DNA of 64,000 nt from assembly GCF_007990245.1 (NCBI RefSeq), contig NZ_BJWG01000007.1, positions 1-64,000 on the forward strand, in the 5' to 3' direction. Positions 1 through 64,000 of this stretch are shown in pieces. How positions within the stretch are numbered: position 1 is the stretch's first letter; the number at the start of each line of letters is the position of its first letter. The translations under genes and the position numbers were made by a program. The notes below the pieces were generated by a model, which searched no databases, was not told the origin of the DNA, and saw only the letters and a list, made by a program, of their open reading frames with translations. Source of the stretch: Cellulomonas composti. Lineage in GTDB: Bacteria > Actinomycetota > Actinomycetes > Actinomycetales > Cellulomonadaceae.

Positions 1-91
1 GGGCTACAAGATCTTCTACTCGGCGATTATCCCGGCACCGCTACTCGTGTTGGGATTCAACCCGACTTGGCTCACGTTTCGGGTGTTTGGC

Positions 92-113
92 GGCTCTTCG
101 CGGTTCGTGGTGG
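92..113 (+). repeat. Left terminal inverted repeat of the ISL3 element
   Basis: It matches the right repeat over GGCTCTT-N-G-CGGTTCGTGGTG with one mismatch in about 21 positions. It starts 154 bp before the likely transposase GTG. The preceding 91 bp at the window edge hold no recognisable gene. Confidence 0.8.
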
Positions 114-245
114 AGGGGGCCCGTTGCGTCGTTGAGATGTTGAAGGCTCGTGGCCTGCTGGGATGGGTGTTGTCGAGACATCCAGTTCCTGCGAGGACCA
201 CGAGCCGTGATCGAGCCTACGGGTTCGCGGCGTGATGCTGCGAGC

Positions 246-1374
246 GTGGCGTTCAACCTGCCCGACTTGCGTGTGATCGACGCGGCCGACGATGACGCCG
301 GGCCGCGTCGAGTGCTCGTGGAGTCGTTGGCGCCGCCGGGGTGCCCGTCGTGTGGGGTGGTCGCGACGCGGGTCCACGCCCGTCGTGAGCAGGTCGTGCG
401 CGACGTGCCAGTGGGCGGGCCGGTGCGGGTGGTGTGGGCCAAGCGTCGCTGGGTCTGCGCCGAGCGCCTGTGCGGGCGGCGCGCACGGGGTGTCGTGGTG
501 GCTGGTCCAGGCTGCGATCAGCGCGGTGGCGGTGCTGCTGCCCGCGGTCGACGAGGTCGCCGTGCGCCGGCTCGGGATCGATGAGCACCGCTACCGGTCG
601 GTGCGCTGGTTCCGCGAGCCGGACGGGTCCTGGCGGCGGTTCGAGCCCTGGATGACCACGTTCGTGGACCTGGACACCGGCAGCGTGCTCGGCGTCGTCG
701 ACGGGCGCGACAGCCGATGCGTCGGTGACTGGCTCAAGGTCCGCGACGAGACGTGGCGCGAGCGCGTCGAGGTGGTCGCGATCGACCCGTCCGCGGCGTT
801 CCGTAAGGCGATCGCCACCAACCTGCCGGCAGCTGCGGTCAGCGTCGACGCGTTCCACCTGGTCCAGCTCGCCAACCAGATGCTGACCGCGGTGCGCCAG
901 CGTCGCGCGCGTGAGGTCCACGACCGGCGCGGACGCAGCTGCGACCCGGCCTGGGCGAACCGGCGGCTGCTGCTGCGCGCCGCCGACACCCTCTCGACCC
1001 GGGCCTGGGCCAGGCTCGAGCACGTGTTCGCGCGCGACGACCCGAGCGGGCAGCTGGAGTGGGCCTGGGCCGTCAAGGAACACCTACGGATGCTGCTGGC
1101 CACCGCATCGCTGACCGACGCCGCCGAGGCCATGCAGACCCTGCGCGCCGTCGCGGCCGTCGCCGCGATGCCCGAGACCGACCGGCTCGTCGCGACCCTG
1201 GAAGCCTGGTGGCCCGCGATCGAGGTCCTGATCGTCACCGGCGTCACCAACGCCCGCACCGAGGCCGCGAACACCACGATCAAGAACATCAAGCGCACCG
1301 CACGCGGATTCCGCAACGAGAACAACTACCGCGCTCGTATCCTGCTCACCAGCGCCGGCAAGACCGCCGCGTGA
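246..1374 (+). pseudogene. ISL3-family transposase with internal deletion and frameshift
   Basis: The N-terminal part (GTG at 246) carries the ISL3 zinc-binding region: a CPSC pair followed by a second Cys pair around WVCAERLC. Near 475-487 the homology jumps to another frame at HGVSWWLVQ and continues to 1374. The segment that normally links the zinc region to the catalytic domain, including the family's HTH, is missing; by comparison with family members I estimate about 40-45 residues. Downstream, the DDE-type core looks intact: GIDEHRYR, then AIDPSAAFRKAI and VSVDAFHLVQLAN, and a C-terminal TNARTEAANTTIKNIKR block with the Glu. The frame change plus the deletion make it non-functional. It could be a sequencing artefact only if a long stretch was lost. 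Confidence 0.85.
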
Positions 1375-1396
1375 ACACCCACCTCACAGGCCGTGT

Positions 1397-1418
1397 TCAC
1401 CACGAACCGCCAAGAGCC
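1397..1418 (-). repeat. Right terminal inverted repeat of the ISL3 element
   Basis: This is the inverted copy of the left end and begins 22 bp after the transposase stop. The stretch from here to 1500 contains no gene that I can support. Confidence 0.8.
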
Positions 1419-1500
1419 CGACTCGCCCTTCACGCGTGGGAGCGGGGTTCTGGTCGCGAATCCGAGCCAGAACCTCGAACTCACGACAGGGCGGTGCGGG

Positions 1501-1674
1501 TCAGACGGCGCACTCGCAGACGAGGTTGTACTCGACCACCTGCTCGTCGGGCTGTGCCCAGCGCTCGGCCTCGTCGCGCGAGGCGAAGCGGCGCCCTGCC
1601 AGGCGGCCGTTGGCCAGCAGCACGCTGAACTCGATCTGCTCGCGCGGGTCCACCCACGCCACCGTCTCGGGCAT
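1501..1674 (-). CDS. Small conserved-looking hypothetical protein (57 aa)
   Basis: The start is an ATG at 1674 that opens MPETVAWVDPREQIEF. The frame is open further upstream, but that part overlaps the tmRNA and is not credible. The product is acidic with no membrane segment or signal peptide; the middle (RRFASRDEAERWAQPDEQ) looks amphipathic and helical, and the C-terminus has two cysteines (LVCECAV). Upstream on the same strand is ssrA with its terminator hairpin, so the gene probably has its own promoter or depends on readthrough. I do not recognise the family. Confidence 0.5.
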   Translation of the reverse strand: MPETVAWVDPREQIEFSVLLANGRLAGRRFASRDEAERWAQPDEQVVEYNLVCECAV

Positions 1675-1702
1675 CACAGGCTCCTCGGAACACGAACACC
1701 AA

Positions 1703-1729
1703 CGGCCCTCGTCGGGATGACGAAGGCCG
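1703..1729 (-). terminator. Hairpin terminator downstream of ssrA
   Basis: The arms CGGCCCTCGTC (1703-1713) and GACGAAGGCCG (1719-1729) pair with one mismatch around a 5-nt loop. It lies 16 bp past the mature tmRNA 3' end on the transcribed strand. There is no U-tract, as is usual in high-GC actinobacteria. Confidence 0.6.
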
Positions 1730-1744
1730 CGGCGCTGACAGAAG

Positions 1745-2110
1745 TGGAGGTGGCGGGAATCGAACCCGCGTCCGATGACGTGGAACCAGGGCTTCTCCGG
1801 GTGCAGTCCGTGATGGAATTTCTCAGCCCCCACCACTCCCACGGACGAGAAGGTGGACGGGCTCAGTCAGCTAGAAGTCCCGCTCGTCACACTGACGATG
1901 ACAAGCAGCAGTGGCTCCCTAGATGACGCCAGGAACTAAGCCGGAAGCATGCTTAGGCTGACGGACTTCGAGGCTCGCTCAGGCGGCGAGGGCGAAGTCG
2001 GTGCGATTGGAATCGGCACCTATGATTTGCACGGAGCGTTGACGAGATAACCGTGCGTCCTCGACCCGCTTCTCCTGGCTCGACGATCACCGTCGAAACC
2101 GATCACCCCC
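1745..2110 (-). ncRNA. ssrA: tmRNA (transfer-messenger RNA)
   Basis: The 5' end GGGGGUG (from 2110) pairs with CACCUCC at the 3' end (1746-1752), followed by discriminator A at 1745, giving a seven-pair acceptor stem. The T-arm GGGTTCGATTCCC is next to the acceptor, and the 5' region carries the family's GGUUUCGACGG block. CCA is not encoded. An internal reading frame encodes a tag ending ALAA. The RNA rescues stalled ribosomes together with SmpB, encoded about 6.4 kb away on the same strand. Length 366 nt, normal for one-piece actinobacterial tmRNA. Confidence 0.95.
1979..2017 (-). other. tmRNA proteolysis tag reading frame (ADSNRTDFALAA)
   Basis: Within ssrA the frame GCC GAT TCC AAT ... 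GCC GCC TGA reads ADSNRTDFALAA followed by a stop. This resembles the Mycobacterium tag type (ADS....ALAA). GCC is the predicted resume codon. The ALAA end is the degradation signal read by ClpXP-type proteases. The start is inferred from tag comparison. Confidence 0.85.
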
Positions 2111-2209
2111 ATGTGCAGTTGTCAACCGCCCGGTCCCGCCGCGAGGCAGGCACCGGGCGCAGCCCAGACTACCTGTCCAACGCCGGGCGTGACGACGGGA
2201 TTCCCCGCC

Positions 2210-3634
2210 TCACCAGCCGCCGCCACCTCCGCCGGAGGCGCCGCCGGACGACGAGCCCGACGAGCCGGACGAACTCGAGTCGTGCCCGCCGCCGAACCCC
2301 GAGCCCGATCCGAACCCGCTGCCGCCGAACCCGCCGCCGCCGAACACGCCACCGAACGTCGAGCCGCGCCTGAGCGGGTCGTCCTCGAGCCAGCTCTCGT
2401 CTGAGTCGCGCGCCGAGGACGACGAGCGTGCGGTCGCGAAGCTCGGCGGAACGACCTGCGACCACAGCACGCTCCCGCCGACGCCGGCGCCGAACATCGC
2501 GGTGTACCAGGCGCGCTCACGGGCGGAGAGCTCGTCGTCAGGCGCGCGCAGCGAGCGCAGCACCCAGTCGGGCGAGCCGTCGGGCAGCTGGTCGGACGGG
2601 TCGATCGAGACGTACTCGCGCTCGACGAGGGACTGGACGTCCGCGGGCGGCGCAGCGGGCCGAGGCGCGCGGCGGGCGACGGAGCCACCGCCGGACAGGC
2701 CCGACGACTGCCCCGAGCCGCCGCTGCGCACCATGGCGCTGACGGCTGCGACGACGATCCCGATGATGGCGATCACCACGACGAAGCCGAAGCCGCCGAA
2801 GTCGGCGCCGGCCCCCATCTCGTCGAACCCCATCGAGCCGTCCACGTCGACGTCGACGTACCAGTTTCCGTCGTCGAACCCGCCGTCGATGCCTCCCTCG
2901 TCGTACCCGTCGTCCACCGGCGCCTGCGGCGCGTACTGCGGGACGACGCCCGGGAACGTGCCGTCGGGCCAGTCGACGGTGACGGTGAGGGCCTCGCCGG
3001 GCTGCAGCACGTCCTGGTTGAAGAGCCACGCGCCGTCGGTGTCGGCGACGTGCGTGCACGCGCCGGGGACGACGGTGCACGTCCCGCCCCTTGCGGCGAC
3101 GGGACCTGTCACCGCGACGCGCACGTTCGAGACGGGGACGTCGAAGTCGGGTCCGACGGCGTCCCAGGAGAGGTCGCCCGCCGGGCCGGACGGGTCGAGC
3201 AGGCCCGTGACGTCGTACTCGACGCGATAGGTCTGCACGCCCGAGACGTCGCCGACGTCCTCGTCGCCGATGTACAGGGCGACCCGGTCGCCCTCGTCGT
3301 CGATGCGCAGCCCGTCGGGTGCGCCGCTGGGGCTCGCCGCGACCGCGTCGGTCACCTCGAACAGCCGGGTCCAGCCGTCGGCGGTCTGCTCGCTGGTGAC
3401 GACGGACAGGTACGGGCCGTGACCGGGTTCGTCGCCGAAGTCGAGGTCGAGGTCCACGGCGACGTGGACCACGCCGTCCGCCGCGACGTCGGCCGTCAGC
3501 TCGTACCGCGTGATCTCGCGTCCCGACGAGAGGTCGGCGACCGCACCGGCGGGGCCGGCACCGAGCGGTCCGACGACGAGCGCCGCCACCGCACCGGCGA
3601 GACCCGCCGCCCCCATGAGCCGTCGTGCCCGCAT
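2210..3634 (-). CDS. DUF2207-family membrane protein, short form (474 aa)
   Basis: A signal peptide lies at about residues 1-32 (Ala/Gly/Val-rich, ending GPAGAVA). An extracellular DUF2207 domain follows at about 38-225 (GREITRYELTADV, DFGDEPGHGPYL, GDEDVGDVSGVQTY). One clear membrane segment is at 281-302. The tail from about 425 is Gly/Ser-rich and ends in GGGGGGW. Compared with the 626-aa relative at 6602-8482, the cytoplasmic part is much reduced and lacks the second pair of membrane segments. DUF2207 proteins have no established biochemical role. No catalytic motif is visible. The gene stands alone between ssrA and an HtrA-like fragment. Confidence 0.85.
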   Translation of the reverse strand: MRARRLMGAAGLAGAVAALVVGPLGAGPAGAVADLSSGREITRYELTADVAADGVVHVAVDLDLDFGDEPGHGPYLSVVTSEQTADGWTRLFEVTDAVAASPSGAPDGLRIDDEGDRVALYIGDEDVGDVSGVQTYRVEYDVTGLLDPSGPAGDLSWDAVGPDFDVPVSNVRVAVTGPVAARGGTCTVVPGACTHVADTDGAWLFNQDVLQPGEALTVTVDWPDGTFPGVVPQYAPQAPVDDGYDEGGIDGGFDDGNWYVDVDVDGSMGFDEMGAGADFGGFGFVVVIAIIGIVVAAVSAMVRSGGSGQSSGLSGGGSVARRAPRPAAPPADVQSLVEREYVSIDPSDQLPDGSPDWVLRSLRAPDDELSARERAWYTAMFGAGVGGSVLWSQVVPPSFATARSSSSARDSDESWLEDDPLRRGSTFGGVFGGGGFGGSGFGSGSGFGGGHDSSSSGSSGSSSGGASGGGGGGW

Positions 3635-3755
3635 GACCGCACCCCTGTCCGCCGGCCTCGACGAGACCCCCTACCGGCAGGGTGAACGTACAGCATCTTC
3701 AGGCAAGAGCAAGGTCAAGCCAGGGCAAAATCACCCGCTCGGACGACGGCCGGGG

Positions 3756-4217
3756 TCACGCGTCCTCGACCCGCGAGACGAGCGTGGCGGGCTCGAGCAG
3801 CCCGGTCGTCTCGATGCGGAGCACCGCGACGTCCGCACGCGGGTCGCTCACCAGCACCGACGCCGGCGAGCGGAGCCCCGAGGACGGGTCGGTGACGTGG
3901 ATGCTGGACGCCCCGTCGACGAGGTGCAGCGGCGCGACCGCGATGCCGTCGGCCGTCATCGCGAGCGCGGTCCCCCGCACCGGTCCCGACGAGCCCGCGG
4001 CCTCGACCTCGAGCACGCCGCCCGACGAGTCCGCGGCGGCCAGCCCCGGCCACGACGGCGCGCTGCGCGGCCCGGATCCCAGGGTCGGGGCGGTGACCAC
4101 GGCGGCCTCGGCCGCGGCGGTCGGGCCGACCACCGTGGCACCCACCGCGAACGCCGCGCCGATCGCCAGGCCGCGCCGACGTCCGCGCGGCCGTTCCACC
4201 TCGTCGTCAGCGGGCAT
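3756..4217 (-). CDS. Truncated HtrA/trypsin-like protein lacking the Ser half (153 aa)
   Basis: A basic N-terminus and Ala-rich hydrophobic stretch (about 16-40) form a signal peptide or anchor. Residues 65-135 align by eye with the first barrel of HtrA-type proteases: a GTALAMTADGIAVAP strand leads to the His position (H98 in LHLVDGA), and DPRADVAVLRI gives the Asp (D129). The frame stops at residue 153, before the GNSGGP-type serine segment should begin, and no such motif follows in another frame before the preceding gene. It is therefore either a non-catalytic remnant or a binding protein. It faces the same way as the matrixin-like gene upstream, but a 146-bp gap with an inverted repeat separates them. 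Confidence 0.6.
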   Translation of the reverse strand: MPADDEVERPRGRRRGLAIGAAFAVGATVVGPTAAAEAAVVTAPTLGSGPRSAPSWPGLAAADSSGGVLEVEAAGSSGPVRGTALAMTADGIAVAPLHLVDGASSIHVTDPSSGLRSPASVLVSDPRADVAVLRIETTGLLEPATLVSRVEDA

Positions 4218-4278
4218 CGTCGTCCCCTCTCGTCACGGGCACCCGGGCGGCGCCGCCGCGACCATCACAGCGTCCGTA

Positions 4279-4316
4279 CCAGGGGAACGGCTGACCTGTT
4301 CTTGATAGTTCCCTGG
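4279..4316. other. Inverted repeat between protease-like genes
   Basis: CCAGGGGAAC (4279-4288) and GTTCCCTGG (4308-4316) are inverted copies with one bulged G and a 19-nt spacer. The repeat lies past the stop of the 4364-5473 gene and about 60 bp before the start of the 3756-4217 gene. It could be a terminator hairpin or an operator. Confidence 0.35.
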
Positions 4317-4363
4317 CAATGTCCGCCCTGGGCGAACCCCGCGGAGACGAACGGCCCCGGCGC

Positions 4364-5473
4364 TCAGAGCTCCGGGGCGCAGACCCCGCTGCCGAGCTCC
4401 GAGAGCCCGTAGAGGTCGCCCGTCTGGTACGTGTACACCGACTCCATCTCGGGGTTCATCAGCTGCGACGGGTCGTCGACGTGGTCCAGGCCGATCGCGT
4501 GGGCGAGCTCATGGCGCAGCACGCCGAGGAAGACGCGCCGGTCCACGGCCCGCCTGCCGTCGGTCGTCAGGAGCTCGGCGTCGAGCGAGACCTGCCCCGA
4601 GACCACGACCTGCAGCCCCGACGGCGCACGCACGGACCCGGGTCCGCCCAGGCCGACGACGCCGCCGGCCAGGTCGGGCAGCAGCGTCTCGTCGGAGAAC
4701 CCGATCAGCAGCGGCGCCCACCGCTCGCCGTAGCGCTCGGGTTGATAGGGCGCCCGCTCGGCTCCGACGAGCTCGGTCGTCGGACCGTCGTCGACGAAGA
4801 CGAGCCCGGTGGCCTCCTGCGCCTCCGCGACGACGCGCGTGACGTCCTGCGCGAACGCGTCCGGGGCGCCGTACGTGCTGACGGCGTAGTGCACGACGCG
4901 GCACGGGTCCCACGTGACGGGCCGCTCCTCGCCGTCGACAGTCTGCGTGGCCTCGAACGCGTACGGCGAGCCGTCCCACGCGACGACCGGCGGCGTTCCG
5001 AGAGGTGCCGCGCCCTCACCGACGCCGGCAGGCGGGCGCGAGCCGTCGTCGACCATGTGGGCGCCGGCAGCCTCGGCGTCACCGGGGTGCGCCATGAGCG
5101 CGTCACGCACGCCGGAGAGGCTCTGGTCGGGCAGCGACCGGTACCAGAGCACCGCGCAGCCCGTCCCGATCAGCGCGGACAGCACGGCGATCAGCACGAC
5201 GAGCGTGCGCTGCCTGACCCCCGCACCCCCGCGCGCCATCGCCCGCGCCGCACGACGGTCGAGCCTCCGGAACGCCGCCAGGTCACGCCGCGTCCTGCGA
5301 TCCGGTGGCCCGAGCGTCGGCACGTGGGCTCGCCCCGCCGCCTCGTCGAGCACCCACTGCGGGAGCCGGCCGCTGGGTGAGCGCGGCAGGTCGTCGGGAT
5401 CGGGCACGTGTTCGCCATCGGCCACGACGAGCCGCGGGTTGAGGGCCACGCACCGAAGCCGGGCGCGTGTCAC
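4364..5473 (-). CDS. Membrane-anchored matrixin-like (M10-type) zinc metalloprotease (369 aa)
   Basis: A charged cytoplasmic N-terminus of about 120 residues is followed by one membrane segment (LVVLIAVLSALIGTG), so the protease domain faces outward. The zinc motif HELAHAIGLDH starts at H321 (ligands H321, H325, H331; catalytic E322), and QLMNPEM supplies a plausible Met-turn. This is the extended HExxHxxGxxH form of metzincins. A final Cys in GVCAPEL could form a disulfide. The start is GTG at 5473, overlapping the 5' flank of the divergent ligase gene. The substrate is unknown. A second metzincin-type gene, frameshifted, lies at 30978-31791. Confidence 0.8.
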   Translation of the reverse strand: MTRARLRCVALNPRLVVADGEHVPDPDDLPRSPSGRLPQWVLDEAAGRAHVPTLGPPDRRTRRDLAAFRRLDRRAARAMARGGAGVRQRTLVVLIAVLSALIGTGCAVLWYRSLPDQSLSGVRDALMAHPGDAEAAGAHMVDDGSRPPAGVGEGAAPLGTPPVVAWDGSPYAFEATQTVDGEERPVTWDPCRVVHYAVSTYGAPDAFAQDVTRVVAEAQEATGLVFVDDGPTTELVGAERAPYQPERYGERWAPLLIGFSDETLLPDLAGGVVGLGGPGSVRAPSGLQVVVSGQVSLDAELLTTDGRRAVDRRVFLGVLRHELAHAIGLDHVDDPSQLMNPEMESVYTYQTGDLYGLSELGSGVCAPEL

Positions 5474-5487
5474 CCGTGCGGGGCAGG

Positions 5488-6561
5488 ATGACCCCCATGC
5501 GCCTGCCCGTGATGCCGCCCGTCGCGCCGATGCTCGCCAAGGCGGTCAGCCAGATCCCCGACGTCGGGCACGTCGAGCCGAAGTGGGACGGCTTCCGCAC
5601 CATCGTGTTCCGCGACGGCGACGAGGTGGAGCTCGGCAGCCGCAACGAGAAGCCGCTGACCCGCTACTTCCCCGAGCTCGTCGAGCAGATCAGGGCCCAC
5701 ACTCCCCCGCGCTGCGTGCTCGACGGCGAGATCGTCGTCGTCGACGGCGACCGGCTGAGCTTCGACCTGCTGACCAACCGCATCCACCCCGCGGCCTCGC
5801 GCGTGAAGCTGCTCGCGGAGCAGACGCCCGCGAGCCTCGTCGCGTTCGACCTGCTCGCGCTCGGCGACGACGACCTGATGGGCACGCCGCTCGCGCAGCG
5901 TCGCGCCCGGCTCGAGGACGCGCTCACGGACACCAGCGGGGCCGTGCACCTCACGCCCGCGACCGGCGACCTCGCGCTCGCGCAGCGCTGGTTCACGCAG
6001 TTCGAGGGCGCGGGCCTCGACGGCGTCGTCGCCAAGCCGCTGGACGGCACCTACCAGCCGGACAGACGCACGATGTTCAAGGTCAAGCACGAGCGCACGG
6101 CCGACTGCGTGGTCGCCGGGTACCGCTGGCACAAGTCGGGCGGGATCGTCGGGAGCCTGCTGCTGGGGCTGTGGGACGACGAGGGGCACCTGCAGCACGT
6201 CGGCGTCGTCGCGTCGTTCCCGATGGCGCGCCGCGCCGCGCTCGTCGAGGAGCTGGCCCCGCTCACGACGGGCGTCGACGAGCACCCGTGGGGCGCGTGG
6301 GCGGATCCGGCGGCGCACGCGGGCGGGCGGCTGCCGGGCGCGGTCAGCCGGTGGAACGCGACCAAGGACCTGAGCTTCGTCCCGCTGCGCCCCGAGCTCG
6401 TCGTCGAGGTCGCCTACGACCACATGGAGGGCACGAGGTTCCGGCACACGACGCAGTTCCGCCGCTGGCGCCCGGACCGCGACCCGTCGTCGTGCACCTA
6501 CACCCAGCTCGAGGAACCCGTCCGCTTCGACCTCGCGGACATCCTGGGTCGCCGCCCGTAG
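5488..6561 (+). CDS. ATP-dependent DNA ligase, LigC-like stand-alone type (357 aa)
   Basis: The adenylation domain has motif I KWDGFR (Lys at about residue 32), motif III VAFDLLA, motif IV GLDGVVAKPLDG and motif V TMFKVKHERTADCVV. An OB-fold follows (GSLLLGLWDD through about residue 330). There is no polymerase or nuclease domain, so it resembles the LigC proteins linked to base-excision or NHEJ-type repair in actinobacteria. The product seals nicks using ATP and would act beside the essential NAD-dependent LigA. ATG at 5488 is preferred; the ATG at 5497 has better spacing to GGGGCAGG (5480-5487). No ku gene is seen in the window. Confidence 0.88.
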   Translation: MTPMRLPVMPPVAPMLAKAVSQIPDVGHVEPKWDGFRTIVFRDGDEVELGSRNEKPLTRYFPELVEQIRAHTPPRCVLDGEIVVVDGDRLSFDLLTNRIHPAASRVKLLAEQTPASLVAFDLLALGDDDLMGTPLAQRRARLEDALTDTSGAVHLTPATGDLALAQRWFTQFEGAGLDGVVAKPLDGTYQPDRRTMFKVKHERTADCVVAGYRWHKSGGIVGSLLLGLWDDEGHLQHVGVVASFPMARRAALVEELAPLTTGVDEHPWGAWADPAAHAGGRLPGAVSRWNATKDLSFVPLRPELVVEVAYDHMEGTRFRHTTQFRRWRPDRDPSSCTYTQLEEPVRFDLADILGRRP

Positions 6562-6601
6562 CCCGCCGCCGACGAGACCGCGGGCGCACCCGCGGCGCGG
6601 T

Positions 6602-8482
6602 TCACCAGCCGCCGCCACCGCCTCCACCGACGCCGCCACCCGAGAAGCCGCCCGAGAAGCCGGAGCTGCCCGAGGAGCCCGGGGTCGGTGCGGTCAGCGA
6701 CTCCGTGGCCACCGACTGGAAGCGGTCCATCGAGGACGCGAACGCCGTCGCCCAGAACACGCCGGGCATCGGGTTGTAGTACCCGGAGTACCAGGTCGGC
6801 TGCGCGACGGCCCGACCCTGCGCGGCGAGCTCGGCGAACACCCGGGCCCACCGCTCGGCGACGCCGAACACGATCGCGTACGGCAGGTAGCGGCTGAAGA
6901 CGTCCTCGCCCTCCTCGAACCGCAGCTGGTCCGCCTCGGCCGTCGTCAGGTAGAGCCGGAAGCCCATCGCCTGCGCGAGCACGGCGGTGCCGTCCTCGGT
7001 GCGGGCGGGCGCGGACGAGGCGCACACGAGCACCACGATGCCGACGACGACGACCGCGACCGGCACCAGCGCGATCCCGGGCACGTCGGCGCCGGCGGCG
7101 AACGCCACGAACACCAGCCCGACCCCGACCGCGAGCAGCGCGCCGCCGGCCAGCAGCCAGCGGGTGCGCACCGACTTCGGGTTGGCGCTGAACCAGCCGA
7201 GTCGCGTCACCTGCTCGTACAGCGCGGTCTGCACCGCGGTCATCGACGACGCGAACGTGGTCCTGAGCGCGGAGAGCCGCACCTGCGGGCGGCCGGTGAA
7301 GACCTCGTCCATGAGCTTGGCCTCGTAGGCCAGCAGCGCCTCGTCGGGCTCGCGCAGCGCGATCAGCGTCCAGTCCTTCGGCTTCTTCCTCGGGTTGCTG
7401 CGCGGCACCTCCTCGATGCGCAGGTAGCCGCGCACGGCGAGGTCGATGAGGGTCGCGGTGACGTCGACCGGGTCGGCCTTCTCGTCGACGAGCGTGCCGA
7501 TCTCTCCCGGCCGCACGTCCGCCGGCGGCGTGAACTGCACCGCGACCGGCGCCCGCTTGTCGCGGTAGCCCGTCGCGCCGTGCGGGCCCGTCCCGGGCCG
7601 CAGCCCGGGCGTCAGGCCGAGGTAGGCGCGGTCGCGGCCGACCCGCCGCACCCGGCGGATCGCGACGATGGACCCGACCCCGGCGATCACGAGCGCGACG
7701 AGGCCGAGCGGCGTCGCGGGCCGGATCGGGGCCAGCGGGTCCGGCTGCTCGACGATGATCGGCTCGACACCGGGGAACGTCCCGGCAGGCCAGCCGGTCA
7801 CGGTCGTGAGCTGCGAACCGACGGGCAGCAGGTCCTGCGTGAAGCTCGAGGTCGCGCCCGCGAAGGACGACGACGTGCACGACGACGTGCTCCCCGACGG
7901 CCCGGCGAAGCACACCGCTCCCTCGATCGCGGCCGGCCCGGAGACGGTCGCGGTGACGTCGCCGATCGGGATCTCCCAGCCCGGACCGATCACGTTCCAG
8001 TACAGCTCGTCGCCCGAGTGCTGCTCGTTCGCCGGGTTGATCAGCCCGTTCACGGTGTAGGCGATCTCGTAGGTCTGCACGCCCGAGACGTCGTCGACGT
8101 CCTCGTCCCCGATCCGCAGGATCGTCGCGTCGCCGTCGTCCTCCTGGTAGAGGTTCGCGGGCGCCCCTGTCGGGCTCGAGACCTCGATGTCGCTGTACCA
8201 GAACTCGCGGTCGTGCGTGTCGTCGTACCCCTGCCGGAGCGGCAGCGTGAGGTACGGGCCGTGCCCGGGGTCGTTCCCGAAGTCGAAGTCGAAGTCGATG
8301 GTGACGTGCACGACGCCGTCGGCCTGCGCCTGCGCCGTCAGGTCGTACCGCGTGATCTCGCGCCCCGAGGTCTGGTCCGGTGCAGCCGCCGCGGCTGTGG
8401 CACCGCCGATCAGGAGAACCGTCCCGAGCACGGCGGCGAGTGCGGCTCCGAGGCGAGTCTCGGCTCGGGTGAGGGTGGGCAT
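6602..8482 (-). CDS. DUF2207-family membrane protein, full-length form (626 aa)
   Basis: A signal peptide at about 10-33 is followed by the extracellular DUF2207 domain (GREITRYDLTAQA, DFGNDPGHGPYL, GDEDVDDVSGVQTY). A membrane segment comes at about 270-290 (LGLVALVIAGVGSIVAI). The cytoplasmic region at 300-440 contains the winged-helix-like DLAVRGYLRIEEV segment usual for this family. Two more hydrophobic segments lie near 445-495. The tail is Gly/Ser-rich and ends in GGGGGGGW. It shares its N-terminal half and its terminal Trp with the 474-aa protein at 2210-3634, so the two are paralogues. It lies 8 bp downstream of smpB in the same direction and may be cotranscribed. Confidence 0.9.
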   Translation of the reverse strand: MPTLTRAETRLGAALAAVLGTVLLIGGATAAAAAPDQTSGREITRYDLTAQAQADGVVHVTIDFDFDFGNDPGHGPYLTLPLRQGYDDTHDREFWYSDIEVSSPTGAPANLYQEDDGDATILRIGDEDVDDVSGVQTYEIAYTVNGLINPANEQHSGDELYWNVIGPGWEIPIGDVTATVSGPAAIEGAVCFAGPSGSTSSCTSSSFAGATSSFTQDLLPVGSQLTTVTGWPAGTFPGVEPIIVEQPDPLAPIRPATPLGLVALVIAGVGSIVAIRRVRRVGRDRAYLGLTPGLRPGTGPHGATGYRDKRAPVAVQFTPPADVRPGEIGTLVDEKADPVDVTATLIDLAVRGYLRIEEVPRSNPRKKPKDWTLIALREPDEALLAYEAKLMDEVFTGRPQVRLSALRTTFASSMTAVQTALYEQVTRLGWFSANPKSVRTRWLLAGGALLAVGVGLVFVAFAAGADVPGIALVPVAVVVVGIVVLVCASSAPARTEDGTAVLAQAMGFRLYLTTAEADQLRFEEGEDVFSRYLPYAIVFGVAERWARVFAELAAQGRAVAQPTWYSGYYNPMPGVFWATAFASSMDRFQSVATESLTAPTPGSSGSSGFSGGFSGGGVGGGGGGGW

Positions 8483-8490
8483 CGGCGGGC

Positions 8491-8961
8491 TCAGCGGTCG
8501 CGGCGCTCGCGGATGGCGCGCTGCGCCTCCATGGTGTCCTGCCGCTCACGCAGGGCCTGGCGCTTGTCCCAGTCCCGCTTGCCGCGGGCCAGCGCGATCT
8601 CGACCTTGGCACGCCCGTCGAGGAAGTACAGCGCGAGGGGCACGATCGTCTGGCCCTTCTCGCGGGTGCGCGACTCGAGCCGCTCGATCTCCTCGCGGTG
8701 CAGGAGCAGCTTGCGCTTGCGACGCGGCGCGTGGTTGGTCCAGGTGCCCTGCGCGTACTCGGAGATGTGCGCGCCGTGCAGCCACGCCTCGCCGCCCTCG
8801 ACCTCGCACCAGCCGTCGACGAGCGAGGCCCGGCCGGCGCGGAGCGCCTTGACCTCGGTGCCGGTCAGCACCAGCCCCGCCTCGAACACGTCCTCGATGA
8901 CGTAGTCGTGGCGCGCCTTGCGGTTCGCTGCGATGAGCTTGCGCCCGCTCTCCCTGGCCAC
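8491..8961 (-). CDS. smpB: SsrA-binding protein SmpB (156 aa)
   Basis: Full-length SmpB. It starts [19 protein letters not shown], has the barrel motif [18 protein letters not shown] and ends with the basic [13 protein letters not shown] tail that enters the ribosomal mRNA channel. It binds tmRNA and brings it to stalled ribosomes. The start is GTG at 8961, with AGGAGG about 6 nt upstream. It is the last core gene of the ftsE-ftsX-M23-smpB row. Its RNA partner ssrA lies further downstream on the same strand. Confidence 0.97.
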
Positions 8962-9113
8962 GACGACCTCCTCACGTCCAGCTCACGTCCGTGCGCACCC
9001 TCGTCGGACGTCCGACGAGCGCGCCCGACCTGCGCGGGCGCCGACCGACTCTACCTGCCGGAGCGTCGGGATCCGCAGCGCATTGTCCCCGGCCACGCGC
9101 GGCCGTGCTCCGA

Positions 9114-10418
9114 TCAGATGCCGAGATACGGGCGCGGGTTGGTGGTGGCGCCGTTGATGTAGACCTCGAAGTGCAGGTGGCAGGCCGCCGACGTGCCGGT
9201 GTTGCCGGCGCGCGCGATGAGCTGGCCGGCGGAGACCTTCTGCCCCGGGCTCACGAGGATCTGCGACAGGTGGTTGTAGCTGGTCGCCACCCCGCGGTCG
9301 TTGATGATGCCGTGGTCGATCATCACCTGGTTGCCGTACCCCGCGCGGTACCGGCCCCACAGCACGGTGCCGTCGCGACCCGCGTACACGTCGTTGCCGC
9401 AGTAGTCGCGCAGGTCGATCCCGGCGTGCAGGCGCCAGTAGTGCAGGATCGGGTGGAACCGCATCCCGTACTCGGAGGTCACGTAGATCGGGTCGGTCTG
9501 CGTCGGGTTGACGAACAGCTGGCTGCCGGAGACCCCCGGCGGGTTCGGCGTCGAGTTGTTGCGCTCGTCGCGCTCGCGCTGCTCCTCGATCGCCTTCTTG
9601 AGCTCCTCGGCGATCCGGTCGGCCTCCGCGTCGGCCGCCGCGATGTCGTCGATCAGCTGCTGCCGCTGCGCCTCGAGGGTCGCCTGCTTCTCCTTCTGCT
9701 CCGCGAGCAGCGTGTCGAGCGCCTTCTTGGCGTCCTCGGCGGCCTGCTTCGCGGTCTGCGCCTCGGCGAGCTTCTCGTCGGCCTCGGCCTTGAGCTCGAC
9801 GATCCGGTCCTGGACCGCGCCGAGACGCTCCTGCGAGTTGAGGTTGCCGGACTCGGTGGACTTCAGGTCGTCGAGCACCTGCGCGCGAGCGCGCAGTGCC
9901 ATGTTCACCATGTCGGCGCGCTCGATGAAGTCCTCGCTCGAGTCGGCGTCGAGGATCACCCCGACGTTCGACATGTCTCCGCCGCCGCGGTACGCCTCGC
10001 GCGCCATCTGGCCGATGGCCTGACGCATCTTGTCGGCCTCGCCGGTGTTCTGCGTGATCGCGACGTCGAGGTCGGCGGCCTGCTCCTTGGCGTCGTCGAG
10101 CTGCGCCGCGACGAGCACCGCCTTGCGCCTGGCGTCGTCGTACCTGTCGTTGGCCTCGTCGAGCTTGAGCTGTGCGGCCGGCAGCAGCGTCTGGATCTCG
10201 AGCAGCCGGTCGGCGATCGCGGCGAGGTCGGACGTGACGCCCTCCATCGCCTCCTCGGCGTCGGCACGGGCCTGCTCGTTCTTGCGCTGCTCCTCCTCCG
10301 CGGCGTGGCGGCGGTCGTCGATCGCGTCGCCCGACGCGGGCGCGGCACCCCCGAAGGCGAGCCCGACCCCGAGCGCGAGGACGGCCAGGACGGCAGCAGG
10401 ACGGCGACGGCGCATCAT
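9114..10418 (-). CDS. Secreted M23 (LytM) peptidoglycan hydrolase, FtsEX-associated (434 aa)
   Basis: A signal peptide (RPAAVLAVLALGVGLAFGG) is followed by about 240 residues of coiled coil rich in Ala, Glu, Lys and Gln. A short Pro-rich linker (NSTPNPPGVSG) leads to a C-terminal LytM domain. Zinc-site residues are visible in HAGIDLRDYCG and HLHFEV. The layout matches EnvC/PcsB-type partners of FtsEX, in which the coiled coil contacts FtsX and gates the hydrolase. ATG at 10418 overlaps the ftsX stop by one base (TGATG), so the two are translationally coupled. It probably cleaves peptide cross-links at the division septum; the FtsEX link is inferred from position and architecture. Confidence 0.92.
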   Translation of the reverse strand: MMRRRRPAAVLAVLALGVGLAFGGAAPASGDAIDDRRHAAEEEQRKNEQARADAEEAMEGVTSDLAAIADRLLEIQTLLPAAQLKLDEANDRYDDARRKAVLVAAQLDDAKEQAADLDVAITQNTGEADKMRQAIGQMAREAYRGGGDMSNVGVILDADSSEDFIERADMVNMALRARAQVLDDLKSTESGNLNSQERLGAVQDRIVELKAEADEKLAEAQTAKQAAEDAKKALDTLLAEQKEKQATLEAQRQQLIDDIAAADAEADRIAEELKKAIEEQRERDERNNSTPNPPGVSGSQLFVNPTQTDPIYVTSEYGMRFHPILHYWRLHAGIDLRDYCGNDVYAGRDGTVLWGRYRAGYGNQVMIDHGIINDRGVATSYNHLSQILVSPGQKVSAGQLIARAGNTGTSAACHLHFEVYINGATTNPRPYLGI

Positions 10419-11332
10419 CACACCTTCGTGTAGCGGCTCAGGGTGACCAACGACGAGATGGCGGCGAGCAGGATCGCCGCCAGGATCAACCACGGCGCGA
10501 CGGTCAGGACGTCGGAGGTCGACACGTACGGGATCCAGCTCACGCTGGCACCCAACCAGTCCGTGATCAGGTATTCCACCCCCAGCCACAACCCGCCGAC
10601 GGCGAGCAGCGACCCCACGGTCGCCGCGATCGCCCCCTCGAGCATGAACGGGAGCTGGATGAACAGCGTGGACGCGCCGACGAGCCGCATGATGCCGGTC
10701 TCGCGCCGACGCGAGAGCGCCGACAGCCGGATCGTCGTGGTGATGAGCAGCACGGCCGCGATCAGCATGACGAGTGCGAGCCCGCCGGCCAGCAGCGTCG
10801 CGCGGTCGAGCACGAGGAACAGCCGGTCGAACAGCCTCCGCTGGTCCTGCACGCTCTCGACGCCCTGCTTGCCCGACACGACCTCGGCCACGAGCTGGTA
10901 CTTCGACGGGTCGGTGAGCTTGATCCGCAGCGACGAGTTCATGTCGTCGACCGTCGCGACCGACGCCCACGACTGGTCGCCGAACTGCTCCTGGAAGCGC
11001 TCGAACGCCTCCTCCTTGGACTCCTCGAACTTCTCCTGGATGTACGGCGCGACCTCGGGCTGCGCGAGCGCGTCGAGGATCGCCTGCCGCTGCTCGTCGG
11101 TGACCTCCCCGCCCGCGCACGTGGGCTCGGGCGAGTTCGACGGGCACAGGTAGACCGAGACCTCGACCTTGTCGTACCAGTCGTCCTTCATCTTGCCGAT
11201 CTGCAGCTGCAGCAGAGCGGCGGCCCCGACGAAGGTGAGGGACACGAACGTCACCAGGATCACCGAGACGGTCATGGACAGGTTCCGACGAAGACCGATG
11301 CCGATCTCGGAGAGGATGAAGCGCAGTCGCAC
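10418..11332 (-). CDS. ftsX: Cell division ABC permease FtsX (304 aa)
   Basis: Four membrane segments are visible: one N-terminal (LSMTVSVILVTFVSLTFVG) and three C-terminal. A large extracellular domain (about residues 45-185) includes the Cys pair YLCPSNSPEPTC. The cytoplasmic loop SRRRETGIMRLVGAS is the coupling site to FtsE. FtsX transmits FtsE ATP hydrolysis to an outer hydrolase, here most likely the M23 protein encoded next. The start is GTG at 11332, 11 bp after the ftsE stop. Confidence 0.96.
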   Translation of the reverse strand: MRLRFILSEIGIGLRRNLSMTVSVILVTFVSLTFVGAAALLQLQIGKMKDDWYDKVEVSVYLCPSNSPEPTCAGGEVTDEQRQAILDALAQPEVAPYIQEKFEESKEEAFERFQEQFGDQSWASVATVDDMNSSLRIKLTDPSKYQLVAEVVSGKQGVESVQDQRRLFDRLFLVLDRATLLAGGLALVMLIAAVLLITTTIRLSALSRRRETGIMRLVGASTLFIQLPFMLEGAIAATVGSLLAVGGLWLGVEYLITDWLGASVSWIPYVSTSDVLTVAPWLILAAILLAAISSLVTLSRYTKV

Positions 11333-11343
11333 GGCCCCTCCCC

Positions 11344-12033
11344 TCAGCGGTCCGAGCCGTAGACGCCGCGCGACTGGTCGCGCACCATCTCGCCGGTGGA
11401 CAGCTCGACCACTCGCTTGCGCATCTGGTCGACGATCTCGTCGTCGTGCGTGGCCATCAGCACCGTCGTGCCCGTGCGGTTGATCCGGTCGAGCAGGCGC
11501 ATGATCCCCAGGGACGTGGTCGGGTCGAGGTTGCCGGTCGGCTCGTCGCACAGCAGGATCGGCGGCCGGTTGACGAACGCGCGCGCGATCGCGACACGCT
11601 GCTGCTCGCCACCGGACAGCTCGTGCGGACGACGCTTCTCCTTGCCGGCCAGGCCGACCATCTCGAGCACGTCCGGCACCGTCGTCAGGATCTGGTGGCG
11701 CGGCTTGCCGATCACCTGCAGCGCGAACGCGACGTTCTCGAACACCGACTTGTTGGGCAGCAGGCGAAAGTCCTGGAAGACCGCGCCGATCTGGCGGCGC
11801 AACGCCGGGACCTTCCACGACGAGAGCGTGCCCAGCTCCTTGCCGGCGACGAACACCTTGCCGGCCGACGCGCGCTCCTCGCGCAGCACGAGGCGCAGGA
11901 ACGTGGACTTGCCCGAGCCGGAGGCCCCGACGAGGAACACGAACTCGCCGCGCTCGACGTCGAGCGAGATGCGGTCCAGCGCGGGCCTGGCGCCGCGCGC
12001 GTAGACCTTGGTGACGTTCTCGAAACGGATCAC
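11344..12033 (-). CDS. ftsE: Cell division ATP-binding protein FtsE (229 aa)
   Basis: ABC ATPase with Walker [10 protein letters not shown], signature LSGGEQQR, Walker [13 protein letters not shown] and the switch His in ATHDDE. It works with FtsX in septal peptidoglycan remodelling. I prefer the GTG at 12033 ([11 protein letters not shown], the usual FtsE opening). An in-frame GTG at 12066 would add 11 residues. In many actinobacteria prfB precedes ftsE; here the upstream gene is obg, so prfB lies elsewhere. Confidence 0.96.
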
Positions 12034-12147
12034 GGTGCTGTGCTCAGACTCCGGGCAGACGGACACCGGCCACCGGACGGCGGCGCGGCCTCGTCGAGAC
12101 TAGGCACGCCACCTTCACGCTTCGGCGTGTGACACGCCGGAGGTCGG

Positions 12148-13665
12148 TCACTCCGCGTCCGGGTCCGTCCAGATGCCCTGCTCGCGTTCGGTCCACAGCT
12201 CGGCGCGTGCGGCCGCCTTGGCGTCCATCCGCTCCTTGAACTCGGTGCGCTTCTCGCCGCGGGTCGGGCGCGACTGGTCGTCGAGCCGCGCGTCCGTGCC
12301 GCGCGAGCCGAGCAGCTCGGCACCCGTCATGAGCGTGGGCTCCCAGTCGAACACCACCGCGTCGGTGTCGGGGCCGATGCGCACCTCGTCGCCCGCGACC
12401 GCGCCGGTCTTGAACAGCCGCTCCTCGACGCCCAGGCGGGCCAGGCGGTCCGCCAGGTAGCCGACGGCCTCGTCGTTGGTGAAGTCCGTCTGACGCACCC
12501 AGCGCTCGGGCTTCTCGCCGCGCACCTGGAACCACACCGCGCCGCCGCCCTCGCGCCGCGTGACCGTGAACCCCGCGTCGTCGACGGCCTTGGGCCGCAG
12601 GACCACGCGCGTGGGCTCGGGCGCGGGCGCCTCGCGGCGGGCCTTCTCGACGAGCTCGGCGAGCGCGAACGTCAGTGCCCGCAGCCCCTCATGGCTCGCG
12701 GTCGAGACCTCGTGCACCGGCAGTCCGCGCGCCTCCAGCTCGGGGCGCACCAGCTCGGCGAGCTCGCGCGCCTCGGGCACGTCGATCTTGTTCAGCACGA
12801 CGATCTGCGGGCGCTCGGTCAGCGGCACCCGGCCGCCCTCGATCTCCAGGTCGCCCGCGTAGGCGGCCAGCTCGGCCTCGATGACCTCGAGGTCGGTGAT
12901 CGGGTCGCGGCCCGGCTCGAGGGTCGCGCAGTCGAGCACGTGCACGAGCACCGCGCACCGTTCGACGTGACGCAGGAACTCCAGTCCCAGCCCGCGACCC
13001 TCGGACGCGCCCGGGATCAGGCCGGGCACGTCGGCGACGGTGTAGCGCGCGGTGCCGGCCTGGACCACGCCCAGGTTCGGCACGAGAGTCGTGAACGGGT
13101 AGTCCGCGATCTTCGGCCGCGCCGCCGAGATCGCCGCGACCAGCGACGACTTGCCCGCGCTCGGCCAGCCGACCAGCGCGACGTCCGCGATCGTCTTGAG
13201 CTCGAGCACGACGTCGGCCGACAGACCCGGCTCGCCGAGCAGCGCGAAGCCCGGCGCCTTGCGACGCGGTGAGGCCAGCGCGGCGTTGCCCAGCCCGCCG
13301 CGGCCGCCGGCCGCGACGACGTAGCGCGCGCCCACCCCCACGAGGTCCGCGAGGACCTCGCCGTCGGGCGACTTCACGACCGTGCCGTCAGGCACCCCCA
13401 GCACCAGGTCCGCACCCGTCGCGCCGGCCCGGTGGTCGCCCATCCCCTGCGTCCCGGACGGAGCGTGGCGGTGCGGCAGGTGGTGGAACTCGAGCAGGGT
13501 CGTCACCTGCGGGTCCACCTCGAGCACCACCGAACCGCCACCGCCGCCGTTGCCGCCGTCGGGGCCGGCCAGCGGCTTGAACTTCTCCCGGTGGATCGAG
13601 GCGCAGCCGTTCCCGCCGTCACCGCCCGACGCGTGCAGCACCACGCGATCGACGAATGTCGCCAT
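12148..13665 (-). CDS. obgE: GTPase ObgE/CgtA (505 aa)
   Basis: The Gly-rich Obg domain (about 1-158) has the [17 protein letters not shown] type of repeats. The G domain follows with G1 [10 protein letters not shown]3 DVPG and G4 NKID. A C-terminal OCT domain (about 350-430) and a charged tail complete it. It is a ribosome-associated GTPase for 50S assembly and stress signalling. Its position just after rpmA and rplU, sometimes cotranscribed, is classical. Here a strong hairpin at 13731-13762 separates it from rpmA. Confidence 0.97.
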
Positions 13666-13730
13666 GCCTCACCACCTCCTCGTCCACCTCACCACACCCG
13701 CCCGCACGAGTCGCACGGGGTGAACACGAC

Positions 13731-13762
13731 GAAGGGGCGCACCGCAACCGGTGCGCCCCTTC
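13731..13762 (-). terminator. Perfect hairpin terminator after rpmA
   Basis: GAAGGGGCGCACC (13731-13743) and GGTGCGCCCCTTC (13750-13762) form a perfect 13-bp stem with a 6-nt loop, 18 bp past the rpmA stop. It would uncouple obgE from the ribosomal protein genes, at least in part. It has no U-tract. Confidence 0.75.
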
Positions 13763-13780
13763 GCGACGTACTGCGACCTG

Positions 13781-14038
13781 TCAGACCTCGGCCGGGACGA
13801 TGTCGATGACCTTGCGGCCCCGACGCGTGCCGAACTGCACCGAACCCGGGGTCAGCGCGAAGAGCGTGTCGTCCCCGCCGCGGCCCACGTTGTTGCCGGG
13901 GTGGAAGTGCGTGCCGCGCTGGCGGACGAGGATCTCGCCGGCCTTGACGACCTGACCACCGAAACGCTTCACGCCAAGGCGCTGCGCGTTCGAGTCGCGA
14001 CCGTTGCGCGAGGAGCTCGCGCCCTTCTTGTGTGCCAT
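13781..14038 (-). CDS. rpmA: 50S ribosomal protein L27 (85 aa)
   Basis: It starts [15 protein letters not shown], the flexible N-terminal arm that reaches the peptidyl-transferase centre, and has the [18 protein letters not shown] core. There is no cleavable extension of the Firmicutes type. It is 70 bp downstream of rplU in the same transcription unit. Confidence 0.98.
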
Positions 14039-14108
14039 GACGAACCTGCTCTCGGGTTGCTCAGAACGGGGATCCCGCGGCCGTCGTCGCCGACGCCCAC
14101 GGGGAAGC

Positions 14109-14429
14109 TCACTTGATGCCGGTGACCTTGAGGCGGGTCAGGTCCTGACGGTGACCCTGGCGCTTGCGGTAGCCGGTCTTGTTCTTGTACTTGAGGATGT
14201 CGATCTTCGGTCCCCGCTCGTTGCGGACGACCTCGGCGGTGACCGTGATCTTCGCGAGCGCAGCCGCGTCGGTCGTCACCTTCTCGCCGTCCACGAGCAG
14301 CAGCGCGGGCAGCTCGACGGTCGAACCGGCCTGCGCGGAGAGGCGGTCGACGACGACGATGTCGCCGACGGCGACCTTCTCCTGGCGGCCGCCGGCCTTC
14401 ACGATCGCGTACACCACGTTGCTGCTCAT
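14109..14429 (-). CDS. rplU: 50S ribosomal protein L21 (106 aa)
   Basis: Begins [18 protein letters not shown] and ends with the [21 protein letters not shown] signature of L21. It binds 23S rRNA and neighbours L20. ATG at 14429 fits the usual N-terminus; longer upstream frames are leader. The 172-bp leader upstream is GC-rich and has inverted segments that could fold, but I see no defined autoregulatory motif. Confidence 0.98.
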
Positions 14430-14601
14430 CTCTGCTCGTCGAAACTGCTGCTCTGTCGTCCCGGGACTCACCGGCGCCCCTCGCACACGAGGGCCCGGGG
14501 GCCGCCTGAGTGGGGGTCGCGTCGGCGCCGTCCTGCGGCACGCACGATCAGCGCGCACGCAGCGCGCCGACGTCCCAGGGTACGGACCTGGGCGCGCCTG
14601 G

Positions 14602-17600
14602 TCAAACCTGCTCGCCCTGGTCCCCTCGCTCGTCCTCGCCCTCGTCGAACGTGACGAAGACCGACGGGTCCACCGGCGTCAGCTCGAGCGTGTCGACGGC
14701 TCCCGGCTGCCGGATCGACGCGAACGCCGCCAGCACGTCCAGCGTCGGCGCGTCGGGCTCGGAATCGTCGGAGGCAGCCTCGTCCGAGACAGCCTCGTCG
14801 GACTCAGTCTCGTCGGACCCGGCCTCGTCGGACACGAACTCCTGCGCGGTCTCGTCGGACCCGGCCTCGTCGGAGACGAGCTCCGTGGCCGTGTCGGACG
14901 CGACCTCGTCGGAGACGGTCTCGAGCGACTCGTCCGCGGCGACGTCGTCGGACGCCACGGCGAGGTCGTCGACCGCGACCCCGGCGTGCTGGTCGTGCAG
15001 CTCGTGCGCGTGCGCGGCGGCTGCCGCGATCGTCGCGAGCGTGGCCTTCACGGCCGAGCGCTCCTCGGGCAGCACCGGCACACCCGGGTGCACGGCCGCG
15101 GGGGCGGCCGTCGTTCCGCCGCGCTTGCGGCGTGAGCGCTTCGCCTCGCCGGCGGGGGCCTCCACCTGCTGGACGCCCGCGTCGGGCCGCACGTTCTTCT
15201 CGATCGGCTCGCTGTGCACGACGAAGCCGCGACCGTGGCAGTGCTCGCACGTCTCGGAGAACGCCTCGACCAGACCCTGGCCGACGCGCTTGCGGGTCAT
15301 CTGGACCAGGCCCAGCGACGTCACCTCGGCGACCTGGTGCTTGGTGCGGTCACGCCCCAGGCACTCGACGAGCCGGCGCAGCACGAGGTCGCGGTTGGAC
15401 TCGAGCACCATGTCGATGAAGTCGATCACGATGATGCCGCCGATGTCCCGCAGCCTCAGCTGTCGGACGATCTCCTCGGCGGCCTCGAGGTTGTTGCGCG
15501 TGACCGTCTCCTCGAGCGTGCCGCCCGAGCCGGTGAACTTGCCGGTGTTGACGTCGACCACGGTCATGGCCTCGGTGCGGTCGATCACCAGCGAGCCGCC
15601 CGACGGCAGCCAGACCTTGCGGTCCATGCCCTTGGCGAGCTGCTCGTCGATCCGGTGGTCGGCGAACACGTCGCCCGTGCCGACGTACTTGGAGACCTTG
15701 GCGGCCAGGTCCGGCGCGAGGTCACCGATGTACGACGAGATCGTCGACCACGCCTCGTCGCCCTGCACCACGAGCGAACCGAAGTCGTCGTTGAAGATGT
15801 CGCGGACCACGCGGATCGCCATGTCCGGCTCACCCTGCAGCAGCGCGGGCGCGGAGGCGGTCTTCGACTTCTTCTCGATCGCCTCCCACTGGCCCTGCAG
15901 GCGCGCGATGTCGGCGCGCAGCTCCTCCTCCGAGGCACCCTCCGCGGCCGTGCGCACGATGACGCCCGCCGAGTCCGGCACGACCTCGCGCAGGATCTTC
16001 TTGAGGCGGTTGCGCTCGACGTCGGGCAGCTTGCGGCTGATGCCCGTCATGCCGCCGCCGGGGACATAGACCAGGTAGCGGCCCGCGAGCGTGACCTGTG
16101 AGGTCAGCCGCGCACCCTTGTGGCCGATCGGGTCCTTGGTGACCTGGACCAGCACCGGGTCACCGGACTTGAGCGCCTGCTCGATGCGGCGCGGCTGGCC
16201 GCCCTCGAGACCCGCGGCGTCCCAGTTGACCTCGCCCGCGTACAGGACCGCGTTGCGGCCCTTGCCGACGTCGACGAACGCGGCCTCCATGCTCGGCAGC
16301 ACGTTCTGGACGCGGCCCAGGTAGACGTTGCCGACCATCGACGCCTGCGCCTGGTTCGACACGTAGTGCTCGACGAGCACGCCGTCCTCGAGCACGGCGA
16401 TCTGCGTGCGGCCGCCCTTCTCCCGCACGATCATCGCGCGGTCGACGGCCTCGCGACGGGCGAGGAACTCCGCCTCGCTGATGATCTGGCGGCGACGGCC
16501 CGCGTCGCGGCCCTCGCGGCGGCGCTGGCGCTTGGCCTCGAGCCGGGTCGAGCCGCGCAGCGCGGTGACCTCGTCGGACGGGCTGCGGCGGCGGTCCTCC
16601 TCGGCCGGGCGTCCGTCGCCCGAGCGCGCGCCCCGACGCCGACGACGACGGCGGCGGCTGCTCGCGGCGTCGCCGGACTCGTCACCCTCGTCGTCCTCGT
16701 CGGACTCGTCGTCCTCGGTCGCGTCCTGCGCGCCGGCGTCGCGCGAGGTCGCCTCGCCCGGCTCGGTGCGGCGACGGCCACGACCGCCGCGGCGGCGACG
16801 CCGGCGGGGTGCCTGGCCGTCCTCGCCCGACTCGTCGTCGTCCTGCGTGTCGTCGTCCACGTCCACCGACGCGGCCGTCACGTCGGCGGTCGGGTCGATC
16901 GGCTCGTCGGCCGTCTCGTCGTCGACGACCGCGGCGGTCTCGTCGCCCGACTCGTCACTCGTAACCTCGGCAGTCCCGCGCGAACGCTGGCCACCGCGAC
17001 CACGACGACCGCGGCGACGCGAGCCACCGGACTCGCCGTCGCGGGTCTGCTCGCCGTCGCGGATCAGCTCGTCGGCGGTCGGCTCGTCGCTGGCCTGCTC
17101 GTCACGCGGCTGCTCGACGGCGGCGTCGAAGGTCTCGCCCTCGTCGGCCGACACGCTGCGGGCCTCGGCACCGCGCGCCTTGGCGCCACGGGACCTGGTG
17201 CTGCGGGACTTGGCAGCGGGTGCGACGGCGGTGCCCGGCTCGTCGTCCTGCGGCGCACTGCTCGACGACTCGACGGCGGCGGCACGGGCCGCCTGCGAGA
17301 TGGCCTCCGGGGAGCCGGCGCTCGAGGTCACGCGACGGCGGCGGGCACGGCCCAGCGACGGGTCGGGCGCCTGGAACAGCAGGGCGGTGGTCGCCAGGCG
17401 CGGGCCGTCGGGCGTCTCGCTCGTCGTCGTGCTCGTCGTCGTGGTGGCGGCCGCGTCCGCGGTCGCGTCGTCCTCGTCGGTCTCCAGCTCGTCGTCGGCG
17501 GCCGGCTCCGGCGCCACCACGGGCTCGACGACGGCGGCCTTCGGCTTGCGGCTGCGCGACCGCTTCGGCGCGGGCGCGGCCGTCTCCTCGGCGGCCGAAC

Positions 17601-18036
17601 CGTCGCCGGCGGACTCGCCGTCAGCGACAGGAGCGGCTGCAACAGGATCGGCTGCGGGCTCGATCGGCGCATCGGGTGCCGCGGCCGGTCGCGATGCCGC
17701 ACGACGACGGCGCGCCGGGGCTGCCACGGGCTCGGCAGCGGCGGCCTCGACGAGCGTCGGCTCAGCGACGGCCGGCTCAGCGACGGCCGGCTCGGCGACC
17801 TTGCGCGTGGCGCGGCGCCGCTTGGGGGCGGCCGGCGCGGCCTCGTCGGTGGGATCTGCAGGCTCGGCGGCGGCCTCGGCAACCACGGGCTCGGCAGCGG
17901 CGGCCTCGGCCGGGACCGGGGTGGTGGCTGCGCGGGTGGCCCGGCGACGGCGGGGGGCGGCAGGCGCCTCACCCCCGGTCGCGTCGGTGCTGGCGGCCGC
18001 CTCGACGGCGGTCTCGGGGGTGTTCTCGTAGGTCAC
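14602..18036 (-). CDS. rne: Ribonuclease E/G with long disordered N-terminal extension (1144 aa)
   Basis: The first half (about 1-600) is low-complexity, alternating Ala/Glu/Asp/Ser stretches with basic RRRRGR patches that probably bind RNA or degradosome partners. The catalytic part follows: an S1 RNA-binding region ([21 protein letters not shown]), a 5'-sensor area, and the DNase I-like site with the acidic residues of VVDVNTG and IVIDFIDM. The zinc-link CEHCHGRG holds the dimer together. The C-terminal 150 residues contain acidic SDE repeats. The start is GTG at 18036, with AGGAG 8 nt upstream (18045-18049). The enzyme initiates mRNA decay and processes rRNA and tRNA precursors. Confidence 0.94.
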
Positions 18037-18512
18037 GCGAAGTGCTCCTGGGTACCGCGGACCACCGTCCACACGTGTGGCGGTCCTCGGTCGGTCGGTC
18101 GTCGCCCACGCCTCGCGGGGCGACGGAAGTCGTCGGTCGTGGCTCCGTGCCGGGCCGGCACCATCGCCTGCCGGTCCTCCCAGGCCCTGGACGGGGCCGG
18201 ACGACCTGGCGGCGGCTGGCGCGCGCGACGCGCTGACTACGAGCTCACGGGTTCGGCACGCGGTGTGGTCGCGTATCGAACCGCGGTCAGTATCGCACAG
18301 CACGGCCACCTCGGCCCGCGGCACACGGCACGTGGGCACGCGATCGCACGGGTCCCGGTTTGACGACGGCACGTCAGTACACGGGACCTTGGTCCCAGAG
18401 GCAGACTTGACCCCGTCCTAGCGTTCCCTCAGGCCCACCCGCCGTTCCGGGGCTCACCGTCGCGGCCGGCAGGCGGGCCGACCGCCCCCCGGCTCGTCGC
18501 TCGGAGACACAC
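18037..18512. other. Divergent intergenic region between rne and cydA
   Basis: This 476-bp stretch has no credible gene. It must hold the rne promoter (left-going) and the cydA promoter (right-going). Recognisable elements are the DosR-type palindrome at 18383-18396, an inverted repeat GGTTCG/CGAACC (18250-18255 and 18277-18282), and a possible cydA -10 TAGCGT at 18419-18424. I see no Rex-type TGTGAA/TTCACA operator. Confidence 0.6.
18383..18396 (+). promoter_or_regulatory. DosR/DevR-type box upstream of cydA
   Basis: GGGACCTTGGTCCC is a perfect 14-bp palindrome. It matches the mycobacterial DosR core GGGACTWWAGTCCC at both GGGAC/GTCCC half-sites and in overall length. It lies 116 bp upstream of the cydA GTG and about 22 bp before a possible -10 (TAGCGT, 18419-18424), a spacing that suits an activator. 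A DosR-like regulator and DosS-like kinase are encoded at the end of the same locus. Binding is inferred, not shown. Confidence 0.55.
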
Positions 18513-20021
18513 GTGGACGCCCTCGCACTCGCCCGCTGGCAGTTCGGCATCACGACCGTCTACCACTTCATCTTCGTGCCGCTGACGATCGGGCTCGCCC
18601 CGCTCGTCGCGATCATGCAGACGGCGTGGGTGCGGACGGGCAACGAACGCTGGCTGCGGCTGACCAAGTTCTTCGGCAAGCTCCTGCTCATCAACTTCGC
18701 GATCGGTGTCGCCACCGGCATCGTGCAGGAGTTCCAGTTCGGCATGGCGTGGAGCGAGTACTCGCGCTTCGTCGGCGACGTGTTCGGCGCCCCGCTCGCG
18801 ATGGAGGCGCTCGCCGCGTTCTTCGTCGAGTCCACGTTCCTGGGCCTGTGGATCTTCGGCTGGGACAAGCTGCCCAAGAAGATCCACCTCGCGTGCATCT
18901 GGGCCGTCGCGATCGCGACGAACCTGTCCGCGTTCTTCATCCTCGCGGCGAACTCGTGGATGCAGCACCCCGTGGGCACGACGTACAACTTCGAGACCGG
19001 CCGTGCGGAGATGACCGACATCGGCGCGGTGCTCACCAACCCGACCGTGCTGGCGGCGTTCCCGCACACCATCACCGCGGCGTTCCTCACGGCGGGCACG
19101 TTCGTCGCCGGGATCGCGGCGTGGTGGATGGTCCGCAAGGTCCGCCAGGGCGACGAGGCGACGGCGCGTGACGTCTACCGCCCGGCGGTCGTGCTCGGCC
19201 TGATCACCATGATCGTCGCGGGCATCGGCGTCGCAGTCTCCGGTGACGCGCAGGCCAAGCTGATGTTCGAGCAGCAGCCCGCCAAGATGGCCGCCGCGGA
19301 GGGGCTGTGCGAGTCCACCGACGGTGCGTCGTTCTCGCTGCTCGCGATCGGCGACCTCACCAACGACTGCGCGGGCGTCACGCACCTCATCGAGATCCCC
19401 GGCTTCACGTCGTTCCTCGCGACCGGCGACTGGAACGGGCACGTGCGCGGCGTCGACGAGCTGCAGGACTACTACGCGCAGTGGATCTCCGACTGGGAGC
19501 AGGAGAACGGCGTCGCGCCGACCTTCGACGACGACACGCGCTTCTACCCCAACCTCGCGGTCACGTACTGGTCGTTCCGGCTCATGATCGGCTTCGCGAT
19601 CGGGTCGGCCGCGCTCGCGCTCGCGTCGCTGTGGCTGCTGCGCAAGGGTTCGGTGACCGGCAAGGTGTGGTTCGGCCGGCTCGGCATCGCCGTCATCGCG
19701 ACCCCGTTCCTGGCCTCCTCGTTCGGCTGGATCTTCACCGAGATGGGTCGCCAGCCGTGGTCGGTGGCGCCCAACCCCAACCCCTCGGGGATCGACGGCG
19801 TGTGGCTCATGACGCGGCACGGCGTCTCGGTGGTCGCGGGCGCCGGGACCATCCTCACCTCGCTCGTCGGGTTCACGCTGCTGTACGGCGTGCTCGCGGT
19901 GCTCTGGTTCAAGCTGATGAAGCGGTACGCCATCGAGGGTGTCGCTGCCGGCGAGAAGGACCCGAGCCCGGACGGTCGCTCCGGCGACGACTCCGACGCC
20001 CCCCTGTCCTTCGCGTACTGA
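18513..20021 (+). CDS. cydA: Cytochrome bd oxidase subunit I (502 aa)
   Basis: The quinol-oxidising subunit, with about nine membrane segments. Haem ligands are placed as in the family: H18 (VYHFIF) for b595, and H185 (FPHT) and M411 (TEMGRQPW) for b558. The GRQPW motif is at 412-416, and E106 in VESTF fits the conserved acid near the dihaem site. The Q-loop region is of the short type. The enzyme reduces oxygen with high affinity without proton pumping. The start is GTG at 18513, with GGAG about 7 nt upstream. Confidence 0.98.
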   Translation: MDALALARWQFGITTVYHFIFVPLTIGLAPLVAIMQTAWVRTGNERWLRLTKFFGKLLLINFAIGVATGIVQEFQFGMAWSEYSRFVGDVFGAPLAMEALAAFFVESTFLGLWIFGWDKLPKKIHLACIWAVAIATNLSAFFILAANSWMQHPVGTTYNFETGRAEMTDIGAVLTNPTVLAAFPHTITAAFLTAGTFVAGIAAWWMVRKVRQGDEATARDVYRPAVVLGLITMIVAGIGVAVSGDAQAKLMFEQQPAKMAAAEGLCESTDGASFSLLAIGDLTNDCAGVTHLIEIPGFTSFLATGDWNGHVRGVDELQDYYAQWISDWEQENGVAPTFDDDTRFYPNLAVTYWSFRLMIGFAIGSAALALASLWLLRKGSVTGKVWFGRLGIAVIATPFLASSFGWIFTEMGRQPWSVAPNPNPSGIDGVWLMTRHGVSVVAGAGTILTSLVGFTLLYGVLAVLWFKLMKRYAIEGVAAGEKDPSPDGRSGDDSDAPLSFAY

Positions 20022-20033
20022 GGAGAGACGACC

Positions 20034-21149
20034 ATGGAGCTCACCGACGTCTGGTTCGTCCTCATCGCCGTCCTGTGGACCGGCTACCTCGTGCTCGAGG
20101 GCTTCGACTTCGGCGTGGGCATGCTGCTCGGGCTGCTGCCCCGCAAGGAGGACCGCGAGCGCGAACGCCGCGTCATGATCAACTCGATCGGCCCGGTCTG
20201 GGACGGCAACGAGGTGTGGCTGCTGACCGCCGGCGGCGCGACGTTCGCGGCGTTCCCCGAGTGGTACGCGACGCTGTTCAGCGGGTTCTACCTGCCGCTG
20301 TTCCTCATCCTCATCGCGCTGATCGTGCGCGTGGTCGCGTTCGAGTGGCGCGGCAAGATCGACTCGCCGCAGTGGCGCGCCTGGGCCGACCGCGCGCTCA
20401 TCTTCGGCTCGTGGCTGCCCGCCGTGCTGTGGGGCGTCGCGTTCGGCAACATCGTGCGCGGCGTCGAGCTCGACGCGGACCACCAGTACGTCGGCGGGTT
20501 CTTCGCGCTGCTCAACCCGTTCGCGCTGGTGGCGGGCGCGGTCACCACCCTGATCTTCCTCACGCACGGCGCCGTGTTCCTCGCGCTCAAGACGGACGGT
20601 GCGATCCGCGAGCGCGCGGCCGCCACGGCCGCGCGGCTGTCGGTCGTCACGCTCGTCGTCGCCGGTGCGTGGGCGATCTGGCTGCAGCTCGCGTACTCGG
20701 GCAAGGGCTGGACCTGGGTGGCCGTCGCGGTCGCGGCCGTCGCCCTCGTGCTGCTGGTCCTGGCCACGCGTGCCCGACGAGAAGGGCCCGCGTTCGTCGC
20801 GTCCGCCGTCGCGATCGTCGGCGCCGTGGTGCTCATCTTCGGCTCGATGTACCCCGACGTGATGCCCGCGCTCGACCCGGCGAACTCGCTCACGGTCGAC
20901 AACGCGTCCTCGACCGACTACACGCTCACGGTCATGACCTGGGTCGCGGTCGTGCTCACCCCGCTCGTGCTGCTCTACCAGGGCTGGACGTACTGGGTGT
21001 TCCGCAAGCGGCTCACGGCCGAGCACATCCCCGCGTCCGTCGGCCTCACGTTCGACCCGCCGGCCGAGCCGGTCGCGGTCGGGTCTGGTTCGGGCTCGGG
21101 TTCGGACGGCTCGGGTCCCGACGACTCCGCGGGGACGCCCGGGGCGTGA
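20034..21149 (+). CDS. cydB: Cytochrome bd oxidase subunit II (371 aa)
   Basis: Membrane subunit with the opening ELTDVWFVLIAVLWTGYLVLEGFDFG, here split as LTDVWFVLIAVLWTGY and LEGFDFGVGM, and the GNEVWLLTAGG motif. It ends in a Gly/Ser-rich tail. It begins 12 bp after cydA with AGGAGAG upstream, and its stop overlaps the next start (GTGA at 21146-21149). Confidence 0.97.
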   Translation: MELTDVWFVLIAVLWTGYLVLEGFDFGVGMLLGLLPRKEDRERERRVMINSIGPVWDGNEVWLLTAGGATFAAFPEWYATLFSGFYLPLFLILIALIVRVVAFEWRGKIDSPQWRAWADRALIFGSWLPAVLWGVAFGNIVRGVELDADHQYVGGFFALLNPFALVAGAVTTLIFLTHGAVFLALKTDGAIRERAAATAARLSVVTLVVAGAWAIWLQLAYSGKGWTWVAVAVAAVALVLLVLATRARREGPAFVASAVAIVGAVVLIFGSMYPDVMPALDPANSLTVDNASSTDYTLTVMTWVAVVLTPLVLLYQGWTYWVFRKRLTAEHIPASVGLTFDPPAEPVAVGSGSGSGSDGSGPDDSAGTPGA

Positions 21150-22855
21150 AGCCGCTCGACCCGCGCCTGCTGCGGCACGCGCGCGCCGCCCGTGGCTACG
21201 CCGCGCTGACGGCCGTGCTGGGCCTGCTCACGGCGGCGCTGGTCGTCGCGCAGGCACTGCTGCTGGCGCACGCGCTGGGGCGCGCGGTCGACGACGGCGT
21301 CGCGCTGGGCGCCGGCACATGGGACGCCGTCGCGCCGCTGGTCGGCTGGCTCGTCGTCGTCGTGCTGGCGCGGGCCGTCGTGAGCGCCGCGCAGGAGCGC
21401 TACGCGCACCGCGCCGCGACGCGCGCCGTCGGCGAGCTGCGCGAGGCCGTCGTGGCCCATGCGGTCGCGCTCGGACCCCGGCGGGTCGCGGCGGGCGGCG
21501 GTGCGCAGCTCGTCACGCTCGCCACGCGCGGCCTGGACGCGCTCGAGCCCTACTTCGTGCGCTACCTGCCGCAGCTGTTCCTCGCGGCCACGGTCACGCC
21601 CGCGACGCTGCTCGTCGTGCTGGGGCTGGACTGGGTCTCGGCCGCGGTCCTCGTGCTCGTGCTGCCGCTCGTGCCGATCTTCATGTGGCTCGTCGGACGG
21701 CTCACGCAGGGTCGCTCCGAGCGCGGGCTCGCGACGATGCAGCGGCTGTCCGCCCAGGTCCTCGACCTGCTCGTCGGCCTGCCGACCCTGCGCGCGCTCG
21801 GGCGCGAGCGCGGACCCGCGGCGCGCGTGCGGGCCCTCGGCGACGCGCACCGGACCGCGACCATGGGCACGCTGCGGATCGCGTTCCTGTCCGGCATGGT
21901 GCTCGAGCTGCTGACCACGCTGTCGGTCGCGCTCGTCGCGGTCGGCATCGGCCTGCGGCTGGTCGCCGGCGAGCTCGACCTCGTGACCGGGCTCGCGGTG
22001 CTGGTCCTGGCGCCCGAGGTGTTCGCTCCCCTGCGTGCCGTCGGCGCGCAGTTCCACGCGTCCACCGACGGCGTCGCGGCCGCGCAGGCGGCGTTCGAGG
22101 TCCTCGACGAGCCGCTGCCCGCCGCCGGGACGGCGCCCGCCCCCGACCTGGCGACCGCGAGCATCGTCGTCACGGACCTCGCCGGTCCCGGCGGCACACC
22201 CGACGGGCTGCGGCTCACGCTCGGACCGGGCCGGGTCGTCGCGCTCACCGGACCCTCGGGCGGGGGGAAGTCCACGACCGTCGAGATCCTCCTCGGCCTG
22301 CTCGCGCCCGTGCGCGGCACGGTCCGCCTCGTCCCGCTCGCGTCGTCGGACGCGTCCACCCCCGACGAGCGCGAGTCCGACGAGCGTGCATCCGACGAGG
22401 GTGTCGACGTGCGGGACGTCGAGCGGGGCTCCTACTGGCGCCAGGTCGCGTGGGTACCGCAGCGCGCGGTCGTCGAACCCGGCGTGCTGTCCGAGGTGGT
22501 CGGAGGGGACGACGAGACGCGCGCGGCCGCGGCCGCGCTCACCGGGCTGGCCGACGTCGTCGCGGACCTCCCGCAGGGCTGGGCGACGCGCGTGGGCCGC
22601 GGCGGGCACGGGCTGTCGGTCGGTCAGGTGCAGCGCGTCGCGCTGACCCGCGCGCTGCAGTCGTCGGCCCCGCTCGTCGTGCTCGACGAACCGACCGCGC
22701 ACCTGGACGCCGCGGCGCAGGACGTCGTGCTCGCCGCGGTGCAGGCGCTGCGCGCGCAGGGCCGCACCGTGCTGCTCGTCGCGCACCGGCCGCAGGTGCT
22801 CGCGCTCGCCGACGAGGTGCACTCGCTCGCCGCGCTCGAGACGGTGACCGGATGA
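21146..22855 (+). CDS. cydD: ABC exporter subunit CydD (569 aa)
   Basis: An N-terminal six-helix exporter domain is followed by an ABC ATPase with Walker A GPSGGGKST, Q-loop VAWVPQ, signature LSVGQVQR and Walker B LVVLDEPTAHLD. CydDC exports thiols (cysteine, glutathione in other bacteria) and is needed to assemble cytochrome bd. An unusual insert of about 30 residues, rich in Asp/Glu/Ser (SSDASTPDERESDERASDEG), sits between Walker A and the Q-loop. GTG at 21146 overlaps the cydB stop. Confidence 0.93.
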   Translation: MKPLDPRLLRHARAARGYAALTAVLGLLTAALVVAQALLLAHALGRAVDDGVALGAGTWDAVAPLVGWLVVVVLARAVVSAAQERYAHRAATRAVGELREAVVAHAVALGPRRVAAGGGAQLVTLATRGLDALEPYFVRYLPQLFLAATVTPATLLVVLGLDWVSAAVLVLVLPLVPIFMWLVGRLTQGRSERGLATMQRLSAQVLDLLVGLPTLRALGRERGPAARVRALGDAHRTATMGTLRIAFLSGMVLELLTTLSVALVAVGIGLRLVAGELDLVTGLAVLVLAPEVFAPLRAVGAQFHASTDGVAAAQAAFEVLDEPLPAAGTAPAPDLATASIVVTDLAGPGGTPDGLRLTLGPGRVVALTGPSGGGKSTTVEILLGLLAPVRGTVRLVPLASSDASTPDERESDERASDEGVDVRDVERGSYWRQVAWVPQRAVVEPGVLSEVVGGDDETRAAAAALTGLADVVADLPQGWATRVGRGGHGLSVGQVQRVALTRALQSSAPLVVLDEPTAHLDAAAQDVVLAAVQALRAQGRTVLLVAHRPQVLALADEVHSLAALETVTG

Positions 22856-24669
22856 CGACGTCCGAGATCCGTGCCGACCGCGGCACCGTCCGGCGCGCGT
22901 TCCGGCTGCTCGAGGTGGACGGGCGCCGGTTCGCGGCCGCGGTCACGCTCGGCGTCCTCGCGCTCGGGTGCGCGGTCGCGCTCGCGGCCGTGTCCGCGTG
23001 GCTGATCGCACGCGCCTCGCAGATGCCGCCGGTCCTCACGCTGTCGATCGCGACAGTCGCGGTGCGGGCGTTCGGCATCGGGCGCGGCGTGCTGCGGTAC
23101 GTCGAGCGGCTCGTCTCCCACGACCTCGCGCTGCGGGGCATGACGACGCTGCGCACCACGCTCTACGAGCGGCTCGCCGCCGGACGCGCCGACGGCCTGC
23201 TCGCGGTGCGGCGCGGTGACCTGCTGGCCCGCGTCGGCGCCGACGTCGACGCCGTGGGCGACCTCGTGGTCCGCGCGCTGCTGCCGGCGGCCGTCGCGGG
23301 CGTGCTCGGTGTGGTCACCGCGGGCGCGATGACGCTGATCTTCCCGCCCGCCGGCCTCGCGCTGGCCGCGTGCCTGGTGCTGGCCGGTGTCGTCGCACCT
23401 TGGCTCGCGGCACGTGCCGCGGCCCGCACCGAGACCGCGGCGGCCGACGCCCGCGCCGCGGCCGGGGCCGCCGCGCTCGGGCTACTCGACGACGCCGGAC
23501 CCCTCGCGGTCGCCGGGCGCGTGCCCGACGAGCTCGCGTCGCTGCGGGACGCCGACACGCGCACGGCCCGGGCCGTGGACTCCGGCGCCGGGCCGGCCGC
23601 GCTCGCCACCGGGCTCGGCCAGCTCGCGGTCGGGCTCGCGGTGCTGGCCGCGCTGGTCACCGGCGTGCCCGCGGTCGGTGCCGGCACGCTCGACCCGGTC
23701 CTGCTCGCGGTCGTCGTGCTCACGCCCCTCGCGGCGTTCGAGGCCACGGCGCTGCTGCCCGCAGCCGCGATCCAGCTGCACCGCTCGCGTGCGGCCGCCG
23801 CTCGGGTGCTCGCGCTCGTCGAGCAGACCGATCCCGCGGCCGACGGCGCCGCCCCCGCCGCCGACCCCGGGACACGCCTGGTGCCGGTACCGGCCACTGC
23901 TCGTTCGTCGGACGTGCGGACCGACACCGCGACGACCGCCGGCCCGGTGCCCGCCCTGCGCGCACGCGGACTCGCGGCGGGCTGGCCCGGGCGCGAACCC
24001 GTCGTCGCCGGGATCGACCTCGACCTGACGCCCGGACGCGCGATCGCCGTCGTCGGGCCCAGCGGCGTCGGCAAGACCACCCTCCTGCTCACGCTCGCGG
24101 GGCTGCTCCCCCGCGCCGCCGGGACGCTCGACCTCACCGTGCCCGGCGCGGACCCGGCCGAGGTGCGCGATCCCGCCACCGACCCGCAGCGCGCGGACCG
24201 GCTCGTCGTCGTCACCGAGGACGCGCACGTGTTCGGCACGACCGTCCTGGAGAACCTGAGGGTCGCGCGCGGCGACGTGACGCCGGACGAGGCGAGCGCG
24301 GCGCTGCGGTCGGTCGGGCTCGACGGCTGGCTCGCGAGCCTTCCCGCGGGCCTCGACACGCCGCTCGGCACCGACGCGCGCACCGTCTCGGGCGGTGAGC
24401 GCCGTCGCCTGCTCGTCGCACGCGCGCTCCTGCACCCGGCCCCCCTGCTGCTGCTCGACGAGCCCACCGAGCACCTCGACGACGCAGCCGCCGCGCGCGT
24501 GCTCGCGGCCCTGCGCGCCGATCCCGCGCGCGGCGTGCTCGTCGTGACCCACCGCGAGGCCGACCTCGACCTGTTCGACGAGGTCGTGCGCCTGGACCCG
24601 CGCGGGCAGGACGCACCCGAGGGTGGCGACGGCTACCGTGCTGTCGTGACCCCCGGAACCCACCCATGA
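22852..24669 (+). CDS. cydC: ABC exporter subunit CydC (605 aa)
   Basis: Partner half-transporter of CydD. The exporter domain has the segment AVSAWLIARASQMPPVLTLS typical of CydC. The ATPase has Walker A GPSGVGKTT, signature VSGGERRR and Walker B LLLLDEPTEHLD. ATG at 22852 overlaps the cydD stop (ATGA), and its own stop overlaps the kinase start in the same way. Confidence 0.95.
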   Translation: MTTSEIRADRGTVRRAFRLLEVDGRRFAAAVTLGVLALGCAVALAAVSAWLIARASQMPPVLTLSIATVAVRAFGIGRGVLRYVERLVSHDLALRGMTTLRTTLYERLAAGRADGLLAVRRGDLLARVGADVDAVGDLVVRALLPAAVAGVLGVVTAGAMTLIFPPAGLALAACLVLAGVVAPWLAARAAARTETAAADARAAAGAAALGLLDDAGPLAVAGRVPDELASLRDADTRTARAVDSGAGPAALATGLGQLAVGLAVLAALVTGVPAVGAGTLDPVLLAVVVLTPLAAFEATALLPAAAIQLHRSRAAAARVLALVEQTDPAADGAAPAADPGTRLVPVPATARSSDVRTDTATTAGPVPALRARGLAAGWPGREPVVAGIDLDLTPGRAIAVVGPSGVGKTTLLLTLAGLLPRAAGTLDLTVPGADPAEVRDPATDPQRADRLVVVTEDAHVFGTTVLENLRVARGDVTPDEASAALRSVGLDGWLASLPAGLDTPLGTDARTVSGGERRRLLVARALLHPAPLLLLDEPTEHLDDAAAARVLAALRADPARGVLVVTHREADLDLFDEVVRLDPRGQDAPEGGDGYRAVVTPGTHP

Positions 24670-26387
24670 GCGACGAGCAGCCCGCGGACCTCTCGCGCGG
24701 CCTGTCGCCCGTGACCGGCATCGCGACCCAGCTCACCGGCGACCCGCTGACGGACCTGCTCGACGCGATCCTCGCGGTCGCCTCCGAGCTCGAGCTGCCG
24801 GCCGTGCTGAACAAGTTCGTGCAGGTCAGCGCCGAGCTGACCGGCGCCCGCTACGCCGCGATCAACGTGCTCGACGCACGCGGCGAGTCGACGACGTTCG
24901 TCTACACCGGCATCCCCACCGCGGTCGCCCGGATGATGTCGCACGGCCCGCACGCGCAGGGCGTGCTGGGCAAGATCCCGGCGCACGGCGCGCTGCGGCT
25001 CGGCGACCTCACGGAGCACCCCGCCTTCCAGGGCTGGCCCGCGCACCACCCGCCCATGGGCTCGTTCCTCGGTGCGTCCGTGCGCGTCGGCGAGCGGGTG
25101 TTCGGCCAGCTCTACCTGTCCGAGAAGGCCGGCGGGTTCACGGCCGAGGACGAGGAGACCGTCGTCGCTCTCGCCGCCGCCGCGGGCGTCGCGGTGTCGA
25201 ACGCGCAGCTCTACGCCGAGGCGGCGCGACGCGAGCACTGGCTGCGCGCCGGCCAGGAGATCGCGACGATGCTGCTCGAGGGCATCGACGAGGAGGACGC
25301 ACTCGCGCACATCGCGGCGACCGCCCGTGCCGTCTCGGGCGCCGACACCGCCGCGCTCGCCCTGCCCGGCCTGGGTGGTCGGCTGTACATCGAGCTCGCC
25401 GACGGCTACCTGGCCGACACGCTCGTCGGGACCGAGATGGTCGAGGGCGGACGCGCCTGGATCGTGATGACCGAGGGGCACGGCCTCGTCTCCGCCTCGC
25501 TGTCGGCGTCGCGCAACGTCAAGGTCCAGGTCATGCGCTCGTTCGGGCCGGCGATGTTCGCCCCGCTGCAGACGTCCGGCCGCGGTGTCGGCGTGCTCAT
25601 CCTGCTGCGTCGCATCGGCGCGCTCCCGTTCGAGCCGAGCGACCTGGCCACCGCCGAGTCGTTCGCGTCGCAGGCCGCGCTCGCGTTCGTGCTCGCCGAG
25701 GCCCGGCACGCGCAGGACGTGGCCGCGCTGCTCGACGAGCGCGAGCGCATCGCGCGCGACCTGCACGACCTCGCCATCCAGCAGCTGTTCGCGACGGGCA
25801 TGCAGCTCGAGACGGCGCGCCGGCGGGCCGCGCGCGGCGTCGACCCCGCCGAGCTGACCAGCATCGTCGAGGAGGCGCTCGACAACGTCGACTCGTCCGT
25901 GCGGCAGATCCGTCAGATCGTCTACGCGCTGCGCGACCCCGACGCGGCGGCCGGGCTCACCGAACGACTGCGCCGCGAGGCGTCGCTCGCCCGCACCGGC
26001 CTCGGGTTCGCGCCGTCGCTCGTCGTGACGCTCGACGGCAACCCGCTCGGCGACGACGGGCTCGACGAGGACCGCCTCGACGAGCGCGTCAGCGTCCCGT
26101 TGACCGACGACGCCGTCGCGGTCGTGCGCGAGGGCCTGGCCAACGCCGCACGCCATGCGCACGCCGCGTCGGTGCAGGTCACGGTCGCGGTGGCGGGGAC
26201 AGCACCCACCGGGACCGTGCGCATCGAGGTCCAGGACGACGGCCTCGGGCTGCCCGCGTCGCGCGAACGTCGGTCCGGGACCGGCAACCTCGCCTCACGC
26301 GCGCACCAGCACGGTGGGACGTTCACGCTCGGCACCGCGCCGGACGGTCGGGGCACGCTCCTGACCTGGCAGGCGCGCCTGACCTGA
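24666..26387 (+). CDS. Two-GAF sensor histidine kinase, DosS/DosT (DevS)-like (573 aa)
   Basis: GAF-A spans about 38-186 and GAF-B about 205-345. Then come a HisKA_3 dimerisation domain with the phospho-acceptor H367 (RIARDLHDLAIQQL) and an HATPase with N-box REGLANAARHA (488-498) and G-box DDGLGLP. GAF-A carries HHPPMGSFLG (H127/H128), the segment that in mycobacterial DosS/DosT includes the proximal haem ligand, so gas or redox sensing is likely. No membrane segment. ATG at 24666 overlaps the cydC stop, making it the fifth coupled gene of the cyd operon. Its partner is probably the convergent regulator 5 bp away. Haem binding is inferred. Confidence 0.9.
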   Translation: MSDEQPADLSRGLSPVTGIATQLTGDPLTDLLDAILAVASELELPAVLNKFVQVSAELTGARYAAINVLDARGESTTFVYTGIPTAVARMMSHGPHAQGVLGKIPAHGALRLGDLTEHPAFQGWPAHHPPMGSFLGASVRVGERVFGQLYLSEKAGGFTAEDEETVVALAAAAGVAVSNAQLYAEAARREHWLRAGQEIATMLLEGIDEEDALAHIAATARAVSGADTAALALPGLGGRLYIELADGYLADTLVGTEMVEGGRAWIVMTEGHGLVSASLSASRNVKVQVMRSFGPAMFAPLQTSGRGVGVLILLRRIGALPFEPSDLATAESFASQAALAFVLAEARHAQDVAALLDERERIARDLHDLAIQQLFATGMQLETARRRAARGVDPAELTSIVEEALDNVDSSVRQIRQIVYALRDPDAAAGLTERLRREASLARTGLGFAPSLVVTLDGNPLGDDGLDEDRLDERVSVPLTDDAVAVVREGLANAARHAHAASVQVTVAVAGTAPTGTVRIEVQDDGLGLPASRERRSGTGNLASRAHQHGGTFTLGTAPDGRGTLLTWQARLT

Positions 26388-26392
26388 ACCCG

Positions 26393-27070
26393 TCAGCGAC
26401 CGGGCTCGGCCCGCCAGCTGCTGTGCTTGCGCGCGGCGACCCACGCGGCCACCTGCGTGCGCCGCTGGAGGCCCATCTTCGCGAGCAGCGACGTGATGTG
26501 GTTCTTCACGGTCTTCTCGGCGACGCCCAGGCGCTCGGCGATCTCGCGGTTCGACAGGCCCTCGCCGATGAGCTCGAGCACACGCATCTCGCTCGGCGTG
26601 AGGTTCTCGGTCGGGTCCTCGTGACCGGCCTTGCGGCGCGTGACGGTGCGCTCGTCGAGCAGCGTGCGGCCCGCGGCGACGTGCTTGATCACCTCGGTGA
26701 TCTCCGCACCGCGCACCGACTTGAGCAGGTACGCCGAGGCGCCCGCCTCGAGCGCGGCGGCCACCGCGTCGTCGTCGTCGAACGAGGTCAGGACGATCGC
26801 GCGCACCTCGGGCTGCTTCTCGCGCACCTGGTGCAGCAGGTCGATCCCCGTGCCGTCGGGCAGCTGGAGGTCGACGAGCATCACCTGCGGGCGCACGAGG
26901 CTCGCTCGTCGTACGCCGTCGGCCACGGAGCCGGCCTCGGCGACGACGGTCATCCCGTCGGTACGTTCGACGACCTCCGCGATGCCTCGACGGACGACCT
27001 CGTGGTCGTCGACGATCATCACCGTGATGGGGCCTGACTTGGCGGGGCTGGCGGTCCTGGGATCGGGCAC
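26393..27070 (-). CDS. NarL/DosR-like response regulator (225 aa)
   Basis: Receiver domain with acidic pocket DDHE, phospho-acceptor D67 (LVDLQLPDG) and K117 (LLKSVRG). The C-terminal LuxR-type HTH reads LTPSEMRVLELIGEG then AEKTVKNHITSLLAKMG and LQRRTQVAAW, which closely follows the DosR recognition region. GTG at 27070 is preferred; a GATACG-type -10 lies just upstream on this strand, so the message may be leaderless. Frames starting at 27103 or 27127 would overlap the divergent dehydrogenase gene. The regulator converges with the kinase gene (5-bp gap). Predicted target: the palindrome at 18383-18396. Confidence 0.9.
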   Translation of the reverse strand: MPDPRTASPAKSGPITVMIVDDHEVVRRGIAEVVERTDGMTVVAEAGSVADGVRRASLVRPQVMLVDLQLPDGTGIDLLHQVREKQPEVRAIVLTSFDDDDAVAAALEAGASAYLLKSVRGAEITEVIKHVAAGRTLLDERTVTRRKAGHEDPTENLTPSEMRVLELIGEGLSNREIAERLGVAEKTVKNHITSLLAKMGLQRRTQVAAWVAARKHSSWRAEPGR

Positions 27071-27089
27071 GGTGGCATCGTATCCAAGC

Positions 27090-28052
27090 GTGCACAAGAT
27101 CATGCTCCCCACCACGCTGGAAGACACCGTCGAGCTGCCCGCGGGCTGGCGGTCGGTCCGCTACGCGGTCGACGCCCCGGTACCCGACGACGCGCTCGAC
27201 GCGTCGGTGCTCGTGGTGTGGGGCAACGGCCGGCGCGAGATGCTCGACGCCGCCGCACGCATGCCCCGGCTGCGGTGGGTCGCGTCGCTCGCTGCCGGGA
27301 CCGAGGTCGTCCAGGAGTGCTTCCCCGGCGTGGTCGTGACCTCCGGCAGCGGGCTGCACGACGGCCCGGTCGCGGAGCACACGCTCGCCCTCGTGCTCGC
27401 GTGTGTCCGCTCGCTGCCCTCGCTCGTACGCGCGCAGGACGTGCGCCGGTGGGCCGGCGAGCTCGGCGGCATCCAGCCCGTGCACGACGAGCAGGTCCGC
27501 ACACTGCACGGCGCCCACGTCCTGATCTGGGGCTTCGGGTCCATCGCCGCACGCCTCGCGCCGCTGCTCACCGCGCTCGGAGCTTCCGTGACGGGGGTCG
27601 CCCGCTCGGCGGGCACCCGGCCCGGCACCGACGCCACCGGCGCACCCGCGGGATCGTTCGCGGTGGTCACGGAGGCTGACCTGCCGCGTGTCCTGCCGCA
27701 GACCGACGTCGTCGTCGACCTGCTGCCCGCGACGCCGGCAACCCGGCACGCGGTCTCGTCGGCCGTGCTCGCCGCGCTGCCGCCGCGCGCGTTCGTCGTG
27801 AACGTGGGGCGCGGCGCGACGCTCGACGAGGACGCGCTGCTCGACGCCGTCGACGCCGGCCGCCTCGCCGGTGCGGCGCTCGACGTCACCGCACGCGAAC
27901 CCCTCCCGCCCGACAGCCCGCTGTGGGCGCAGCCGCGCATCCTGATCTCGCCGCACGCCGCCGGCGGCCGCCCCCAGCACGCCGGAGCGTTCCTCACGCG
28001 CGCGCTGGCCGCCTGGTCCGCGGGTGCTCCGCTGCCGAACCTGGTCTCCTGA
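27090..28052 (+). CDS. D-isomer-specific 2-hydroxyacid dehydrogenase family protein (320 aa)
   Basis: The NAD-binding fold has WGFGSIAARLAPLL. The catalytic segment shows VNVGRGATLDEDALLDAV, the REPLPPDSPLW glutamate region and the SPHAAGG histidine. Substrate-side residues include ASLAAGTEVV. Such enzymes reduce 2-keto acids or oxidise 2-hydroxyacids; the exact substrate cannot be told. The start is uncertain between GTG 27090 and ATG 27102. It is transcribed divergently from the response regulator and convergently to mutM. Confidence 0.85.
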   Translation: MHKIMLPTTLEDTVELPAGWRSVRYAVDAPVPDDALDASVLVVWGNGRREMLDAAARMPRLRWVASLAAGTEVVQECFPGVVVTSGSGLHDGPVAEHTLALVLACVRSLPSLVRAQDVRRWAGELGGIQPVHDEQVRTLHGAHVLIWGFGSIAARLAPLLTALGASVTGVARSAGTRPGTDATGAPAGSFAVVTEADLPRVLPQTDVVVDLLPATPATRHAVSSAVLAALPPRAFVVNVGRGATLDEDALLDAVDAGRLAGAALDVTAREPLPPDSPLWAQPRILISPHAAGGRPQHAGAFLTRALAAWSAGAPLPNLVS

Positions 28053-28062
28053 CCCGGCGCCG

Positions 28063-29001
28063 TCAGGCGTGGGGCCGGCGCGGGCGCGGTTGGCAGCGCG
28101 GGCAGTACGCGGCGCTGCGGTTCATGAACGTGTCGCGGCGGATCGGGGTGGCGCAGCGCGGGCACGGCCGGCCCTCCTGGCCGTAGACCGCCAGGCTGCG
28201 GTCGAAGTAGCCCGAGGCGCCGTTGACGTTCACGTACAACGCGTCGAAGCTCGTGCCGCCCTGGGCCAGTGCCTGCGACATCACCTCGTGGGCCGCGTCC
28301 AGGACGCGCTCGACGTCGGTGCGACGCAGCGCGGCGGTCGGGCGGGCGTAGTGCAGACCGGCCCGCCACAGCGCCTCGTCGGCATAGATGTTGCCGATGC
28401 CGGAGACCAGCGTCTGGTCCAGCAGCGCACGCTTGAGTCCGGTCCGACGAGCCCGCACGGCCGCGACGAGCGCGCGGCGGTCGAGCGCCGGGTCGAGCAG
28501 GTCGCGCGCGATGTGGGCGACCGGTTCCGGCACCGCCGCGATCGGCGAGCCGAGCCCGCCGGGTGCGCCGTCGGGCGTCGGGACGAGATCCTGCACCGAC
28601 AGGTGCCCGAACGTGCGCTGGTCGACGAAGTCCAGGGCTCCGCCGTCGTCGAACCACAACCGCACGCGCAGGTGCGGGTGGTCCTGCGCGCCCTGGGCAG
28701 CGGTCACGTCGCCGCGTACCAGGAGCTGGCCGCTCATGCCGAGGTGCACGAGCAGCGCGTCGTCGGGCGTCTCGTCGGGCGTGTGGGCGGTGTCGTCGCC
28801 CAGCACGAGCCAGCAGAACTTGCCGCGACGGACCGCGGCGACCAGGCGCCGCCCGCGCAGCCGCCCGACGAGATCCGCGGGCCCGGCCTCGTGCCGACGG
28901 ACGCTGTACGCGCGGCGCACCTCGACGTCGGTGACGGCGCGACCGAGCACATGACGGGCCAACCCGTCGCGGACGGTCTCGACCTCGGGCAGCTCGGGCA
29001 C
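28063..29001 (-). CDS. mutM: Formamidopyrimidine-DNA glycosylase MutM (312 aa)
   Basis: The N-terminal [13 protein letters not shown] (catalytic Pro2 and Glu3 after Met removal), the Lys in [10 protein letters not shown], the helix-two-turn-helix [15 protein letters not shown], and the C-terminal zinc finger CPRC-x16-CPRC with FMNRSAAYC are all present. It removes 8-oxoguanine and formamidopyrimidines. Slightly longer than usual because of an insert near residues 75-85 and a basic tail. GTG start at 29001, 7 bp after the rnc stop. Confidence 0.96.
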
Positions 29002-29008
29002 GCCGGGC

Positions 29009-29710
29009 TCAGCCGGCTTGGGCGTCCTGCAGCGCGCGCAGCGCGCAGTACGCCTCCTGAGCGGCCTCCTGCTCGGCGACCTTCTTGGCCGGGCCCGTGC
29101 CGACGCCTCGCGGCTCGCCACCCACGACGACCGTCGCGGTGAACGTGCGGGCATGGTCCGGGCCGACGCCCTCGACGTCGTACACCGGCACGCCGAGCCC
29201 GAGCGCGGCGGCGATCTCCTGCAGCGACGTCTTCCAGTCCAGACCCGCCCCGAGGTGCGCGGCCGCGGCCAGGGTCGGTCCGACGAGCCGCTCGACGACC
29301 CCGCGCGCCACCTCGAGCCCGTGCGTGAGGTAGATGGCGCCGAACATCGCCTCGAGCGTGTCGGACAGGATCGAGTCCTTGTCGCGCCCACCGGTCGCGA
29401 GCTCACCCTTGCCGAGCAGCACGTACGCGCCGAGGTCGAGCTCGCGGGCGACGCCGGCGAGCCCCTTCTGCGAGACGGTGGCGGCCCGCATCTTCGCGAG
29501 CACGCCTTCGCTGTCTTCGGGCCGCTCGCGGTACAGCGACTCGGTCACGACGAGACCGAGGACGGTGTCGCCGAGGAACTCGAGCCGCTCGTTCGTCGGG
29601 ATCCCGCCCGCCTCGTGCGCGAACGAGCGATGGGTCAGGGCAAGCACGAGAAGCTCGGGGTCCAGGTGGACCCCGAGCTTCTCGAGGAGTTCGGCTGCGG
29701 CGGCACTCAT
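29009..29710 (-). CDS. rnc: Ribonuclease III (233 aa)
   Basis: RNase III domain with the signature [16 protein letters not shown] and a second acidic site in [12 protein letters not shown], followed by a dsRNA-binding domain ([32 protein letters not shown]). It processes rRNA precursors and dsRNA. ATG at 29710. The order rpmF-rnc-mutM is the usual actinobacterial one. Confidence 0.97.
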
Positions 29711-29744
29711 GCCGGCGCTCCGGGCGTCATACGACGCGCCGGGT

Positions 29745-29942
29745 TCAGCGGCCGTCGTGCTCGGTGCGCAGGGCCTCGGCGTACTGCCGGCCGTTGTAGC
29801 GACCGCACGTCGGGCACGCCGTGTGAGGCAGCTTGTCGCCCTTGCAGTTGGGGCAGGAGGTGAGCGTGGCGGCAGTGGTCTTCCACTGCGACCGACGCGC
29901 ACGGGTGTTGCTGCGCGACATCTTGCGCTTCGGAACCGCCAC
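29745..29942 (-). CDS. rpmF: 50S ribosomal protein L32 (65 aa)
   Basis: AVPKRKMSRSNTRARRSQWK opening and a zinc ribbon SCPNCKGDKLPHTACPTCG (two CxxC pairs, the zinc-containing form). GTG start at 29942, 2 bp after the DUF177 stop, so it is coupled. Confidence 0.98.
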   Translation of the reverse strand: MAVPKRKMSRSNTRARRSQWKTTAATLTSCPNCKGDKLPHTACPTCGRYNGRQYAEALRTEHDGR

Positions 29943-29944
29943 GG

Positions 29945-30520
29945 CTAGCTCTCTTCCTCGTCGTCATCCACACCCGCCAGGCCGGTCAGGGCCGCCCAGC
30001 GAGGGTCGATCGTCTCATGCGAATGGTCAGGGTCGTCCGCCAGGGGCGCTCCGCACTCGGAGCACAGACCCGGGCAGTCGGGCCGGCACAGCGGCTGGAA
30101 CGGCAGGGCCGGCACCAGCGTGTCCCGCACCGCGGGCTCGAGGTCGAGCAGGTCGCCCTCGAGCTCACGGACGTCCTCGTCCTCGTCGCCGTCCTCTTTC
30201 GCCACCGCCGCGCGCCCGGGGTACACGTACAGCTCCGTGAGCGTGACGTCGACGTCGTCGACCACCTCGCCCAGGCACCGCACGCACTCCCCGATCGCCC
30301 GGCCGCGGACAGAGCCCGTGACCAGGACCCCCTCCATGACCGCCTCGAGCCGCAGATCCAGCTCGAGGTCCGTCCCGGTGGGGATGCCGATCACGTCGGT
30401 GCCGAGATCCTCGGGGGCCGCCACTGTGCGCTGCGCGGTCCGCATCGACCCCGGTCCGCCCAGGTCGTGGGTGTCCACGACCAGTGGCGAACGAGGATCG
30501 AGGTGAACGGAGCGGTGCAC
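29945..30520 (-). CDS. YceD/DUF177 family protein (191 aa)
   Basis: DUF177 signatures are visible: SPLVVDTHDLG near the start, the ECVRCLGEV cysteine pair, and the C-terminal CRPDCPGLCSECGAPL cluster. The family is associated with 23S rRNA or L32 accumulation in plants and bacteria; its mechanism is not settled. GTG at 30520 fits the family's N-terminus. It is coupled to rpmF downstream. Its usual upstream neighbour coaD is displaced by about 1.9 kb of inserted DNA. Confidence 0.92.
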   Translation of the reverse strand: MHRSVHLDPRSPLVVDTHDLGGPGSMRTAQRTVAAPEDLGTDVIGIPTGTDLELDLRLEAVMEGVLVTGSVRGRAIGECVRCLGEVVDDVDVTLTELYVYPGRAAVAKEDGDEDEDVRELEGDLLDLEPAVRDTLVPALPFQPLCRPDCPGLCSECGAPLADDPDHSHETIDPRWAALTGLAGVDDDEEES

Positions 30521-30732
30521 AGCCGTCGGTCCCCTCGTGTGATCTCGGCCCACGCCGCAACCGGCAGGACCAACGGGCAACTCTACAGGTGGCCCGGTCG
30601 ACCCCCAAATCCTCCCACGTCCCGCCGCGACCCTCCGGGCGTCAGCCGTCGGACGTGCGCAGCGCCGCCCCCACGATCCGCATGGGCTGCTCGGGCGCAG
30701 CCGCGACGCCCGCCTCCGGCGACACGCACTCA

Positions 30733-30788
30733 TACGCGTCGCGGCACGGGTCGGCGAAGCTACGCGTCGCGGCACGGGTCGGCGAAGC
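30733..30788. repeat. Perfect 28-bp tandem duplication
   Basis: Two identical back-to-back 28-bp copies (30733-30760 and 30761-30788), each starting TACGCGTCGCGGCACGGG. They lie in the 457-bp gap upstream of the DUF177 gene, where I see no gene. The identity suggests recent slippage or a duplicated site. Confidence 0.9.
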
Positions 30789-30941
30789 ACGCTGCCTGCG
30801 CCGGCCCGATGGGCGTCCCGATGTCCGATCACGAAGCAGACCCGCATTCACCTACCCGTCAACGCCCGTGCGCGGACCCGGGCCGGACGGTGCGGCTTGA
30901 GCCGCCTCGCCCGCGTGGAACATCGCATCGCGAGGCTCCGA

Positions 30942-30970
30942 TTGACACGACGTCTGTGGCTGGGGACGAT
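30942..30970 (+). promoter_or_regulatory. Sigma-70-type promoter for a leaderless metalloprotease transcript
   Basis: TTGACA (30942-30947), a 17-bp spacer and GACGAT (30965-30970). The expected start falls 7-8 bp downstream, at the ATG of the gene at 30978, so the mRNA would have almost no leader. No Shine-Dalgarno sequence precedes that ATG. Confidence 0.6.
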
Positions 30971-30977
30971 CGAGTCC

Positions 30978-31791
30978 ATGGGAAGCCAGCGCACGGCCGC
31001 CCGCGTACTTTCTGGGGCATTGGCCGTGTGTCTCGTCGGCGTCGCAGGCCTTGCTCTCGCGTCACCCGCAAGCGCCCACGACATCGTCTACGGCTGGCTC
31101 GGCTGCAGCTACGACAGCAAGATTGCCCAGGACGGCGACCTTGAGGTCGGCCACGTGAACCTTCCCGCGGACAGCACGAACGGTGGCTACTTGAACAGCT
31201 TCACCGGGCGCCTCAGTGACGCGGTCTCCCGGATGGATGCGGCGGTCTCCGCCAACACGGGGTCCGGCAACGGCCTGCGGTGGGTGGGCAAGACCAGCTC
31301 GGCCAACCCGGCTTACATCGCCGTCAAGTATGAGAACCCTCAACGACCCGGACCTTCTCGGAATTACGGACCTCAGCTCGACCTGCAAACTCGTGCACAC
31401 GCAGCCAGCCGTTCAGGTCTACGGAACGACGTACATCCGCCTCAATGTCCGCGACGACTGGTTCACGCAAGACGACTCCCGGCGTGCGGCGTGGGAGAAC
31501 TGCACATCCCCGACCTCCTCCTACACCTGTAGCAAACTCATTGACGCAGGCTCGACGCTGATTCATGAGCTCGGGCACGCACTCGGCCTGGCGCATCCCG
31601 AGACGACGGACGTCCATCGCGCCGGGTACAGCCCTGGCCCCCCAACGTCGATGACCAAGGCGAAGTGCGCTAGCACGCTCGATCAAGCCACAATGTGTCA
31701 AGCAAAGAACGAACCTAAGTTAGGAAGGTGGAGGTCGCAGCGAAGAACGCTCGACGCTTGGGACACGACGTCATTGAGCTACATCTACTGA
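30978..31791 (+). pseudogene. Secreted metzincin-type metalloprotease, frameshifted
   Basis: The first frame (ATG 30978) gives a signal peptide (LSGALAVCLVGVAGLALASPASA) shown here in part: ALAVCLVGVAGLALA, then ASPASAH. A domain follows up to VKYE. Near 31331-31340 the homology passes by one base into another frame, resuming at RTLNDPDLLG and running to the stop at 31791. The second part has the zinc motif HELGHALGLAH and a possible Met-turn PTSMTKAK. Restoring one base would yield about 270 residues. GC content and codon use look lower than in neighbouring genes, suggesting acquisition. A sequencing error at the A-rich junction cannot be excluded. Confidence 0.75.
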
Positions 31792-31826
31792 TCTGGCGAC
31801 TCCGACTCGAGGCAGGGAGTGAGGCC

Positions 31827-32342
31827 ATGGCGAACCGGATGCTCCGAGCCGCGATGGGCGCGGCGCTGGTCGCCGCGTGTGCCGGCTGCGGGACCAGCAC
31901 CAGCGCGGGCGGCGCGGCGACTCCCGATCACGCGGTGACCTCGACACCGTCGGCTTCGGTCGAGGTCGTGTGCTGGTGGACCAGCATCTTTGAGGGAGCG
32001 CCCGGCGCCGGCTACCCCACCGTCGAAGCGGCACTCGACCACAGGGCCGAGCGCGTGCGGGAATACGCACGCACGCAGTCGACCACAGCACCACCCGGCA
32101 CCTTCAACGCGCCGCCGTCAGCCGTCGCAGAGGCAGCCGCGCTGGAGGCGGCGCTTGCCGCGTTGCGCAGCGGGAAGGCGGGCTTGGTCTCCTATCCCAC
32201 GGACAACTACGTGACGATTCGAGCTGTCGGGCCCGACACCGACCTCGGCACCGTCTCCTTGTCGAAGTCGGCGGACGGTTGGCTGATCGACTCGATGGAG
32301 TACCGGACCGGGACCGCGCCCACACAGAGCGAGTGTCCGTAG
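31827..32342 (+). CDS. Putative lipoprotein (171 aa)
   Basis: ATG at 31827 (GGGAGTGAGG upstream) gives MANRMLRAAMGAALVAACAGC. A lipobox of the VAAC or CAGC type ends the hydrophobic stretch, and a Ser/Thr/Ala linker follows. The remainder (from about residue 45) has no motif I know; YVTIRAVGPDTDLGTVSLSK looks like beta structure and there are two further cysteines (VVCWW and SECP). It lies 35 bp after the frameshifted protease and probably arrived with it. Confidence 0.65.
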   Translation: MANRMLRAAMGAALVAACAGCGTSTSAGGAATPDHAVTSTPSASVEVVCWWTSIFEGAPGAGYPTVEAALDHRAERVREYARTQSTTAPPGTFNAPPSAVAEAAALEAALAALRSGKAGLVSYPTDNYVTIRAVGPDTDLGTVSLSKSADGWLIDSMEYRTGTAPTQSECP

Positions 32343-32411
32343 GCGGAGGGTGCAGTTCGTCGACCAGCGCCTGGCCGACACCGTGTCCCGCAGGGCCCGC
32401 GGTCCGCGCGT

Positions 32412-32909
32412 TCAGCCGTCCGTGGTGAGCCGGCCCGCGAGCTTGGCGCGACCCGCCTGCACCTGCGCGAGCACCTTGCCCAGGTCGATCTCGAAGTCCG
32501 CGAGCCGCCGGTCGCAGTAGTCGTCGGCCTCCCGACGAAGGTCGTCCGCGGTGCGCTGCGCCGCCTCGACGATCTGCGCGGCCTCCTCGTGCGCCGCCGC
32601 GACGACCGCCTCCTGCGACACCAGCTCCGCCGCGTCCCGGCGCGCGTCGGCGAGCACCCGGTCCGCGTCGGCCTGCGCCTGCGCGCGCGCGGAGTCCGCG
32701 TCGGCGAGCACCTCGTCCGCGCGCGTGAGCTGGTCCGGGAGCACCTCGCGCGCCTGCCCGACGAGGTCGAGCAGCTCGGCCCGGTTGACCAGCACCGACG
32801 ACGACATCGGCATCGACCGCGCGGCGGCCACGGCCGACTCGATCGCGTCCAGCACCCCCGTCAGACCCTCGGCGCGATCCTGCGCGTCGGACTCGTCGTG
32901 CTCCGTCAT
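32412..32909 (-). CDS. DivIVA-like coiled-coil protein (165 aa)
   Basis: Acidic N-terminus, then the segment ESAVAAARSMPMSSSVLVNR typical of actinobacterial DivIVA-like proteins next to coaD. A long coiled coil (about 65-150) is rich in Ala, Asp, Glu and Arg. ATG at 32909 overlaps the coaD stop (ATGA) and has GGGAG upstream. The role is probably scaffolding at membrane or septum. No catalytic motif. Confidence 0.75.
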   Translation of the reverse strand: MTEHDESDAQDRAEGLTGVLDAIESAVAAARSMPMSSSVLVNRAELLDLVGQAREVLPDQLTRADEVLADADSARAQAQADADRVLADARRDAAELVSQEAVVAAAHEEAAQIVEAAQRTADDLRREADDYCDRRLADFEIDLGKVLAQVQAGRAKLAGRLTTDG

Positions 32910-33439
32910 CGTCCGCTCCCCTCGTCGTGCGTCGCGTCGCCCGGGTCCCCGCCGCGACCGACGGACCGGTCCAGCGCCGCGCGCACGGCCGCCGCCACGC
33001 CGGCCGGGACCAGGTCGTCGATCGGCCCGCCGAACCGGGCCACGTCCTTGACCAGCGACGACGCGACGTGCGCGAGCGCCGGCTCCCCCACCACGAACAC
33101 CGTCTCGACGCCCGTCAGGTGGCGGTTCATGAGCGCCATGGGCAGCTCGCCGTCGAAGTCCGCGCCGCCGCGCAGCCCCTTGACCACGGCGGACGCGCCG
33201 ACCTGCGTGACGAAGTCCGCCAGCAGGCCCGGCACCGGCTCGACCCGCACGCCGGGATCCCCGGCGAACGCGGCCCGCGCCAGTGCGACACGTTCGTCGG
33301 CGGACAGCAACGGCGACTTGGCGGAGTTGGTCGCGACGCCGACGACGACCTCGTCGAACATCGTGCGCGCGCGGCGCACGACGTCCACGTGGCCGAGCGT
33401 CAGCGGGTCGAACGACCCCGGGCAGACGGCAACGCTCAC
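32906..33439 (-). CDS. coaD: Phosphopantetheine adenylyltransferase CoaD (177 aa)
   Basis: Nucleotidyltransferase with the PGSFDPLTLGHVDVV motif (TxGH), KGLRGGADFDGELPMALMN and a SSLVKDVARFGG segment. It makes dephospho-CoA from phosphopantetheine and ATP, the penultimate step of CoA synthesis. The C-terminus is longer than E. coli's. It sits between rsmD and the DivIVA-like gene, with a 9-bp gap to rsmD. Confidence 0.97.
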   Translation of the reverse strand: MSVAVCPGSFDPLTLGHVDVVRRARTMFDEVVVGVATNSAKSPLLSADERVALARAAFAGDPGVRVEPVPGLLADFVTQVGASAVVKGLRGGADFDGELPMALMNRHLTGVETVFVVGEPALAHVASSLVKDVARFGGPIDDLVPAGVAAAVRAALDRSVGRGGDPGDATHDEGSGR

Positions 33440-33448
33440 GCCGCCACC

Positions 33449-34084
33449 CTACGCATCCCCGCCAGCACCGTCGCCCGGCAGCGCGTCGGCTACCTCGTCG
33501 GACACCTCGGCGGATGCCTCGGCGGGAAGGTCGGGCTCGGCGAACCAGACGACGGTCTCGCCGTACGCGCGAGAGTCGAACCGGCGCAGGCCGGCGGGCC
33601 ACGTCGGCTCCGGTGCACGCCTCGAACGCTCGACCCCGACGACCGCGGCCGACGAGAGCGCGCCCGGCGACCCGAGCGGCGCCAGCACGGCCGCCAGCCC
33701 GCGTTCGTCGAGGTCGTAGGGCGGGTCCACCAGGACGAGGTCCCACGCGAGTGCGGGTGCGCGCTCGACGAACCGCTCGGCGCGCTCGGCCGCGACGATC
33801 ACGCGCGACGTCAGCCCCAGCTCGGCGACGTTGCGCCGGCACACCTGGGCAGCCTCGCGCGCCGACTCGACGAGCGTGACGTGCTGGGCGCCCCGGCTCG
33901 CGGCCTCGAGCCCGAGCGCGCCCGAGCCGGCGTACAGGTCCAGGACGCGGGCGTCGGCGACGACGTCGAGGTGCTCGAGCCGCGAGAACAGCGCCTCGCG
34001 CACGCGCTCGCTCGTCGGTCGCGTGCCGGTGCGCGGCACCTGCAGCGTGCGTCCGCCGGCGGTCCCGGCGACGATGCGCGTCAT
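33449..34084 (-). CDS. rsmD: 16S rRNA (guanine966-N2)-methyltransferase RsmD (211 aa)
   Basis: SAM-binding motif VLDLYAGSGALGLEAASRG and catalytic LVDPPYDL. The N-terminal MTRIVAGTAGGRTLQVP is the family opening, and GTRPTSERVREALF is diagnostic. Start ATG 34084 overlaps the stop of the membrane protein gene upstream by 4 bp. Confidence 0.96.
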   Translation of the reverse strand: MTRIVAGTAGGRTLQVPRTGTRPTSERVREALFSRLEHLDVVADARVLDLYAGSGALGLEAASRGAQHVTLVESAREAAQVCRRNVAELGLTSRVIVAAERAERFVERAPALAWDLVLVDPPYDLDERGLAAVLAPLGSPGALSSAAVVGVERSRRAPEPTWPAGLRRFDSRAYGETVVWFAEPDLPAEASAEVSDEVADALPGDGAGGDA

Positions 34085-35649
34085 GGTCGGCCCCCCGCGT
34101 CGGTCGTCGGCTCACCCGCGATCCGCTCGAGCAGCGTGCGGGTCGAGGTCGAGGACCCCACCGCGACCGCGATGGTGGCCGCGACGGCCTGCAGCAGCAG
34201 CATCGTCGGCGTGACCGTGCGCAGCCCGAGCGCGACCCACAGCGGCAGCAGCCCGAGCACGACGACGTCGGGGCCGCGCGCGAGCACACCGGCCAGGCCC
34301 CCGGGCAGCGCACCCGCGGGCGTCGCGACCAGCGGACCGTCCCAGTTCGGCGCGGGACGGTACGCGGCCCGCACGGCGCCCGCCGCCCAGACCGGCACCG
34401 CGACCAGTCCGAGCGCGAGGAAGCCCGCGACGTCGTGCGCCCACATCCCGACGGCGACGAACACGGGCACCGACCACGCCGTCATCGCGAGCCACGGCAC
34501 CACCATCCGCGCCTGGCGCACGGAACGGGCGTCGAGCGGCAGCAGCCGGTCGAGCGCGGGGCTCGCCTCGGCCCGGCGCGCGCCCTCCGCGGTGGCCGTG
34601 GTCGCCGCGAACCCCGCGACCAGCACGGCGACCAGCACACCGCCGACGCCCGCGAGCTGTGGCACGCGCGTGGCGAGCACGGGCACCAGCGCGGTCCCGA
34701 CGAGCTGCACGACGTGCCACGACGACCGGCGCAGCACGACGAGATCCGCGGTGACCAGCGCGCTGACCGGTCCTCGCACGGTGCGCAGGGCGGCCGAGCG
34801 TCGTCGTCGAGCAGGCGTCCCCGCGTCGGTGAGCGCACGGCCCAGCTCACGCGAGTCGAACGAGACGAGCGCACCCGCGGCCTGCGTCACGACCGAGCCG
34901 CCCGCGCGCAGGGTCGGCGTGCCGAGGCGGTCCAGGCGCGCGTCGAGCGCGAACGCAGCCGCACCGGCGAGCACGACCGCGACCACCGCGACCCACCAGG
35001 GCAGCGCCCACGAGGACGACGAGCCGGCCCCGCTGACCGCGAGCGCCAGTGCCAGCACCGGCGCGGCGGCGACGACGGCATCGCCCGCGGCGCGTGCGGG
35101 CCGGCGCCGTCCGGCACTCTGCGCGAGCCCCGCCGCGAGCACCAGCACAGCCCCCGTGGCACCCGCGGCGATCGCGGTCGCGACCGCGGCGCCCGGATCG
35201 TCGCCGAGCACGCCGAGCGCCACGAACCCGACGAGCAGCAGGCCCACGACCGCGGCGACGATCGGCAGACGGCGCGCGGGACGGCGCAGCAACGGACGGC
35301 GGTCGACCGGCAGCGGGAGCCACCACGCCGCCTCGGGCCCGCCGAGCCCTACGGGACCGAGCCTCGCGGCGAGCCCGAGCGTCGCACCGGCGGCCGCCAC
35401 CAGGGCGCTCACCGCGACCGCGGCCAGGCTCAACGATCCCGGCGGGGCCGGGGTCCGCGGCAACGACTCCCGGAGCTGGCCCACCGCCCCGATCGCGAGC
35501 ACCGCGGTGATCACGGCACAGCTGACGGCGTACGCGGCGTCGTTGACCACCGCACCGATACCCGCTCCCCCGCGCGCGTTGCCGGCCAGCACCGTGAAGC
35601 GCCGGATCTCGCGCGCGGTCGGGACCTCACCGAGCTCGAGGTGGCTCAT
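34081..35649 (-). CDS. Polytopic membrane protein, DUF6297-like ABC permease (522 aa)
   Basis: About ten to twelve hydrophobic segments, rich in Ala, Val and Leu, with the opening SHLELGEVPTAREIRRFTVL. The ATG at 35649 overlaps the stop of the ABC ATPase gene (ATGA), so the two make a transporter pair. The product looks like the actinobacterial DUF6297 family from memory, but this needs a profile search. The substrate is unknown. The protein lies between recG and rsmD, a slot where accessory genes are common. Confidence 0.7.
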   Translation of the reverse strand: MSHLELGEVPTAREIRRFTVLAGNARGGAGIGAVVNDAAYAVSCAVITAVLAIGAVGQLRESLPRTPAPPGSLSLAAVAVSALVAAAGATLGLAARLGPVGLGGPEAAWWLPLPVDRRPLLRRPARRLPIVAAVVGLLLVGFVALGVLGDDPGAAVATAIAAGATGAVLVLAAGLAQSAGRRRPARAAGDAVVAAAPVLALALAVSGAGSSSSWALPWWVAVVAVVLAGAAAFALDARLDRLGTPTLRAGGSVVTQAAGALVSFDSRELGRALTDAGTPARRRRSAALRTVRGPVSALVTADLVVLRRSSWHVVQLVGTALVPVLATRVPQLAGVGGVLVAVLVAGFAATTATAEGARRAEASPALDRLLPLDARSVRQARMVVPWLAMTAWSVPVFVAVGMWAHDVAGFLALGLVAVPVWAAGAVRAAYRPAPNWDGPLVATPAGALPGGLAGVLARGPDVVVLGLLPLWVALGLRTVTPTMLLLQAVAATIAVAVGSSTSTRTLLERIAGEPTTDAGGRP

Positions 35650-36335
35650 CGTGGCTCGCGGGCGATCCGCGCGGCCGCGGCCGCGGGGGTGAGGACCTCG
35701 ACCGCCTCGTCGGAGACGAACACCGCGCGATCGGCGACCTGCTGCACGAGGTCGCCGTCGTGCGTCGCGAGCAGGACGGCGCCGCCCGCCGCCTTCTCGT
35801 CGATCAGCCGCGACGCGAGGTGGTCGCGCATCGCGCGGTCGAGCCGCTGCTCCGGCTCGTCGAGCACCAGCAGGTCGCGGGGCCGGGCGAACCCGGCGGC
35901 CAGCAGGAGCCGCCGACGCTGACCCGACGAGAGGGCGACCGGCAGCGCGTGCTGCTCCTGCTCGAGCCCGAACTCCTCGAGCAGCCCGGTGACGACGTCG
36001 TTCGCGCCCAGCACGCCGTGACCGCGCGCCGTCAGGTAGAGGTGCTCGCGCACGGTCAGCGCCGGGAACCACGCGTCGTCGTCGAGCACGCCGCACACGC
36101 GCGTCCGGAATGCCGCCGCACGCTCGTCGGGCGCCTCCCCCAGGACGCGCAACGTGCCGCCCATCGGTTCGAGCAGGCCGAGGACCGCGCGCAGGAGCGT
36201 CGACTTGCCCGAGCCGTTGGCGCCGACGAGCGCGAGGGCCTTGCCGGGTGCGAGTCGGAAGCTGGCGGGTGCGCACACGGGCGCCCCGCCGTACCCGACG
36301 AGCACGTCGGAGGCCTGCAGCACGACGCTCGCCAT
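35646..36335 (-). CDS. ABC transporter ATP-binding protein (229 aa)
   Basis: Walker A GANGSGKST, a variant signature LSSGQRRRL (Ser for the second Gly position), Walker B LLVLDEPEQRLD and switch ATHDGD. The fold is that of exporters and multidrug-type ATPases. ATG at 36335 is preferred over GTG at 36344. It drives the membrane protein encoded immediately downstream. Confidence 0.88.
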   Translation of the reverse strand: MASVVLQASDVLVGYGGAPVCAPASFRLAPGKALALVGANGSGKSTLLRAVLGLLEPMGGTLRVLGEAPDERAAAFRTRVCGVLDDDAWFPALTVREHLYLTARGHGVLGANDVVTGLLEEFGLEQEQHALPVALSSGQRRRLLLAAGFARPRDLLVLDEPEQRLDRAMRDHLASRLIDEKAAGGAVLLATHDGDLVQQVADRAVFVSDEAVEVLTPAAAAARIAREPR

Positions 36336-36385
36336 GACCGCCACCCTAGAGTGCGCGCGACACCCGCCATCGCCGTCGGTTGCCG

Positions 36386-38677
36386 TCAGGCGCGCTCGAG
36401 GAACTCCTCGCGCTCACCCGCGAGCAGGTGCTCGATCGCCGCACGCAGGGCAGGGTGCCGCTCGAGCTCGGGGTCCGCGGCGACGGTCGCGCGCGCGTCG
36501 TGGCGCGCGCGCTCGATCACGTCGCCGTCGCGCGCGACCCGCAGCAGGCGCAGCGACGAGGCGGTGCCCGACTGCGACGCGCCCAGCACGTCACCCTCGC
36601 GGCGCTGCTCGAGGTCGAACGCCGCGAGCTCGAAGCCGTCGAGCGAGCCGGCGACGACGCCGAGCCGGGCGTCGCCGGGCGAACCGGGCGGGGCGCCGGA
36701 CACGAGCAGGCACACGCCGGGTGCCGCGCCGCGCCCGACGCGGCCGCGCAGCTGGTGCAGCTGCGAGACGCCGAACCGGTCGGCGTCGAGGATCACCATC
36801 ACCGTCGCCTCGGGCACGTCCACCCCGACCTCGACGACCGTCGTCGAGACGAGCACCGGCGTGCGACCGGCGGCGAAGTCCGCGAGCGCGCGCTCCTTGT
36901 CCTCCGGGCCGAGCCGCCCGTGCAGCACCCCGACGGGTACACCCGCGAGCTCGGACCGCGCGGTCAGCTCCGCGGCGACCTCCTCGACCGCGCGCAGCGG
37001 CCGGCGCGGCGGGGCCGGTGCCGGTCCGCCGATCGTGGGGGCACCGGCCTCCTCCCAGTCGACCAGCTCCGCGCCGTCCTCTCGTGCGCCGCCGTCCTTG
37101 GCGTCCTCCTCGTCGGCCGTGATGCGCGGGCAGACCACGTAGGCGCGCCCGCCCCGGTCGACCTCCTCGCGCACGCGCCGCCAGGTCCGGTCGAGCCACC
37201 CGGGCCGGTCCGCGGGCACGACGAACGTCGTGATCCCCGCCCGGCCCGCCGGCAGCTCACGCAGCACGGAGGTCTCCAGGTCGCCGAACACCGTCATCGC
37301 CACGGTGCGCGGGATCGGCGTCGCGGTCATCGCGAGCAGGTGGGGCGCGGCGGCGGCCTTGGCGCGCAGCGCGTCGCGCTGCTCGACCCCGAACCGGTGC
37401 TGCTCGTCGACCACGACGAGCCCGAGGTCCGCGAACTGCACCTTCTTCTCGAGCAGCGCGTGCGTGCCGACGACGATGCCGGCGGCCCCCGACGCCGCGT
37501 CCAGCATCGCCTCGCGCCGCGCAGCACCCGTGACGGCTCCGGTCAGCAGCGTGAGCCGGGTCGCGACGTCGTTCGAGCCGAGCATCCCGCCCTCGGCGAG
37601 GTCGCCCAGCAACGCGCGCAGCGAGCGGGCGTGCTGCGCCGCGAGCACCTCGGTCGGTGCGAGCAGCGCCGCCTGCCCGCCCGCGTCGACGACCTGCAGC
37701 ATCGCGCGGAGCGCGACGACCGTCTTGCCCGAGCCGACCTCACCCTGCAGGAGCCGCTGCATCGGCTCGCTGCGCGCCAGCTCGTCGGCGATCTCGCGGC
37801 CGACCTCCTGCTGACCCGCGGTCAGCGTGAACGGCAGCCGGGCGTCGAACGCCTCCAGGAGACCACCGGGCCGGGCGGGCCGGGCGGTCGCAGGCTCCGC
37901 GGCGGCACGCGCCCGGCGTCGGGCGAGCTCGGCCTGCAGCACGTACGCCTCCTCGTAGCGCAGCCGCTGCGCCGCGGCGAGGAAGTCGGCCTCGGAGTCC
38001 GGCTCGTGGATCTGGCGCAGCGCGACCAGCAGGGGTCCGAGGCCGCGCTGCTCGCGCACCGACGCGGGGACCGGGTCCGGCACGTCACCCTCGCGCAGCG
38101 GGGCCAGCGCGAGCCCGACGAGCTCGCGGATCCGCGCCGAGTCGATCGCCGCCGACGCCGGGTAGAGCGGCACCGGCCGCTCGTCGACGTGCGGCGTGGC
38201 GCCGGGCTCGACCTCGTCGTCGTCGAACCAGACGACGTCCGGGTTGGCGAGCTGCGCGCGCCCGTTGAACGAGCCGACCTTGCCGGAGAACAGTCCGCGC
38301 CGGCCCGGACGCATCTGCCGCGACCGGTTGATCGCGACGCCCTCGTGCTTCGCGAAGAACGTCAGGTGCAGCACGCTGCGGCCGTCGGTGATCTGCGCCT
38401 CGACGCGCGGGCGACCGGTCGAGCGCGCGTGCAGCACCCCCGACGCGCTGCGCACCTCCGCGACGATCTGCACCTTCTCGTCGAGCTGCAGGCCCGCGAT
38501 GTCCGTGAGCCGGCCCGGGTCGGCGTACCGGCGCGGGTAGTGCCGCAGCAGGTCGCCGACCGTGCGCACGCCGAGCGCCTCGAACGCGTTCGCGAGCCGC
38601 GGCGCGAGCGTCCGCACCGGCCGGTCCACACCCATCGGCGCCGGCACACCGTCCGCGTAGCGCACGTCCCCTCCCAC
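36386..38677 (-). CDS. recG: ATP-dependent DNA helicase RecG (763 aa)
   Basis: The N-terminal wedge/OB domain (about 60-180) is followed by the helicase: Walker A GEVGSGKTVV, motif DEQHRFGVEQR, MTATPIPRTVAM, and the C-terminal QLRGRVGRG. It remodels stalled forks and branch-migrates junctions. An acidic insert of about 40 residues near 520-560 (ADEEDAKDGGARED) is longer than in model RecG proteins. GTG or ATG start near 38677. Confidence 0.96.
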   Translation of the reverse strand: MGGDVRYADGVPAPMGVDRPVRTLAPRLANAFEALGVRTVGDLLRHYPRRYADPGRLTDIAGLQLDEKVQIVAEVRSASGVLHARSTGRPRVEAQITDGRSVLHLTFFAKHEGVAINRSRQMRPGRRGLFSGKVGSFNGRAQLANPDVVWFDDDEVEPGATPHVDERPVPLYPASAAIDSARIRELVGLALAPLREGDVPDPVPASVREQRGLGPLLVALRQIHEPDSEADFLAAAQRLRYEEAYVLQAELARRRARAAAEPATARPARPGGLLEAFDARLPFTLTAGQQEVGREIADELARSEPMQRLLQGEVGSGKTVVALRAMLQVVDAGGQAALLAPTEVLAAQHARSLRALLGDLAEGGMLGSNDVATRLTLLTGAVTGAARREAMLDAASGAAGIVVGTHALLEKKVQFADLGLVVVDEQHRFGVEQRDALRAKAAAAPHLLAMTATPIPRTVAMTVFGDLETSVLRELPAGRAGITTFVVPADRPGWLDRTWRRVREEVDRGGRAYVVCPRITADEEDAKDGGAREDGAELVDWEEAGAPTIGGPAPAPPRRPLRAVEEVAAELTARSELAGVPVGVLHGRLGPEDKERALADFAAGRTPVLVSTTVVEVGVDVPEATVMVILDADRFGVSQLHQLRGRVGRGAAPGVCLLVSGAPPGSPGDARLGVVAGSLDGFELAAFDLEQRREGDVLGASQSGTASSLRLLRVARDGDVIERARHDARATVAADPELERHPALRAAIEHLLAGEREEFLERA

Positions 38678-38712
38678 CCTCAGCTCCCTCCCGACGACAG
38701 TCGAGCCCTGCC

Positions 38713-38803
38713 GTCAGTCCAGCCCCTCAGTCCAGCCCCTCAGTCCAGCCCGTCAGTCCAGCCCGTCAGTCCAGCCCGTCAGTCCAGCCCGTCAGTCCAG
38801 GCC
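38713..38803. repeat. Seven tandem 13-bp repeats spanning the DAK gene stop codon
   Basis: Units GTCAGTCCAGCCC (variants begin CTC; the last unit reads GTCAGTCCAGGCC) run without gaps from 38713 to 38803. On the minus strand each unit reads GGGCTGGACTGAC, containing the codons GGG/GGC-CTG-GAC-TGA. That is the Gly-Leu-Asp-stop end of the gene at 38792-40354, so the intergenic array repeats that gene's own terminus. Confidence 0.92.
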
Positions 38804-40354
38804 CAGCGCGACGCGCGGCCCGCCCGACGCCGGGCCGACGAACGTCACGTCCAGCCCGTGGCCCTGAGCGGCCGCCGCGATCGCCGCGCGCGCCTCGGGC
38901 GTGAACCCCGCATCGTGCACCACCGTCAGGGCCGCAGGTTCCGGCGCCCCGGTGCCCCACTGCTCCAGCAGGTCCGCGAGACCTGCCGCGGACGTCTCGA
39001 GCGCGGTCCCGCGGGCCTCGGGCTCGTCGTCCGCCGACGACCAGCGCCGCAACCGCGCGAGCGCGAGCGTCGCCGCCTGGACGCCGCGTGAACCGCTCTC
39101 GACCGCGAAGGCGAGCGTCGCGACGACCGCTGCGAGCTCGTCGGACGCGCCGATCACCTGCAGGCCCGCGAGCTCGTCACGCACCGGCTCCAGGTCCCGG
39201 TCGGCGGCGACGCCGCCGGGCAGCAGCAGCACGTCGGCCGCCGCGGTGTCGGTGATCGCGCGGCGCAGGTGGTCAGCCCGCACGGGTGCGCCGTCGCACG
39301 CGACCAGCACGACCGCGCCCGCCGTCGCGTACCAACCCGCCAGCCCGGGCGACCTCGTCACGACGACGAGCCCCCACGCGCCCGCCGCGGGACCGCCGCC
39401 GTCGACGCACGCGCCGACCAGGTCGAGGCGACGCACGACGACCTGCTCGCGCGCGCCCACGGCGCACGCCTCGATCGCCGCAGCCGGGTCGTCGGTGTGC
39501 ACGTGCGCGTGGCACCACCCGTCGCCCGCGACGACCGCGACCGCATCTCCCACACCGTCGAGAACCGTGCGCAGCCCGGGCGCCAGGTCCGGGTCCGGGG
39601 CCCGCACGACGAGCATCACCTCGAACGCCCCGCCCGACACCGCGCCCGAAACCCCGCCCTCGCCGGACGATCCTGACGAGGCCGCGCGTTCGGGGAGCCA
39701 GTCGAGCGCGATCGCACCGGGCGGCGCGTCGGGGGCCGGGCCCGCGGCCGCCGCGAGCGCGTCGAGGACGACGAGCAGCGCGCACGCGCCCGCGTCGGGC
39801 ACGTGCGCGGCGCGCAGCACCGGATGGGTCCGGCTGATCCGGTCGAGCTCGGCGTGCCCCGCGGCAACGGCGAGCCGCACGACCTCGGCCGCACCGACGC
39901 GCGCGCCCCCCGCGACGGCGGCAGCCTCCGCGATCTCGTCGGCGAGCGTGAGCACCGTGCCTTCCTGCGGCTGCGCGACCGCGGTCCGGGCCGCGCGGGC
40001 CGCGCGGGCCAGCGCCTCCGCCAGATCGTCGGCGTCGAGCACGTCCGGCGCACCCGGGACCGGGGTCGGCAGCCGCGCGAGGCCACCGAGGTACTGGCTG
40101 AGGATCACGCCGCTGTTGCCCCGTGCGGCGAGCATCGCGCCGCGGGCCAGCGCGCCCAGCGCAGCACGCGTCCCGGAGCCGACGGGCAGCGCCGCGAGCG
40201 CGTCCCGCCCGCCGACGAACGTGAGCAGCGCGTTGCTGCCGGTGTCGGCGTCCGGGACGGGGATGACGTTGAGCGCGTCCAGCCTCCCGCGCGCGGCGTC
40301 GAGGGCCGCGGCGGCGCACGCCGCCCACTCCCGCACGACGAGCTCGTCGAGCAC
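38792..40354 (-). CDS. DAK-domain protein, FakA/YloV-like (520 aa)
   Basis: The N-terminal DhaL-type domain has the metal/ATP-binding motif NVIPVPDADTGSNALLT and GARGNSGVILSQYLGG, shown as ARGNSGVILSQYLGG. The middle region carries HAHVHTDDP, and the C-terminal part is DegV/FakA-like. In Firmicutes, FakA phosphorylates fatty acids bound to FakB (DegV); no DegV gene is seen here. GTG at 40354, with GGAGG upstream, is the best start. The location just upstream of recG and divergent from rpmB is conserved in actinobacteria. Its last three codons are repeated in the array that follows. Confidence 0.88.
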   Translation of the reverse strand: MLDELVVREWAACAAAALDAARGRLDALNVIPVPDADTGSNALLTFVGGRDALAALPVGSGTRAALGALARGAMLAARGNSGVILSQYLGGLARLPTPVPGAPDVLDADDLAEALARAARAARTAVAQPQEGTVLTLADEIAEAAAVAGGARVGAAEVVRLAVAAGHAELDRISRTHPVLRAAHVPDAGACALLVVLDALAAAAGPAPDAPPGAIALDWLPERAASSGSSGEGGVSGAVSGGAFEVMLVVRAPDPDLAPGLRTVLDGVGDAVAVVAGDGWCHAHVHTDDPAAAIEACAVGAREQVVVRRLDLVGACVDGGGPAAGAWGLVVVTRSPGLAGWYATAGAVVLVACDGAPVRADHLRRAITDTAAADVLLLPGGVAADRDLEPVRDELAGLQVIGASDELAAVVATLAFAVESGSRGVQAATLALARLRRWSSADDEPEARGTALETSAAGLADLLEQWGTGAPEPAALTVVHDAGFTPEARAAIAAAAQGHGLDVTFVGPASGGPRVALGLD

Positions 40355-40427
40355 GTCACCGCCCTCCTCGTCCTGCGACCGTCCGGACCGGCCCGCGCGT
40401 GCCCACCCTGCCGCATCGCACCGACAT

Positions 40428-40457
40428 TTGGGGCGCCCCCGAACCATGGGCTAGTCT
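40428..40457 (+). promoter_or_regulatory. Candidate rpmB promoter
   Basis: TTGGGG (40428-40433), an 18-bp spacer and TAGTCT (40452-40457), 115 bp upstream of the rpmB start. The leader has a GCCCGGCCTGCTCCGGGC-type hairpin (about 40467-40485) that might serve autoregulation. Confidence 0.4.
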
Positions 40458-40571
40458 TGACCGGTTGCCCGGCCTGCTCCGGGCGCACCGGGACCGCGGA
40501 CCACCGCGTCCCCACCCCATGACTTCGCCGCAGACCCGCGGCGTGCCCCGAAGGAACACAGGAGAACGACC

Positions 40572-40763
40572 GTGGCTGCCAACTGCGACGTCTGCGCCAA
40601 GGGCCCGAGCTTCGGCCACAGCGTCTCGCACTCCAACGTCCGCACCAAGCGTCGCTGGAACCCGAACATCCAGCGCGTGCGTGCCGTCGTCGCCGGGACG
40701 CCGAAGCGTCTCAACGTGTGCACCTCGTGCCTCAAGGCCGGCAAGGTGCAGCGCGCCGTCTGA
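40572..40763 (+). CDS. rpmB: 50S ribosomal protein L28 (63 aa)
   Basis: AANCDVCAKGPSFGHSVSHS opening with zinc-ribbon cysteines CDVC and CTSC (zinc-containing form). GTG start at 40572 with AGGAG about 9 nt upstream. It is followed by a strong terminator. Confidence 0.98.
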   Translation: MAANCDVCAKGPSFGHSVSHSNVRTKRRWNPNIQRVRAVVAGTPKRLNVCTSCLKAGKVQRAV

Positions 40764-40804
40764 CCGGCCGCCGTCGGCTTCGGCCGGCACCTCAGAACGT
40801 CACC

Positions 40805-40839
40805 GCAAGGCCCGCGAGAGTTCGTCTCGCGGGCCTTGC
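40805..40839 (+). terminator. Terminator after rpmB
   Basis: GCAAGGCCCGCGAGA (40805-40819) and TCTCGCGGGCCTTGC (40825-40839) form a perfect 15-bp stem with loop GTTCG, 41 bp past the rpmB stop. Confidence 0.88.
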
Positions 40840-40869
40840 GCATGTCCGAGGGTGTGGCAGTGTGACCCC

Positions 40870-41394
40870 ATGGCTGAGCAGCTTGACGAGGTCACGATCC
40901 GCGCCGCGCGTACCGCCGACGCGTCGGCCATCGCCCAGGTGCACGTGCGCTCGTGGCAGGAGGCCTACGCCGGCATCGTGCCGAGCGCCTACCTCGCCGG
41001 GCTGGACCCCGCGCAACGCGCCGTGCGCTGGGCCGAGGACCTGCGCAGCGGCCCGGACGAGGGCATCCTCACCTGGGTCGCCGAGTCCGGTCCGCGCCTG
41101 CTCGGCTTCGTCACGCTCGGTCCGAGCCGCGACGAGGACGCGCGGCGCGGCGACCGCGAGATCTACTCGATCTACCTCGACCCCGGAACGTGGGGCCACG
41201 GCGTCGCACGCGACCTCATGCGCACCGTGATCGCCGAGGCCGGCGAACGCACGGCGCTGTCGCTGTGGGTGATCGCGGACAACGAGCGCGCGCGGCACTT
41301 CTACCGCCGGCACGGCTTCCAGCCCGACGGCGTCGAGCGTTTCGACGACGTCGGCGGCGCCAACCTGCTCGAGGTGCGCTACCGCCGCAGCTGA
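40870..41394 (+). CDS. GNAT-family N-acetyltransferase (174 aa)
   Basis: The N-terminal VHVRSWQEAYAGIVPSAYL is the usual opening of a GNAT subgroup. The acetyl-CoA loop is YLDPGTWGHGVARDLM, and the C-terminal strand ADNERARHFYRRHGF is typical. The substrate is unknown. It follows the rpmB terminator and converges with thiL. Confidence 0.9.
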   Translation: MAEQLDEVTIRAARTADASAIAQVHVRSWQEAYAGIVPSAYLAGLDPAQRAVRWAEDLRSGPDEGILTWVAESGPRLLGFVTLGPSRDEDARRGDREIYSIYLDPGTWGHGVARDLMRTVIAEAGERTALSLWVIADNERARHFYRRHGFQPDGVERFDDVGGANLLEVRYRRS

Positions 41395-41430
41395 CGGCGC
41401 ACGTCTCGGCTCCACGCGCCACCCACGGTT

Positions 41431-42435
41431 TCAGCCCGCGAAGTGGTCCCACCCGGGCGCCACGTCCGCCTCCCCGCCTCCGACGAGCACGCGGGGTCCG
41501 GCGCCGTCGACCGCGCGCACCCGTCCGACGGTCCGGAACGGTGCCGGCAGCGCCGTGCCCGGCGGGAACGTCGCGAGCAGCGCGTGGTCCTCACCACCGG
41601 CGAGCACCCAGTGCCGCACGTCGGCCCCGAGCCGGGCTGCGAGCGGCGCGAGCGCCGCCACGTCGGGTGCGAGCGCGTCCTCGTCGAGATCGAGGAGCAC
41701 GCCGGACGCGGCGGCGATCCGCCCCGCGTCCCGCAGCAGCCCGTCCGAGACGTCCAGCATCGCGCTCGCACCGGCGAGCGCCGCCGCCGGTCCCGCGGCG
41801 AGCGGGCTGCGCGGGCGCAGGTAGCGCGCGACCGCCTCGTCGGCCGCCGGCCCGACCTCGGCGAGAGCGGCCGACGACCGACCCGCGGTGAGCACCGCGA
41901 GGCCTCCGGCGGAGCGCCCCGGCTCGCCCGCGAGCGCGACGACGTCCCCGGGTCGCGCACCCGCACGCGTCACCGGTGCGCGCCCCTCGAGGTCCCCGTG
42001 CGCGGTGACCGCGACGACGACGAGCGGCCCGCCGGACAGGTCACCGCCCACGACCCCGGCACCGACGGGCGTGCTCGCGGCCGCGAGACCGCGCGCGAGC
42101 CCCTCGACCCACGTCACGGGCAGGTCGTCGGGCACGACGAGCGAGACGACCAGACTCGTCGGACGCGCGCCCATCGCGGCGACGTCCGCGAGGTTCTGCA
42201 CCGCCGCGCGATGCCCCACGTCCTCGCCGGTCGACCACGCGCGCCGGAAGTGCCGGTCCTCGACCAGCACGTCGGTCGTCACGACGAACCGACCGTCGGG
42301 GGCGGCCACCACCGCGGCGTCGTCGCCCGGGCCCAGCAGCGTCCCGCGCGCCGTCGGCAGCAGCGGGAACACGCGCGCCAGGACGGCCTGCTCCGAGAGC
42401 TCGCCCACGGTCACGGGTCGCTGCTCGTCGGGCAC
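41431..42435 (-). CDS. thiL: Thiamine-monophosphate kinase ThiL (334 aa)
   Basis: LLGPGDDAAVV, TTDVLVEDRHFRRAW, NLADVAAMGARP and GGDLSGGP are the ThiL/PurM-type metal and ATP motifs, and MLDVSDGLLRDAGRIA is present. It phosphorylates thiamine phosphate to the diphosphate. GTG start at 42435. Divergent from the DUF3515 lipoprotein gene. Confidence 0.95.
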   Translation of the reverse strand: MPDEQRPVTVGELSEQAVLARVFPLLPTARGTLLGPGDDAAVVAAPDGRFVVTTDVLVEDRHFRRAWSTGEDVGHRAAVQNLADVAAMGARPTSLVVSLVVPDDLPVTWVEGLARGLAAASTPVGAGVVGGDLSGGPLVVVAVTAHGDLEGRAPVTRAGARPGDVVALAGEPGRSAGGLAVLTAGRSSAALAEVGPAADEAVARYLRPRSPLAAGPAAALAGASAMLDVSDGLLRDAGRIAAASGVLLDLDEDALAPDVAALAPLAARLGADVRHWVLAGGEDHALLATFPPGTALPAPFRTVGRVRAVDGAGPRVLVGGGEADVAPGWDHFAG

Positions 42436-42542
42436 CGCCCCACGCTAGCGGCGCGGTGCCCACGCCGCGCACGTCGTCCGTACCGGGCAACGTCACACCC
42501 GGGACGTCGGGAGCACCCGGCCGCGGTGGCTACCGTGGAGCG

Positions 42543-43085
42543 GTGTCGACCCGCAGCCCGCAGTCGCGCCCGGACGCCCGGGTGCGCCGTGCGGCGACCG
42601 CCGGCGCGAGCGCTCTCGTCGTGGGCGTGCTCGTCGGGTCCTGCGCGAGCCCCGCGGTGTCCGTGACACCCGCACCGCACGCGACCGACCCCGCGTGCGC
42701 GCAGGTCGTGCTCGCGACGCCCGACGAGATCGCGGACGACCTGTCGCGTCGCGCCGTCACCGCGCAGGCCGCGACGGCCTGGGGTGACCCGGCGGTCGTC
42801 CTGCGCTGCGGGGTCGAGCCGCTGGGCCCGACGACCGACCGGTGCGTGTCCGTCGAGTCCGCCGACGGCTCGACCGTGGACTGGGTCGTCGTGGCGAGCG
42901 ACCCCGACCACGAGGACTCGAGCGACTGGACGTTCACGACCTACGGCCGCGTCCCCGCGGTCCAGGTCACGGTCCCCGCCGAGATCGCGCGCACGCACCC
43001 GTCGTCGTTCCTCGACCGGCTCGCCCCCGCGATCGGGCACACGACGAAGGAGCGCGAGTGCCTGGGGCTGGACGAGACGTCCTGA
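42543..43085 (+). CDS. DUF3515-family putative lipoprotein (180 aa)
   Basis: Hydrophobic ALVVGVLVGSC ends in a lipobox (VGSC), and the mature part carries CAQVVLATPDEIADDLSRR, AWGDPAVVLRCG and WTFTTYGRVPAVQV, which match DUF3515. GTG at 42543. The function is not known. The gene often sits between thiL and ddl in actinobacteria, as here. Confidence 0.85.
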   Translation: MSTRSPQSRPDARVRRAATAGASALVVGVLVGSCASPAVSVTPAPHATDPACAQVVLATPDEIADDLSRRAVTAQAATAWGDPAVVLRCGVEPLGPTTDRCVSVESADGSTVDWVVVASDPDHEDSSDWTFTTYGRVPAVQVTVPAEIARTHPSSFLDRLAPAIGHTTKERECLGLDETS

Positions 43086-43109
43086 CCGGCCCCGGTCGCG
43101 TTCCGGCGC

Positions 43110-44258
43110 TCAGCGCAGCCCGGTCGGGCGTTCGAGCGCGAGCGTGAGCAGCTCGTCGACGAGCGCGGCGTACGGGACGCCGGAGGTCTCCCACAGCCGC
43201 GGGTACATCGAGTACGGCGTGAAGCCCGGCATCGTGTTGATCTCGTTGACGACCACGTCCCCGCCGGGCGTCACGAACATGTCGACGCGCGCGAGGCCCT
43301 CGCACCCGATCGCCTCGAACGCCGCGACCGCGACGTCCTGCACACGCTCGACGACGTCGGGCGGCAGGTCGGCGGGGGCGTCGAGCCGCACGCCACCCTC
43401 GTCGAGGTACTTGGCCTCGAAGTCGTAGAACGCGTGCTCGGGGCCGGTCACGACGATCTCGCCGGGCAGCGACGCGCGCGGCCGCGCACCGCCGCGCCCG
43501 CCCAGGACGCCGCACTCGATCTCGCGCCCGACGATGCCTGCCTCGACCACGACCTTCGGGTCGTGCTCGGAGGCGGTGGCGATCGCCGCGGGCAGGTCCG
43601 CGAGGTCGTCGACGCGCGTGATGCCCAGGCTCGAGCCCGCACGCGCGGGCTTGACGAACAGCGGCAGCCCCAGCGCACGGATGCGCTCGAGCTGGCCCTC
43701 CGGATCGCGCACGAACGCGCCCGGCGGCACGACGACGAAGGGCCCGACGGGCAGCCCGGCGCCCGTGAGCACGACCTTCATCATGTGCTTGTCCATGCCG
43801 ACCGCCGAGGCCAGCACGCCCGCGCCGACGTAGCGCACGTCCGCGAGCTCGAGCATGCCCTGCAGCGTGCCGTCCTCGCCGAACGGGCCGTGCAGCAGCG
43901 GGAACACGACGTCGACGTCGCCGAGGGGACGCGGCACCTCGCCCGGCTCGATCACGCGCACCGCACGCTCGCCCGCGTCCTGCGGGAGCAGCACGTGCGT
44001 CAACGTGTCCTCGACGACCGGGAGCCGGCCGTCGCGGATGGCCCAGCGGTCCGGGTCGTCGTCGGCGAGCACCCAGCGGCCCGTGGGCGTGATGCCCACC
44101 GCGAGCACGTCGTAGCGGTCCCGGTCGATCGCGCGCAGCACGCCGCCCGCGGTCGCGCACGAGATGCCGTGCTCCCCGGACCGGCCGCCGAACAGCACCA
44201 TGACGCGAGGACGGGTATCGGCCGCGGACGTGTCCGGGCTCGGCAGGACGGCGTTCAT
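43110..44258 (-). CDS. ddl: D-alanine-D-alanine ligase (382 aa)
   Basis: Opening VMVLFGGRSGEHGISCATAG (N-terminal domain), then FPLLHGPFGEDGTLQGMLE, and the ATP-grasp C-terminus VNEINTMPGFTPYSMYP. It forms the D-Ala-D-Ala dipeptide for the cell wall. ATG at 44258. VGMDKHMMKVVL and KPARAGSSLGI are conserved nucleotide-binding segments. Confidence 0.97.
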   Translation of the reverse strand: MNAVLPSPDTSAADTRPRVMVLFGGRSGEHGISCATAGGVLRAIDRDRYDVLAVGITPTGRWVLADDDPDRWAIRDGRLPVVEDTLTHVLLPQDAGERAVRVIEPGEVPRPLGDVDVVFPLLHGPFGEDGTLQGMLELADVRYVGAGVLASAVGMDKHMMKVVLTGAGLPVGPFVVVPPGAFVRDPEGQLERIRALGLPLFVKPARAGSSLGITRVDDLADLPAAIATASEHDPKVVVEAGIVGREIECGVLGGRGGARPRASLPGEIVVTGPEHAFYDFEAKYLDEGGVRLDAPADLPPDVVERVQDVAVAAFEAIGCEGLARVDMFVTPGGDVVVNEINTMPGFTPYSMYPRLWETSGVPYAALVDELLTLALERPTGLR

Positions 44259-44312
44259 CGGCCCCGACCCTACCCGCCACCCCCGGCCGTCGTGGACGCG
44301 TACCCTGGCGCG

Positions 44313-45485
44313 GTGATCCCGCCCGACGCGTCGGCGCGTCCGCCCGCGACCAGCCCCCGCACCCTCGTCGTGGCCGCGGGCCGCCCGCCGCGTACGCAGG
44401 GCGCCCCCGTGAACCCGCCCGTGGTGCTGTCCTCGACGTACGTCTCGCAGGGCGTGCCCGGACCCGACGAGCTGCTCTACGCCCGCATCGGCACCGAGAC
44501 CTGGCACCCGTTCGAGCAGGCGCTCGCCGAGCTCGAGGGCACGCCGCTGCCCGCGCTGGTCACCGGCAGCGGCATGGCCGCGATCGCCGCCGCGTTCTCG
44601 CTCGTGCCGCCCGGGGGCCGGCTCGTGCTGCCGCGCCACTGCTACCAGGTGACGATCGGCCACGCGCACGACCTCGCGCAGCGCAGCGGCGTCACGGTCG
44701 ACCTGGTCGACATCGACGACACCGCCGCGGTGCTCGCGGCCGTGGCCGGCGGGGGCGAGCGCCGGCCCGCCGACCTGCTGTGGGTCGAGTCCCCCACCAA
44801 CCCGATGCTCGAGGTCGCCGACCTGCCCGCGCTCGCCGCGGGCGCGCACGCCGCCGGTGCGCTCGTCGGGGTCGACAACACGTTCGCGACCCCGCTCGTG
44901 CAGCGGCCGTTCGAGCACGGTGCGGACGTCGTCGTGCACTCCGTCACCAAGTACCTGGCCGGTCACAGCGACGTCGTGCTGGGTGCCGCGCTCGCCACCG
45001 ACCCCGCGCTGCACGCGCGGCTGCACGACTACCGCACCGTGCACGGCGCGGTCGCAGGGCCGTTCGAGGTCTGGCTCGCGCTGCGCGGGCTGCGCACGCT
45101 CGCGCTGCGGGTCGAGCGCGCGCAGGCGAACGCCGCCGAGCTGGCCCGTCGGCTCGCCGACCATCCGGGCGTCGCCGTGGTGCGGCACCCCAGCCTGCCC
45201 GACGACCCCGGGCACGAGCGCGCGGCGCGGCTCATGGCCGGGTTCGGCTCGATCCTCGGCGTGCGGCCGGTCGGCGGGCGCGCGGCCGCCGACGCCGTCG
45301 TCGCGGCCGTGCGGCTGTGGGTCCCCGCGACGAGCCTCGGCGGGGTCGAGTCGAGCCTCGAACGGCGGCGACGGTTCGCGACCGAGTCACCCACCGTGCC
45401 CGACGACCTGCTGCGCCTGAGCGTCGGCATCGAGGACGTCGAGGACCTGTGGCGTGACCTGGACGCGGCGCTACGAGCCGTCTGA
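44313..45485 (+). CDS. PLP-dependent trans-sulfuration enzyme (cystathionine gamma-synthase/lyase family, 390 aa)
   Basis: Cys/Met metabolism fold: substrate-side [23 protein letters not shown]-phosphate region [25 protein letters not shown] and the Schiff-base Lys in [13 protein letters not shown]. The C-terminal [13 protein letters not shown] is a family mark. Whether it acts as synthase or lyase cannot be decided. GTG at 44313, 54 bp from the divergent ddl. Confidence 0.88.
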
Positions 45486-45523
45486 GCCCGCTCGTCGGAC
45501 CCCGTGGGCCCGCTCGTCGGACC
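45486..45523. repeat. Two 16-bp direct repeats directly after a stop codon
   Basis: GCCCGCTCGTCGGACC occurs at 45486-45501, immediately after the TGA of the trans-sulfuration gene, and again at 45508-45523, a 22-bp period. The unit ends 4 bp before the gpsA stop. It joins three other stop-associated arrays in the window. Confidence 0.8.
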
Positions 45524-45526
45524 GGT

Positions 45527-46564
45527 TCAGGCCAGCTCGGACTTGCGGGGGCGCGAGAGCAGCAGCGGTGCGAGCTGGTCGACCGGCAGGCCTTCGTACA
45601 GCACGCGGACGACGGCCTCCGTGATCGGCATCTCGATGCCGAGGCGGTTCGCCAGGTCCAGCACCGGACGGCAGGACTTGACGGCCTCGGCCGTGCCGCC
45701 GGTCGCCGCGACCGCCTCGTCCAGGCCCATGCCGCGCCCGACGTGCCCGCCGAGCGTGTGGTTGCGCGAGTCCGGCGACGCGCACGTGGCCATGAGGTCG
45801 CCCATGCCGGCGAGCCCGGCGAACGTCTCGGCGTCCGCGCCCAGCGCCATGCCGAGCCGCGAGATCTCGACGAGCCCGCGCGTGATGACCGTCGCCATCG
45901 TGTTGTAGCCCAGCCCACGGCCCTGCGCGATGCCGACCGCGAGCGCGATGACGTTCTTCACCGCACCGCACAGCTCCACGCCGACCACGTCCGGGTTCGT
46001 GTACGGGCGGAAGTACGCGGAGGCGCAGGCGCGCGCGACGAGCCGCGCGGTCTCGTCGGACACCGACGCGACGACCGTCGCGGTGGGCTGACGGCGTGCG
46101 ATCTCACGCGCGAGGTTGGGGCCCGAGACGACCGCGACGCGCTCGGGCGGTAGGCCGAGGGCCTCGGCGACGACCTCGCTCATCCGGCTGTCGGTGGACA
46201 GCTCGACGCCCTTCATGAGCGAGACCACGACCGCGTCCGGCGCGAGCAGGTCGCGCAGCGGCTCGAGCGTCGCGCGTGCGACCTGGGACGGCACCGCGAC
46301 CGCGACGATCCGGGCGTCCGCGAGCGCCTCCACGGGGTCGAGCGTCGCGGTGACACCGAGCGGCAGGTCGATGCCCGGCAGGTAGGCGTCGTTGCGGTGC
46401 TGCACGGCGATCTGGTGGACCACCGCGGGGTCGCGGCTCAGCACGGTCGCCTGGCAGCCCGCGTCGGCCAGCACCGCGCCGAACGTCGTGCCCCAGGCCC
46501 CGGACCCGACGATCGCGGCCCGCAGCGGTGCCGCGTCCGCGGACGACTGCTCGTCCGCCGTCAC
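45527..46564 (-). CDS. gpsA: Glycerol-3-phosphate dehydrogenase (NAD(P)+) GpsA (345 aa)
   Basis: NAD-binding AAIVGSGAWGTTFGAVLAD, catalytic Lys in CGAVKNVIALAVGI and the family segment GLAGMGDLMATCASPDSRN. It makes sn-glycerol 3-phosphate for phospholipids. GTG at 46564 overlaps the plsC stop, linking the dehydrogenase to the acyltransferase. Confidence 0.97.
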   Translation of the reverse strand: MTADEQSSADAAPLRAAIVGSGAWGTTFGAVLADAGCQATVLSRDPAVVHQIAVQHRNDAYLPGIDLPLGVTATLDPVEALADARIVAVAVPSQVARATLEPLRDLLAPDAVVVSLMKGVELSTDSRMSEVVAEALGLPPERVAVVSGPNLAREIARRQPTATVVASVSDETARLVARACASAYFRPYTNPDVVGVELCGAVKNVIALAVGIAQGRGLGYNTMATVITRGLVEISRLGMALGADAETFAGLAGMGDLMATCASPDSRNHTLGGHVGRGMGLDEAVAATGGTAEAVKSCRPVLDLANRLGIEMPITEAVVRVLYEGLPVDQLAPLLLSRPRKSELA

Positions 46565-47394
46565 GGCGCCTCCGCCGACCCGGCGCCGTCGCGTGCCTCG
46601 TCGGTGGTCCCGGCGGCTTCGTCGGGAGCGACGTCGCCCGCGTCGTCCGTGCCCTTGTCGTCGGGGCCCAGGTCGTCGGGCCGGGCGGACGACCTGCGCG
46701 CGTCGAAGCGGACCGCGGGCGCCTGCTCACCGCGGATCCCCTCGAGGAGCGTCGTGATCGCGACCATCACCCGCTCGGTCGCCTCGCGCAGCGTGGCCGC
46801 GTCGTGCGGAAGGTCGTACAGGTCGTCGAGGTCGACCGCCGGGCCCACCCGCATCGTCACGAGCTTCGGCGGGATCGGGTGCGGCACCTTGGAGTACCGA
46901 CCGAGCAGGTCCTGCGCGCCCCACTGCGCGACCGGGATCACCGGCGCGCGCGAGGCCAGCGCGAGGCGCGCCACGCCGGTCTTGCCGACCATGGGCCACA
47001 GGTCCGGGTCGCGCGTGAGCGTGCCCTCGGGGAACACGACGACGCACTCGCCGTCGTCGAGGGCCTGCGTCGCCTCGCGCAGCGACTCGCCTGCGGCCGA
47101 CGTGTTCCGGTAGACGGGGATCTGGTGCGTGCGTCGCAGCGCCCACCCGACGACCGGGATCGTGAACAGCGACGACTTCGCCAGGATGCGCGGCACGAAC
47201 CCGCTGTCCCACAGGAAGTGCGCCATCGTCACGGGGTCGACGTTGGTCATGTGGTTGGCCGCGACGATGATGCCGCGATCGGTCGGGATCGTCTCGCCGC
47301 CGGACCAGTCGCGCTTCGTGATGACCATGAAGAGCGGCCGCAGGATCCTCGCGACGTTGCGGTAGGCCAGGGTCGACCGGGCAGGTGCACGCAC
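46561..47394 (-). CDS. plsC: 1-acyl-sn-glycerol-3-phosphate acyltransferase (277 aa)
   Basis: Acyltransferase motifs NHMTNVD (HX4D) and FPEGTLTRD, plus a third block APVIPVAQWG. It makes phosphatidic acid, and the neighbouring GpsA supplies glycerol phosphate. The C-terminal 45 residues are acidic and low-complexity. GTG at 47394 avoids an overlap with the opposite frames upstream. Confidence 0.93.
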   Translation of the reverse strand: MRAPARSTLAYRNVARILRPLFMVITKRDWSGGETIPTDRGIIVAANHMTNVDPVTMAHFLWDSGFVPRILAKSSLFTIPVVGWALRRTHQIPVYRNTSAAGESLREATQALDDGECVVVFPEGTLTRDPDLWPMVGKTGVARLALASRAPVIPVAQWGAQDLLGRYSKVPHPIPPKLVTMRVGPAVDLDDLYDLPHDAATLREATERVMVAITTLLEGIRGEQAPAVRFDARRSSARPDDLGPDDKGTDDAGDVAPDEAAGTTDEARDGAGSAEAP

Positions 47395-47465
47395 GGTGAG
47401 CAGGCTACCCGGTGGCGTCGCGGACCGGTCCCCCCGTCCCGGCGCGGGCACGCGCCGGGACCGCG

Positions 47466-48782
47466 TCACGCGCGGCTGAACTGGGCCCCGAGCGCCTCGA
47501 GCTTCTCCGTGAAGTGCTCGTAACCGCGGTCGATGAGGCTGATGCCCCGCACCTGCGAGGTGCCCTTGGCCGTCAGCGCCGCGATGAGGTGGCTGAACCC
47601 GCCGCGCAGGTCCGGCACCTCGATGTCGGCCGCCGCCAGGGGCGTCGGGCCGCTGATGACCGCCGAGTGGTAGAAGTTGCGCTGGCCGAACCTGCACGGG
47701 CGCCCACCCAGGCACTCCTTGTAGACCTGGATCGTCGCGCCCATCCCGACGAGCGCGTCGACGAACCCGAAGCGGTTCTCGTACACCGTCTCGTGCACGA
47801 TCGACAGGCCCTTGGCCTGCGTGAGCGCGACGACGAGCGGCTGCTGCCAGTCCGTCATGAAGCCGGGGTGCACGTCCGTCTCGAGCTGGATCGAGCGCAG
47901 GTCGCCACCCGGGTGGAAGAACCGGATGCCGTCGTCGTCGACCGTGAACTCGCCGCCGACTTTGCGGAACGTGTTGAGGAACGTCGTCATCTCGGGCTGC
48001 GTCGCGCCGCGGACGTAGATGTCACCGCCCGTCGCGAGCGCCGCCGACGCCCACGACGCCGCCTCGATCCGGTCCGAGAGCGCCGTGTGCTGGTAGCCCT
48101 CGAGCCGCTCGACGCCCTCGATGCGGATCACGCGGTCGGTGTCGACCGAGATGATCGCGCCCATCTTCTGCAGGACGTTGATGAGGTCCATGATCTCGGG
48201 CTCGATCGCCGCGCCCGCGAGCTCCGTGATGCCCTCGGCGCGCACGGCCGTGAGCAGCAGCTGCTCGGTGGCGCCGACGCTCGGGTACGGCAGCGCGATC
48301 TTGGTGCCCTGCAACCGGCGCGGCGCGGACAGGTAGATGCCCGTCGGCGTCTTGTCCACCACGGCGCCGAACTGGCGCAGGATGTCGAGGTGGTAGTTGA
48401 TCGGCCGGTCGCCGATCCGGCAGCCGCCCAGGTCCGGGATGAACGCCTCGCCGAGCCGGTGCAGCAGCGGGCCGCAGAACAGGATCGGGATGCGGCTCGA
48501 GCCCGCGTGCGCGTCGATGTCCGCGACGTGCGCCGACTCCACGTCCGTCGGGTCCAGGTGCAGCGTGCCGGCCGCGTCGTTCGCCTCGACCCGCACGCCG
48601 TGCAGCTCGAGCAGACCCGTCACCACCGCGACGTCCCTGATCTGGGGGACGTTGCGCAGCACGCTCGGCGTCTCGCCGAGCAGTGCGGCGACCATCGCCT
48701 TGGACACGAAGTTCTTGGCCCCGCGGACCGTGATCTCCCCGCGCAGCGGGTTGCCACCGTCGATGTACAACAGATCGTTCAC
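47466..48782 (-). CDS. murA: UDP-N-acetylglucosamine 1-carboxyvinyltransferase MurA (438 aa)
   Basis: EPSP synthase-like fold. The substrate-binding VRGAKNFVSKAMVAALL is at the N-terminus, and the catalytic-loop Cys is present in LGGCRIGDRPI, where mycobacterial MurA has Asp. A MurA with this Cys is expected to be fosfomycin-sensitive. It catalyses the first committed step of peptidoglycan synthesis. GTG at 48782. Confidence 0.95.
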   Translation of the reverse strand: MNDLLYIDGGNPLRGEITVRGAKNFVSKAMVAALLGETPSVLRNVPQIRDVAVVTGLLELHGVRVEANDAAGTLHLDPTDVESAHVADIDAHAGSSRIPILFCGPLLHRLGEAFIPDLGGCRIGDRPINYHLDILRQFGAVVDKTPTGIYLSAPRRLQGTKIALPYPSVGATEQLLLTAVRAEGITELAGAAIEPEIMDLINVLQKMGAIISVDTDRVIRIEGVERLEGYQHTALSDRIEAASWASAALATGGDIYVRGATQPEMTTFLNTFRKVGGEFTVDDDGIRFFHPGGDLRSIQLETDVHPGFMTDWQQPLVVALTQAKGLSIVHETVYENRFGFVDALVGMGATIQVYKECLGGRPCRFGQRNFYHSAVISGPTPLAAADIEVPDLRGGFSHLIAALTAKGTSQVRGISLIDRGYEHFTEKLEALGAQFSRA

Positions 48783-48912
48783 TCGCCCATCCTCGCCTAC
48801 CACCGGACTCGCGCACGCCGCGGTGCGACCGTGCCCGCACGTGCGCACGACACCTTCACAGACCGACCGCCGCACATCGACCTCGTCGGGATCGCGCGTG
48901 ACTGTCGATTGA

Positions 48913-49539
48913 CTACTTCTTGCCGGACTTCTTGCCAGACTTCTTGCCCGAGCCCTTGGCCGGCTTCTTGTCGGACTTCGTGCTGGACGCCCGGGCCGAC
49001 TTCTTGTCGGGCTTCTTCTCGGACTTCTTCGCAGCCTTCGCCGCAGTCTGCTTGACCGACTTCTTGGTCGACTTCTTGGCCGACTTCTTGGCCGGCTCGT
49101 CGTCGGCCGAGCTCTTGGCGGAGCCCTGAGCCGCGGCCGAGTCCTTGTCCGCCTTGGCGCTCACCTTGACGCTCGGCTTCGCGTTCGGCGCCTTCGCGCC
49201 ACCGCGCGCGGCCCGCGTGGTGGCGCCCGTCGTCCCCACGTTCGGCGCTGCCTCGGGTGCGACGCCGTCGTGGACCGCGGCACGTAGGCCCACCCCGGGG
49301 TGGAACCGGACCACCCGGGCGGCCGGGACGACGACGGTCGCACCGGTGCGCGGGTTGCGTGCCGTGCGTGCCGCACGCGCGACGGGCTCGAACGAGCCGA
49401 ACCCGGTGAGCGTCACCCGCTCGCCGTCGGCGAGGAGTGCCGTCACCTCGGCCAGCACGGACTCGACGGCCGCGGTGGCAGCCGCGCGGCTGCTCCCGCG
49501 TGCGACGATCCGGTCGATCAGCTGCGTCTTGCCTGCCAC
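48913..49539 (-). CDS. HU-family nucleoid protein with Lys-rich C-terminal tail (208 aa)
   Basis: Residues 1-92 form an HU fold (AGKTQLIDRIVARG, GFGSFEPVARAARTARNPRTG). The remainder is a low-complexity tail of Lys/Ala/Ser with KKSxKKS repeats (ending KKSGKKSGKK), as in mycobacterial HupB and streptomycete HupS. The tail compacts DNA. GTG at 49539 with AAGGAGG 5 nt upstream. The tail repeats are a coding homologue of the short DNA repeats seen nearby. Confidence 0.94.
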   Translation of the reverse strand: MAGKTQLIDRIVARGSSRAAATAAVESVLAEVTALLADGERVTLTGFGSFEPVARAARTARNPRTGATVVVPAARVVRFHPGVGLRAAVHDGVAPEAAPNVGTTGATTRAARGGAKAPNAKPSVKVSAKADKDSAAAQGSAKSSADDEPAKKSAKKSTKKSVKQTAAKAAKKSEKKPDKKSARASSTKSDKKPAKGSGKKSGKKSGKK

Positions 49540-49694
49540 GTCCGCCTCCTTGTGCCGCGCGTCTCGTCGGACGTGCTGCGCGGACTCTCGCCCACCGTAG
49601 CGGGACGTACTGGACAACCCCGTGCCCGGCGCGCGCATGCGCCACCGGGCACGGTCGCGCCGCGGAGCAGGGTCGTCGAGCGGATCGTCTGCGG

Positions 49695-49746
49695 GTTCGT
49701 CGGGCGGGCTCGTCGTGCGGGTTCGTCAGGCGGGTTCGTCAGGCGG
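49695..49746. repeat. Four tandem 13-bp repeats spanning the leuD stop codon
   Basis: Units at 49695, 49708, 49721 and 49734 read GTTCGTCGGGCGG, GCTCGTCGTGCGG and twice GTTCGTCAGGCGG. The last unit holds the leuD stop (TCA at 49739-49741). More decayed units appear to continue left to about 49671, so identity falls with distance from the gene. Confidence 0.85.
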
Positions 49747-50401
49747 GACGACGACCGAGCTCGACCTCGACGGGGCGCGCGGCCTTGATCTCGACCGGCG
49801 GCAGGTGCTTGGCCGGCAGGGTCGCGGGACGCCACGACTCACGACGAGCCTCGAAGTCCGCGATCTCGTCGGTGTGCTGCATCGTCAGGCCGATGTCGTC
49901 GAGGCCCTCCATGAGGCGCCAGCGCGTGTAGTCGTCGACATGCAGCGGGACGACGACGTCGTCGCACGTCACCGTGCGCGACTCGAGGTCCACCGTGATC
50001 TCGGTGCCCGGCCTGGTCTCGAGGATCTTCCAGATCAGCTCGATGTCCTCCTGCGCGAGCTGAGCCGCGAGCAGCCCCTGCTTGCCGGAGTTGCCGCGGA
50101 AGATGTCGGCGAACCGGGCCGAGAGCACGACCTTGAAGCCGTAGTCCTTCAGCGCCCACACCGCGTGCTCACGCGACGAGCCGGTGCCGAAGTCGGGACC
50201 GGCCACGAGGACCGTCCCGGAGCTGTAGGCGTCCTGGTTGAGGATGAACGCCGGGTCGCCGCGCCACGCCGCGAACAGCGCGTCCTCGAAGCCCGTGCGC
50301 GTCACCCGCTTGAGGTAGACGGCCGGGATGATCTGGTCGGTGTCGACGTTGCTGCGCCGCAGCGGGACCCCGACGCCGGTGTGCTGGGTGAACTTCTCCA
50401 T
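49739..50401 (-). CDS. leuD: 3-isopropylmalate dehydratase small subunit LeuD (220 aa)
   Basis: Swivelling domain with [37 protein letters not shown] and GNSGKQGLL. It pairs with LeuC in leucine synthesis. ATG at 50401, 44 bp after the leuC stop. The last codons (CGT-CCC-GCC-TGA) fall inside a tandem array. Confidence 0.97.
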
Positions 50402-50445
50402 CGGTCTGCTTCTCTCGTTCGTCGTCTGGTTCGTCGAGGGGGTCG

Positions 50446-51909
50446 TCAGACCGTCTGCAGGTCGCGCTCGTCGGACAGCGGCGAGCCGTCGGGTGCGGGC
50501 CGTCCCGTCCCGAGGTCGCCGTACGACGAGAGCGTGCCGCGGATGGCCGTGGCGGCCGCGACGAGCGGCGAGACCAGGTGCGTGCGGCCGCCCTTGCCCT
50601 GGCGACCCTCGAAGTTCCGGTTCGACGTCGACGCCGAACGCTCCCCCGGCGTGAGCTGGTCGGGGTTCATGCCCAGGCACATCGAGCAGCCGGCGTTGCG
50701 CCACTCGGCCCCGAAGTCGAGGAAGATCTTGTCGAGCCCCTCGGCCTCCGCCTGCAGCCGCACGCGGGCGGACGCGGGCACGACGAGCACGCGCACCTCG
50801 TCGGCCTTCTTCTTGCCGCGCACCACCTTGGCGACCGAGCGCAGGTCCTCGATGCGACCGTTGGTGCACGAGCCGATGAAGACCGTGTCGACCTTGATCT
50901 CGCGCAGCGGCTGACCCGGTGTCAGGCCCATGTACTCGATCGCGCGCTCGGCGGCGACGCGCTCGTTGGCGTCCGCGATCTGCTCGGGGACCGGCACGTT
51001 GGCCGACAGGGGCAGGCCCTGGCCGGGGTTGGTGCCCCACGTGACGAACGGCTCGAGGTCCGCCGCCGCGAGGACGACCTCCTCGTCGAACACCGCGTCG
51101 TCGTCGGTCCGCAGCGTCTTCCAGTACTCGACCGCGGCGTCCCAGTCGGCGCCCTCGGGGGCGTGCGGGCGGCCCTTGAGGTACGCGAACGTGGTCTCGT
51201 CGGGCGCGATCATGCCCGCGCGCGCGCCGGCCTCGATCGACATGTTGCAGATCGTCATCCGGGCTTCCATCGACAGGCTACGGATCGCCTCGCCGCGGTA
51301 CTCCAGGACGTAGCCCTGGCCGCCGCCCGTGCCGATCTTGGCGATGATCGCCAGGATGATGTCCTTGCTGGTGGCGCCCTGCGGGAGCTGGCCGTCGACC
51401 GTGATCGCCATGGTCTTGAACGGCGCGAGCGGCAGCGTCTGGGTGGCGAGCACGTGCTCGACCTCGGACGTGCCGATGCCGAACGCGAGGGCACCGAACG
51501 CGCCGTGCGTCGAGGTGTGGCTGTCGCCGCACACGACCGTCAGGCCGGGCTGCGTCAGGCCGAGCTGCGGGCCGACCTGGTGGACGATGCCCTGGTCCGC
51601 GTCGCCGAGCGAGTGGATGCGCACACCGAACTCGGCCGCGTTGTTGCGCAGCGTCTGGATCTGCGTGCGGCTCGTCGTGTCCGCGATGGGGCGGTCGATG
51701 TCGAGCGTCGGGGTGTTGTGGTCCTCGGTCGCGAGCGTGAGGTCCGGGCGTCGGACCGGGCGGCCCGCGATGCGCAGGCCCTCGAAGGCCTGCGGGCTCG
51801 TCACCTCGTGCACGAGGTGGAGATCGATGTAGAGAAGATCGGGCGCTCCGTCGGTGCCACGTCGCACGACGTGCGCGTCCCAGACCTTCTCCGCCAGCGT
51901 GCCGGCCAT
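50446..51909 (-). CDS. leuC: 3-isopropylmalate dehydratase large subunit LeuC (487 aa)
   Basis: Aconitase family with iron-sulfur ligands in [12 protein letters not shown] and [12 protein letters not shown], and [17 protein letters not shown]. With LeuD it isomerises isopropylmalate. ATG at 51909 has AGGA 8 nt upstream; GTG 51915 is possible. Divergent from ndgR, whose product in streptomycetes controls leuCD. Confidence 0.97.
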
Positions 51910-51971
51910 GTCCACGGTCCTGTTCTGCTCGTCCGGGTGGGGGGTGTTCCCCGGTTCGGCGGCCGAGTCGC

Positions 51972-52000
51972 TTGCATCTCAGCCTTCGAGACGCCAATAT
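51972..52000 (+). promoter_or_regulatory. Leaderless ndgR promoter with overlapping operator
   Basis: TTGCAT (51972-51977), 17-bp spacer, CAATAT (51995-52000), then six bases to the ATG at 52007, so transcription and translation would start together. The near-palindrome GCCAATATCGGC (51993-52004) overlaps the -10 and is a candidate NdgR autoregulatory site. Confidence 0.55.
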
Positions 52001-52006
52001 CGGCCT

Positions 52007-52726
52007 ATGGACAACTCTAGCGGAGTCGGCGTGCTGGACAAGGCCGCGTCCGTCCTCAGTGCCCTCGAGGCCGGGCCGGCGACCCTCGCACAGCTCGTCA
52101 CCGCCACCCATCTTGCCCGTCCGACGGCCCATCGGCTGGCCGTCGCGCTCGAGCACCACCGCCTCGTGGCGCGGGACATGCAGGGCCGCTTCGTGCTCGG
52201 CCCACGGCTGTCCGAGCTCGCGACGGCCGCCGGCGAGGACCGCCTGCTGGCCGCCGCCGGGCCCGTGCTCGCGGCCGTGCGCGACCACACCGGTGAGAGC
52301 GCGCAGCTCTACCGCCGGCAGGGTGACCAGCGCATCTGCGTCGCCGCGGCCGAGCGGCCCATCGGTCTGCGGGACTCGATCCCCGTGGGCGCGACGCTCA
52401 CCATGCAGGCGGGTTCGGCCGCGCAGGTGCTCCTGGCCTGGGAGGAGCCCGACCGGCTGCACCGCGGCCTGCAGGGCGCCAGGTTCACCGCGACGATCCT
52501 GTCCGGCGTGCGACGCCGCGGCTGGGCACAGTCGGTGTCCGAGCGCGAGGTCGGTGTGGCGTCCGTCTCCGCCCCCGTACGCGGCCCGTCCGGGCGCGTG
52601 GTCGCGGCCGTGTCCGTCTCCGGTCCCCTCGAGCGCCTGACCCGCCAGCCGGGTCGTCTGCACGCCGCCGCCGTCGTCTCCGCCGCGAACCGCCTCACGG
52701 AAGTCCTGCGCCGCACCGCCGACTGA
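52007..52726 (+). CDS. ndgR: IclR-family regulator NdgR-like (239 aa)
   Basis: N-terminal winged helix (GVGVLDKAASVLSALEAGPA, recognition region LARPTAHRLAVALEHHRLV), then an IclR effector domain. NdgR-type regulators in actinobacteria control leucine and nitrogen-linked amino-acid genes; the divergent leuCD supports that here. ATG at 52007 has no Shine-Dalgarno and fits a leaderless mRNA. Confidence 0.9.
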   Translation: MDNSSGVGVLDKAASVLSALEAGPATLAQLVTATHLARPTAHRLAVALEHHRLVARDMQGRFVLGPRLSELATAAGEDRLLAAAGPVLAAVRDHTGESAQLYRRQGDQRICVAAAERPIGLRDSIPVGATLTMQAGSAAQVLLAWEEPDRLHRGLQGARFTATILSGVRRRGWAQSVSEREVGVASVSAPVRGPSGRVVAAVSVSGPLERLTRQPGRLHAAAVVSAANRLTEVLRRTAD

Positions 52727-52736
52727 CCCACACACC

Positions 52737-52872
52737 ACCGTCCGACCCACACCACCGGCCGACCCGCCCCACCGTCCGACCCGCCCCACCGTCCGACCCG
52801 CCCCACCGTCCGACCCGCCCCACCGTCCGACCCACACCACCGGCCGACCCACACCACCGGCCGACCCGCAAC
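52737..52872. repeat. Eight tandem 17-bp repeats after ndgR
   Basis: Units of the type ACCGTCCGACCCGCCCC (variants ACCGGCCGACCC and endings CACACC) run 8 times from 52737. The ndgR end (ACCGCCGAC-TGA-CCCACAC at 52715-52733) looks like a related, interrupted unit, so the array may come from the gene's own terminus. Confidence 0.88.
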
Positions 52873-52946
52873 GACAACCCCCACCCACCCACGGCCGCCG
52901 CGACGCAGCCCGCGGGCATGCCCACCCCGCGCCGACGCGCCCCTCT

Positions 52947-53475
52947 GCCGGCGTGCGACCGCCACTCGTCGGCCCGGGCCGTGGATGCAGGGATGGGTGC
53001 AGGAGCCGGCGGGTGGACCGGGCGGATGCTGCATCCATACCTGCAACCACGCGCGAGACGGCGGCAGGGCGGGCGGGCGAGGACGCACACCCCGCCGACG
53101 CACCCACCCGCCACCGAGCTCCCGCCGACCCACCTCGACCCATGAGCTGCACGCCGGCGTGCGACCACCGGCTCATCGCCCCGGTCCGTGGATGCAGGGA
53201 TGGGTGCAGGAGCCGGCGGGTGGACCGGGCGGATGCTGCATCGATGCCTGCAACCACGCGCGAGACGGCGGCCGGGCGGGCGGGCGAGGACGGACACCCC
53301 GCCGACGCACCCACCCGCCGCCGACCTCCCGCCGACCCACCTCGACCGATGAGCTGCACGCCGGTGTGCGAGCACCGGCTCGTCGGCTCGAGGCATGGAT
53401 GCAGGGATGGGTGCAGGAGTCGGCGGGTGGACCGGGCGGATGCTGCATCCATACCTGCAACCACGCGTGAGATGG
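52947..53475. repeat. 207-bp unit repeated about 2.6 times (gene-free repeat field)
   Basis: A segment beginning TGGATGCAGGGATGGGTGCA recurs at 52981, 53188 and 53395, exactly 207 bp apart, with high identity over most of the unit. Copy 1 starts part-way at about 52947 and copy 3 ends near 53475. In each core the 5' motifs GGATGCAG and GGTGCAGG can pair with CTGCATCC (CTGCATCG in copy 2) and CCTGCAACC downstream. The 207-bp period preserves all reading frames, but no start, domain or codon bias supports a protein. This fills most of the 858-bp gap between ndgR and tRNA-Glu. Confidence 0.9.
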
Positions 53476-53548
53476 GGGCGGGGCGCGGGCAGGGCGGGCG
53501 CGGGGCTCGGGTGGGGTGGCTGCTCGAGGGTGTGGCGCGTGGAATGGC

Positions 53549-53579
53549 GAAGGGCCCGGTCCTGTGGACCGGGCCCTTC
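53549..53579 (-). terminator. Perfect hairpin terminator downstream of tRNA-Glu
   Basis: GAAGGGCCCGGTCC (53549-53562) and GGACCGGGCCCTTC (53566-53579) form a 14-bp perfect stem with a 3-nt loop, starting 6 bp past the tRNA 3' end. Confidence 0.88.
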
Positions 53580-53584
53580 TCGCG

Positions 53585-53657
53585 TACCCCCGACCGGATT
53601 CGAACCGGCGCTACCGCCGTGAGAGGGCGGCGTGCTAGGCCGCTACACAACGGGGGC
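53585..53657 (-). tRNA. tRNA-Glu (CTC)
   Basis: 73 nt. Acceptor GCCCCCG/CGGGGGU with G1-U72, usual for actinobacterial tRNA-Glu. Anticodon stem CCGCC/GGCGG around loop CTCTCAC (anticodon CTC). T-loop GGTTCGAATCC. CCA is not encoded. Confidence 0.96.
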
Positions 53658-53774
53658 TCTAACACTGTCGAGCCATGCCCCAAGGGGCTGGACTCGACGG
53701 GTGAACACTCTACCCGATGGTCCGGGTTGATCCGAACCTGCAGGTCAGCGGTGTTCTCGCTGGCTGGTGAAGCG

Positions 53775-53846
53775 CTGGGGTACCAGGACTCGAACCTAGA
53801 CTAAGTGAACCAGAATCACTCGTGCTGCCAATTACACCATACCCCA
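53775..53846 (-). tRNA. tRNA-Gln (CTG)
   Basis: 72 nt. Acceptor TGGGGTA/TACCCCA with discriminator G. Anticodon stem AGTGA/TCACT around loop TTCTGGT (anticodon CTG). T-loop GGTTCGAGTCC. CCA is not encoded. It lies 117 bp upstream of tRNA-Glu and is probably cotranscribed. Confidence 0.95.
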
Positions 53847-53869
53847 AGGGGGTATGACCCCCGCGCTAC

Positions 53870-53892
53870 GAACGGCTCCCGAGAGGCCGTTC
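53870..53892 (-). terminator. Hairpin between the DUF6912-like gene and tRNA-Gln
   Basis: GAACGGC (53870-53876) and GCCGTTC (53886-53892) with a 9-nt loop. A second GGGGG/CCCCC hairpin sits at 53848-53862. Either could end the leftward transcript. Confidence 0.4.
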
Positions 53893-53952
53893 AGCGGACG
53901 TCGTACCGGCCGTGAACGATACCCGAGCGGACGGGGTCGACCAAACTCGCGC

Positions 53953-54423
53953 TCAGCGAGGGATGTCGGCCAGCTCGGAGACGTCGTACCAGAGCAGGTC
54001 GGCCTCCTCCACCCGCTCCCGTGCCGCCTCGTCGCCGGCCAGCGCGGCATCGACCTCGGGCGCCAGCTCCGGCTCGTCGACGTGCACGCACGCCACCAGG
54101 TCGAGCGCGACGGGCGTGGTCAGGGCGACGGCGGTGACGTCCCGCTCGTCGGGTGCGTCGTCGAGTGCCCGCACGGCTTCGTCGGGCACGTCGGCGGTGA
54201 CGACCAACCGCAGCCGGGGGGCGTCCGGGGCGCCGGCGAGCAGCGCGAACGAGCCGTCGGCCGCCGACAGGTGCGCGGCGAACTCGAGCCCCTCCTCGTC
54301 CTCGTCGGGCAGTGCTGCGCGCAGCGCGGACGTCACCGCGTACGCCGTCCGCGCCGTGAGGGCACCGCCGGTGGTCCGTAGCGCGTCGAGCTCGTCGAGC
54401 GTGGCAGGCAGGTAGATCCGCAT
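53953..54423 (-). CDS. DUF6912-like hypothetical protein (156 aa)
   Basis: Starts MRIYLPATLDELDAL at ATG 54423. Short, acidic, with no signal peptide. ALPDEDEEGLEFAAHLSAAD and RLRLVVTADV indicate an alpha/beta fold. The gene is 48 bp downstream of the CpaE-like gene. Family assignment to DUF6912 is from memory of the N-terminus. Confidence 0.65.
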   Translation of the reverse strand: MRIYLPATLDELDALRTTGGALTARTAYAVTSALRAALPDEDEEGLEFAAHLSAADGSFALLAGAPDAPRLRLVVTADVPDEAVRALDDAPDERDVTAVALTTPVALDLVACVHVDEPELAPEVDAALAGDEAARERVEEADLLWYDVSELADIPR

Positions 54424-54471
54424 GCGCCCAGTGTGCCCCGGGGTCGCCGCCACGGCCGGGACGCGCGGCGC

Positions 54472-55737
54472 CTACGCGTACGCCGCGACGTCCGCCCCCG
54501 AGCGCGCCGCGGCCCCGACGGGCCCGCCGGACGCGACGAGCCCGACGAGCTGCTGCAGCGCACGGCGCGCCGGCGAGCCGGGCGCGATCTCGCGCAGCGT
54601 GCGGGCCTCGAGCACGGCTGCGTCGAGCGCGTCGCGGTCCTCCGGCACCAGGACCGGGTCGACGACCGCGGCATACCGCGCGAGCGCCTGCGCCACCGCC
54701 TGCGCCGGGCGCGGACCCGCGACGGAGGCGCGCACGCGGTTCACGACGACGTGGCGCGGCGAGGTCAGACCGAGGTCGGACAGGTCCGCCAGGGCCCGTA
54801 CGAGCCGCTGGACGCCCACCGGGTCGGCGCTCCCGACCACCACGACGACATCCGCCGCCGCGAGCGCGCCGAGCGTCGCCGCATTGCGCCGGGGCGCGCG
54901 CGTGTCGTAGCTCAGCGCCTCGTCCTGCTCGACCGAGAAGCCGCAGTCGACGACCGTCACGGCCGCGAGCGAACGCGCCACGACCCAGACCGCGTCGAGC
55001 GCGGCGGAACCGAGCTCGGTCCACCGGTCGGCCCGGGAGATGCCGGACAGCAGCCGCAGGTCGGGTGCGACGTACCCCGCGAGGCGTGCGAGCGTGACGA
55101 GATCGAGCGTGCCGGCGGCGGCCGCTCGGCACGCGGCGGCGAGGCCGGGAGCGTCGTCGAGCACGCCGAGAAGCTGCGCGACGCAACCGCCGTAGGTGTC
55201 CGCGTCCGCCAGGAGGGTCGGCGTGCCGAGGGCCGCGATCTCGGCCGCCAGGTTGACCGCGACGGTTGACCGCCCGGGGGCACCCGTCGGACCCCACACC
55301 GCGACGATGCCGCCCCGTTCGGCGCGTGCCGTCGGCGCGGGGGTCTCGTCCCACGGGTCGCCCTCGGACGTGCTCGACTCGCAGAGCGCCAGGACCCGCC
55401 GCGCGAGCACCGCGGCCGCGGCCTGTCCGGCCGGCACGTCGAGCACGAGGTCCGCTCCCGCGACGCGTGCGCGCTCGGCCGGTGTCGTCCGCTCGGGCTC
55501 GACGAGCGCCACGACGACGACGCCGCTCGCCCGCACCGCCGCGACGGCGGCGACGTCGAGCCCGTCGAGCGCCGCCGACACCACCGCGACGCGCCCGAGC
55601 CCGGCCTCGGCGGCCGCGAGCAGCTCGGTCAGGTCGGCGCAGCGCCGCGTGACTCGCAGGCCGGGTGCGTCGTCGAGCGCCCGGACCACGGCGGTCTCGC
55701 CGGCTCCACGCACGCCGCACAGCACGGGGATCGTCAT
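54472..55737 (-). CDS. CpaE/MinD-like ATPase with degenerate P-loop (421 aa)
   Basis: An N-terminal receiver-like domain (about 1-120, no conserved Asp pocket) is followed by a MinD/ParA fold. The P-loop reads GPTGAPGRST (149-158), with Arg in place of the usual Lys, then VNLAAEIAALG, LLADADTYGG and VVDCGFSVEQDE. CpaE/TadZ proteins position Flp pili. ATG 55737 is chosen; GTG 55746 overlaps the SAF gene stop. No pilus genes are in the window. Confidence 0.8.
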   Translation of the reverse strand: MTIPVLCGVRGAGETAVVRALDDAPGLRVTRRCADLTELLAAAEAGLGRVAVVSAALDGLDVAAVAAVRASGVVVVALVEPERTTPAERARVAGADLVLDVPAGQAAAAVLARRVLALCESSTSEGDPWDETPAPTARAERGGIVAVWGPTGAPGRSTVAVNLAAEIAALGTPTLLADADTYGGCVAQLLGVLDDAPGLAAACRAAAAGTLDLVTLARLAGYVAPDLRLLSGISRADRWTELGSAALDAVWVVARSLAAVTVVDCGFSVEQDEALSYDTRAPRRNAATLGALAAADVVVVVGSADPVGVQRLVRALADLSDLGLTSPRHVVVNRVRASVAGPRPAQAVAQALARYAAVVDPVLVPEDRDALDAAVLEARTLREIAPGSPARRALQQLVGLVASGGPVGAAARSGADVAAYA

Positions 55738-55742
55738 CGCGC

Positions 55743-56396
55743 TCACTGCCCCGGCAGGGGGACGACGTCGATCGAACCGTCCGACGCGAGCGCGGCGAGC
55801 ACCTCCGGCAGGAGGTCCACGGGGACGAGCACCTGCACGGTTCCCGCGCCCGCGGTACCGAATGCACGGTCGGGCCGGTCGACCTCCGCCACGATCAGGC
55901 CGGTCGCCAGGGCGTACGGGTCCGCCTGCTCGTCGGACTGCTCGTCGGGCTTCGGCGTGAACCACACGTCCACGCTCGCGCCCGCCTCGACGCCGGAGGC
56001 GGCCGCGGCGCGCAGCGGGACCGCGACGGGCCGGACGTCGACGTCCTGCGCCGAGCCGAGGGCCGCGCGCGGCAGCAGCTCACCCGCGAGGACCGTGCGC
56101 TGCACGACGACGTCCGAGAGGTCCGCATCCGCGGTGACGTACGCGGCGAGCTCCTCGTCGGGCAGGTGCACCTCGACGAGCCGGAGGTCGTCGGCCTCGA
56201 TCGCGGTCCCCGGTGTCACGGTGTCCTGCACGACGAAGACGGCGACGGTGTCCTGGGCGCTGCGCACCGCCCACGCGCCGAGCAACGTCGCCACCGCGAC
56301 GAGCGCGATGCCCACCAGCAGACGCGGGTCGCGCCAGCCGGGACTGCGCAGTCGCGCGATCGTGGGCGCCGGCAGGTCGAGCACCGCTGTGTCCAC
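55743..56396 (-). CDS. SAF-domain membrane protein, CpaB/RcpC-like (217 aa)
   Basis: One N-terminal membrane segment (LLVGIALVAVATLLGAWAV), then an SAF domain (VVQDTVTPGTAIEADDLRLV, VLAGELLPRAALG). GTG 56396 with GGGAG 5 nt upstream. It overlaps the CpaE-like gene by its stop. CpaB guides secretin assembly in Gram-negatives; here it probably works at the cell wall. Confidence 0.82.
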   Translation of the reverse strand: MDTAVLDLPAPTIARLRSPGWRDPRLLVGIALVAVATLLGAWAVRSAQDTVAVFVVQDTVTPGTAIEADDLRLVEVHLPDEELAAYVTADADLSDVVVQRTVLAGELLPRAALGSAQDVDVRPVAVPLRAAAASGVEAGASVDVWFTPKPDEQSDEQADPYALATGLIVAEVDRPDRAFGTAGAGTVQVLVPVDLLPEVLAALASDGSIDVVPLPGQ

Positions 56397-56539
56397 TCGC
56401 TCCCCCTCGTCGTCGGACGGTCGCCGACGATCTCGTCGGCGACCCGCACGTAGGATACGGACGAATCGGTGCGAACCACCCGCGAATGAAGGATTGTGGA
56501 CAACCGGGTTCGCGCGCCAGGCCGTGCCACACTTCGGGC

Positions 56540-56767
56540 ATGGCAACGCGGTACCTGACCTTGGCGGACGTCGCGGAGATGCTCAGCATCTCCGTCGGAC
56601 AGGTCCGCACGATGGTGCGCACCGGCGAGCTGCCGGCGTTCCAGGTCGGCGGACGCCACTTCTGGCGGGTCGACGAGGCGGACTTCGAGACCTACGTCGC
56701 CGAGCAGAAGGCCCGCGCGCGCGAGCGGATCGAGACCGATCCCGAGCTCACCGTCGACGACGAGTAG
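56540..56767 (+). CDS. Excisionase/MerR-type HTH DNA-binding protein (75 aa)
   Basis: ATRYLTLADVAEMLSISVGQ, then VRTMVRTGELPAFQVGGRHFWRV (shown in part: RTGELPAFQVGGRHFWRV), is the excisionase-family winged HTH. An acidic tail follows. The gene is divergent from the SAF gene. A candidate -10 TAGGAT lies at 56451-56456. It resembles small conserved actinobacterial regulators rather than phage excisionases, because no integrase is nearby. Confidence 0.82.
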   Translation: MATRYLTLADVAEMLSISVGQVRTMVRTGELPAFQVGGRHFWRVDEADFETYVAEQKARARERIETDPELTVDDE

Positions 56768-56790
56768 CCGCGCTCGGGTCGCGCCGCGGC

Positions 56791-57318
56791 TCAGCCCGAA
56801 CGCACGACGAGGATCGCGTCGAACGGCACCGACCACGGCGCGGCGTCGCGTACGACGTCCAGCGGGCTGAGGTCCACGTGGTCGGCGCCGACCCGTTCGA
56901 GCCGGCCACGCAGGCGTGAGCCCCGCACGTCCAGGAGGACGGTGACCCGATCGCGCGTCAGCGCGCGCAGGGTATGACCGAGCGTGAGGGATCGGTCCAC
57001 CTCACCGCCCGGTGCCGCCGCGTGCGGCGGAGCGCCAACCACCGCCGCGATCGCCCCGGCCGGGACGAGGGCCTGACGCCGTCCGGGCTCCGCGAGCAGC
57101 ACCCACTGCGCCGCCGAGTCGACGACGACACCCTCGACGACCTGTCCGTCGACGAGCACCAGCCGCAGCGTCGCGCCGCGTGCGCCGCGCCAACGGTCGG
57201 CGAGCCGGACCTGCGCGCGTTCGGCCCGGACCAGATCTGCGACCTCGTCGCGGACCTGGTCGTCCCGCGCCGCGGCGAGCCGACCCTCGAGGTCCTCGAA
57301 CAACGCCTCCCATCGCAC
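56791..57318 (-). CDS. Hypothetical protein of an actinobacterial RNA/ribosome-fold type (175 aa)
   Basis: VRWEALFEDLEGRLAAA opening (GTG 57318; GTG 57342 would add eight residues). An N-terminal helical part is followed by small beta-barrel-like blocks: LRLVLVDGQVVEGVVVDSA, WVLLAEPG and VTVLLDVRGSRLRGRLERV. No signal peptide. No family recalled with certainty. Confidence 0.65.
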   Translation of the reverse strand: MRWEALFEDLEGRLAAARDDQVRDEVADLVRAERAQVRLADRWRGARGATLRLVLVDGQVVEGVVVDSAAQWVLLAEPGRRQALVPAGAIAAVVGAPPHAAAPGGEVDRSLTLGHTLRALTRDRVTVLLDVRGSRLRGRLERVGADHVDLSPLDVVRDAAPWSVPFDAILVVRSG

Positions 57319-57370
57319 GCGCTCACCGTAGGCGACGGCCACCCGTCCTGACGACGATCTCGGACATCTC

Positions 57371-57400
57371 TGGACAACAGGGACCGATTCGCGATAGTCG
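57371..57400 (+). promoter_or_regulatory. Candidate promoter for the LysM gene
   Basis: TGGACA (57371-57376), an 18-bp spacer and TAGTCG (57395-57400), about 95 bp upstream of the ATG. The leader holds an AT-rich duplicate of ACATCATCAAACATC type at 57414-57437 that stands out in this GC-rich DNA. Confidence 0.4.
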
Positions 57401-57494
57401 TATGACCCGTAACCACATCAAACATCATCAAACATCACTCACAGGCGCCAGACGATCGCGAACCACGATCGACGGATGTCAGGCAGGGAGCACC

Positions 57495-58463
57495 ATGCAG
57501 CAGCGCACGGCCGTCGACGCGCCACCGCGGGAGACGAGCGCACCACCGACCCGCCGGACGGCACGCGGGGCCACGCCGCCCAGCGCGGCCCGCTCCACGA
57601 CGGCCCCGTCCCACCGGCCCGTCCGCCGCGCCGTCACGTTCGGCCCGGTGCTCGTCGTCACAGCGGTGCTCGCCGCGCTCGCCGGCGCCGCTCTCGCTCG
57701 TCAGGCCCACGTCCTGCTGAGCCCGCAGACTGCCTCGTCGCAGGAAGCCGTCACACGCCTGGTCGCCGGGGTCGTGGCCGGGATCGGCGCGCTCGCCGCG
57801 AGCTGGCTCGCGGGATCGTGCGTGGTCGGGGCCGGGTGCGTGCTCGCCCGCGGTGCCGGCCGCGCGTGGCACCTGGGCGAGCGTGCCGTGCAGCGGTGGG
57901 CGCCCGCCGTGGTGCGACGGACCGTCGCGGGGGTCGTCGGCGCCGGGCTCGGGCTCGGCCTCACGGTGACCGGGGCGAGCGCCGCCGAGCTGCCCGCCGC
58001 GCCGCCCCGCTCCCCCGACGCCGTCGTGGTCCTCAGCGAGCCCGGGCTCGGCGGGCCTCCGCTGGGCTGGGTCGTCAGCACGCCCGACGAGGACGCCGGG
58101 TACGGCTCCGGGTCCGACGACGCGACGACCCCGACGCCGGCACCATCGCCGTCCTCGACGACGCGGCCCGCGGCCCCGCAACCGGCCCCGCGACCGGCAT
58201 GGCAGACTCCGACGGCCACGGACACGGCGCCGACCGACGACACCTCGCAGGTCCCGGCGCCGTCAGTCCGGGCCACCGTCGTCGTCGAGGCGGGCGACTC
58301 GCTGTGGACGATCGTCGCAGCCCAGCTCGCGCCCGGCGCGGACGACGCCGACATCGCGACGGAATGGCCACGCTGGTACGACGCGAACCGCGCGGTGATC
58401 GGGACCGACCCCGATCTGCTGCTGCCCGGTCAGGTCCTGCAGGCACCCGAGGTCGTTCGATGA
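57495..58463 (+). CDS. LysM-domain membrane protein (322 aa)
   Basis: A Pro/Ala/Thr-rich N-terminus is followed by membrane segments (FGPVLVVTAVLAALAGAALA; VVAGIGALAASWLAG) and a third near 155 (GVVGAGLGLGLTVTGA). A Pro/Thr-rich linker ends in a LysM domain (VVVEAGDSLWTIVAAQL ... LLLPGQVLQAP). It is probably peptidoglycan-bound. ATG 57495 with GGGAG upstream. The stop overlaps the next start (ATGA). Confidence 0.85.
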   Translation: MQQRTAVDAPPRETSAPPTRRTARGATPPSAARSTTAPSHRPVRRAVTFGPVLVVTAVLAALAGAALARQAHVLLSPQTASSQEAVTRLVAGVVAGIGALAASWLAGSCVVGAGCVLARGAGRAWHLGERAVQRWAPAVVRRTVAGVVGAGLGLGLTVTGASAAELPAAPPRSPDAVVVLSEPGLGGPPLGWVVSTPDEDAGYGSGSDDATTPTPAPSPSSTTRPAAPQPAPRPAWQTPTATDTAPTDDTSQVPAPSVRATVVVEAGDSLWTIVAAQLAPGADDADIATEWPRWYDANRAVIGTDPDLLLPGQVLQAPEVVR

Positions 58464-59062
58464 GCGCCGCGACCGTCGAGCCGCGTACAGCGCTCGAGGA
58501 GGAGATCGCCCGCCGGCTCCGCGACGAGCGGCCACGCCTGGGACCCCGTCCGGGGCACGGGCCCCGTGTGCGACCGGTCGTGGACCTCGAGCCCCGCGCG
58601 CACCGACTGGCGGCGCGCGGTCCGGCCACGACGATTCCGCGCACGATCGGCGCGCGCATCTCGGTCCTGCGGGCGGTTCAGGAGCCGGAGGAGGTCGACG
58701 ACCCGTCGGCGCCCGTCCTGGAACCCGACCCGGCACTCGACCCGGCGCGCATCGCGGGCACGCTCGCTCACGGCGTCGTCGAGGTGCTCGTCGGACGCCG
58801 CAACGCCGCCCAGCTCGCCCGATGGGTCAGCCCCGGCGTGTTCGACGCGCTACGCGCGCGTGCGACCGTCTCGGCACGCACGCTGGGGCCGCGTCTGGCC
58901 GGACGCGCTCCCGTCCTGCGGTCCGTCCGCGTCTGCCCGATCGCACCCGGCGTCGTGGAGGCCGCGGTCGTGGTCGACGACGGCGCACGCGTGCGCGCGG
59001 TCGCTCTGCGGCTCGAGGTGCACCGTGGCGCGTGGCGCGCCACGGTGCTCGAGGTGGGTTGA
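58460..59062 (+). CDS. Rv3235-like (DUF6459) protein (200 aa)
   Basis: A disordered Arg/Pro-rich N-terminus is followed by a compact domain (VVEVLVGRRNAAQLARWVSP, RSVRVCPIAPGVVEAAVVVD). It resembles mycobacterial Rv3235, which also lies near secA1. ATG 58460 is coupled to the LysM gene. It converges with secA. Function unknown. Confidence 0.78.
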   Translation: MSAATVEPRTALEEEIARRLRDERPRLGPRPGHGPRVRPVVDLEPRAHRLAARGPATTIPRTIGARISVLRAVQEPEEVDDPSAPVLEPDPALDPARIAGTLAHGVVEVLVGRRNAAQLARWVSPGVFDALRARATVSARTLGPRLAGRAPVLRSVRVCPIAPGVVEAAVVVDDGARVRAVALRLEVHRGAWRATVLEVG

Positions 59063-59086
59063 CAGACCCGCGCTCAGGGCCGCCGG

Positions 59087-62008
<2,922 letters not shown>

Positions 62009-63016
62009 TCATGACTCCTGGTGGTGGCGCCCCGGCACCATGGGCCCGAAGCTGCTCGCTGGCTGTTCGACGTGCCCGGCGGCGTCGCCGGGCCCGACCA
62101 TCGTAGGCGAGGTCACGGTCCGCGGGCGCAGGGTGACCACGGCGGCCACCAGGAGCAACCCGCCGAGGACCCCCACCGGGCCCAGCCGCTCGCCGCGCAG
62201 CAGCACCGCGCCGAGGGCCGCGGTGAGCGGCTCGAGCAGTGCGAGCAGCGTCGCGTGCGTCGCGCTGACCGTGCGCAGCCCCGTGAAGTAGGCCGCGTAC
62301 GCCGTGGCGGTCGGCACCGCCGCGAGGTACACGAGCAGCGCCCAGCCGTGCGCGTCGTGCGGCAGGACGATCCCGCCGTTCAGGATGCCGGCCGGCGCGG
62401 CGGCGAACGGCAGCAGCAGCACGCCGCCGATCGTGAACGAGACCGCGGTGGACGCCAGCGGGTCGAGCCCCTCGACGTGCACCGTGTTGACCGCGGTGAG
62501 CGCCGCGAACGCGGCCGCCGCGAGCAGCGCGAGCAGCACGCCCGTCCCGGGGTCCGTGCCGCCCCCGGAACCGGGCTCGGCACCGGCCGTCACCAGCGCG
62601 ACGAGCCCGACGAGCGCGAGCACGAGCGCGACGAGCGTGCGCGCGTCGGGCCGTCGTCGACGCACCGCGGCGGTCGCCGCCGCGACGAGCACGGGCGCGG
62701 CACCGAGCGTGACCAGGGTCGCGACCGCGACACCCGAGCGGTCGACCGCCTCGAAGTAGGCGGCCTCGAACAGCGCGATGAGCAGCGCCGTCCCGCCCGT
62801 GCGCAGCAGTGCACCGCGGCTGCGCGGGTACCGGCGCAGTCGTCCGAGCGCACCGACGACGACCGCCAGCAGCAGCCCTCCCCCGAGGAGCCGGAAGCTG
62901 GCGACGGTCATCGGCGTCAGGTCGGCCGTCTCGCCCAGCGCCGCCCCCGCGAGACCGCCCGTGCCCCACAGCACCCCGGCCAGCGCGACGAGCGCGAAGT
63001 CCGCACGCCGCGTCAT
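62009..63016 (-). CDS. EamA/DMT-superfamily transporter (335 aa)
   Basis: About ten membrane segments in two EamA halves (LVALAGVLWGTGGLAG; ALTAVNTVHVEGLDPLAS). A GLRTVSATHATLLALLEPL segment is typical. Substrate unknown; many relatives export amino acids or metabolites. ATG at 63016 overlaps the YcaQ-like gene stop, and the stop abuts secA. Confidence 0.88.
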   Translation of the reverse strand: MTRRADFALVALAGVLWGTGGLAGAALGETADLTPMTVASFRLLGGGLLLAVVVGALGRLRRYPRSRGALLRTGGTALLIALFEAAYFEAVDRSGVAVATLVTLGAAPVLVAAATAAVRRRRPDARTLVALVLALVGLVALVTAGAEPGSGGGTDPGTGVLLALLAAAAFAALTAVNTVHVEGLDPLASTAVSFTIGGVLLLPFAAAPAGILNGGIVLPHDAHGWALLVYLAAVPTATAYAAYFTGLRTVSATHATLLALLEPLTAALGAVLLRGERLGPVGVLGGLLLVAAVVTLRPRTVTSPTMVGPGDAAGHVEQPASSFGPMVPGRHHQES

Positions 63017-64000
63017 GCCGCCGTCAGCTCCCGGTGCAGAGGAGCCACGAGGTCACCGCCGAGGCCGGACGGGTCGATGCGGACCTCGTCGAGCCCGAGC
63101 CACCGAGCCGCGAGCCGCAGCTCGGGTACGAGCGCGGCGACCACCGCGGACTCGTCGGAACCGTCCCGAGCGCGCGCCGCACCCGACGCCGACGTCGGCG
63201 GGTGATGGGCGGCGCGCACGAGCAGCGTGCCGGTCGCGCGGTCGGCCTTGAGGTCGACCAGCGCCGCGATCCGTTCGCCGAGCAGGAACGGCAGCACGTA
63301 GTAGCCCCACACGCGCTGCGCCTCGGGGACGTAGATCTCGATGCGGTAGCGCAGCCCGAACAGCTCCTCGAGCCGACGGCGCTCGAACACCAGCGGGTCG
63401 AACGGGCTGAGCAGCGCGCACGCGTCCGAGCGCCGCGGCGCGACCGCGTCCCGGTGGCGGTACACCTCGCGGTCCCACCCGGCGACGCGGGACGGGACCA
63501 GCTCGCCCGCGTCGACCAGGTCGTCGATCGCCGCGAGGGCGACCTGGGTGCGCACGCGGAAGTAGTCGGCCAGGCACTGCGCGCTGCCGATCCCGTTCGC
63601 CCGGGCGGCGATCCGCACCAGCTCACGCACCGCGTCCTGCTTCGACGGCTCCGGCTCGGCAAGCACGTGCGGCGGCAGCACCCGCTCCGTGAGGTCGTAG
63701 CGACGCTCGAACGCCGGGTTGCGACCCGCCGAGGTGACCTCGCCCGTGAAGAACAGGAACTCGAGGACCCGCTTGGCGTCCGACCAGTTCCAGCCCCAGT
63801 GCACCCGCGCGATCGCGGCACCCTCGAGCAGCTCGTGCACCTGGGCGGCCGTCAGCGGCCCCCGCTCGCGCAGCAACGCCCGCACGTCCTCGACGAGTGC
63901 GGCCTGCTGCAACGGCACGTCCCGGATCATGCCCCACGAGTCCTCCTGGTACGCACGCTGCCGCCAGGCGAGCAGCCGCAGGGTGTGCGGCGGCACGAAC
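63013..64000 (-). CDS. YcaQ/AlkZ-like winged-helix DNA glycosylase, N-terminus cut by the window edge
   Basis: About 328 residues are visible. The sequence aligns by memory with the YcaQ/DUF1006 family (crosslink-repair glycosylases): LTAAQVHELLEG, VHWGWNWSDAKRVLEFLFFTGEV, GIGSAQCLADYFR, LSPFDPLVFERRRLEELFG and WGYYVLPFLLGERI. The frame stays open to 64000; an in-frame GTG at 63996 is not a convincing start because about 100 N-terminal residues of the family are missing. Its stop overlaps the DMT gene start. Confidence 0.82.
   Translation of the reverse strand, partial: FVPPHTLRLLAWRQRAYQEDSWGMIRDVPLQQAALVEDVRALLRERGPLTAAQVHELLEGAAIARVHWGWNWSDAKRVLEFLFFTGEVTSAGRNPAFERRYDLTERVLPPHVLAEPEPSKQDAVRELVRIAARANGIGSAQCLADYFRVRTQVALAAIDDLVDAGELVPSRVAGWDREVYRHRDAVAPRRSDACALLSPFDPLVFERRRLEELFGLRYRIEIYVPEAQRVWGYYVLPFLLGERIAALVDLKADRATGTLLVRAAHHPPTSASGAARARDGSDESAVVAALVPELRLAARWLGLDEVRIDPSGLGGDLVAPLHRELTAA

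Follow-up and report, generated by a model that had tools for sequence, protein, structure and literature searches.

Organisation of the cyd locus

The locus described here raises a simple question: is the 14-base motif that precedes the cytochrome bd operon of Cellulomonas composti the operator of the two-component pair encoded at the other end of the same locus? GGGAC and GTCCC half-sites separated by a 4-base spacer make up the mycobacterial DosR consensus, and a motif of this kind, GGGACCTTGGTCCC, had been picked out in a first-pass annotation. Based on the window (the whole 64-kb stretch of DNA that was analysed), the remainder of the genome and a collection of relatives, we consider it highly likely that this box serves the adjacent DosRS-type pair, and that the pair governs respiratory and fermentative genes, its kinase closing a feedback loop.

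The coordinates of the features are compiled in Table 1. The genes cydA, cydB, cydD and cydC and the kinase gene follow one another in this order on the forward strand, the regulator gene is convergent with the kinase gene, and a divergent gene of the RNase E/G family lies to the left of cydA. The start of cydD overlaps the stop of cydB by 4 bases, and overlaps of the same length join cydC to cydD and the kinase gene to cydC. A reading of positions 21319-24669 as a fused CydDC protein was rejected, because the first half of that stretch lies in the wrong frame and cydD and cydC are separate genes; the CydDC queries used for the relatives and the named loci derive from this rejected fusion, and their matches mostly represent CydC.

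Table 1. Features of the cyd locus, with positions counted from the first base of the window
Feature	Position	Strand	Evidence or remark
Second conserved element ACGAC-N4-CGTCAG	18363..18377	.	Box-anchored alignment of 32 promoters
DosR-type box GGGACCTTGGTCCC	18383..18396	.	Upstream of cydA; conserved in most Cellulomonas genomes
Probable -10 hexamer TAGCGT (TANNNT) of the cyd promoter	18419..18424	+	22 bases after the box
cydA, cytochrome bd subunit I	18513..20021	+	PF01654, E 4.5e-158; GTG start
cydB, cytochrome bd subunit II	20034..21149	+	PF02322, E 7.7e-111; TIGR00203 above cut-off
cydD, ABC exporter subunit	21146..22855	+	TIGR02857, 532 bits (cut-off 435)
cydC, ABC exporter subunit	22852..24669	+	TIGR02868, 550 bits (cut-off 329)
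DosS/DosT-like sensor histidine kinase, GAF-GAF-HisKA_3-HATPase	24666..26387	+	Pfam domains; ATG overlaps the cydC stop (ATGA)
DosR/DevR-like LuxR-type response regulator	26393..27070	-	Best PDB match DevR 3c3w, E 1.6e-52; helix AEKTVKNHITS

Form and chance expectation of the box

The half-sites and the 14-bp length ascribed to the motif were both present, and the distance of 116 bp between its end and cydA was confirmed against the GTG at 18513. Its description as a perfect palindrome is accurate as to location and for a perfect 6-bp inverted repeat around the TT centre, but not over all 14 bases.

Within the window, exact GGGAC-N4-GTCCC occurs as a single copy, the cydA box. Shuffling the window yielded a mean of 0.30 exact sites, and 27 of 100 shuffles carried at least one, so that a lone copy is not improbable and proves little. 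The whole genome contains 18 exact sites, as opposed to 2 for the reversed pattern and to 6 and 4 for control spacers of 3 and 5 bases, respectively. However, a 6-base spacer gives about 16 sites (20 for spacers 5 and 6 together, less 4) and extrapolation of the window's dinucleotide rate predicts about 17 per genome; the raw count is therefore not clearly above chance, and we rejected it as evidence. The spacer-6 figure is probably inflated by coding sequence, since GAC and GTC share one reading frame at that spacing.

Taken by themselves, the shuffles and the near-expected genome count would suit a chance match, with cydA otherwise controlled or constitutively expressed. We find this reading scarcely credible. 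Sites with at most one mismatch number 257 in 3.54 Mb, so that about 0.03 are expected per 400 bp, whereas such a site precedes cydA in 28 of 32 Cellulomonas genomes possessing the regulator, amid flanks that are otherwise poorly conserved and at a near-fixed distance from a -10 hexamer (see below). Position and conservation are stronger evidence than the number of sites.

Conservation of the box within the genus

We searched 58 genomes, of which 36, including that of C. composti, belong to Cellulomonas. Five genomes gave no CydA match at the threshold, and the other 53 provided 57 cydA upstream regions (the best match of each genome, plus 4 second copies). For the genus, 35 genomes with a cydA region were compared over 400 bp, a close orthologue being defined as a regulator at least 81% identical to that of the window. 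A cydA box with at most one mismatch was found in 28 of the 32 genomes carrying such an orthologue (C. composti included; 15 exact) and in 0 of the 3 without one (G005, G021 and G023; Fisher P = 0.005, in a test that ignores phylogeny, the counts not being independent because the genomes are related). The boxes of these 28 genomes lie 101-159 bp before the start of the CydA match. In G026, G033 and G035, the box is kept in the same place with 2 mismatches, while none of the four second CydA copies has one.

The three genomes without a close orthologue have kept cydABDC, and the kinase, the regulator and the box are all absent from their locus. Each of them (loci L299, L300 and L301) encodes another DosR-type regulator, of about 47% identity and with the helix EKTVKNY. 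Joint absence of this kind speaks against a reading in which the box is a true, conserved cydA operator that belongs to another regulator, the DosRS-like pair being linked to the locus in some other way. In favour of that reading, G017 (L285, G017:C2:436500-446800) has the kinase, the regulator and its helix, yet no box before cydA or adhE. The G017 kinase is 65% identical to that of the window.

Spacer usage, expressed as spacer-4 sites divided by the average for spacers 5 and 6, follows the regulator as well. The median of this ratio is 1.76 in the 33 genus genomes with an orthologue, compared with 0.6, 1.0 and 1.25 in the three without, and it is higher in those 33 than in 10 genomes lacking a close orthologue (the same three plus 7 order-level genomes that lack a DosR-like match; P = 4e-6, not corrected for phylogeny). 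Two genomes have the regulator and no spacer-4 excess, namely G017 (ratio 1.0) and G004 (0.73).

Architecture of the cyd promoter

Alignment of 32 promoters on the box revealed a common downstream hexamer and a second upstream element, the remaining flanks being poorly conserved. A possible -10 about 22 bp after the box had been pointed out earlier, and TAGCGT is indeed found there. Among the first 30 loci, 26 bear a box, and a TANNNT hexamer follows it in all 26, starting at +23 in 22 promoters, at +24 in 2 and at +25 in 2. The centre of the box lies about 30 bp before the hexamer; at this spacing, the box would take the place of a -35 element, which suits an activator contacting RNA polymerase.

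Sequence alone does not reveal the direction of regulation, and a regulator that represses cydABDC and the kinase gene through the box, low oxygen relieving the repression, would use the same site. We judge this improbable, since a placement at -35 would be the usual layout of an activator and DosR/DevR is an activator in mycobacteria.

The second element, ACGAC-N4-CGTCAG, occurs in most of the aligned Cellulomonas promoters, about 20 bp upstream of the cydA box from centre to centre, and its spacing does not fit DosR sites. Near cydA, no match to the Rex operator TTGTGA-N6-TCACAA was found with up to 3 mismatches, nor was a CRP-type site, and both results count against control of the box by a regulator other than the DosR-like one.

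The DosS/DosT-like kinase and the DosR-like regulator

The kinase and the regulator that had been recognised at the far end of the locus were both substantiated by domain matches and by sequence matches to proteins of solved structure. The first GAF domain of the kinase matches 2vzw (annotated as "probable histidine kinase response regulator", which we take to be DosT) with an E value of 1.9e-31, and DevS (4ynr/2w3d) with E values of 5e-30 to 8e-30, the HPPM histidine being kept. Residues aligned to the proximal His149 and the distal Tyr171 of DosS are also kept, while Asn and Leu stand at the positions of Glu87 and His89 (aligned positions derived by counting on the 2w3d chain from its construct limits). 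In DosS, His149 is the proximal heme ligand, and replacement of Glu87 by Gly or Ala gives a stable oxy complex (PMC4082495). Judged from these residues, the kinase may reasonably be expected to sense oxygen directly.

The regulator consists of a receiver domain (PF00072) and a LuxR-type helix-turn-helix domain (PF00196). Among solved structures, DevR 3c3w ranks first, ahead of VraR and NarL; among NCBIfam families NarL is closest, below every cut-off shown. GTG at 27070 is the preferred start, the open reading frame extending to 27127. TACGAT lies 6 bases before this GTG (27068-27085), and the gene may be leaderless.

The recognition helix has the core EKTVKN in common with that of DevR (AEKTVKNYVSR), and in the DosR helix the Lys/Lys/Asn residues make the DNA contacts. 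From 27 regulator-like matches in the genome of C. composti, 25 loci were fetched and 16 helices could be read; among these 16, the DosR recognition sequence is present in this regulator alone. That none of the 15 other helices is DosR-like is a further point against ownership of the box by another regulator, as is the fact that its half-sites and spacing are those of the DosR family, exemplified by an entry in the site list of Streptomyces OsdR (PMC5069765). All 109 orthologue loci read (29 from relatives and 80 named) encode the helix EKT[VI]KNH.

Mycobacterial DosR is autoregulated through its own box. Near the regulator gene of the window, no site with at most one mismatch was found. Of 29 relatives given, 27 were located and read, and 4 of these carry such a site within 500 bp ahead of the receiver motif.

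Linkage and box beyond the genus

Outside Cellulomonas, genomes whose regulator is 60-77% identical carry the cydA box in 3 of 7 cases, those whose regulator is 46-54% identical in 6 of 7, and order-level genomes that have CydA but no DosR-like match at E 1e-45 in 0 of 4. We also inspected the best 80 of 574 named regulator loci, which come from Cellulomonas, Actinotalea, Sanguibacter, Georgenia, Actinomycetaceae and others. In these best 80, the kinase is present in 72 and CydA in 53; for the 62 not ended by a contig edge, the figures are 59 and 50. The linkage of regulator, kinase and cyd genes is thus widespread.

A matrix derived from 27 of the 28 genus boxes was used to scan the 300 bp before cydA in the 50 of these 80 named loci that were usable. 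In 20 of the 21 loci whose regulator identity is at least 76%, no more than 5% of equally long stretches within the locus scored as high as the best match before cydA, or higher; this group is not independent, because the matrix comes from genus boxes and some of the named loci belong to the same strains. Below that identity, the same held for 11 of 29 loci, several of the 11 scoring low.

In the distant loci, mostly of Actinomycetaceae, the canonical cydA box is often missing. Among the 71 named loci with a kinase match, the phospho-histidine is kept in 71, the heme-aligned His in 42 and the Tyr in 61 (3 unreadable for each of the latter two). Many kinases of loci L161-L214 (mostly Actinomycetaceae) lack the heme-aligned His, and most of these loci also lack the cydA box. 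Overall, the box was seen in 21 of 30 named loci with the His and in 3 of 17 without it (3 unreadable), an association that may only reflect relatedness. In the distant, mostly Actinomycetaceae loci, the circuit may use a different site or respond to a different signal.

Other sites and the predicted regulon

Of the 18 exact sites in the genome, 12 are intergenic, and a start codon was called 9-162 bp from each of these. The gene caller used is crude and leaves 19% of the window non-coding; against this share the excess is marked (binomial P = 1.6e-5), while against the spacer-3 and spacer-5 controls it is not significant (12/18 vs 4/10; Fisher P = 0.17). Many equally good palindromes at random positions had been named in the first-pass annotation as an argument against the circuit. 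The number of sites, 18 and close to chance, goes some way in that direction; the intergenic position of two thirds of them and the conservation of the cydA site point the other way.

The intergenic boxes precede adhE (two sites), cydA, a pyruvate:ferredoxin oxidoreductase (PFOR)-like gene, pntA and feoB, and also a zinc alcohol dehydrogenase/aminotransferase pair, lipA/flavodoxin, acs, a thiolase gene, a GNAT acetyltransferase gene and a GntR regulator gene. For the 6 sites inside called coding sequence, no evident link emerged (5 of the 6 reading frames scanned).

Of the 31 genus genomes with a regulator orthologue, 26 have a box before adhE, as does 1 of the 3 without (G004 gave no AdhE match, and the fragmented G011 was left out). 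G021 has a 1-mismatch box before adhE despite lacking the close regulator, which lends some support to another owner of the box; but this genome encodes the second DosR-type protein (about 47% identity, EKTVKNY) mentioned above. Taking both sides together, we regard ownership by another regulator as unlikely, and prefer the DosR-like regulator of the locus. Upstream of adhE, the genome of C. composti has a pair of exact boxes at a distance of 61 bp (L131 1501-1575, G000:C10:67567-67641), and several relatives have two adhE boxes (at most one mismatch) 15 or 61-62 bp apart.

For the PFOR-like gene, a box was present in 8 of 9 genomes examined, out of 10 with a match. The PFOR-like protein (L130 1-4443, G000:C5) has 1481 amino acids, scores 393 bits, below the NCBIfam family cut-off of 911, and is found in 10 of the 58 genomes, C. 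composti included. Boxes before pntA were seen in 13 of 27 examined genus genomes with an orthologue and in 0 of 3 without. Based on these sites, adhE and the PFOR-like gene are probably under the control of the DosR-like regulator too, as perhaps are pntA and feoB in the genome of C. composti.

Universal stress protein (USP) genes are typical Dos targets, and mycobacterial boxes lie upstream of them. Here no exact box was found within 700 bp before the USP matches (7 of 8 examined); 1-mismatch sites are located at -99 (C2:154056) and -548 (C21). USP genes are thus weakly represented among the sites. Overall, the regulon is probably one of respiration and fermentation rather than of dormancy.

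Proposed circuit

In the circuit that we propose, low oxygen (or NO/CO) would activate the kinase through a heme-binding first GAF domain, and the kinase would phosphorylate the convergent DosR-like regulator. As a phosphorylated dimer, the regulator would then bind GGGAC-N4-GTCCC at the -35 position and recruit RNA polymerase, leading to transcription of cydABDC and the kinase gene. As the kinase gene is the last of the cyd operon, the sensor would be made together with the high-affinity oxidase, a positive feedback. The earlier suggestion that a DosR-type site is used by the adjacent pair agrees well with the relatedness of the proteins, the helix, the conservation, the joint absence, the -10 spacing and the sites before genes of anaerobic metabolism. 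The suggestion of a closed circuit finds support in a particular form, with the kinase gene at the end of the cyd operon and a regulator gene that has no box of its own.

What appears to be new is the arrangement itself, in which the sensor is encoded inside the oxidase operon and the regulator outside it, and fermentation genes are likely to be controlled along with the oxidase. Among the matches listed for the open literature, we found no prior description of a DosR-type system in Cellulomonas or Actinomyces. The arrangement provides a testable oxygen-limitation regulon for Cellulomonas. In a broader perspective, it is on balance plausible that Cellulomonas and related Actinomycetaceae share a DosRS system built into the cyd locus (cydABDC-dosS with a convergent dosR) and governing an oxidase and fermentation regulon, in which oxidase and sensor form one feedback unit, in which case the mycobacterial dormancy regulon would be a branch of a more ancient switch for oxygen limitation.

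Comparison with known systems

In Streptomyces, cyd is a Rex target. The Rex operator differs from the box, and the cydA region of the window differs from Rex-controlled cyd in having no Rex-like site. Streptomyces Rex is described as a redox-linked repressor of aerobic metabolism genes (PMC5355995).

The locus resembles OsdK-OsdR of Streptomyces coelicolor in its DosR-family regulator and in a palindrome of the form GGGNC-N4-GNCCC. The list of OsdR sites includes GGGGACGATCGTCCCC. OsdR differs in its consensus, AGGGCCGATCGGCCCT, and in its regulon, which comprises stress and development genes; the term "cyd" does not occur in the main text of the regulon paper (PMC5069765).

The locus also resembles mycobacterial DosS/DosT-DosR (DevS-DevR). 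The regulator is nearest to DevR and has the EKTVKN helix core; the kinase has two GAF domains, HisKA_3 and HATPase domains and a His aligned to His149; and the box has GGGAC/GTCCC half-sites with a 4-base spacer. The two systems differ in that Asn and Leu replace Glu87 and His89 of DosS, in that the kinase gene lies inside the cyd operon with the regulator gene separate, convergent and without a box, and in having the cyd operon as predicted target. For M. smegmatis, cydAB has been reported to lie outside the DevR regulon, being similarly induced without devR (data not shown in that report), and to be induced through CRP (PMC7739888). Since cytochrome bd is reportedly not a DevR target there (PMC7739888), a DosR-type system apparently wired directly to this oxidase bears on the evolution of the tuberculosis dormancy switch.
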